Shown piece by piece: positions 1 to 28,675 of a DNA stretch of 28,675 nt. Positions within the stretch are counted from its first letter, which is position 1, and every line of letters starts with the position of its first letter. The position numbers and the translations under genes are program-made. The notes under the pieces were generated by a model. That model searched no databases. It was not told where the DNA came from and saw only the letters and a program-made list of their open reading frames with translations. This DNA comes from a virus, in the IMG/VR virus record IMGVR_UViG_3300042470_000519, positions 1 through 28,675 of that record. One strand, 5' to 3'.

Positions 1-38
1 ATTGGTGTGGTGGAAGGGGGTAAAGATGGGGGAGACAT

Positions 39-77
39 GCGCTTGCGTAGGGGAGACTCGCGCTTGCGTAGGGGAGA
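39..77. repeat. Tandem 21-base direct repeat, two copies
   Basis: The 18-base string GCGCTTGCGTAGGGGAGA occurs at 39-56 and again at 60-77, giving a 21-base period. It lies at the left edge of the hairpin-rich leader. A further partial copy could lie outside the window. Function unknown; such iterons can be protein-binding sites. Confidence 0.8.
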
Positions 78-553
78 TAGACAGAGGCTCACGCGCCCGG
101 GGGTCGCGCCCGCTGGTCCGCGTGCCACCCGCCCCACCCACCCCCGCCGGATGCCTCATCCGCGCCAGATCCGCCTGCATCAAGCACTTAGGCGTGCCAT
201 GTGACGGAAACGTGCCAATTCCTCTGGAATTGACCGTGGAATCTGTTGTGGTCTGTCGGGGTTTGCCGGGCTGAGGGTATGCCCAAAGGGCATATTTCTA
301 TGCGTCTCGTGCATAACGTCGTGACCGAGACCCTCCCGATCCCTTTGGGATCAACCACTTGCCGTTGACGCCTCTCACCCCTTTGGGGTGTCTTTCCCCC
401 TCTTTGGCATCCCCTTCCATCCCTCCCTATCGCGCTATGTGATGGGTCGAAGACCCCGGAGAGGCTGGGATCAGGGGTTTTTCCGGCCCAGCCCTTCCCT
501 TCGCGCCCTGGCGTCACGACTCCCTGTGACTTCGTCACAGACCACAAGGCAAC

Positions 554-583
554 TTGACAATGTGACAAGCCAGCCGGTACAGT
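554..583 (+). promoter_or_regulatory. Candidate sigma70 promoter for the left operon
   Basis: A perfect -35 box TTGACA (554-559) is followed after 18 bases by TACAGT (578-583), a good -10 box. Transcription would start near 590, giving a leader of about 400 bases before the ATPase gene, with several hairpins in it. This is the best promoter match I saw in the first kilobase. Confidence 0.5.
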
Positions 584-994
584 TCGTCCTGTCGATTCGG
601 CGGCAACGTCGAACAACCCGGCAAGTAGGTGCTACAGCACCTAGTGACCCGATAGGCGACGCTCCCCGTCAGAGGGGGCTCAGCAGAGGCACTAGGTGAC
701 GCACTGAACCATACGGTTCGGCCTCAACGGCGGCAGTAGCGTCGGACTCCAGAGGGGCTCTTAGCCCTGACGGGAAGGTCAACGGAACGTAGTTCCGGGT
801 GCCGAGAGGGGAGGGGTCCCCGGGGTAACGAACCCGGCGACAACGTCCTCCACGGTGTCTTCGACACCACACACCTGGGTTTCCAGACACAGACCATCTT
901 CGATGGGACGGCACCGCTTCGTCGCTGCCTTTCGTCGTTGGTGGTCTGTACCGGGCAACTCCCGATTCCCCTAGCGCAACACGAAGGAGCACCA

Positions 995-2119
995 ATGCGC
1001 GATTCCCTGCTCGCCTTGCCGAAGGCACACATCCTGGACCTCATCAAGCACGTCAACGGTGGAACCGTTGGCTTCGACCACGAGAGGGTCAAGAAGTCCG
1101 AATGCGTCGACCGTCTGCTCTCCTTCGGAGAGTCTACGGTTCAGGCTGCGATGGCTGACCTGCCGGCTCCCGCCATCCCTGCCACTACTCCGGCACCGGC
1201 TCAACCTTCGGTTGACCAGACCCAGATTGCCGCACAGATCGGCGCTCTGTTTGCCTCCCTTGCCGGCTCTGCCGTCAATGAGGACAAGGTGCGCAGCATC
1301 GTCCAGGCCGAGGTTACCTCGGCTCTGGAGCGGTCCCCGGTGGTTCGCATCGAGGTCGTCCGTCCCGATGGGACGGTGATCGTCCCCGAGGGCCACGTTC
1401 GCCCCGAGTTCAAGGACATCGTCCTTGACGCCACCTGTGGCCTGAACATCCTGCTGGTCGGTCCGGCTGGGTCTGGTAAGACCCACCTCGCCCACCAAGT
1501 GGCTGAGGCACTCGGCCGAGGCTTTGCCTCGGTGTCCTGCACTGCTGGCATGTCCGAGTCGGTTCTGTCCGGCTGGCTGTTGCCAGTCGACGGTGGTGCC
1601 TTCGACTACGTCGAATCCGACTTCGTTCGTCTCTACGAGAACGGTGGCGTGTTCCTCTTCGACGAAGTCGACGCTGCCGATCCGAACACCCTGCTGTTCA
1701 TCAATCAGGCACTGGCGAACGGGTCGTTCTTCCTCCCTCAGAGGAAGGGTCGGACCCTGGTCAAGCGCCACGCAGACTTCGTCTGCATCGCTGCTGCCAA
1801 CACCTTCGGCAACGGTGCCAACGGCACCTACGCTGGCCGTGAGCGGCTCGACGAAGCGTTTCTGGATCGGTTCCGGGCCGGTCGCCACTTCGTGGACTAC
1901 GACACCACGTTTGAGCGGGTCGCCGTCGCCCCGGAGTTGCTGGCCTGGGGCTGGGCGGTGCGGAAGCGCATCACCGAGCTGCGTATGCAGCGGGTCATGT
2001 CGACCCGGTTCCTGCTGGACGCAACGAAGTTGCTCAAGGCCGGTGCCACCTTCGACCGAGTGAAGAACAAGTTCTTCCTCGACTGGAAGTCGGAGGATCG
2101 CCAGAAGGTTGACGTCTGA
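995..2119 (+). CDS. MoxR/CobS-like AAA+ ATPase
   Basis: A 374-residue AAA+ protein. The ATG at 995 follows the ribosome site GAAGGAG; the upstream TTG in the same frame has none. The N-terminal 120 residues are a variable region rich in Ala and Pro. Walker A is GPAGSGKT at residues 156-163 and Walker B is FLFDEVDAAD with D223 and E224. A sensor-like Asn lies in AAANTFG and an arginine-finger candidate in ERLDEAFLDRF. This pattern fits the CobS/MoxR branch, whose members remodel or insert metal into partner proteins and usually work with a VWA-domain partner. The next gene looks like that partner. Phages often carry such pairs; their substrate is unknown. Confidence 0.88.
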   Translation: MRDSLLALPKAHILDLIKHVNGGTVGFDHERVKKSECVDRLLSFGESTVQAAMADLPAPAIPATTPAPAQPSVDQTQIAAQIGALFASLAGSAVNEDKVRSIVQAEVTSALERSPVVRIEVVRPDGTVIVPEGHVRPEFKDIVLDATCGLNILLVGPAGSGKTHLAHQVAEALGRGFASVSCTAGMSESVLSGWLLPVDGGAFDYVESDFVRLYENGGVFLFDEVDAADPNTLLFINQALANGSFFLPQRKGRTLVKRHADFVCIAAANTFGNGANGTYAGRERLDEAFLDRFRAGRHFVDYDTTFERVAVAPELLAWGWAVRKRITELRMQRVMSTRFLLDATKLLKAGATFDRVKNKFFLDWKSEDRQKVDV

Positions 2120-2126
2120 CGCCGAA

Positions 2127-2190
2127 ACCCCCTTCGGGGGGTCTGCGGTTCGCTACCGCACTGATGAGGCTTTGCCGGCTCGCTGCCGGC
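2127..2190 (+). repeat. Three tandem hairpins between ATPase and partner gene
   Basis: Hairpin 1 (2127-2142) has a 6-pair stem closed by a TTCG tetraloop. Hairpin 2 (2144-2160) and hairpin 3 (2174-2190) have 6-pair stems and the same loop, TCGCT. The GAAGGAG ribosome site of the next gene follows directly. There is no T tract. Likely roles are RNA processing or stability, or control of translation. Confidence 0.75.
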
Positions 2191-2205
2191 TCCGAAGGAG
2201 CAACG

Positions 2206-3084
2206 ATGCTGCACGTTACGAAGGATCGTCTGACGACGATCATGTGGGACTCTGTCATGGAGCCCGCCGATGTTGCCAAGGCAACAGACTGGAAGCAAAC
2301 CAGAAACCGAGACCAAGCCAGGGTATACACCACCACTGGTGGTCACTCCGGTGGCGGTGACTCTTGGTTCGGCGCTCCCACCTTCGGTGAGTTGCAAAGC
2401 CGGCTCAGCAAGGGCTGGCCCGAAGGCTCCCAGCGTCTGCTGGAGATCGCCACTCGCGATATCAACCCGCAGTCGATCCGGCGTCGCCGGGAGCGTGCTG
2501 ACCAGGGCGCGGAACTCGACATTCACGCTGTCTACCGTGGCGATCTGTCCAGGGCCTGGACCAGGACCCGCCGCCGGTCCGGCTCTGGTGTCCGGTCTGT
2601 GTCCATCGTCATCGACCTGGGCGCATCCTGCGGGGTCGATGCCTCGCGGTTGTTCTGGCGCGGTGCCTCGGCCTTGAAACTCGCATCGGCTCTCATCGAG
2701 TCCGGCTACTCCGTAGCCATCTACGGTGCGGCCAGCGCGAAGCGGGCCGACGATTGCGACACGGTGGACACGGTGCAGATGGTGTCCATCAAGGATGAGG
2801 ATCAGCCCCTCGACCTCGACAGACTCGCCGCCCTGACGGCGATGCCCGGATTCTTCCGGACCAGTCTGTTCGCCGGGATCATCAAGGCTTGCGACCTGCG
2901 TGGCAAGGGCTACGAATACGGTCTCGGCAAGCCCGCCCCCGATCTGATCGTCAAGGCTGTGGCCGCTATGCCGATCCCGCAGAACGCCTTCATCCAGAAG
3001 CCCGTGCTCGACCAGAAGTCGGCAGAGGAATGGATCGACGAGGTGCTCAACTCCCTCGAACAGACCGAGTCTGTTCCGGCCTGA
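2206..3084 (+). CDS. VWA-like partner of the AAA+ ATPase (CobT-like role)
   Basis: A 292-residue protein whose ATG at 2206 follows CGAAGGAGCAACG. Residues about 42-60 carry a Gly-rich stretch, TGGHSGGGDSWFGAPTF. Residues from about 134 have the look of a von Willebrand A fold: a hydrophobic strand ending IVIDLGASCG, a helix with KLASALIESGY, then the strand SVAIYGA. The classical MIDAS motif DxSxS is not intact (DLGAS), so metal binding may be altered. Position directly behind a MoxR/CobS-like ATPase supports a two-gene chaperone-like module. I recall related phage proteins grouped as DUF7192, but I am not certain of the family number. Confidence 0.6.
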   Translation: MLHVTKDRLTTIMWDSVMEPADVAKATDWKQTRNRDQARVYTTTGGHSGGGDSWFGAPTFGELQSRLSKGWPEGSQRLLEIATRDINPQSIRRRRERADQGAELDIHAVYRGDLSRAWTRTRRRSGSGVRSVSIVIDLGASCGVDASRLFWRGASALKLASALIESGYSVAIYGAASAKRADDCDTVDTVQMVSIKDEDQPLDLDRLAALTAMPGFFRTSLFAGIIKACDLRGKGYEYGLGKPAPDLIVKAVAAMPIPQNAFIQKPVLDQKSAEEWIDEVLNSLEQTESVPA

Positions 3085-3154
3085 CGTCAGCGGTGCAGGG
3101 CACTACGGTGCCCTGACCAGTGCCGTCTGCACTCTGCGCCAGTCAGTCACTGGC
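3058..3154 (+). repeat. Spacer cassette B: inverted motif pair plus three hairpins
   Basis: At the end of the VWA-like gene, 3058-3076 is a perfect inverted repeat, GAACAGAC-CGA-GTCTGTTC, made of two opposed copies of the dispersed word. After the stop come a hairpin at 3096-3115 (8-pair stem, loop TACG), one at 3119-3133 (AGTGC/GCACT) and one at 3138-3154 (GCCAGT/ACTGGC). The string GGCCTGACGTCAGC at the stop codon recurs in cassette C, and with one change in cassette D. Confidence 0.75.
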
Positions 3155-3183
3155 ACCCCATGCAAACACGAAGGAGCCCGATC

Positions 3184-3573
3184 ATGGGATTGGATATGTA
3201 CGCATTCACTGTTCCCGCTGAACTCGTCGGAGATCGGCAAACAGACATCGGCGATCTGTTTCGCGAGGAAAGCGAAACGCCAGAGAGGTTCGCTTACTGG
3301 CGCAAGTTCAACAACCTGCACGGTTGGATGGAGCGCCTGTACCGCAAGAAGGCGGGCCAGGGCGAGTTCAACTGCGACACCGTCCGGCTCATGCCGGAGG
3401 ACCTCGACCAGTTGCTGGCCGACGCGGAAACGCTGGAGCCCACGGCTGGGTTCTTCTTCGGGTCCCAGGACCCGATGAGCGAGGGGGATGTGGCCGCAGT
3501 CAAGGACTTCGTCGCCAAGGCGAAGGCCCACATTGCCGAAGGCAAAGCGGTCTTCTACGACAGTTGGTGGTGA
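3184..3573 (+). CDS. Phage protein of the MGLDMY family
   Basis: A 129-residue protein starting at ATG 3184, 8 bases after GAAGGAG. It opens with MGLDMYAF and contains YWRKFNNLHGWMERLY at about residues 38-53. This pair of motifs marks a small family common in tailed phages and bacteria, often labelled phosphoglycerate kinase in databases without support. The protein is acidic and has no membrane segment. It sits between two hairpin cassettes and so is probably expressed as its own unit. Biochemical role unknown. Confidence 0.7.
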   Translation: MGLDMYAFTVPAELVGDRQTDIGDLFREESETPERFAYWRKFNNLHGWMERLYRKKAGQGEFNCDTVRLMPEDLDQLLADAETLEPTAGFFFGSQDPMSEGDVAAVKDFVAKAKAHIAEGKAVFYDSWW

Positions 3574-3576
3574 CCT

Positions 3577-3638
3577 GTCTGTTGGCCTGACGTCAGCCGG
3601 TTGCCCCCTATGGGGGGCTTCCGAGTGCCGTTTGCACT
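3577..3638 (+). repeat. Spacer cassette C: motif, TGACGTCA, two hairpins
   Basis: Starts just after the stop of the MGLDMY gene with GTCTGTTGGCCTGACGTCAG, then a hairpin GCCCCC-TATG-GGGGGC (3603-3618) and a second one AGTGC-CGTTT-GCACT (3624-3638). The ribosome site CGAAGGAGCACAC follows. Cassette D at 3975-4036 has the same order and much of the same sequence. Confidence 0.8.
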
Positions 3639-3655
3639 GCATCGAAGGAGCACAC

Positions 3656-3988
3656 ATGAAAACCAGAGAACTGACCGGCATAGCCCTTGATTGGGCAGTT
3701 GCAAGCGCCGAGGGCGCGGACTGGTGGGCTGCTGAAGAACCACGCGATGGGCTGTTCGTGGATTACGAGCGCACACAACGCTACAGCCCATCAACCGACT
3801 GGTCTCAAGGCGGGCCGATCATTAATCGCCACATCTTCCGACTGGAAGATGACCCAGAGCATGGGTGGCTCGCTGAGGCTGGCACCTGCCAAGAGCGCGG
3901 AGAAACTGCCCTCATCGCAGCGATGCGCTGCTACGTTGCCAGCAAGCTGGGCGCTGAGGTCGAAGTACCCGCCGATCTGTTGGCCTGA
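3656..3988 (+). CDS. NinX-like protein (DUF2591)
   Basis: A 110-residue protein from ATG 3656, with GAAGGAG upstream. It begins MKTRELTGIALDWAVA and has YSPSTDWSQGGPIINR at about residues 43-58, both hallmarks of the DUF2591/NinX family seen in lambdoid and other temperate phages. The function of that family is not known. The last codons (Asp-Leu-Leu-Ala-stop) are written by the dispersed word ATCTGTTG, which is also the left end of spacer cassette D. Confidence 0.8.
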   Translation: MKTRELTGIALDWAVASAEGADWWAAEEPRDGLFVDYERTQRYSPSTDWSQGGPIINRHIFRLEDDPEHGWLAEAGTCQERGETALIAAMRCYVASKLGAEVEVPADLLA

Positions 3989-4036
3989 CCTCAGCCGCTG
4001 CCCCTCTGCGGAGGGGATGCGGGTGCAGTCTGCACC
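3975..4036 (+). repeat. Spacer cassette D: motif, TGACCTCA, two hairpins
   Basis: ATCTGTTGGCCTGACCTCAG overlaps the end of the NinX-like gene. A hairpin CCCCTC-TGCG-GAGGGG (4001-4016) and a second one GGTGCA-GTC-TGCACC (4022-4036) follow, then CGAAGGAGCAACAG and the ATG of the next gene. The final word CAACAGAT (4044-4051) overlaps that start codon. Confidence 0.8.
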
Positions 4037-4049
4037 GAAGGAGCAACAG

Positions 4050-4247
4050 ATGGAGTTCATCGAGAACGACTTCCCGAACCTCGCGGATGAAATCCGCAGA
4101 CTCAACGAGCACTTCGCATGGGATGGAGTGATCGACGCGCTGGAATACATCAAGCGCAACCTGCGAGAGTCCTACAGCGGCACCGCTGTAGAACGTGAGT
4201 TCAACAGATTCGTCGCCGCCGTGCGGCAGATGCTGGAGGCGAAATGA
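4050..4247 (+). CDS. Small hypothetical phage protein
   Basis: 65 residues, starting at ATG 4050 after CGAAGGAGCAAC. The protein is charged and predicted helical (for example NLADEIRRLNEHF), with no membrane segment or known motif. It opens the long run of overlapping small genes: its stop overlaps the next ATG as ATGA. I do not recognise it. Confidence 0.7.
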   Translation: MEFIENDFPNLADEIRRLNEHFAWDGVIDALEYIKRNLRESYSGTAVEREFNRFVAAVRQMLEAK

Positions 4248-4564
4248 AAACGATCAAGGGCACGATGTCCTGCATCGAGCGCCACTACCTTGTAGTGGAG
4301 GTCCCCGATGATGCGGACGAAGACGAGTGCATGGGGGCGTTGTGCAGGGAGTTCGAGGCGAACTCATGTCGCAAGCCAGACGACTACGAAACAGAACTGA
4401 CGCTGGACGATGAGCCAGCCCCAGACACTGGTGTCAACAGCGATCTGTTGGCTCTGGCTCAGCAGTATGCCAACGATATGTTTCACCCGCCGAGCGAGGA
4501 CAGCCGCAAGCGCCGGCTGGAGTGGATCGTTGGCGTCATCAACAAAGCGGAGGGGCGAGCATGA
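4244..4564 (+). CDS. Hypothetical phage protein
   Basis: 106 residues, acidic, with an Asp/Glu-rich middle (DDADEDE) and the core CIERHYLVVEVPDDAD. The end of the gene encodes VINKAEGRA, a version of the tail AAIAKAEG found at the ends of several other genes here; the same bases supply the ribosome site (GGAGGGG) of the following gene. It overlaps both neighbours by 4 bases. Function unknown. Confidence 0.7.
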   Translation: MKTIKGTMSCIERHYLVVEVPDDADEDECMGALCREFEANSCRKPDDYETELTLDDEPAPDTGVNSDLLALAQQYANDMFHPPSEDSRKRRLEWIVGVINKAEGRA

Positions 4565-4797
4565 GCAATCTTCGATTCCTGCCCGACACCGGGTGCTACT
4601 GCGGCCAGACGCGATTGACGCTGGCCCGTGACGTCACCGCCTTCCTGGGCGTCGAGTTCCGCAACGGCAACTGGACCAGCGACCCGGCGGATGAAGAGAG
4701 CTTCGAGGCAATCGATGCCCCGGAGTCTGTCCGTCTGTTCTGTCCAGACTGCGGCACCTACTTCCACGTTCCTGACAACCTGCCGGAGAAAGCATGA
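4561..4797 (+). CDS. Small protein with CxC and CPDC cysteine pairs
   Basis: 78 residues from ATG 4561, overlapping the previous stop. Cysteines occur as CYCG near residue 13 and CPDCGTYFHV near residue 64, so a zinc site made of two distant knuckles is possible. The rest is acidic. There is no close family that I recognise. Start chosen for the 4-base overlap and the upstream GGAGGGGCGAGC. Confidence 0.7.
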   Translation: MSNLRFLPDTGCYCGQTRLTLARDVTAFLGVEFRNGNWTSDPADEESFEAIDAPESVRLFCPDCGTYFHVPDNLPEKA

Positions 4798-5153
4798 GCA
4801 AGTCATACCCATACCAACCCCAGCGCCACCCCAGCGGTCGCGGCTACGAAGTCATCGACCACCGCGATATGAGCGTGCGGGGCCACTGGTCTAGCGAGGA
4901 AGCCGCCGCTGCCTTTGCGGCAACCTGGAATTTGCGAGAGATCACGGAACAGCGTGACGATCTGTTGACCACCATGAAGATGGCTCGGCAACACATTCAG
5001 TCCTGCTCTGAGTACGACCTCGATGCGGAGCGTAGGCACACCCAGGCCGGGATGTACGGCTCCGCCGCCGAGTGCCGCAGGCAATACGAGATGCGACTGT
5101 CGGCACTGAGGGTCATCGATGCCGCCATCGCCAAGGCGGAGGTGGTGTCGTGA
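4794..5153 (+). CDS. Hypothetical phage protein with C-terminal helix
   Basis: 119 residues. The first third looks like a small strand-rich fold (GRGYEVIDHRDMSVRGHW); the rest is helical, ending SALRVIDAAIAKAEVVS. This tail belongs to the recurring AAIAKAE type. The gene overlaps both neighbours by 4 bases, and its last bases GTGA carry the GTG start of the next gene. Function unknown. Confidence 0.7.
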   Translation: MSKSYPYQPQRHPSGRGYEVIDHRDMSVRGHWSSEEAAAAFAATWNLREITEQRDDLLTTMKMARQHIQSCSEYDLDAERRHTQAGMYGSAAECRRQYEMRLSALRVIDAAIAKAEVVS

Positions 5154-5365
5154 TTAGGACCGTAACACCCGGCCCTTGGGCAGTTGACAACACGCTGTCC
5201 CATCACTGGGCAATCATCAACACGGAGACCGGGCGGCGCAAGGTCATCGGCCCCGTGCGTAAGCCGCGAAGCAGGTCGAAGGTCAACTACTTCGACCGAG
5301 CATACGAAGAGGCATCGAGGCGCAATGCCGCCATCGCCAAAGCGGAAGGGGGCAAGCATGAGTGA
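5150..5365 (+). CDS. Small hypothetical protein, GTG start
   Basis: 71 residues if started at GTG 5150, which overlaps the previous stop as GTGA and has GGCGGAGG a few bases upstream. The sequence TPGPWAVDNTLSHHWAI is a common opening for small phage proteins of unknown role. The C terminus is RNAAIAKAEGGKHE, another copy of the recurring tail, overlapping the next start. Confidence 0.65.
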   Translation: MIRTVTPGPWAVDNTLSHHWAIINTETGRRKVIGPVRKPRSRSKVNYFDRAYEEASRRNAAIAKAEGGKHE

Positions 5366-5537
5366 GCCCCTCACCTGCCCCGCCTGCAACGGCTACGAGT
5401 ACGACGAGGGGGTGACATGCAGCCTGTGCTCCGGCACGGGGTACGTCACCCGCGAAGCCTACGAAGAGTACGGCAGGCAATACCAACGTGAACAGATTCT
5501 GTCGGCTCAGTCCGACGCACACCAGGAGAACCCATGA
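5358..5537 (+). CDS. Small zinc-finger protein, DnaJ-like CxxCxG repeats
   Basis: 59 residues from ATG 5358. It has CPACNG near residue 7 and CSLCSGTGYV near residue 22, a pair of CxxCxG knuckles like half of the DnaJ central domain. It probably binds one zinc ion. Overlaps its neighbours by 8 and 4 bases. Role in the phage unknown; such proteins may act as adaptors. Confidence 0.7.
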   Translation: MSEPLTCPACNGYEYDEGVTCSLCSGTGYVTREAYEEYGRQYQREQILSAQSDAHQENP

Positions 5538-5737
5538 AACTGACGCAGAAGACACTGCTGCCCCTGTGCGAACAGGTACTGAACATGATCGAGCGAGAGA
5601 ACACCGAGCGAAACAAGGAGGTCGACCAACTCGTGAGCAAGGTCAGAGACCTTCTCGGCTTCAGCGCAAGCCCCGATGCCCCGGCCAAGCCGGAGCCCAC
5701 AGGCAATGCGCCGGCTGACTCGGGGACGCCGGCATGA
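5534..5737 (+). CDS. Small hypothetical protein with helix and Pro/Ala tail
   Basis: 67 residues. The first 45 residues are a charged amphipathic helix (MIERENTERNKEVDQLV) that could form a coiled coil; the tail is Pro/Ala rich. No known family seen. It overlaps both neighbouring genes by 4 bases. Confidence 0.65.
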   Translation: MKLTQKTLLPLCEQVLNMIERENTERNKEVDQLVSKVRDLLGFSASPDAPAKPEPTGNAPADSGTPA

Positions 5738-5931
5738 AGCACGTCTACAACACAGGCAAGGTGCAGATCGGCCTTGCCTACGAGAGGCCGCAGCACTTCG
5801 AGCAGTCGCTCGACATGGAGCGGCTACAGAAGGGCCTGCTGCGTAGCAGAAAGTCCACCACGGCGAAGTCCACTTGGTTCATCGCCATCGTCACCATCGC
5901 GACGTCTGTCGCCATCTTCGCAACCATGTAA
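5734..5931 (+). CDS. Small protein with C-terminal membrane segment
   Basis: 65 residues. The last 18 or so (WFIAIVTIATSVAIFATM) form one predicted transmembrane helix behind a Lys/Arg-rich stretch, so the N-terminal part should remain in the cytoplasm. It is the last gene of this overlapping run before the 13-base gap to the next start. Role unknown; small tail-anchored phage proteins may affect superinfection or lysis, but nothing here shows that. Confidence 0.65.
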   Translation: MKHVYNTGKVQIGLAYERPQHFEQSLDMERLQKGLLRSRKSTTAKSTWFIAIVTIATSVAIFATM

Positions 5932-5944
5932 GGAGCACACAGCC

Positions 5945-6295
5945 ATGACCACTGCATACCTGATCGATCCCCAGGCCCGCACCGTCACCCAGGTGGAATA
6001 CACCGGTGACTACCGCAACATCTACGAGCACATCGGGGCGGACTGCTTCGATGTGGCCCGCGTCTACCAGAACGGGGACGGCATCTTCGTCGACGACGAA
6101 GGTCTGTTGAAGGACCCTGAGCACTTCTTCGTCCACCGCAACTACGCCTCGCCCCTGGCGGGCAAGGGCCTGCTGCTGGGGTGCAACGAAGAGGGTGAGT
6201 CTGTTGCCCCGGCGACGGACTTCGAGACCTTCAAGAACGACATCGCCTTCGTCTCCCGTGACGAGGTCCTGGCGATGCTCAAAGAAGCCGCCTGA
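5945..6295 (+). CDS. DUF3846-like hypothetical protein
   Basis: 116 residues from ATG 5945, with AAGGAG 12 bases upstream. The order of parts (TAYLIDPQARTVTQVEY, a helix DYRNIYEHIGAD, then VDDEGLLKD and a strand before the C terminus) resembles the DUF3846 group of small phage and plasmid proteins. No catalytic motif is known for them. A strong terminator follows at 6319, so this gene ends a transcription unit. Confidence 0.55.
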   Translation: MTTAYLIDPQARTVTQVEYTGDYRNIYEHIGADCFDVARVYQNGDGIFVDDEGLLKDPEHFFVHRNYASPLAGKGLLLGCNEEGESVAPATDFETFKNDIAFVSRDEVLAMLKEAA

Positions 6296-6318
6296 CACCA
6301 CAGCCTGTTTCCCAACCC

Positions 6319-6346
6319 GGGCCGCTGAGTGCGGCCCTTTTCTTTT
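6319..6346 (+). terminator. Rho-independent terminator
   Basis: A perfect 7-pair stem GGGCCGC/GCGGCCC with loop TGAGT is followed by TTTTCTTTT. It lies between the DUF3846-like gene and the next gene, and would end most transcription from the left operon. The downstream genes then need read-through or a promoter of their own. Confidence 0.9.
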
Positions 6347-6358
6347 CACGAGGTACAC

Positions 6359-7060
6359 ATGAGCTACGTCACACACAACCAGCAAGAAATCGGCATCAGC
6401 GGCACCTGCTTGCAGGGCCAGATTACCGCCAAGTACGATGAACTGGTCGCCCTGTTCGGCAAGCCAACAGACGGCGACGGCTACAAGGTAGACGCCGAGT
6501 GGAACGTCAGGTTCGACGACGGTGTGGTCGCGTCCATCTACAACTGGAAGGACGGCCCCAACTACTGCGGCGCCGAGGGCACACCGGCCCACAAGATCAC
6601 GGACTGGCACATCGGTGGCGAGACGAAGCGGGCGGTCGATCAGGTGCAGATCACCCTGGACCTGCACCGGGAGTGCGCCGGCAAGAAGCGGTCGGCTCTC
6701 GAAGACTTGTTCGAGTCCCGTGCCGACATGCTCACGACCATCAAGTCCAAGCGCGGGGAACAGTTTGCCTCTGCCGTGGAGATCGGGTCGATGGTCTACA
6801 AACAGATGGACATCTTCGCGATGTTGCTGGGCTCGATTAGGGCGGGCGTCACCATCCCGCCGCAGGTCGCCCACCTCGTAGAGGAGTCGATGTCTAGCAT
6901 CTCCGCCAAGATCCTGGCGAAGTATTGCGAGTCTGTTGGTGTCGCCAGCACCGAGTCCGGGGCCAATGAGGTCATCGCCTGGGTCAAGCGGATGGAGAGC
7001 CTGGAGCAGGCTGGCATCAAGCCGATCATGGATGAGGCAATGAAGCGCGGGGGCAACTGA
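6359..7060 (+). CDS. Phage protein with IYNWK/WHIGG N-terminal domain
   Basis: 233 residues from ATG 6359, with GAGG just upstream. The first 100 residues match a fold common in phage and bacterial proteins of unknown role: GTCLQGQITAKYDELVALFG, then DAEWNVRF, SIYNWKDG and TDWHIGG. The rest (about 100-233) is helical and charged and looks like an added domain not usual for the short family members. It overlaps the next start by 1 base. Function unknown. Confidence 0.65.
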   Translation: MSYVTHNQQEIGISGTCLQGQITAKYDELVALFGKPTDGDGYKVDAEWNVRFDDGVVASIYNWKDGPNYCGAEGTPAHKITDWHIGGETKRAVDQVQITLDLHRECAGKKRSALEDLFESRADMLTTIKSKRGEQFASAVEIGSMVYKQMDIFAMLLGSIRAGVTIPPQVAHLVEESMSSISAKILAKYCESVGVASTESGANEVIAWVKRMESLEQAGIKPIMDEAMKRGGN

Positions 7061-7254
7061 TGACGCAGGCCCACGTTTCCATGCGTGAGGCCGCCCGCAT
7101 CATGGGCGTGACCCGCCAGCGCATGCACCAGCTACTCAAGGCCGGGAAGATTCCCGGCGCTTTTCTCATGGACTGCGGCAACAATCGCCGCACCTGGGTG
7201 GTCCCGAAGGGATCGATCAAACCGAAGGAGGAACGTGATGCAGTGCAGAGGTGA
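7060..7254 (+). CDS. Small helix-turn-helix DNA-binding protein
   Basis: 64 residues. SMREAARIMGVTRQRMHQLL at about residues 7-26 is a clear MerR/excisionase-type helix-turn-helix, followed by a wing-like stretch (CGNNRRTWVVPKGSI). Proteins of this size act as regulators or recombination directionality factors. This one is far from the integrase, and a second excisionase-like gene sits next to the integrase, so a regulatory role for this gene is more likely. Confidence 0.7.
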   Translation: MTQAHVSMREAARIMGVTRQRMHQLLKAGKIPGAFLMDCGNNRRTWVVPKGSIKPKEERDAVQR

Positions 7255-7402
7255 TTGCAGACAAGGGCGGGACTGCTACTGCGGCGCGGTCCCGCCCGAG
7301 ACCGAGGACAGAGCGGCACTCGATCTGTTCGTTGTCGCGGCCGTCATTGTGATGGTCGTTGTTCTGGTAACGCTTGCAGCAGGAAGGATGTCGGCAGCAT
7401 GA
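7238..7402 (+). CDS. Small Cys-rich membrane protein
   Basis: 54 residues from ATG 7238, preceded by AAGGAGG (a good ribosome site). The N terminus holds four cysteines (CRGDCR and CYC), and residues about 34-48 (VVAAVIVMVVVLVTLAA) form one membrane helix. It overlaps the genes on both sides. The length and TM prediction come from my own translation. Function unknown. Confidence 0.65.
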   Translation: MQCRGDCRQGRDCYCGAVPPETEDRAALDLFVVAAVIVMVVVLVTLAAGRMSAA

Positions 7403-7788
7403 AGTCCAAACCAGCATGGCTCGACCGGCGCATCGCCGCACCCGGGCCGTACCTGACTCTGTGCCTGAACGAGGAGGAGTTCGAGAAGGCAATGGCGCAC
7501 CTACGGGTCAAGCACTTCGGCCCGTGGGTGTCCACGCCGCAGGCGTCTGCCACAACGCACAACCTGAGCAACCCAGACGGGAATCTGTGCTGTGTCATCT
7601 GCATCAGCGAATACCAGGGCCGCAACCCGATTGAGGTTGCCGGTCTGTTGGTCCATGAGGCGGTGCATGTGTGGCAGGAATACTGCGACTTCTACGGGGA
7701 GAAGGCTCCCGGCAGAGAGCAGGAAGCCTACGCAGTGCAGGCCATCGCGCAGGAGCTCATGGCCGAGTTCGCGAGGAGGATGCAATGA
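7399..7788 (+). CDS. Zincin-like protein with HEAVH motif
   Basis: 129 residues from ATG 7399. LLVHEAVHVWQ places H86, E87 and H90 as an HExxH zinc site, with E107 or E109 in the next helix as a possible third ligand. CCVICI near residue 65 is a further cysteine cluster. The pattern resembles a minimal metallopeptidase of a family widespread in phages of proteobacteria. No signal peptide, so it would act in the cytoplasm. Substrate unknown. It overlaps its neighbours by 4 bases. Confidence 0.65.
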   Translation: MKSKPAWLDRRIAAPGPYLTLCLNEEEFEKAMAHLRVKHFGPWVSTPQASATTHNLSNPDGNLCCVICISEYQGRNPIEVAGLLVHEAVHVWQEYCDFYGEKAPGREQEAYAVQAIAQELMAEFARRMQ

Positions 7789-8039
7789 CGCTCGAAGAGT
7801 TTCGCAAGATGCCGTTGACGTACACCTACGGCATCAACGGTGACGCTGGCGCGTCCCGCCTGTACCGCAACGAAGACCTCGGCATACAGATGGAGGTTCA
7901 CACCAAGCGCAAGCGCAAGGGTGACATCTACTCCGGCTGGGAGGAGGGAGCCGTGAGCTACTTCCTGGACGGTGACGACAGAGAGTTCAAGTCTGTTGAC
8001 GACTTGTACGGTGCTTGGTCAGAAAGGAGCAAGACATGA
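7785..8039 (+). CDS. Hypothetical phage protein
   Basis: 84 residues from ATG 7785. The fold looks mixed (MPLTYTYGINGDAG, then strands VSYFLDGDDREF). The final bases GAAAGGAGCAAGACATGA code for ERSKT, provide the ribosome site and contain the next start codon; an identical 18-base junction ends the following gene. Function unknown. Confidence 0.65.
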   Translation: MTLEEFRKMPLTYTYGINGDAGASRLYRNEDLGIQMEVHTKRKRKGDIYSGWEEGAVSYFLDGDDREFKSVDDLYGAWSERSKT

Positions 8040-8263
8040 AGTGGAGAAAAGGACCGCCACCCAGCATCGGCTGGTGGCCTGCGAGTTATGGCCGCAACTT
8101 GAATGCGCTGCGCTGGTGGGACGGTGAGTGGTGGAGCGCCAATGTCAGCCCGCGCCGCACCGCAAAACACGCTGCACGCCTAGCCAAGCGCAAAGCTGAG
8201 TGGCAAGAAAAGATCGAATGGACCGACCGCCCCGCTAATTGGCCGGAAAGGAGCAAGACATGA
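8036..8263 (+). CDS. Small Trp-rich basic protein
   Basis: 75 residues from ATG 8036, with many tryptophans (WWPASYG, LRWWDGEWW) and a basic middle (TAKHAARLAKRKAEW). It ends ERSKT, encoded by the same 18 bases as the end of the preceding gene, which suggests that the junction is a shared cassette edge. The closest analogy is the small DUF551-like phage proteins, but I am not sure. Function unknown. Confidence 0.6.
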   Translation: MKWRKGPPPSIGWWPASYGRNLNALRWWDGEWWSANVSPRRTAKHAARLAKRKAEWQEKIEWTDRPANWPERSKT

Positions 8264-8385
8264 GAGAGAAGTACGAAGGACAGGGCCTTGAGCGGTTTGT
8301 CTACACCGTCATGGCGCTGGCCGTGATCGGCTTGCTTTCCTTGGTGTGCCGGTTTGTGCGGTGGGTGTGGAAATGGCTGACCTGA
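8260..8385 (+). CDS. Very small membrane protein
   Basis: 41 residues from ATG 8260, with AAGGAG 9 bases upstream. VYTVMALAVIGLLSLVCRFV is one membrane helix; the C terminus is Trp/Arg rich. It overlaps the previous gene by 4 bases and the next by 13. Supported by its ribosome site and packing rather than by any family match. Confidence 0.55.
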   Translation: MREKYEGQGLERFVYTVMALAVIGLLSLVCRFVRWVWKWLT

Positions 8386-8663
8386 TGCAAGCCGCCCAGC
8401 AGGCGCTGGAGGCGTTGTGGACTGCGGCAACACCCCAAGCGGAGGACGCCATTACCGCCCTCAAGGCCGCGCTGGAGCAGCCCACCGAATGCCGTTGGCT
8501 GCAAGATGGCGACGAGGACTCCGGCGCTTACATGGCGTCGTGCTCTCGGCGCTACTTCGTGCTGGAGGACGGCACTCCAACAGACAACCACATGACGCAC
8601 TGCTGCTACTGCGGCAAGCCGCTGGTCGAGGTGCCGATTGAACCGGAGGACAACGATGACTGA
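8373..8663 (+). CDS. Hypothetical protein with AAQQALEAL module
   Basis: 96 residues. The first 40 residues are a helical module (QAAQQALEALWTAATPQ, then ITALKAALEQP) that is common in small phage proteins and is repeated at the start of the next gene. The C-terminal part has CCYCGKP, a likely zinc knuckle. The DNA of the module is identical over 27 bases in the two genes (8391-8417 and 8674-8700), which indicates a recent duplication or recombination. Confidence 0.65.
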   Translation: MADLMQAAQQALEALWTAATPQAEDAITALKAALEQPTECRWLQDGDEDSGAYMASCSRRYFVLEDGTPTDNHMTHCCYCGKPLVEVPIEPEDNDD

Positions 8664-9396
8664 CCTGAGAACCGCCGCCCAGCAGGCGCTGGAGGCGTTG
8701 GGAGCAGCAAGAGATACGACATATAGCGACACGCTGTACGTCCAGTTTGAGAATGCCATCACCGCCCTACGCGCCGCGCTGGAGCAGCCGGAGCGGTGCA
8801 GTTGCGGCGACCGCCCCGCCGATCAGTGCCCCGGTGAGTGGGAGCCTGGGTGCGATCTGGGCAACAACCCGAAGCACGCAAGGCGGGTGGACCTTCTGCG
8901 CCCAGCAGAGCAGCCGGAGCGGGCCGACGGCATGCCAGCGTCGGCAGATGAGCGTTACCTGCGCCGGCTGCTGGCGGTGCGCGTGGGGATTCCCGGTGCG
9001 TACTACGACGACGGCGAGGCGCACGGGGCGCAGCACGGCATCAGCATCGACTTCATGCGCGAGCCCGTGGCCGACATTGATGCGAAGCTGCGGGCACTGA
9101 ACGTGGCTCGGGCGGAGGTGGCGCAGCGGGAGCGGGACAAGCCGGTGCTGATGATCAACAAGCTGGGTTCGCTCGTCGAGTGTTCCCCGACTATCGCCGC
9201 GTTTGACCTGCCTGACGGAGAGTTCTCCCTCTATGCCAACCCACCCCGCCGCGAGTGGCGAAACTTGACGATACAGGAGATGAACGCTCTGCCCGAGGTC
9301 GGCTGCAGGATGTGGAACATGGGCGTCGCTGACGCAGTGCTGCGGGCCATCCGCGCCGTCGAGGCCAAGCTGAAGGAGTTGAACCACCATGAGTGA
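8656..9396 (+). CDS. Hypothetical protein, AAQQALEAL module plus helical domain
   Basis: 246 residues from ATG 8656. The N-terminal 45 residues duplicate the module of the preceding gene. A Cys cluster (CSCGDRPADQCPG) follows at about residues 49-61, then a region with ISIDFMREPVADIDAKLRAL and a C-terminal domain ending LRAIRAVEAKLKELNHHE. It may be a fusion of several small phage modules. Overlaps both neighbours by 8 bases. Function unknown. Confidence 0.65.
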   Translation: MTDLRTAAQQALEALGAARDTTYSDTLYVQFENAITALRAALEQPERCSCGDRPADQCPGEWEPGCDLGNNPKHARRVDLLRPAEQPERADGMPASADERYLRRLLAVRVGIPGAYYDDGEAHGAQHGISIDFMREPVADIDAKLRALNVARAEVAQRERDKPVLMINKLGSLVECSPTIAAFDLPDGEFSLYANPPRREWRNLTIQEMNALPEVGCRMWNMGVADAVLRAIRAVEAKLKELNHHE

Positions 9397-9511
9397 ATTT
9401 TGGATTGGCATGGGTGTCGGCATGCTTGTCGGTCTGCTGTGGGCTGGCTTCATGCGTGCCAGGGCGGAGCGCCGCGACCGCAACGTAAAGAAGGAGAAGA
9501 ACCATGAGTAA
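9389..9511 (+). CDS. Very small membrane protein
   Basis: 40 residues from ATG 9389, with AAGGAG 8 bases upstream. FWIGMGVGMLVGLLWAGFM is one membrane helix, followed by a basic cytoplasmic tail (RAERRDRNVKKEK). The same bases give the AAGGAG site of the next gene, whose ATG at 9504 lies inside this one. No family recognised. Confidence 0.6.
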   Translation: MSEFWIGMGVGMLVGLLWAGFMRARAERRDRNVKKEKNHE

Positions 9512-9776
9512 CCAACCAGAAGCCCTGCGTCATGCGCAGGAACTTGACCGGCGCGGCCTGCTGGAAGAAGCCGCCGAACTGCGCCGCCTGCATGCGGAGA
9601 ACGAGCAGCTTCGGGTGGATGCAGAACGGTATCGATTTATCCGCGACGCCGACAGATCAGACTGCATAACGCCTGAGTTGAGCCTGTATGCAATGGAGTC
9701 TCTAGACGAGTACGTTGATGCAGCGATGGAGGATGAAGCCCGCGCCGCCATCGCCAAAGCGGGGGTCCAAGCATGA
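9504..9776 (+). CDS. Small phage protein with coiled-coil-like helix
   Basis: 90 residues. The helix LLEEAAELRRLHAENEQLR could form a coiled coil and is followed by DAERYRFIRDAD, a pair found in many small phage proteins of unknown role. The gene ends EDEARAAIAKAGVQA, another copy of the recurring C-terminal tail and junction sequence. Overlaps both neighbours. Confidence 0.7.
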   Translation: MSNQPEALRHAQELDRRGLLEEAAELRRLHAENEQLRVDAERYRFIRDADRSDCITPELSLYAMESLDEYVDAAMEDEARAAIAKAGVQA

Positions 9777-9970
9777 AGACCGAATCCAAAGTGCTGCTGA
9801 ACCGCACCGAGTTCACTGAGCCGCTGATTGCGGAGGCCAAGCGAGTGGCTGCGCTGGGCGGGTCTTTCGCCATGCAGAACGTCTACAGCGATAACTGGTA
9901 TCTGGTAGTGACGATCAACTATCCGGAGGGCGTGAGCGCCGCCATCAAGAAAGCGGAGGGGCAAGCATGA
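9773..9970 (+). CDS. Small hypothetical protein
   Basis: 65 residues. No motif recognised. The last residues GVSAAIKKAEGQA repeat the tail module, and the underlying bases (AAAGCGGAGGGGCAAGCATGA) are nearly the same as at the ends of the genes at 4564 and 5365. Overlaps both neighbours by 4 bases. Confidence 0.65.
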   Translation: MKTESKVLLNRTEFTEPLIAEAKRVAALGGSFAMQNVYSDNWYLVVTINYPEGVSAAIKKAEGQA

Positions 9971-10167
9971 GCGAGCAACCGGCAGCACTGCTGACCACCT
10001 GGATCAGCGAGACAGAGGCGGTGACGGAGCCCTTGTTCAAGGCGCCGCGCCGGCTGACAGACGCCGAGATCGGGGAGGTCTGGTTCGCCGCCAGGATTCC
10101 CGGCCTGACGGAGTCAGACGCTCGGCGGCTCATCCGCGCAGGAGAGGAGCGGGCTCGCAATGGGTAG
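9967..10167 (+). CDS. Small hypothetical protein
   Basis: 66 residues from ATG 9967, behind GGAGGGGCAAGC. APRRLTDAEIGEVW and GLTESDARRLIRAGE look like two short helical segments typical of small phage proteins. It overlaps the next gene by 8 bases. Function unknown. Confidence 0.65.
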   Translation: MSEQPAALLTTWISETEAVTEPLFKAPRRLTDAEIGEVWFAARIPGLTESDARRLIRAGEERARNG

Positions 10168-10558
10168 AGGCATCGGCACCACTGACAGAATCCTCCGTCT
10201 GTTGGCGGAGCTAGGTCCCATGACCCGGGCGGAGATCGAGCGGGAACTCGGACCCCATGCGAAGAACGTCTCGTCCCTCGTTTCACTCCTCTGCCAAGTG
10301 CGCCCCGCGAACCCGCGCAGGGCGCACATCAGCGGATGGGTGTTCGACATGGAGGGCGAGCAGAGCTACCCCAGGGCGGTCTATGCTCTGGGCGATCTGC
10401 CCAACGCCAAGCGCCCGAAGCCGAAGACCAGAGCGGAGGTACTGCGCCGCTACCGTGCGAAGCGCAAGGCCAAGTACCAGTTCAACAGCATCTTCAACAT
10501 CGCGAGGAGTCCCGATGGATTGCCCAAAGTGCGGGTCCGCGAAACAGCGAATCCCTGA
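10160..10558 (+). CDS. Winged-helix DNA-binding protein
   Basis: 132 residues from ATG 10160, preceded by GGAGAGGAGC. Residues about 8-45 (DRILRLLAELGPMTRAEIE, then helix NVSSLVSLLCQV) look like a winged helix with a wing near ISGWVF. The C-terminal 40 residues are strongly basic (KRPKPKTRAEVLRRYRAKRK), which suits nucleic-acid binding. It could regulate the late part of this operon. No enzyme motif. Confidence 0.6.
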   Translation: MGRGIGTTDRILRLLAELGPMTRAEIERELGPHAKNVSSLVSLLCQVRPANPRRAHISGWVFDMEGEQSYPRAVYALGDLPNAKRPKPKTRAEVLRRYRAKRKAKYQFNSIFNIARSPDGLPKVRVRETANP

Positions 10559-10757
10559 GTCACGAAGGACAGGCGCCGCCGTCTGGCGTCGCCGCATCTG
10601 CGTCATGTGCCACCACAACTGGGTGACCCAGGAGGTGGTCTCAGATCAGCAGAAGCTGCCGACAGAAATCTGGTCTCGCCCAGACCGGCGCAAGTCCGGC
10701 TTCACGAAAGAGAAGAAGAAGTTCGACACCTCGGGTTTGGCCGCACTCCGATGGTGA
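10515..10757 (+). CDS. NrdR-like zinc-ribbon protein
   Basis: 80 residues from ATG 10515, starting 44 bases inside the preceding gene, with GAGGAG upstream. MDCPKCGSAKQR at residues 1-12 and RRRICVMCHHNWVTQE at about 25-40 form a four-cysteine zinc ribbon of the kind at the N terminus of NrdR repressors; the ATP-cone domain of NrdR is absent. The C terminus is basic. It is the last gene of the rightward operon and ends one base from the convergent gene. Confidence 0.7.
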   Translation: MDCPKCGSAKQRIPESRRTGAAVWRRRICVMCHHNWVTQEVVSDQQKLPTEIWSRPDRRKSGFTKEKKKFDTSGLAALRW

Positions 10758-10758
10758 C

Positions 10759-11253
10759 CTACACCAACTCGTGTCCACCCTCTCCGAACAGCACTTCATC
10801 GAGTCTGTTGATCGCCCTGGCGAAGATCGGCGTCCATGCGTCGGCCACAGCCCAGCGCCACTTGCACACCTGCCGGTAGCTCACTGCGTGATCCTTCGCT
10901 ATCGTCCGCACGGACGGGCGACGGGTCGCCCAGTGCATGAGCATCACTTGCAGGGCCTGTCTGTTGGGCAAGCTGCTCGCAACGAGCGGCATGATGTGAT
11001 TGCCGAGAGCAACCATCGCCTCTGCCCTCTCCCCCCCATCCCCGTACATCGCCAGAACAGATGACCGCTCCGCCAGGGGCAGCGCCATGATCTTCGCCAG
11101 GATCAGGGATGCCTCGCCGTGGAGGTCCATTGGCGACAGGCCGTGACCCCTCGGGCCGACGCTGGCCGGGTCCGACTTCGCGAACTCCGGGCGACCGCGC
11201 ACCCGGAAGGCGAAGCGCACGGCTTGGTCCACGCTGTTGAACTTCACGACCAC
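10759..11253 (-). CDS. Helix-turn-helix protein, possible late regulator
   Basis: 164 residues, last gene of the leftward replication operon. A helix-turn-helix is visible near the C terminus: RPSVRTIAKDHAVSYRQVCK followed by an aromatic-rich helix (WRWAVADAWTPIF). The middle is helical (SLILAKIMALPLAERSSV). Its place after the replication genes and RusA is where lambdoid phages keep the Q antiterminator, so a Q-like role is an inference from position. It ends with a single base between it and the opposing gene. Confidence 0.6.
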   Translation of the reverse strand: MVVKFNSVDQAVRFAFRVRGRPEFAKSDPASVGPRGHGLSPMDLHGEASLILAKIMALPLAERSSVLAMYGDGGERAEAMVALGNHIMPLVASSLPNRQALQVMLMHWATRRPSVRTIAKDHAVSYRQVCKWRWAVADAWTPIFARAINRLDEVLFGEGGHELV

Positions 11254-11642
11254 CTCCGGTCCGGAGATACCACGACCGACATCGCGCCTTGCGGCACAGG
11301 CTCACCGAGCCTGACCACCAGGGCGGTGATCTGTTTGTCGTTGTTGTACGCCACCCCTTGCAGGCTATCCAGGCAGACCTTGAGCGCGTTGTCCAGGTCG
11401 ATGCGTCGCACCTGGAGGACTGCGCTCGGGTCCTTCGTGACACGCTTCTCCCAGTCGCGGGGCTTGGGCGGGCATAGCTCCACGTCCACTGCCACCGGTC
11501 CAGTGTGTAGCTCGACCCCGTGCTGGCGGGCGAGCTTGGCGACAAGGTCAAAGTACGTCGTCGCAACAGACGACTTCACCATCCTGCCGCGAAAGTTCCG
11601 GTACGCCCGGTTCAGGCTGGGTGGGTAAGGCAACAGGATCAT
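11244..11642 (-). CDS. rusA: RusA-family Holliday junction resolvase
   Basis: 132 residues. The opening LPYPPSLNRAYR is the RusA signature, and the metal-binding aspartates are visible as D82 and D84 in RRIDLDNALKVCLDSLQG and D102 in YNNDKQI. RusA cuts four-way DNA junctions formed in recombination and replication. Length is normal for the family. It overlaps its neighbours by 4 and 10 bases in the leftward operon, next to an HNH gene, as in many temperate phages. Confidence 0.92.
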   Translation of the reverse strand: MILLPYPPSLNRAYRNFRGRMVKSSVATTYFDLVAKLARQHGVELHTGPVAVDVELCPPKPRDWEKRVTKDPSAVLQVRRIDLDNALKVCLDSLQGVAYNNDKQITALVVRLGEPVPQGAMSVVVSPDRRWS

Positions 11643-12175
11643 TCGGACTTTCTGGGGCGGCCCATCTTCTTCGGCGCACGAGCTCGGGCAATCCGCTCGT
11701 TGGTCTGTTCGATGGCGTCATTGTCTGGCAGCGACACCACCTCCCCATGTAGGCCGAGCAGGGCGCTCTCCCAGCGGGAGACGAAGTGCGACGAGATCCC
11801 AGTGGTCTCGCCGGACATCTTGCGGATGAACACGGTTTCGCGATGACTGCACTTGCCCGCCGCCTCCATCTCGCGCTTGTAGGGCGGTGAGCAGTCCCGA
11901 CAGAACTCGACGTGCTTCGTGTACCGGCTGGTAATCCGCTCACCCAGTGACCAGCAGGCGACGTACTCGCGCCACACCGCGTCGTCCACGAAGCAGGGCG
12001 GGCGCTCCACCGTAGCCGCGCCCCGCGTCACAGCGGCATCGAACTCTCTGTTGATGGGGATGTGGCGATGGATGGCGCATGCGCCGAACATCCCCGGCGG
12101 GGCGTCACATCCCTCGGCCAGACACCGAGCACTGCGGCCGATAGTCAGCGACCTAATTGGTTCGGAGCTGCCCAT
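11639..12175 (-). CDS. Cys/His-rich hypothetical protein
   Basis: 178 residues. The N terminus has a possible metal site (RCLAEGCDAPPGMFGACAIH, with three cysteines and a histidine) and a second cluster at about residues 91-110 (FCRDCSPPYK and CSHRE). The C terminus KKMGRPRKSE contains GRPRK, like an AT-hook that contacts the minor groove. DNA binding is therefore likely. It lies between RusA and the HNH gene, overlapping both. No named family recognised. Confidence 0.65.
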   Translation of the reverse strand: MGSSEPIRSLTIGRSARCLAEGCDAPPGMFGACAIHRHIPINREFDAAVTRGAATVERPPCFVDDAVWREYVACWSLGERITSRYTKHVEFCRDCSPPYKREMEAAGKCSHRETVFIRKMSGETTGISSHFVSRWESALLGLHGEVVSLPDNDAIEQTNERIARARAPKKMGRPRKSE

Positions 12176-12491
12176 CGTAGATGGCCCTCAGCAAAGTCAG
12201 GGCGACGTGCTCGATCTGTTCCCCGTTCACCTCTTCCCACTTGTCCGGGTCCCGGTGCAGGTTGTCGTGACAGGGGCGGCACAGCGGGATGGTGAAGTAG
12301 TCGGGCACCTTGGTGCCCATGCCCCTGTACCCACTGCGGTAGATGTGGTGCGGGTCGTCTGCCGGCGCGTGACAGCCGCAGCACGGCAGCGTCTTCACCC
12401 AATCGAGGTACGCCCTGTCTTCGATGCGACCGAGGTGCCCGTTCCTGAGAGCCTGGGAGAACGTGAGGTACGGGGGAACGGGCTTGCGCAT
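12153..12491 (-). CDS. HNH-type nuclease, DUF968-like
   Basis: 112 residues if started at ATG 12491, which overlaps the stop of the upstream gene by one base; a longer frame extends to 12644 but would overlap that gene heavily. CCGCHAPADDPHHI (C37 to H49) and LCRPCHDNLH (C71, C74, H75, H79) form the zinc and catalytic parts of an HNH ββα-metal fold as in DUF968 and phage recombination nucleases. It likely nicks or cuts DNA during recombination or replication. Confidence 0.8.
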   Translation of the reverse strand: MRKPVPPYLTFSQALRNGHLGRIEDRAYLDWVKTLPCCGCHAPADDPHHIYRSGYRGMGTKVPDYFTIPLCRPCHDNLHRDPDKWEEVNGEQIEHVALTLLRAIYDGQLRTN

Positions 12492-12775
12492 CACTTGCCG
12501 CCCAGTCTGTTGATCTCGCGGTCGACGTACCACCTCGCCTTGCGAAGGTCCTCGATGGGGTTCTCGCTCTTGAGGCCCGCCCGCCAGATGTACTTCACTG
12601 CGTTGCCCAGGCAGAAGTTCATGTGCTCCGTGATCTGGATGCACTCGACCCCGCTGGGGTGGTCGGTGTAGTGCGCTGGATGGTTGACTGCGTCATGCAC
12701 AACAGTGCGGCAGCCGCACGACCCATCGCCATCAATCGGGCACATGCACTCGGCGCAGACTTCACGACTTCCCAT
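12491..12775 (-). CDS. DUF3310 family protein
   Basis: 94 residues. VNHPAHYTDHPSGVECIQIT and LGNAVKYIWRAGLK, then PIEDLRKARWYVD, are the three conserved blocks of DUF3310, a phage family often labelled nucleotide kinase without proof. The N terminus adds a Cys-rich extension (CAECMCPIDGDGSCGC) that probably binds zinc. Placed in the replication operon, overlapping its neighbours. Role in nucleotide metabolism is assumed only from context. Confidence 0.85.
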   Translation of the reverse strand: MGSREVCAECMCPIDGDGSCGCRTVVHDAVNHPAHYTDHPSGVECIQITEHMNFCLGNAVKYIWRAGLKSENPIEDLRKARWYVDREINRLGGK

Positions 12776-13103
12776 AGACCTGCATCTCCATACGTCTCGT
12801 GCTCTCAGTGGTCTGCCAAACTCCGACGCCGAGCTTGGCTACCTCAAGCTGCCAGCGCAGCTTCTCGCTGTTCTCTGTTGCGACCTTGAGCCCTTCCAAC
12901 AGAGACAGATACTCGGGATGTGCGCGGGCCTCGCGCTCCTGGGCGGCGGTGGTCTTGTGTCCTTGGACCTCGGCCTCCTTCATCAGGATCGCGAGCTTCG
13001 ACTTCTTCATCTCCTCCAGGTAGGTGCGGGCCGCATAGGCGGAGGCGAACTCGCTCGCCATGTCGCGGAGCTCCTGGAGTCGCGCCTCGATGCGTTCGTT
13101 CAT
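12762..13103 (-). CDS. Conserved helical phage protein
   Basis: 113 residues, almost all helical: ARTYLEEMKKSKLAILMKEA, then TTAAQEREARAHPEYLSLL and a C terminus with TTESTRRMEM. This sequence type is well known to me from many siphovirus and podovirus early operons, always unnamed and close to recombination or replication genes. It may form a coiled-coil dimer. Overlaps its neighbours by 14 and 4 bases. Confidence 0.75.
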   Translation of the reverse strand: MNERIEARLQELRDMASEFASAYAARTYLEEMKKSKLAILMKEAEVQGHKTTAAQEREARAHPEYLSLLEGLKVATENSEKLRWQLEVAKLGVGVWQTTESTRRMEMQVYGKS

Positions 13104-13345
13104 GGTGCGATTCTCCCTTGCTTCTTCTTGGCTTCAGCCACGATCTGTTGCACAGGACGAGATGGGCGAAAGCCTTCCGGGATCGGCCAGGACTCGGTGA
13201 CGTTGGCCTTGCGTCCGACCGTGTGCCCGTTCTCCTCGGCGTACACCACCTTGGCGCTCGGGAACTCCTTGCGTATGTCGTCGATCCAGGCGGCAACAGT
13301 CGGCATCTGTTCCCTGTTGCGGCGGGCTGCCTCTTCGCTGCTCAT
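13100..13345 (-). CDS. Small hypothetical phage protein
   Basis: 81 residues from ATG 13345, with the ribosome site GAGGGGG upstream and a 4-base overlap with the previous gene. A longer frame upstream (to 13444) lies inside that gene and is not favoured. The protein has VAAWIDDIRKEFPSAKVVYA and a basic C terminus. The start lies in the shared junction sequence GGGGGCAAGCATGAGC seen at other gene borders. Function unknown. Confidence 0.65.
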   Translation of the reverse strand: MSSEEAARRNREQMPTVAAWIDDIRKEFPSAKVVYAEENGHTVGRKANVTESWPIPEGFRPSRPVQQIVAEAKKKQGRIAP

Positions 13346-13545
13346 GCTTGCCCCCTCAACCGCAACCACAGCCCGACAGGCCACGCCATCAGCACAAGAG
13401 GTTGTAGCAGCCACGAGATTTGCGGCGGGCATGCTGCGTACCATTGGTAAAAGCGTTGGTCCTCGTGATCAATGGCAGTCCACACCACAGCCCCAAGAAC
13501 CATGTTGGCTACGATCCCGCCGAATATCCAGAGTGCGATGCTCAT
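13342..13545 (-). CDS. Small membrane protein with two hydrophobic segments
   Basis: 67 residues. Residues 4-24 (ALWIFGGIVANMVLGAVVW) and about 44-60 (WLLQPLVLMAWPVGLWL) are likely membrane helices joined by a polar loop with DHEDQRFYQW. The gene begins and ends in the junction sequence GGGGGCAAGYATGAGC, so it looks like an exchangeable cassette. Function unknown; the size would allow a holin or superinfection protein, but nothing directly supports either. Confidence 0.65.
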   Translation of the reverse strand: MSIALWIFGGIVANMVLGAVVWTAIDHEDQRFYQWYAACPPQISWLLQPLVLMAWPVGLWLRLRGQA

Positions 13546-13757
13546 ACTTGCCCCCTTGCGCGGATGGCGGCTCTGAATTGCTCCGCGTAGGACTCCGAAA
13601 CAAAGCCTTGCTCGATAGCCTGAGCAATCACGGCCTCGCGCTCGGCAGCGAGCAGCGCGTTGACGCCCTCAAGCGTGAACAGGTATTCGACTTCGGCGTT
13701 CTTCTCCTGCACGGGCTTGCCGTGCTGGCGAGCCAGCTTGATGATTTCGTCTTTCAC
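13542..13757 (-). CDS. Small hypothetical phage protein, GTG start
   Basis: 71 residues if started at GTG 13757, which overlaps the previous stop as GTGA and has GGAAGGAG at a good distance; an ATG at 13772 has no ribosome site. The body has VNALLAAEREAVIAQAI and ends FRAAIRARGQV, a tail shared in form with the gene at 14154. The last bases hold the next ribosome site and start. Unknown role. Confidence 0.65.
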   Translation of the reverse strand: MKDEIIKLARQHGKPVQEKNAEVEYLFTLEGVNALLAAEREAVIAQAIEQGFVSESYAEQFRAAIRARGQV

Positions 13758-13963
13758 ATCTTCTCCTTCCATTCGGCCGGGACTTTCGGCAGCGGTGCCC
13801 AGCCAACCCACCACTCGGACTTGCCGTCATACAAGCCGTAGACGGCAACGCCGCCCCTGCCCAACAGTTGCACCTTGGTGGACAGGGGACAGGTGTCCAT
13901 CGTCCGCCAGAAGTACGTCTGGTCTACCGCTGCAACGCGGTCTGACGTCAGCCTGACTGTCAC
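13754..13963 (-). CDS. Small hypothetical protein, GTG start
   Basis: 69 residues starting at GTG 13963 (GTGA overlap with the previous stop). It has LSTKVQLLGRGGVAVYGLYD and a Trp-rich stretch SEWWVGWAPLP, resembling the DUF551-like small phage proteins that are found beside ead/ea genes. This match is weak. It overlaps both neighbours by 4 bases. Confidence 0.6.
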   Translation of the reverse strand: MTVRLTSDRVAAVDQTYFWRTMDTCPLSTKVQLLGRGGVAVYGLYDGKSEWWVGWAPLPKVPAEWKEKM

Positions 13964-14157
13964 TCCAGTGACTCCATCGCCTGCATCGCGACCTGTCGGC
14001 AGTACACGATAGCCTCCTCTGCATCGGCGCCGTGCTTCTGGACAGATCGCAGGCGCTGGTCGATGTCTTGCAGTGCAGCGTACAGGCGACCCGCTGCCAC
14101 CATCAGCAACAGGTCGTTCTCTTCCTCGGGTAGCTCAAGCTCGATCTGGACTTTCAT
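13960..14157 (-). CDS. Small acidic helical protein
   Basis: 65 residues from ATG 14157, overlapping the previous stop as ATGA. A longer frame to 14256 would lie inside the upstream gene. The sequence MKVQIELELPEEENDLLLMV is followed by helices with DIDQRLRSVQKHG. No known motif. The small size and tight packing are the main support. Confidence 0.65.
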   Translation of the reverse strand: MKVQIELELPEEENDLLLMVAAGRLYAALQDIDQRLRSVQKHGADAEEAIVYCRQVAMQAMESLE

Positions 14158-14390
14158 TTGGTTCCTCTTGCGCGGATGGCGGCCGCACATCGACGCGCCT
14201 CCATATCTTCGCGGTTGTTGTCGCCCATGTATCTGGATTCGCACGACTTGGCACACGCCTCGCGCTCCTCCAACGCGGCGAACTCGGCGACCGCATCGGC
14301 GAATCGCTTTAGCTCGGGCCAGTCATCGATCAACAGACGGTCGGCGATGCCGGCCTTCTGCGCGAGTTGCGCGAGGTGGTGCAGCGTCAT
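14154..14390 (-). CDS. Small phage protein, AALEEREACAK type
   Basis: 78 residues. EFAALEEREACAKSCESRY, followed by AAAIRARGTK, is a very common small phage module whose Cys residues may bind metal; the function is not known. Its C-terminal tail and junction resemble those of the gene at 13542. Overlaps both neighbours by 4 bases. Confidence 0.7.
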   Translation of the reverse strand: MTLHHLAQLAQKAGIADRLLIDDWPELKRFADAVAEFAALEEREACAKSCESRYMGDNNREDMEARRCAAAIRARGTK

Positions 14391-14773
14391 ACCCAGGTTC
14401 TCGGGTCGTAGACGGGTCTTTTTGTGCGCGGGTCGAAGCCGTGAGGCACCCTTGTGTATGGGTCGATGTCCCAGTTCATCTTGTCGTTGAGGCTCGACAC
14501 GACATCTTTGAGAAGATGGTCACTGCCCCGTAGGGTAGCTACAAGATGCTCGCTCATCAGGTATTGGTACTCGCGGGTGCCGCCCTTGTATTGGCGGCGC
14601 AGAAGTACTTCCATTTCACCTTCGCGAAGACCTCTTCGCTTCTGCTCGCGAAGGCGCTCGACTTCAGCGTGAAGCCGCCGAAGCTCATCGGCTGCGGGCG
14701 TGAACAGATGGTCTGGGTCGTGCAACTCATCCAGCGCGTCGGCCAGTTCAAGTGCATTGCGTTGTGCTGTCAT
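14387..14773 (-). CDS. Hypothetical phage protein with N-terminal coiled coil
   Basis: 128 residues from ATG 14773, overlapping the helicase stop as ATGA, with AAGGAG upstream. The first half is helical (DELRRLHAEVERLREQKRR, with heptad spacing), as in many small phage proteins. The second half is polar, with NDKMNWDIDPYTRVP and repeated DPRT. It may be a helicase accessory protein because of its position, but this is only inference. Confidence 0.65.
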   Translation of the reverse strand: MTAQRNALELADALDELHDPDHLFTPAADELRRLHAEVERLREQKRRGLREGEMEVLLRRQYKGGTREYQYLMSEHLVATLRGSDHLLKDVVSSLNDKMNWDIDPYTRVPHGFDPRTKRPVYDPRTWV

Positions 14774-15723
14774 GCTGACTCCTTTACCCACAGCCGAGGG
14801 CGGGCGTTACTCGACTCGTGGAATTGCAAACTGTTCTCGTCAAACCACAGAGGGATCGCGCCCTCCCATGAGCCGTGCCTCTGCTTGTCCACGAACAGGA
14901 AGAAGTCGGGCTTCTCGTCACCGTCCTCGGGCTTCTTCGGCGTCTTGAACACGGTCACGAAGTTGTCGGTCTGGTCCACGATGGCGCCGGTCCCCTTGGC
15001 GTCCTGCTTACCCGGGCGGCTGCGCTCATCCTCGCGCTTGCGTGAGTGATGGACGAGGTGGATGTGGATGTTCAGATCCTTGGCTGCGGTACACAGGCGG
15101 GCGATGAACTTCTTCTGGCCGTTGTAGTCGTCCTCGTCAGCGACCACCTTCATCAGGCTATCGATCACGAAGTGCGTGACCCCGAGTTGTTCGGCGCAGT
15201 AGTAGATGACCCCGAGCACACGCTCCGGTGAGGTCTCTCCCTGCTGGTCGTACAACCAGAGCTTGTCCACCAGGCTGTCCAGGAACAGATCGATGTACTT
15301 GGTCGTCGGGCGGATGGTTGCGATGGCCTGGGACGCAAGGCGGCGCAGCGTCTTCTTCGGCTTCATCTCGAAGCTGGCAACGCACACCTTCTCGCCCTGG
15401 TCCATGAGCGCCAGCGCACAGTAGCCGGTGACCATCGACTTCATGTGGCCGTTGAAGCCGGCCCAGATCGTGACCTCGCCCCGGCGCAGGCGGAACTTCT
15501 CCTCGGTGCGGGGCCACGGCAGGGCGCTCCCCTCCATGTCCGCGTCACCGTGGAACTCATTGTGCAAGTCCTCGCGGAAATCGGTCGGACCCTTGATGAG
15601 CCCCAGGTCTTCCTCGCGGGCCTGCATGTAGCCCTCGAAGTCGACAGACTGTTCCTTGACCCGCGACTTCCTGAACTCGTCCAGGCTGAGCGCGGTCTTC
15701 TCGATGCTGCTAAGTGTTCCCAT
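14770..15723 (-). CDS. DnaB-like replicative helicase (RecA fold)
   Basis: 317 residues. The Walker A motif is GFNGHMKS at residues 89-96, of the GxxGxxKS form. SFEMKPKKTLRRLASQ matches the DnaB motif after strand 2, Walker B is THFVIDSLMK (D188), and HLVHHSRK carries the sensor histidines. The long N-terminal domain of DnaB is missing, as is usual for phage helicases of the RepA/DnaB C-terminal type. It unwinds DNA in front of the phage fork. It overlaps the primase fragment gene by 14 bases, a typical phage pair. Confidence 0.85.
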   Translation of the reverse strand: MGTLSSIEKTALSLDEFRKSRVKEQSVDFEGYMQAREEDLGLIKGPTDFREDLHNEFHGDADMEGSALPWPRTEEKFRLRRGEVTIWAGFNGHMKSMVTGYCALALMDQGEKVCVASFEMKPKKTLRRLASQAIATIRPTTKYIDLFLDSLVDKLWLYDQQGETSPERVLGVIYYCAEQLGVTHFVIDSLMKVVADEDDYNGQKKFIARLCTAAKDLNIHIHLVHHSRKREDERSRPGKQDAKGTGAIVDQTDNFVTVFKTPKKPEDGDEKPDFFLFVDKQRHGSWEGAIPLWFDENSLQFHESSNARPRLWVKESA

Positions 15724-16144
15724 TCGATGCTCCCATTGCTGCGTCGATGCGCTGCCAAGCGGACTCCAGCCGCTGCATGTCGGACTCTGACAACTTGCGC
15801 CCCCTGGACAGATCGCGGGCGGCGATCATGACCACTGTTGCCTCGAAGGCAATTACCCGAAGCAGGTCGCTGGCGTAGAACTTGACCCGCTCCGGCCCGC
15901 GCTTCTGCGTGTAGTCGTCGCGCTGCCGCTCCGGGAACAGGTCCGTCATGTCCATGCCGATTGCGTCGAGCACGGACTGCACACTGCACCCGCCGAAGCA
16001 GTGCAGCAGGATGCGACCGTCGTCGGTCTCACGCACCGCCAGGGACGGCGAACGGTCGTCGTGCGCTGGGCAGCAGGCGGTGTAGGAACCGTGCCGGCCC
16101 TTGACCTTGGAGAGTCGCGAGAGGATAGCGTCTATGCGGCTCAT
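15710..16144 (-). CDS. CHC2 zinc-finger primase-like protein
   Basis: 144 residues. ACCPAHDDRSPSLAVRE followed by LLHCFGGCSVQSVL gives the CHC2 zinc site (C24 or C25, H28, C49, C53) found at the N terminus of DnaG-type primases and phage primase-helicases. The TOPRIM catalytic domain is not present here or in the neighbours, so the protein by itself is probably a template-recognition subunit. It may work with the helicase and host primase. Confidence 0.85.
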   Translation of the reverse strand: MSRIDAILSRLSKVKGRHGSYTACCPAHDDRSPSLAVRETDDGRILLHCFGGCSVQSVLDAIGMDMTDLFPERQRDDYTQKRGPERVKFYASDLLRVIAFEATVVMIAARDLSRGRKLSESDMQRLESAWQRIDAAMGASNGNT

Positions 16145-16812
16145 GCCCAGGGCTCCTTCCCGACCTCGGACCAGAACCCATCACCCTGTGCGGACTGGTC
16201 CTCCCAGCGGCGCTGGTTGATGTAGGTCGACGCCATCGGGACGTACTGACCACCGTCCTTCAGCCAGTCTCGGGTCTGTGCCTTTGCCGTGACGGCAGCG
16301 ATGATCTTGGCGCGGAGCTCCTCGTCCGGCGCCAGCTTGAGCCAGGACGCAATGGCTGTGGACTTGGCATCCTTCTTCGGATAGACCGACCAGAACTCAG
16401 CGAACCCGAACTCCCCCTCGGGGGGTTGGGGGGGGTTCTTGGTTCTTGGTTTCTGGTTCTTGGTTGGCAATGGGGAGTCAGTAGGGGGGCTATCCCCTCC
16501 CTTTGCCCACCGCTTTGCCGCCCCCATTGCCCCCCCTTTGCGCATGGCACGGAAGCGGTCGATCTCGGCATCGCACCGGTCGTTCGTGTAGCCGGCATCG
16601 GTGAGGTCGAAGAACTCAGACAGCACGGCCTGCACTTCGGTGACGTAGTCACGCATGCAGATCAGTCTGGCGCAGGCGGCAGGGTCTGCCGGCAGAGGTC
16701 CCTCCTGCGTGTAGTAGGCGTCGAGCAGACGCCTGTACGCAAGGTCCTCGTAGAGGCTCAGGTGGCGTGTCTTCGCGAGGTAGTCGCGAAGGTAGAAAGG
16801 GTAGTAGTACAT
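16141..16812 (-). CDS. DUF1376 replication-initiation-like protein
   Basis: 223 residues, first gene of the leftward operon, with the ribosome site GAAGGAG. The N-terminal domain (YPFYLRDYLAKTRHLSLYED, LAYRRLLDAYY) is DUF1376, common in prophage replication genes such as ydaU. A low-complexity Pro/Lys linker (16400-16510) leads to a C-terminal domain with FAEFWSVYPKKDAKSTAIA, typical of phage O-like initiators. It probably binds the origin and recruits the helicase encoded downstream. Confidence 0.85.
   Translation of the reverse strand: MYYYPFYLRDYLAKTRHLSLYEDLAYRRLLDAYYTQEGPLPADPAACARLICMRDYVTEVQAVLSEFFDLTDAGYTNDRCDAEIDRFRAMRKGGAMGAAKRWAKGGDSPPTDSPLPTKNQKPRTKNPPQPPEGEFGFAEFWSVYPKKDAKSTAIASWLKLAPDEELRAKIIAAVTAKAQTRDWLKDGGQYVPMASTYINQRRWEDQSAQGDGFWSEVGKEPWA
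16420..16479. repeat. G-runs and TTCTTGGT repeats in linker of DUF1376 gene
   Basis: On the + strand there are six G (16420-16425), TT, then eight G (16428-16435), followed by three or four near-copies of GGTTCTTGGT. On the coding strand this writes the linker PTKNQKPRTKNPPQPP. The eight-base run is a likely slippage site, and the G-runs could form a quadruplex. Confidence 0.75.
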
Positions 16813-16930
16813 GCGCTCCTTCGTTCCCGCTCCCTGGTGAACCCCGAAGGGGCCGGGAAGGGGCTATGAAGGGAGCGAAGTTCACCCCTTGTCGGCGGTG
16901 GGAGCTACCCACCACCTATCCCGGCAGGAT

Positions 16931-17003
16931 CAAGTGTCCTTGTGAACTTGAGGATGCGCAAGATGGGTGTTGTGATTTGACAACATTTGTGGCAACTTGT
17001 TGT
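16931..17003. promoter_or_regulatory. Left operator region and repressor promoter
   Basis: Between the divergent DUF1376 and repressor genes lie CAAG-TGTC-CTTG (16931-16942) and ACAACA-N12-TGTTGT (16980-17003). They share the half-sites ACTTG/CAAGT and ACAAC with the right operator region at 17744-17810. A perfect -35 box TTGACA sits at 16977-16982, but the -10 region after it is poor, so the repressor promoter may need activation. I could not assign a convincing leftward promoter. Confidence 0.55.
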
Positions 17004-17036
17004 GGTGTCGATTTTCTTCACGGGAGGTGTCAAGCT

Positions 17037-17696
17037 ATGCCCAAGTCCACGCTTGGAGCTCGCATCCGGCAGGTACTGGCAGAGCGTCACATGAGTCAGG
17101 CGGAACTTGCTCGTCTGGTCGGCGTCAAGCAGCAAACCATCAGCTACATCTGCACACACGAGGGAGGCGCTGGTTCATCGCGGTACGCGGTTCGCATTGC
17201 GGAGATCCTGGGCGTGAACCCTGGATGGCTGCAAAGCGGTCGCGGCGGGAAGCACGACCCACTGGTGAGAATCGAGCTTGAGGGAGTAGAGCTTTCGGTA
17301 TCGAGGGTGCCACTGCTGAGTGCAGCAGATGTCCCTGGCTACCTGGGAGAGGACCAAGGGATAGACACTCGGAGGCAACTCATGACAGACAGTGAGATAG
17401 GCGAACGCTCATTCGCCATTGAGATCGAAGGCGAGAGCATGCGCCCCATGTTCAAGCCAGGGGACAGGGTGGTCATCAACCCGGACCAAGCAGTCGAGCC
17501 AGGAGACTTTGTCTGTGCGCTGGTGGCCGAAAGCACGATCACGTTTCGCAAGTACCGGTCGAGGGGAACAGATGCGAACGGCAGGGTTCTGTTCGATCTG
17601 GTGCCGCTCAACGACGACTGGCCGACGATCCGATCCGAGTCTGGCGCGGAGGTGATCGGCGTAATGACGGAGCACCGGACGTACCGCAATCGGTAA
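17037..17696 (+). CDS. CI-like S24 repressor
   Basis: 219 residues from ATG 17037 behind GGGAGGT. The N-terminal helix-turn-helix is SQAELARLVGVKQQTISYI (about residues 21-40). The C-terminal LexA/S24 domain has catalytic Ser134 in EGESMRPMF and Lys172 in TFRKYR. It would keep the lytic genes off by binding the operators on both sides. The hinge has VPLLSAADVPGYL where many relatives have an Ala-Gly or Cys-Gly cleavage pair, and I see no such pair there, so self-cleavage is uncertain. No cro-like gene lies beside it. Confidence 0.93.
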   Translation: MPKSTLGARIRQVLAERHMSQAELARLVGVKQQTISYICTHEGGAGSSRYAVRIAEILGVNPGWLQSGRGGKHDPLVRIELEGVELSVSRVPLLSAADVPGYLGEDQGIDTRRQLMTDSEIGERSFAIEIEGESMRPMFKPGDRVVINPDQAVEPGDFVCALVAESTITFRKYRSRGTDANGRVLFDLVPLNDDWPTIRSESGAEVIGVMTEHRTYRNR

Positions 17697-17716
17697 CCTT
17701 GTAGAGCACACCAACA

Positions 17717-17742
17717 AGCCCCGCTGGTCGGGGCTTTATTTT
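17717..17742 (+). terminator. Rho-independent terminator of the repressor gene
   Basis: Stem AGCCCCG/CGGGGCT, loop CTGGT, then TTATTTT. It ends 20 to 45 bases after the repressor stop and separates repressor transcription from the rightward promoter just downstream. Confidence 0.9.
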
Positions 17743-17743
17743 C

Positions 17744-17823
17744 AACAAGTTACAACAATCTCTTGTTTTTGTGGCATACAAACCACAAGTCCACTTGTTT
17801 TTCTACTTGTCACGACATACACT
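17744..17823 (+). promoter_or_regulatory. Rightward promoter with overlapping operators
   Basis: The -35 box TTGTTT (17795-17800) and -10 box TACACT (17818-17823) are 17 bases apart. A perfect palindrome ACAAGT-CC-ACTTGT (17785-17798) covers the -35 box, AACAAG-N12-CTTGTT lies upstream (17744-17767) and a further ACTTGT half-site lies in the spacer (17805-17810). Binding of the repressor here would shut off the recombination and integrase operon. Confidence 0.75.
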
Positions 17824-17831
17824 GACAGCAA

Positions 17832-17850
17832 GCCACTCACATCGAGTGGC
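17832..17850 (+). repeat. Leader hairpin before the recombination operon
   Basis: Perfect stem GCCACTC/GAGTGGC with loop ACATC, placed just after the predicted transcript start and 10 bases before the ribosome site GAGAGGAG. No T tract follows. It could act as an antitermination or translation-control element. Confidence 0.6.
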
Positions 17851-17867
17851 CTTGAGAGGAGAACAAG

Positions 17868-18428
17868 GTGGCCGAAGAGAGCGCGTACCTGCGGTTCGCT
17901 TCCATCAACGTCAATGACAAGACGGAGAAGAAGCAGAACCTGACCTACCTGTCGTGGGCCTGGGCGGTGGACCAACTGCTGCGCGTGGACCCGCATGCGA
18001 CCTGGGCCTACGACGAGCCCAAGATCTACGGCAACGGCACTATGATGGTCTTCTGCTCCGTCATCGCTTGCGGCAAGTCGATGACCGCGCAACTCCCGGT
18101 CATGGATCACCGCAACAAGCCGATCCCCGATCCGGATGCGTTTCAGATCAACACCGCCATGCAGCGATGCCTCGCCAAAGCCATCGCACTGCACGGCCTG
18201 GGCCTCTACATCTACGCTGGGGAAGACCTTCCATACGAGGAGCCGACGCCGAAGTTCGATCCGAAGCTGACCGTAGAACAGATTCAGGCCGCGAGGGAGA
18301 GGCTGGCGGACTGCGAGACGGTAGCCGAGCTCCGCAAGGTGTTTGCCGGCATGTCTGAGGCCGAGAAGGCGGTCACCAAGGAGTTCGCGCATGCCCTGTC
18401 TAGGTCGATGGAAGCGAGGGGCGCATGA
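17868..18428 (+). CDS. DUF1071 (Sak3-type) single-strand annealing protein
   Basis: 186 residues, GTG start at 17868 with GAGAGGAG upstream. YLRFASINVNDKTEKKQNLT, then YLSWAWAVDQLL, are hallmarks of DUF1071, a phage family that I recall as the Sak3 class of single-strand annealing proteins. INTAMQRCLAKAIALHGLGL, followed by YIYAGEDLP, is the second conserved block. The C-terminal helical part is variable. It anneals complementary DNA strands in phage recombination, and the exonuclease encoded just downstream fits as its partner. Confidence 0.85.
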   Translation: MAEESAYLRFASINVNDKTEKKQNLTYLSWAWAVDQLLRVDPHATWAYDEPKIYGNGTMMVFCSVIACGKSMTAQLPVMDHRNKPIPDPDAFQINTAMQRCLAKAIALHGLGLYIYAGEDLPYEEPTPKFDPKLTVEQIQAARERLADCETVAELRKVFAGMSEAEKAVTKEFAHALSRSMEARGA

Positions 18429-19030
18429 ACCCGCACCAGCGTACCGATGCGTGGTTCAAGGAGCGCGAGGGCAAGCTCACCGCCTCCAACTTCGGTCAGG
18501 CCGCTGGACTTGCACCAGGGTCGCGTCAACAGCTTTGGCGCCGGCTCATGGGCCTGGAGACATTCGAGGGCAACGACGCCACCCGCTGGGGTGAAGAGCA
18601 CGAGCCTGTTGCCATCGCCGCCTACGAGCTCTGTGAGGAAATCAAGGTCGACCTGTCCGGCTTCATCGTACACCCCGAGCACGACTGGCTCGGCGGGTCA
18701 CCCGACTTCCTAATCGGGCTGGAGGGCGGCGGCGAGATCAAGTGCCCCTACTCCAAGGAGATCCCGGCAGAGATCCCGCCGTACTACATGGCGCAGGCGC
18801 AGGGGCTCATGGAGATCACGAACCGGGAGTGGTGGGACTTCGTCTACTGGACCCCGGAGCAGATGACCATCAGGCGCATCGCCCGTTCCCGCGAATACTG
18901 GAACTGGCTTCACATTCGATTGGCCGACTTCTGGTGCTGGGCGGTTGCCCAGGTCGAGCCACCCCGAGAGAAGAAGCAGCAACCCCCGACCGCAATCAAG
19001 ATCATTTCCGAGACCAACTTCAAGTTCTGA
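18425..19030 (+). CDS. YqaJ-family (lambda exonuclease-like) recombinase nuclease
   Basis: 201 residues. RTDAWFKEREGKLTASNFGQ begins the domain; RWGEEHEPVAIAAY carries E60, GGSPDFLIG carries D94, and GGEIKCPY carries E104 and K106, so the PD-(D/E)xK core is complete. The enzyme would chew one strand from DNA ends to make substrate for the annealing protein encoded upstream, with which it overlaps by 4 bases. Length is normal for phage YqaJ proteins. Confidence 0.92.
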   Translation: MNPHQRTDAWFKEREGKLTASNFGQAAGLAPGSRQQLWRRLMGLETFEGNDATRWGEEHEPVAIAAYELCEEIKVDLSGFIVHPEHDWLGGSPDFLIGLEGGGEIKCPYSKEIPAEIPPYYMAQAQGLMEITNREWWDFVYWTPEQMTIRRIARSREYWNWLHIRLADFWCWAVAQVEPPREKKQQPPTAIKIISETNFKF

Positions 19031-19039
19031 AGGAAGCAC

Positions 19040-19357
19040 ATGGCATACGACAACACCAACAGCGGCCTTCTGGCCAAGAACGACAAGCAGGGCAACGATT
19101 CCAGGCCGGACTACCGGGGCAGCATCAACATCGAGGGCCAGGAATACTGGCTGTCCGCCTGGGTCAAGACCGGCCGCGAAGGCTCCAAGCTCGAAGGACA
19201 GAAGTATTTCAGTCTGTCCGCGCAGCCCAAGGAAGAGCAGCCGCAGCGTCGGGCTCCAGCACCACAGCGCCAACAGCCGCAGCAGCGCCAACAGCCGCAG
19301 CGCCAGCAGCGCACGGGCAGCAGCTTCGACGACATGGACGACGACATCCCGTTCTGA
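19040..19357 (+). CDS. SSB-like protein with DDDIPF tail
   Basis: 105 residues from ATG 19040, behind GGAAG. NSGLLAKNDKQGNDSRPDYR opens a compact strand-rich domain containing YWLSAWVKTGREG and YFSLSAQPK (about residues 36-63), followed by a Gln/Pro linker with repeats of QRQQPQ and the acidic end DDMDDDIPF. That end matches the tip of bacterial SSB, which recruits replication and repair partners. The domain itself is shorter than an OB-fold SSB and resembles small phage proteins of unknown name. Likely a single-strand DNA binding or adaptor protein in the recombination set. Confidence 0.7.
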   Translation: MAYDNTNSGLLAKNDKQGNDSRPDYRGSINIEGQEYWLSAWVKTGREGSKLEGQKYFSLSAQPKEEQPQRRAPAPQRQQPQQRQQPQRQQRTGSSFDDMDDDIPF

Positions 19358-19368
19358 TGGAGTGAGCC

Positions 19369-19704
19369 GTGAGCATCGTTGACCTCGCCAAACAGAACAG
19401 GGGCCTCTTTCCTCGCGACTTCCTGGACTGGTTGCCAGACAACCTGCACGTCTGGGAAGCCTTCGTGATGGAGGCGGTCGACGTCTACCGGCGCGGCTAT
19501 CGGCACTACTCGGCCCGCACCATCATCCACTTCCTTCGTCACCACTCGAACGTCCGCGAGTTCGGCGGTGACGGCTGGAAGATCAACAACAACCACAGCC
19601 CGTATCTGGCGCGTCTGTTCGATCTGCGCTACCCCGAGATGCCGGGTCTGTGGGCACACCGCGAGACGCCGAAGGCGAAGCGCGAAGAGGAAGTAGCAGC
19701 ATGA
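19369..19704 (+). CDS. Hypothetical phage protein, GTG start
   Basis: 111 residues from GTG 19369, with GGAGTGA upstream. It contains PRDFLDWLPDNLHVWEAFV and a middle RGYRHYSARTIIHFLRHHS that looks like a helix-turn-helix, plus INNNHSPYLARLFDL. Proteins of this type occur in phage recombination operons. DNA binding is plausible but unproven. The end overlaps the Tad2-like gene by 4 bases. Confidence 0.65.
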   Translation: MSIVDLAKQNRGLFPRDFLDWLPDNLHVWEAFVMEAVDVYRRGYRHYSARTIIHFLRHHSNVREFGGDGWKINNNHSPYLARLFDLRYPEMPGLWAHRETPKAKREEEVAA

Positions 19705-19952
19705 GTTTCTACAACGCAGCGACCGGAGAGTCTGACTTCGGTATCGCGCTCGATGCCCTGCTGGGCGGGCGCATGGTGTCCCGCAAGGGCTGGAACGGCA
19801 AGGGCATGTGGCTCGCGCTCCAGGTCCCCGACGAGCACAGCAAAATGACCCTGCCGTACATCTACATGCGTACCTCGCATGGCGATCTGGTGCCCTGGGT
19901 TGCGTCGCAAACCGACATCCTCGCCCGTGACTGGGTCGAGGTGTTTAAGTGA
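19701..19952 (+). CDS. tad2: Tad2 family (DUF2829), anti-Thoeris protein
   Basis: 83 residues from ATG 19701. The family blocks are clear: FGIALDALLGGRMVSRKGWN, then GKGMWLAL, LPYIYMRTSHGD and LVPWVASQTDILARDWVEV. Tad2 proteins bind and hold the cyclic ADP-ribose isomer signal made by Thoeris defence systems, which prevents killing of the infected cell. Length is typical. It is embedded in the recombination operon and overlaps both neighbours. DUF2829 has many members and not all have been tested, so the signal bound by this one is unknown. Confidence 0.88.
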   Translation: MSFYNAATGESDFGIALDALLGGRMVSRKGWNGKGMWLALQVPDEHSKMTLPYIYMRTSHGDLVPWVASQTDILARDWVEVFK

Positions 19953-20248
19953 GCCCAGACATGAACCTGCACGACCTAGGCTACACGCATCTGCGCGAGA
20001 TCAACGGGCAAGTGTGCGGCCTGCACAAATTTGCGTACACCACTGGCCTGATGGTCGATCTTCACGAGCTCGGCTACGAGCTGCGGTACTGCTTCGAGAA
20101 GCAGGAGGATGCCGCCGCCGCGCTGGCGAAATGGGACGGTCGCGGACACCCGGACGGCCCGTGGATCAAGTGCAAGGGTCGCCTCAATGGCGTAGGCGTT
20201 GACCTACTCAATCCAGCATTGCAGATCGAAGAGCCGGCGCTCATCTGA
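19949..20248 (+). CDS. Hypothetical phage protein, GTG start
   Basis: 99 residues from GTG 19949 (GTGA overlap with the preceding stop); an ATG at 19961 is an alternative. MNLHDLGYTHLREINGQVC and VDLHELGYELRYCFEKQED are two similar blocks, each with LHxLGY, hinting at an internal repeat. C-terminal GPWIKCKGRLNGVGVDLLNP. No family recognised. It follows the Tad2-like gene directly and may share its early, defence-related role. Confidence 0.65.
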   Translation: MSPDMNLHDLGYTHLREINGQVCGLHKFAYTTGLMVDLHELGYELRYCFEKQEDAAAALAKWDGRGHPDGPWIKCKGRLNGVGVDLLNPALQIEEPALI

Positions 20249-20288
20249 AATCCATCTGAACAGATCCCCCAACCAACAGGAGAAACCT

Positions 20289-20474
20289 GTGAATCCTCAA
20301 GAAGTGACCCTGACCCTCCCGGTCGAAACCATCAACGCCTGCCTTGCGGCCCTGGTGAAGTTCCCCTACGAGGCCGCACAGCCTCACATCGATCTGTTGC
20401 GCACCCGCGCCTCAGAAGCCCTGGCAGCGGCCAAGCCCGCCCCTTCCCCTGCCCCTGCCGACCCCCAGGTCTGA
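20289..20474 (+). CDS. Small hypothetical protein, GTG start
   Basis: 61 residues from GTG 20289, behind AGGAGAAACC. VTLTLPVETINACLAALVKF, then EAAQPHIDLLRT, make a small strand-helix-helix pattern common in phage proteins; the end is Ala/Pro rich. Unknown role. The 122 bases that follow hold no gene and no clear terminator. Confidence 0.65.
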   Translation: MNPQEVTLTLPVETINACLAALVKFPYEAAQPHIDLLRTRASEALAAAKPAPSPAPADPQV

Positions 20475-20596
20475 TCTCGGCTTGATCGGCTGGCCCTGCG
20501 TCGTTACTAGCGGGGAAGGCCCTCGTTCATAGGGCGGCACCAGCAGCCGGAATATCGTAACCGGCAACCCATCCATCATCAGAAAAGGAAACCACC

Positions 20597-20785
20597 ATGC
20601 AACAGCGTATCTATGTCGTCACCGAGAAGTCCTCTGGCACCAGCCGCCTCATCGAAGCCGGCCTGCCGGCCCAGGCCCTGCGCCACGTCGCCAACGATCT
20701 GTTCGACGTGAAGCCAGCCAACACCTACGACGTCGCCAAGCTGATCGGCTCCGGCGCCCAGATCGAGAAGACCAAGGAGGACTGA
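20597..20785 (+). CDS. Small phage protein
   Basis: 62 residues from ATG 20597, with AAAAGGAAA upstream. RIYVVTEKSSGTSRLIEAGL followed by ALRHVANDLFDV matches a small protein type seen in many temperate phages, where a strand-helix pattern modifies host processes in unknown ways. It directly precedes the MazG-like gene with no gap. Confidence 0.65.
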   Translation: MQQRIYVVTEKSSGTSRLIEAGLPAQALRHVANDLFDVKPANTYDVAKLIGSGAQIEKTKED

Positions 20786-21121
20786 ATGGACTTCGTCCGG
20801 TACCAATCGCTGGCGATCCGCACGGCGAAGAACCTGGGCGAGACCGGTGACCTCCTGCACTCCGCATTGGGGTTGGCTGGCGAGGCGGGCGAGTTCGTGG
20901 ACTGCGTGAAGAAGCACACGGTCTACGGGCGCCCACTCGACAAGGCCAACGCCATCGAGGAGCTCGGCGATCTGTTGTGGTTCGTGGCCCTGGGGTGCAA
21001 AGCCCTGGGGGTCTCGATGGACATGGTCGCAGAGCAGAACATCGGCAAGCTCAAGGTTCGCTACCCCGACCAGTACACGGACTCGCTGGCCTCCGCCCGC
21101 CTGGACAAGGAGTCTGCATGA
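20786..21121 (+). CDS. MazG-like nucleotide pyrophosphohydrolase
   Basis: 111 residues. The all-alpha NTP pyrophosphatase signature is present as GEAGEFVDCVKK (E33, E36) and IEELGDLLWFV (E59, D62), the metal ligands of the MazG/dUTPase-2 superfamily. It hydrolyses nucleoside triphosphates to monophosphates, in phages probably to adjust nucleotide or alarmone pools. Length is typical of single-domain phage members. It sits between small genes in the integrase operon. Confidence 0.87.
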   Translation: MDFVRYQSLAIRTAKNLGETGDLLHSALGLAGEAGEFVDCVKKHTVYGRPLDKANAIEELGDLLWFVALGCKALGVSMDMVAEQNIGKLKVRYPDQYTDSLASARLDKESA

Positions 21122-21252
21122 GACTTGGCGACCCGTTGGACGCAATCGTTTCAATCGCGCTCCTGGTCGTCCTGTTCATCGCCGGCTGGGCGGCTGTTGG
21201 CCTGTTGTTCGGTATAGCCATCCGGGTCGCCAAGTGGGTGATTGGAGCCTGA
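21118..21252 (+). CDS. Very small membrane protein
   Basis: 44 residues from ATG 21118, overlapping the MazG stop as ATGA with AAGGAG upstream. Most of the protein is one hydrophobic span (SIALLVVLFIAGWAAVGLLF) with a short basic end. Unknown role; no signal for export or lysis activity. Confidence 0.65.
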   Translation: MRLGDPLDAIVSIALLVVLFIAGWAAVGLLFGIAIRVAKWVIGA

Positions 21253-21253
21253 A

Positions 21254-21460
21254 ATGAAACAGATGCTTAACCTCAGCGAAGTCGCTGAGATGGTGGGGGT
21301 CAGCAAAGAGACAGTCCGTCGCTGGGCTACCTCAAGGCTGATCCCATCGTTCAAGATCCACAAGCGCGGCCACTGGCAGTTCGACGCTGCCGAGGTTGAC
21401 AAATTCCTGCGGGCGCGCAAAGCTGAGCACGCTCCCGAGCAGGGGCGAGGCGCCGGCTGA
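21254..21460 (+). CDS. xis: Excisionase-like MerR-type DNA-binding protein
   Basis: 68 residues from ATG 21254. LNLSEVAEMVGVSKETVRRW is the helix-turn-helix, and SFKIHKRGHWQFDAAEVDKF is the wing and closing helix of the HTH_17/excisionase type. It lies 10 bases before the integrase gene. Such proteins bend attachment-site DNA and set integrase direction, so a recombination directionality factor is the likely role. Not tested; a regulator is the alternative. Confidence 0.75.
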   Translation: MKQMLNLSEVAEMVGVSKETVRRWATSRLIPSFKIHKRGHWQFDAAEVDKFLRARKAEHAPEQGRGAG

Positions 21461-21470
21461 GGAGACTTAG

Positions 21471-22535
21471 ATGGCGCTGTATCGGCGCAGTGAGACTCGC
21501 GTCTGGTGGATGGACTACACCGACGCTGAGGGCAAGAGAGTAAGGCAGTCCACGGGAACCGAGAACAAGCAACTTGCCCAGGAGTTGTACGACAAGACCA
21601 GGGCCGAGGTCTGGGAGTGCAAGCGCCTGGGCATCAAGAAGGACCGCTTGTTCTCGGAAGCGGTGAGGACGTTCCTGCTGGACAAGAAGCAGGAGAAACT
21701 GAAGTCGTTGGCCGACTACGAGAGCCGGTCGGAGTTCTGGGTGGAGGAGTTCCAAGGCAAGTACCTCCGCCAGATCACGAAGGAGCTCATCGTCCAGGCG
21801 ATCAAGAAGCGGGAAGGGGCCAACAGTCACGCTACGCTCAACCGGTACTTGGCTGTGCTCAAGGCTGTTCTGCGGCACGTCAGCACCAAGTACGGCTGGC
21901 TCAAGCGTGACGACATCCCGACCTTCTTCTTCTACGAGGAGCCCAAGGGGCGCACCAGATGGCTGGAACCGGAAGAGATCGCAAGGCTGCTGAACGCCCT
22001 GCCGGGTCACTGGCGGGACGTGGCCGAGTTCTCTTTCGCTACCGGCCTGCGGCAGAGCAACGTGCTGAACCTGCGCTGGTCACAGATCAACCTGACCCGG
22101 CGCACGGTGACGCTCGACGGCAAAGAGATGAAGAACGGGCGTGACCACGGCATTCCGCTGAACGACGCTGCGGTGGAGGCCCTGCGCCGGTGCATCGGGC
22201 GCCACCACACCTACGTCTTCTTCGCCAACGGCAAGCCACCCTGCGGATGTCCATCCAAGACCTGGAAAGCGGCAACGAAGAAGGCCGGCATCGAGGACTT
22301 CCGGCCGCACGACATGCGGCACACCTGGGCGTCGATGCTGGCGCAGCAGGGGGTGCCGGATGGGGTGATCCAGAAGCTCGGCGCATGGGAAACGCCACGC
22401 ATGGTGGACCGCTACCGGCACCACAGCGCCGCCTCGCTGGCACCCTACGCGGCCAAGGTGGACGAGGTCATGGCCGGGGCGTCACACTTTGCGTCACAGC
22501 AGGCCCACGCACCACTGAAGTCCGTATCACCGTAG
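21471..22535 (+). CDS. int: Tyrosine-family phage integrase
   Basis: 354 residues from ATG 21471. The N-terminal 60 residues are an arm-binding type domain (RRSETRVWWMDYTDAEGKR), then a SAM-like core-binding domain and the catalytic domain with R194 (ATGLRQSNVL), H280 and R283 (HDMRHTWAS) and Y315 (VDRYRHHS). It recombines attP with the host attB. The half tRNA-Thr that begins 10 bases after the stop is the likely target. Length is normal. Confidence 0.95.
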   Translation: MALYRRSETRVWWMDYTDAEGKRVRQSTGTENKQLAQELYDKTRAEVWECKRLGIKKDRLFSEAVRTFLLDKKQEKLKSLADYESRSEFWVEEFQGKYLRQITKELIVQAIKKREGANSHATLNRYLAVLKAVLRHVSTKYGWLKRDDIPTFFFYEEPKGRTRWLEPEEIARLLNALPGHWRDVAEFSFATGLRQSNVLNLRWSQINLTRRTVTLDGKEMKNGRDHGIPLNDAAVEALRRCIGRHHTYVFFANGKPPCGCPSKTWKAATKKAGIEDFRPHDMRHTWASMLAQQGVPDGVIQKLGAWETPRMVDRYRHHSAASLAPYAAKVDEVMAGASHFASQQAHAPLKSVSP

Positions 22536-22545
22536 CAGAGTAGCA

Positions 22546-22583
22546 GCCGGCATAGCTCAGTTGGCAGAGCAGCGGTTTTGTAA
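22546..22583 (+). other. attP core: 5' half of a tRNA-Thr(TGT) gene
   Basis: The sequence matches a tRNA-Thr from the acceptor strand GCCGGCA (22546-22552) through the D arm (GCTC AGTTGGCA GAGC), anticodon stem GCGGT and loop TTTGTAA with TGT at 22579-22581. After the anticodon loop the match ends: no 3' stem, T arm or acceptor follows. The position next to the integrase gene makes it the likely attachment core, with exchange near the anticodon loop. Confidence 0.8.
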
Positions 22584-22607
22584 TCTGTTGTGAAGCTGTT
22601 GCGGAAT

Positions 22608-22633
22608 GTCGGTGGCCGCCAGAATCCACCGAC
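22608..22633. repeat. Inverted repeat in the attP region
   Basis: Perfect 8-pair stem GTCGGTGG/CCACCGAC around a 10-base loop, 25 bases after the tRNA half. It could be an integrase arm site or a structure at the end of the facing transcripts. No T tract seen. The rest of 22634-22753 has no gene; a small repeat GGACC-ACTT-GGTCC is present near 22700. Confidence 0.6.
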
Positions 22634-22753
22634 GATTCAGAGGCTTGCGCCTCCCCCTGCTCAGGACGCAACAAGTCCCAACGCGACGACTTCCGTCACG
22701 GGACCACTTGGTCCTACATGTGCCATGACACACTGGGCGACACAGCCCGCCCG

Positions 22754-25700
22754 TCACTGGGCCTCGCGCTTCATCCGGACCCGCTCGACCTCGATCTCCT
22801 TGGTGAGGCTGTTGCGCTCTCGGTAGAGCTCGTCGATCTCCTTGCGCTTCTCGGCGCCCGACATCTCCGTGTCGCGCTCGATTGCCTTGATCTGGTTGTT
22901 GATGTCGGTGAGTTGCTTCTTGATGCTGTCGTAGGTAGGTTTGAGCTCCAACAGAGCCTCGTTCTTCTCGGACAGCCGCTCGGCCTTGGCCTCGTTGCCC
23001 TGGTTCTGGGCGTTGTTGAGGTCGGCAGCAGCGCGAGCCGCCTTCTCGGCCGTCTTGTAGAACTCGGTGACGTACCTGGACTGGTTGGCCGGGAGGTCGC
23101 GGACGTAGTTGCCGATGAAGAACATGTCCTCCTTGCGAAGGTCCGGGATTGCGCCCTCGCGGGCTGCGGCCATCGCGTAGTACGAGCTCTGCTGGATAAC
23201 GGTGCCGACCCAACCCAGGTACGCCCGCATCATGTAGTCGTACTGGATTGGCGACAGCTTCATCTTCTCGGAGTCGACGCCGGTCACAGCACCGATGCCA
23301 TCGGCGACCATGCTGTTGAGTCTGTTGGCGACGATCCCTGCGCCCGAGGTGCGCGGGTTGATGCGCTCGTCGGCCGACATGTTCTTCATCGCCTCGGTCT
23401 CAATTGGCCTGTCGGACAGACCATCCTTGTTGCGGGCCACGTCGTACAGCGGACGCAGCACCTGCGGAATCGGGTTGATCGCAAAGGTGTCGGCAAGCAA
23501 GGACATCATCCGTTGGCCGAAGACCTTGCCCTCCACGTCCTTGTCCACCATCTGTTCTAGGACGCGCTCGGCAATGGTGGAGATGGCGCCCATCTCGAAC
23601 GGCTTGGGGATGCGGAAGGCGGTGTCCGTGCCGGGGATCTTGAACCAAAAGAACATGTCCCGGTCCCAGTCCTCGCGCTCCTTGAAGTCTTCGTCGTCTT
23701 TGTACGCAAGGTACAGGGCGAGGCCAGCCATCGTCACCGCAGCGGTGGTGACGCCGAACTTCATCGCCTTCTTGCGCTCGCTCTCGCTGGCCGTGCCACG
23801 GATCGCCTTTACCGCTGGGCTGATGCCGTCGCGGCCGATCTTGTAGAGGCCCTGGAGGCGGGCGTTGAAGTACGGGAGGATCTGGTTCAGGTAGCGCACT
23901 GCGCCCCACGCACCCTGGGACGAGAAGTCCTGGATGTCGCGGGCGGCGTAGGCGGCCTCCAGGTGCGAGGCTCCCTTCTCGCGCATCTGTCGGTACAGGG
24001 CCGCACGGTTGGCGTTCTCGGCTGCGTCGCTGATGTTGTCGTAGGCGTCCCACAGACGGCGGACCAGGGCCTTCGCCTTCTCCGGGGTGTTGATGATGGT
24101 CTCGGCGTCGACGCCCTTGGAGATCAGCCGCTTCACCGCAGCGGAGCGGTCGCCGTCGAAGGCGTTGCCCATCGTGAACACGCCGCCGCCGGCCAGCACC
24201 TCGCCTCGGTTCTTCTGGAACTCGCGCACACCCTGCAACACGTTGGCGGCCGGGTTGTAGGACAAATCCGTCAAGCCAACAGACTGCACCGAGTCGCGGA
24301 TCAGGTTGTTGGTCTTGAAGGTCGGGTTCAGTGCGACGAAGCGGGTCAGCGTCGTCTTAAACGGGCGGGCGACGCGGAGGAAGAAGTCGTTGTGATCCAG
24401 CCCGGTGACGGCGGTCAGCGACTGCAACAGGAACGGGTCCTCGATGTCGTAGTGGACTGGCTTGCCGCCCTCCATGACCTTGATCGTGCCCTTCAGCGGG
24501 ACGACCTTGCCGTCCTTGTCCTTGCCCATAACCTCGCTGATCTTCTCCAGGCGTTTGACCATCCCACCCATCTCCTGAGCCGCCTTCAGCGCCTCGCTGG
24601 AGCCGGCGTTCTTCATCGAGGCCGAGAGGATGTGCGACCAGTTCATCAGCGTGTTCTGCATCAGGTCGTTGAGCGGACGCTCGCTGCCCTTCAGCATTTT
24701 CGAGAAATACTGGTTGACGTTGCCGGATGACTGGGCCGCTGCGGACAGACTGCCGTCCTCTTCCATGTACCGATAGAACGGGACGTACCAGACGTCAGAG
24801 GCGAACTTCTTGTAGGCCGCTTCGTCGATCAGCCCGGACTGGCGTGCCACATCGAGCACAGATCTGTTGAGTTCGTTCATGCCGCGCAGCGCCTCGGCGT
24901 ACACGGCCACCCGCTGCTTGCCGTCCGGCATCTTGCCGAGGTTCAGCTTCTTCAGCTTGGCGACCTCGTCGTCGGTGAAGAACAGTTCGCGGTCCTGCTT
25001 CTTGAGCTCGCCGGCACGGTTGGCCGCAATCCACATGAAGAACCGCTCGGTCTCGTTGCCCAGCGGCTCCAGCGTCTCGATCAGGCCCTTGGTGTTCTTC
25101 TTCAGGTTCAGGGCGCCGTCGTCGTTGAACACCTGTCCGTAGTGCAGCAGCGCCTCGACAGCGCCGTCCACCGAGGCCGACATGCGCAGTTGCATGTACG
25201 CCTTCTCGGAGATGTCCTTGACCGAGCGCACCTTGTCGAAGACGCCCTGGGTCAAGCGCAGGGCGAGCTTGGGCTTGAGGGCCTCCAGGCGCTGGCGGAT
25301 GTTCGGAGGGGTGGGCGCACCCTTCGCCAGGGCGATCTTCTTCGTGTCCTCGGGTACGTCGTTGTACTGGGACTCGTAGTCGTCGCGGCGGAACAAGGGC
25401 AGGCCGTCTTCTTCCACGACCTTCTGGAGCTTTTCCGGGATGACAAAGCCGACGTGCTGGCCCGTATCCTTGATGTCCATGATCTCTGTCTTGCCGCCGA
25501 AGCTCTTGAGGACCTCCTTGTTTGCGACAGACGCAATCGTCTGGTCGTAGTAGGAGCGCAGGCCATCACCACCAATGTCCATGTCCAAGCCGGAGATGAC
25601 GCCGGAGGTCTCGTTGTCGTTGTCGAGTTCGAGGCCCTTGTTCTCCTCGATCTGCTGGGCAAGATCCTTGCCGACAACAGACGCGACCTTGTCCTGTGGG

Positions 25701-28675
25701 ACCTGCTTGTCAACGAGCGTCCTACCACCTTTCAAGGCGGACAAGGTGATGTTGCCGGTCTTCTTGTCCTTGACGTAGGCGACCTGATCGATCTGCTTTG
25801 ACAGCTTGTACCTGTCGACTTGCTGCTCGCCGCGAGTCCAGGCAATGCGGTCAATACCGTTCTGTTGGGCGTAGGCAATCGCCCTCTTCAGCAGCAGCGC
25901 GGTCCACGCCCTGGTGTCCTTGACGAATGGCGCGTCCGGCACCTTGGTGTTGACGTCGTCAAACAGCTTGTTCTGCTCCTCACCAACTGCGCCCATCTCG
26001 TCGTAGAGCTTTTGGCGCTGATCGGCGAGCTTGTTGAACTCATCGAGTTGAGCGTCAGTCAACTCCGCCATCTCAGAGTTGATGGCCTTAATCTTTTCGC
26101 CAATGCTCTCGTAGCGGCTTTCGAGCTCGACAAGACGCTTGTCTCCACCGTCCTTTGGCGCAAAGCCAGTCTCGCGACCTTCTTGTCCGCGCTGGCTCTG
26201 GACCTCCTCAAGGAACAGAACAGAGTTTCCGGACCTGTCTTTGCGCACGTTCATGCGCAGCCAGCCAATGGCCTTGCCCTCGGTGACGGTGCCGTAGTGG
26301 ATCTTGTCTGTCGGCTTGTAGGGCTTCACGGACGGATCGGTCAGTACGATCTCTGTGTAATCCTCTCCACCGGGCTCAGTCCACTTCTTGTTGATGGCCT
26401 CGCCCATCGCCTTGCGGGACCAGCCAAAGTTGTCGCCAACAATGGACAGCATTTCGTCCCGAGACATGAACGTCGCGTCTTCGCCCGTGGTGGACTCAAC
26501 AAGCTCGCGCAACGTGTCCTCATCCAGACCGGACTTCCCGTCTTCGAGAACCACCTCGTTTAGGTGAAGCCCGCTTTCGGCAACAAAGCCCATGACCTGT
26601 TGCTTTGTCAGCTTGGTGTCGCGGTTGAGTTGGAGCCAGTCCTCAACACCGGTCCACTCCATCTCTGCCGAAACGCCGGCTACCTTCATGCCCTTAATCG
26701 TCCCCAGCCACTGCTGACCCGTCATGCGCTCCTGCTTGACGCTGTTCACAGTTCGAGCCAGAGCAGAGTAGAAGGTCTTCTTCTTCTCGCGCAGGGTGGT
26801 GCCGAGCGCGGCCTCACCCGACTCGGCCTGCACGTCAGCGTCCACGACGTAGCGGCGGGCGTTGCCGACCAGGGCGCGGACGTCACTGTCGGAGACGTAG
26901 TTCACGCCGACAGACCGCAGCCACTTGCGCAGAGCAGAAAAGATGCGTTGCAGCGCGTTCTGCGTGTCCTTCGGGACCGGCTTGCCCTCAAGGGCGAGGC
27001 GCGTGTTCTCCTGCGCCATGTCGGCCAGGACTTCCTCGACCGCCGTCTCAAGAGACAGCTTCTCGTCGGCAATCATCTTGTCCGCCTTCTCGCGGACAGA
27101 TCTGTTGCCACGGTAGATGTCGTTCATCACCTTGGTGTACGAGTCGCCCAGCACTTGACGCAGACCGAAGTGGCCGGTCGCCTCGTGCGCGGCAGTCAAG
27201 ATGACGTCAGAGATTCCGCTGGCATGGTTCGCCAGGATGTAGACCTTGCCGTTCCAGTAGATGCCCTTGGCGTTGGTGATCTTCTTGTCTTCGAGGTACT
27301 TGGACAACTGCTCAGGCAGAGCGAGCTCGTTCTGCACCACGATGATCGATGGGGCGTTCTTCCAGCCGGCGCGCAGCGCGTCAACCACCTTGCGCACGGC
27401 GGTGACCGTCATGCCGCGAGCGCGACCGTCGTCCTGCCGCAGCACCACCCCATCGTCCTTCTTGCGGTTCTCTTCAGCCTTGGCGTTGGCGCGTTCGGCC
27501 CGCTCGTTCTTGCGGACGCGGCTGACGATTTCGTCGTGGAGCTCGATGGTGTTGTAGCCCTCCTCTACAGCGGTCTGCCAAGACTCCTTACTGCCAGACG
27601 GGAGGTCGTTCCACGCGATGTGCGCAGCCTTGCCGTCGTCGTTGTCCTCCCACAGATCGATGACCTCTTGGCTGGCGACCTTGCGGACCTCCGGCTCCTT
27701 CTGCTTGGTCTCGGCCTTCTTCGCCTTCTGCTTGGCCTTGACCTTCTGTTCGACGGTCTGTTTGGGCTCGGCAGGCGTAGGCGCAGGCGCCTCCGCAGCG
27801 GGGGCGGGCGCTGGTGCTGGCGGCTTGGTAGCAGGAGCGGGCGGCGCAGGAGTGGGAGCAGGCGGCGCGGGAGGAGTGGCGGGCTCAACAGGCTTGTCGG
27901 GCGTGGCCGGTGCCTCCGCTTGAGGCGCGGGCTTCTTGGCCGTCATCGCAGCCCACTCGGCCTTGAGGTCCGCCTCCTGTTGAACCAGGGCGTCGTACTC
28001 GGCCCGCTTCTTGGAGCCAGACACGGGCACTCGACCGGCCTTGCTCAACATGGCGCGAGCCTTGTCGCCGGCAGCCTTGGCCTCCTCGAAGACTTGGTCG
28101 GCGGTGCGAGCGGCGGGCGGCGCGGGTGGCGTTGCGGGCTCGACAGGCGCGGTCGGCGTGACGGGTGCGGGGGCGGGCGCAGGAGTCTCGGCAGATGGCG
28201 CCGGAGCAGGCGACGGCTGGGCACTCCCAACCCCTGGGGACGGTGCAGCACCGCCCTGAGCCTTTTCCGACTGAGCGGACAGATTGCGATACAGGTTCGC
28301 CAGGACGTCAGGCTTGTAGCCCTCGCCGATGGCCTCGGTCCACTCGGCTTGCACCTCCGGCTTCAGGCTCGCGAACTTGGGGCCACCAAAGGCGTCCCAC
28401 GCGACCGCTGCAAGATTGGGCGGCGTAGCCGGGGCAGTGGCGGGGGCAGTAGCCGGGGCAGCGGCGGGGGCAGTAGCCCCGGGCCTGGGGTCCGTGAAGA
28501 TGTTCCTACCGGTCTTGGCGGGCTTCAGTGCATCGGCGGCGGCTTGGCCGGCGGGCTGCGGCGCGGGGGACGGCTGGGCGGGGGCGGCGGGGGCCGGCGC
28601 TGGGGCGGCTGCTGCTGGGGTTGCGGGTACATCAGCCTGGGGCCGCGACTCGACGAAGAAGAACGTGCTTCCACC
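22754..28675 (-). CDS. Giant polyvalent phage protein (partial)
   Basis: At least 1,973 codons and open to the window edge, so the N terminus is missing; the GTG at 28354 is not a real start. From N to C terminus: Pro/Ala-rich linkers (28675-27780); a Lys-rich helix (about 27760-27700); a zincin motif AAHEATGHFG (27170-27190); a domain ending in VLFLEEVQSQRG and IDRIAWTRGEQQ (about 26200-25830), known in polyvalent phage proteins; an LPD38-type region with NPTFKTNNLIRDSVQ (about 24330-24270) and ILPYFNARLQGLYKIGRDG (about 23870); one membrane-like span; and a charged C-terminal coiled coil. Such proteins are carried in virions of some podoviruses and injected to protect or prepare the DNA. 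Confidence 0.85.
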   Translation of the reverse strand, partial: GGSTFFFVESRPQADVPATPAAAAPAPAPAAPAQPSPAPQPAGQAAADALKPAKTGRNIFTDPRPGATAPAAAPATAPATAPATPPNLAAVAWDAFGGPKFASLKPEVQAEWTEAIGEGYKPDVLANLYRNLSAQSEKAQGGAAPSPGVGSAQPSPAPAPSAETPAPAPAPVTPTAPVEPATPPAPPAARTADQVFEEAKAAGDKARAMLSKAGRVPVSGSKKRAEYDALVQQEADLKAEWAAMTAKKPAPQAEAPATPDKPVEPATPPAPPAPTPAPPAPATKPPAPAPAPAAEAPAPTPAEPKQTVEQKVKAKQKAKKAETKQKEPEVRKVASQEVIDLWEDNDDGKAAHIAWNDLPSGSKESWQTAVEEGYNTIELHDEIVSRVRKNERAERANAKAEENRKKDDGVVLRQDDGRARGMTVTAVRKVVDALRAGWKNAPSIIVVQNELALPEQLSKYLEDKKITNAKGIYWNGKVYILANHASGISDVILTAAHEATGHFGLRQVLGDSYTKVMNDIYRGNRSVREKADKMIADEKLSLETAVEEVLADMAQENTRLALEGKPVPKDTQNALQRIFSALRKWLRSVGVNYVSDSDVRALVGNARRYVVDADVQAESGEAALGTTLREKKKTFYSALARTVNSVKQERMTGQQWLGTIKGMKVAGVSAEMEWTGVEDWLQLNRDTKLTKQQVMGFVAESGLHLNEVVLEDGKSGLDEDTLRELVESTTGEDATFMSRDEMLSIVGDNFGWSRKAMGEAINKKWTEPGGEDYTEIVLTDPSVKPYKPTDKIHYGTVTEGKAIGWLRMNVRKDRSGNSVLFLEEVQSQRGQEGRETGFAPKDGGDKRLVELESRYESIGEKIKAINSEMAELTDAQLDEFNKLADQRQKLYDEMGAVGEEQNKLFDDVNTKVPDAPFVKDTRAWTALLLKRAIAYAQQNGIDRIAWTRGEQQVDRYKLSKQIDQVAYVKDKKTGNITLSALKGGRTLVDKQVPQDKVASVVGKDLAQQIEENKGLELDNDNETSGVISGLDMDIGGDGLRSYYDQTIASVANKEVLKSFGGKTEIMDIKDTGQHVGFVIPEKLQKVVEEDGLPLFRRDDYESQYNDVPEDTKKIALAKGAPTPPNIRQRLEALKPKLALRLTQGVFDKVRSVKDISEKAYMQLRMSASVDGAVEALLHYGQVFNDDGALNLKKNTKGLIETLEPLGNETERFFMWIAANRAGELKKQDRELFFTDDEVAKLKKLNLGKMPDGKQRVAVYAEALRGMNELNRSVLDVARQSGLIDEAAYKKFASDVWYVPFYRYMEEDGSLSAAAQSSGNVNQYFSKMLKGSERPLNDLMQNTLMNWSHILSASMKNAGSSEALKAAQEMGGMVKRLEKISEVMGKDKDGKVVPLKGTIKVMEGGKPVHYDIEDPFLLQSLTAVTGLDHNDFFLRVARPFKTTLTRFVALNPTFKTNNLIRDSVQSVGLTDLSYNPAANVLQGVREFQKNRGEVLAGGGVFTMGNAFDGDRSAAVKRLISKGVDAETIINTPEKAKALVRRLWDAYDNISDAAENANRAALYRQMREKGASHLEAAYAARDIQDFSSQGAWGAVRYLNQILPYFNARLQGLYKIGRDGISPAVKAIRGTASESERKKAMKFGVTTAAVTMAGLALYLAYKDDEDFKEREDWDRDMFFWFKIPGTDTAFRIPKPFEMGAISTIAERVLEQMVDKDVEGKVFGQRMMSLLADTFAINPIPQVLRPLYDVARNKDGLSDRPIETEAMKNMSADERINPRTSGAGIVANRLNSMVADGIGAVTGVDSEKMKLSPIQYDYMMRAYLGWVGTVIQQSSYYAMAAAREGAIPDLRKEDMFFIGNYVRDLPANQSRYVTEFYKTAEKAARAAADLNNAQNQGNEAKAERLSEKNEALLELKPTYDSIKKQLTDINNQIKAIERDTEMSGAEKRKEIDELYRERNSLTKEIEVERVRMKREAQ
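28429..28488. repeat. Tandem Ala/Pro codon repeats
   Basis: Copies of GGGGCAGTGGCGG and GGGGCAGTAGCCG alternate over about 55 bases, writing runs of PATAPA in the giant protein. This kind of repeat easily changes length by slippage. Confidence 0.75.

Follow-up and report, generated by a model that had tools for sequence, protein, structure and literature searches.

Structured RNAs that act in cis at the head of an early phage operon are known from HK022, in which the putL and putR RNAs lie just past an early phage promoter and suppress pausing and termination without a phage protein. These put RNAs are about 70 nt long and comprise two stem-loops (PMC9378689). Large structured non-coding RNAs classed as ornate, such as GOLLD, ROOL and OLE, are known as well, and some of them occur in phages. 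At the level of DNA, short hairpins with 3-nt loops near the start of the early genes serve as promoters for the virion RNA polymerase of phage N4, with three such promoters that carry conserved bases. Template switching can build and maintain perfect hairpins, or quasipalindromes, that are short and double-compensated and require no G-U intermediate; they have been described as scattered events (PMC8794818). Perfect inverted repeats of up to 284 bp have also been reported within the protein-coding genes of Nematomorpha mitochondria (PMC6649704).

The viral locus described here resembles each of these systems in part. Like put, it appears to have a cis-acting structured RNA past an early promoter, with a predicted promoter at 554-583, a leader from about 590 and an operon from 995 that is probably expressed early; unlike put, the leader is approximately 370 nt long and has at least six helices, including a long-range one; put-like activity is proposed by analogy, and membership in the put family is not claimed. 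It likewise differs from GOLLD, ROOL, OLE and HEARO, in that no Rfam 15 family matched the window at gathering score, and matches up to E = 10 were noise, the best sub-threshold one being a microRNA family with E = 0.039. The hairpins that surround and overlap the leader are, in contrast to those of N4, numerous, free of sequence conservation (stems differ throughout and many triloops occur) and located also within genes. They share with template-switch hairpins the compensated two-arm changes, the strand symmetry and the lack of a G-U excess, but form a dense field that fades from one locus; their arms, unlike those of the Nematomorpha palindromes, stop at 8 bp, with loops of 2-4 nt.

The window, i.e., the whole stretch of DNA analysed, is a 28,675-bp viral contig from IMG/VR, to which all coordinates refer unless another genome is named, and it contains an integrase gene. 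The operon is headed by a gene for an AAA_5 (MoxR-like) ATPase (995-2119, plus strand), followed by a DUF7192 gene (2164-3084, plus strand), the product of which we call VWA-like on account of its MoxR partner. The replication genes sit at 14770-16812, away from the leader. A polyvalent protein of 1866 aa with an LPD38 domain, probably an injected protein, is encoded at 22754-28354 on the minus strand, and its counterpart in the relative G002 has 2514 aa. Relatives were gathered with the ATPase as query, which gave four close ones, with an ATPase alignment, which gave many more, and with the core motif GTCGGACTCCAGAGG of the leader, which added others. The sole match to the core motif in a scan of a genome collection (L040) was rejected as a chance match, and the virus matches L016, L017, L019, L022, L024, L026, L027, L029, L030, L034-L039, L120, L134, L144, L147 and L148 were likewise judged to be chance. 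Known phages and plasmids, searched by DNA similarity, yielded nothing akin to the leader; for the AAA protein, distant relatives exist.

In relatives with longer contigs, the non-coding stretch sits between divergent terminase genes and the AAA operon. The box AGAGGCTCACGCGCCC (83-98, plus strand) is common to the same inter-operon region of relatives and marks the left border of the hairpin field, and BLAST matched positions 75-154 to L002, L003 and L005. Several other repeats were observed in this region. A 21-nt tandem duplication (GGGGAGACATGCGCTTGCGTA / GGGGAGACTCGCGCTTGCGTA) occupies 29-70, close to the left contig end, and a motif resembling ATCAANNACTT is repeated upstream of the promoter at 178-192 and 348-360, as well as in L003 and L004. 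In L014 (3520-3870), L032 (3890-4200) and L005 (1780-1950), the interval from the terminase genes to the hairpin field contains repeats of the CCCCCCTATAG/CCCCCCTAATG type, possibly a packaging or regulatory site, which are accompanied in L014 and L032 by short tandem repeats (GGTTCTT, CTAGTT).

An earlier note on this DNA had drawn attention to many short perfect stems in 216-868 and regarded their density as beyond chance. Both points were borne out by counting non-overlapping hairpins with stems of at least 5 bp and loops of 3-5 nt: 12 were found, at 216-232, 278-294, 338-352, 376-390, 444-456 and 524-540 upstream of the promoter and at 626-643, 706-719, 755-767, 783-797, 808-821 and 854-868 downstream of it, versus 2.21 ± 1.40 expected from 1000 dinucleotide shuffles, none of which exceeded 8. 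With stems of at least 6 bp, 8 hairpins were observed versus 0.55 in dinucleotide shuffles, and the folding energy of the region has a z score of -3.5. The note was also right that T tracts are lacking: no terminator-like site (GC-rich hairpin plus T tract) was found in 1-1100, and we rejected an array of intrinsic terminators. The hairpins split evenly around the promoter, with six in 216-550 and six in 585-868. Those at 216-540 (6 observed vs 0.96 expected) lie outside the leader transcript. The one at 524-540 adjoins the -35 box on its upstream side and recurs in several relatives in the same form with other arm sequences. An imperfect inverted repeat at 458-498 surrounds the motif GGGATCAGGGGTTTTTCCGG, which occurs once or twice at the same place in relatives. 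The proposal that the region is a structured RNA was supported for about 590-960, with its conserved promoter, its relatives and its covarying helices P4 and P7, and was not supported for a single RNA spanning 216-868, because 216-550 is upstream of the promoter. A packaging or replication role, which the note also raised, is at most hinted at by the neighboring terminase genes in relatives. The hairpins belong to two overlapping things, a leader RNA and a wider hairpin field.

Transcription of the leader would start from a predicted sigma-70-type promoter, TTGACA-18-TACAGT (554-583, plus strand), and in most relatives where the distance was measured, the TTGAC element precedes the core motif by a near-constant 177-189 nt. 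More than 20 viral contigs have the leader region together with the TTGAC box ahead of their AAA gene. From the promoter at its 5' end and from conservation at its 3' limit, the leader would extend over about 590-960 on the plus strand (approximately 370 nt), ahead of the AAA-ATPase/VWA operon. Its predicted helices begin with a 5' hairpin of variable sequence (593-611, CGATTCGGCGGCAACGTCG) and the P3 hairpin GGTGC/GCACC (628-641), followed by the long-range helix P4, in which 640-646 pairs with 690-696 across more than 40 nt. P4 spans the P5 hairpin (662-678), which has the conserved flank GATAGGCG at 651-658. Further downstream are the P6 hairpin GAACC/GGTTC (706-719), the P7 stem CGGCG/CGTCG (728-744), the most conserved motif, or core, GTCGGACTCCAGAGG (741-755), and a 3' hairpin ahead of the ribosome-binding site of the first gene (890-948), equivalents of which exist in relatives including L046 and L051.

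Comparison with related phages for compensatory changes had been named beforehand as a check, their lack in the stems counting against a structured RNA, and such changes are present in both P4 and P7. In 16 sequences, 6.69 of 9 P4 pairs form when each strand is matched with its own partner, versus 5.03 ± 0.27 with partners exchanged among the sequences; a single pair is represented by as many as three Watson-Crick types. In relatives, P7 reads CACTC/AAGTG and CTGCG/CGTAG. For each helix, none of 5000 shuffles reached the observed pairing, a count that is not a strict probability since the sequences are akin. A covariance model built from the leader alignment recovered the window, G002, G004, L015, L020 and L023 at E < 1e-18 and gave weak matches in L025/L028 and L033, where related core motifs lie ahead of other genes; only L023, L020, L025/L028 and L033 are neither in the training set nor identical to a member of it. 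Conservation and covariation together show that, at the level of sequence comparison, the leader is a conserved multi-helix structured RNA.

The leader looks modular, because in L013 (4900-5050) and L023 (4215-4350) helices P3-P6 are lost with the promoter and the 3' half retained, and because in L046 and L051 (each 2300-3000) a different structured-looking RNA takes its place before the same 3' hairpin. The AAA genes of L046 and L051 are moderately rich in hairpins. In L140 (3430-3760), the P4 sequence of one group is combined with the P7 sequence of another, which suggests recombination within the leader. A conserved leader peptide in the 3' hairpin was sought by eye, and the reading frames there are not conserved. 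In L042, an intrinsic terminator lies 51 nt before the AAA start codon, and the operon transcript would have to pass it; neither the window nor any other relative scanned showed a terminator in this interval. The position between an early-type promoter and the operon, together with the terminator of L042, suggests that the leader acts on transcription in cis, and by analogy with HK022 put RNA its target would most likely be RNA polymerase or the early transcript.

An intrinsic terminator is predicted at 6319-6346 (plus strand), either within the early operon or at its end. Terminators of this kind, GGGCCGC..GCGGCCC followed by a T tract, occur at 6319 in the window, 5432 and 6919 in L005, 5326 in L031, 6904 in L044 and 6993 in L043, and lie 2.4-5.3 kb past the AAA start codon.

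The earlier note had placed the hairpins in DNA without genes, and this part was mistaken: they continue at about 16 per kb through coding DNA to an abrupt end near 4450, so that the field covers 216-4450 with a perfect short hairpin about every 55-70 bp, and a sliding count located the highest density of the window not in 216-868 but within the AAA and DUF7192 genes. Both genes are traversed by perfect Watson-Crick hairpins with arms of 6-8 bp and loops of 2-4 nt; the AAA gene has 19 perfect hairpins versus 5.9 ± 2.1 in synonymous-codon shuffles, and the DUF7192 gene has 12 versus 3.5 ± 1.7. Most other genes tested are at the synonymous-shuffle expectation, with the exception of the DUF1376 gene (16141-16812, minus strand), the first of the leftward replication genes, which has 7 hairpins versus 1.7 expected; the density in its G002 and G004 homologues is 8-9 per kb.

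Relatives that bear the leader have their hairpin peak at the same place, i.e., in the leader and the AAA and DUF7192 genes, and in the window and its close relatives dense hairpins also occur upstream of the promoter. The field is absent from AAA orthologues without the leader (L004 and phage AM24), as well as from that of L045, whose contig lacks the upstream region. Eleven units were pooled by distance (arms of at least 6 bp, loops of 3-4 nt), with the limitation that these counts come from related, not independent, genomes. The density is 0.9-1.4 hairpins per kb at more than 0.7 kb to the upstream side, rises to 6.9 directly ahead of the start site and peaks at 12.3 in the leader; successive downstream intervals have 11.2, 9.6, 8.5, 6.7 and 5.5, falling to 0.7 at 7-8 kb. 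The downstream decay is log-linear, with a half-distance of about 1.6 kb (r2 0.98). Spacing is more even than random placement would give (CV 0.38-0.65 vs 0.70-0.76), and the positions of hairpins turn over among relatives while the density is kept. No field of such strength was seen in the controls (isolated phages with related terminases, N4, lambda and AM24), the first 5 kb of N4 being mildly elevated. A literature search found no description of such a field, which is weak evidence, as most subscription literature lay outside that search.

In the AAA genes of 11 relatives, perfect 6-pair hairpins occur at 11.9 times and 7-pair hairpins at 27.9 times the synonymous-shuffle expectation. By the same measure, 6-pair arms with one G.T are at 0.61 times and those with one A.C at 1.10 times expectation, and 7-pair arms at 1.8 and 2.6 times, respectively. 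Enrichment is found for arms of 6-8 bp and for 5-pair perfect stems, with arms of 9 bp or more nearly absent, and for loops of 2-4 nt, mainly 3, with none for loops of 6 nt or more. On the sense and antisense strands alike, the folding excess amounts to about -4 kcal/mol per 90 nt. A property of DNA is thus the best reading of the pattern, since G.T is not favored over A.C, as would be expected under selection on a sense-strand RNA, and since both strands fold equally; that only Watson-Crick pairs are involved, that gene borders are ignored and that density fades smoothly with distance also lead us to deduce a probable DNA-level origin. Compensated changes in the arms were found in 45 distinct orthologous hairpin pairs between relatives. 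Because amino acids encoded by the arms agree less with the family consensus (0.668 vs 0.751, a difference that lower column conservation explains in part), the hairpins appear to cost protein sequence, overriding protein preference. The codon phase of loops equaled that of synonymous shuffles and was uninformative, the trend of arm GC with arm length was the same in the background, and GC skew gave no signal, with neither a switch nor a sign of an origin at the leader.

The reading that we prefer, tentatively and at somewhat less than an even chance, is that the head of an early operon, with a host-type promoter and a cis-acting leader, is overlaid by a leader-centered hairpin field that arises at the DNA level. 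Transcription from the promoter at 554-583 would yield an RNA of which the first 370 nt or so fold into the leader before the AAA-ATPase/VWA operon, and the field, centered on the leader, extends some 0.7 kb to its upstream side and, across genes, several kb downstream. We hypothesize that the duplex becomes open at the leader and past it in the downstream direction, through early transcription, an R-loop or DNA synthesis begun there, and that short fold-backs in the exposed strand are kept perfect as a polymerase copies one arm onto the other; alternatively, perfect DNA hairpins may be useful there and hence be selected. The field may accordingly stem from repair in exposed single strands with hairpins as templates, or else from selection that favors DNA hairpins. 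Its gradual fading, regardless of gene borders, fits a process launched from a single site. The even spacing points towards selection rather than mutation; taken with the finding that none of the 65 orthologous hairpin pairs whose loops differ shows an inverted loop (many inversions would be lost to coding constraint), it speaks for selection or for neither side. A more specific version, possible but rather doubtful, is that the leader itself opens the DNA and gives rise to local synthesis or a long R-loop, whereupon the exposed strand is time and again self-templated into perfect hairpins of 6-8 bp that leave in the protein-coding genes an imprint fading over several kb, or else that the hairpins are a selected single-strand DNA code of the leading region.

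Several of these observations can be arranged differently. If the leader primed an R-loop origin of the ColE1 RNA II or T4 type, the field would be the imprint left through mutation by the polymerase that starts there, as template switching at hairpins wanes with maturation of the fork. A structured transcript at the center, an exponential downstream decay and the known capacity of template switching to create perfect hairpins fit this scheme, and T4 uses R-loop-primed origins (PMC3016281); we nevertheless think it improbable, as there is no skew switch at the leader, the replication genes are elsewhere, the hairpins are evenly spaced and loop inversions are missing. Slightly better placed, though still decidedly unlikely, is selection of the hairpins in the early mRNA, of which the leader would merely be the most structured part, for example, against long unstructured stretches exposed to Rho or RNases or for a phage RNA-binding protein. 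The field largely tracks the operon downstream of the promoter, its spacing is more even than random and double-compensated pairs occur in coding sequence, all as such selection would have it; hairpins with one G.T, however, show no enrichment in coding DNA, in contrast to 5-pair perfect stems, the antisense strand shows an equal folding excess, and dense hairpins precede the promoter in the window and close relatives. A cause at the RNA level, if pairing were unusually strict, keeps some probability because the field roughly follows the early transcription unit.

The own promoter and conserved architecture of the leader, the terminator between leader and AAA gene in L042, and the related core motifs ahead of other genes in L033 and L025/L028 would also be expected of an independent, trans-acting non-coding RNA that is processed off the operon mRNA. 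This explanation seems unlikely to us, given that nearly all relatives have the leader ahead of the AAA/VWA operon in the same orientation and that the terminator is confined to L042 among the window and relatives scanned. Very improbable, finally, is that the hairpins are DNA promoters or binding sites of an injected phage protein. In N4, the promoter hairpins are short and a sheared G:A pair holds their 3-nt loop (PMC4496689), and among 163 distinct 3-nt loops of the field, 71 are GNA triloops (on either strand) and 115 have a C-G closing pair; the window moreover encodes the large polyvalent LPD38 protein. Against this stand the dozens of hairpins with unrelated stem sequences, the host-type promoter of the early operon and the lack of an RNA-polymerase domain in the largest proteins scanned, the window being a fragment.

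The leader represents a new phage RNA family, supported by covariation, at a decisive juncture of infection. As for the hairpin field, it is a measurable and conserved DNA-level pattern that seems to override protein-coding preference and fades from one locus. If its origin is mutational, the field would document naturally at which sites, and in what manner, a polymerase acts on phage DNA, and would allow a test of the claim that RNA hairpins are built by template switching; if it is functional, it would represent an undescribed use of DNA secondary structure in genes.
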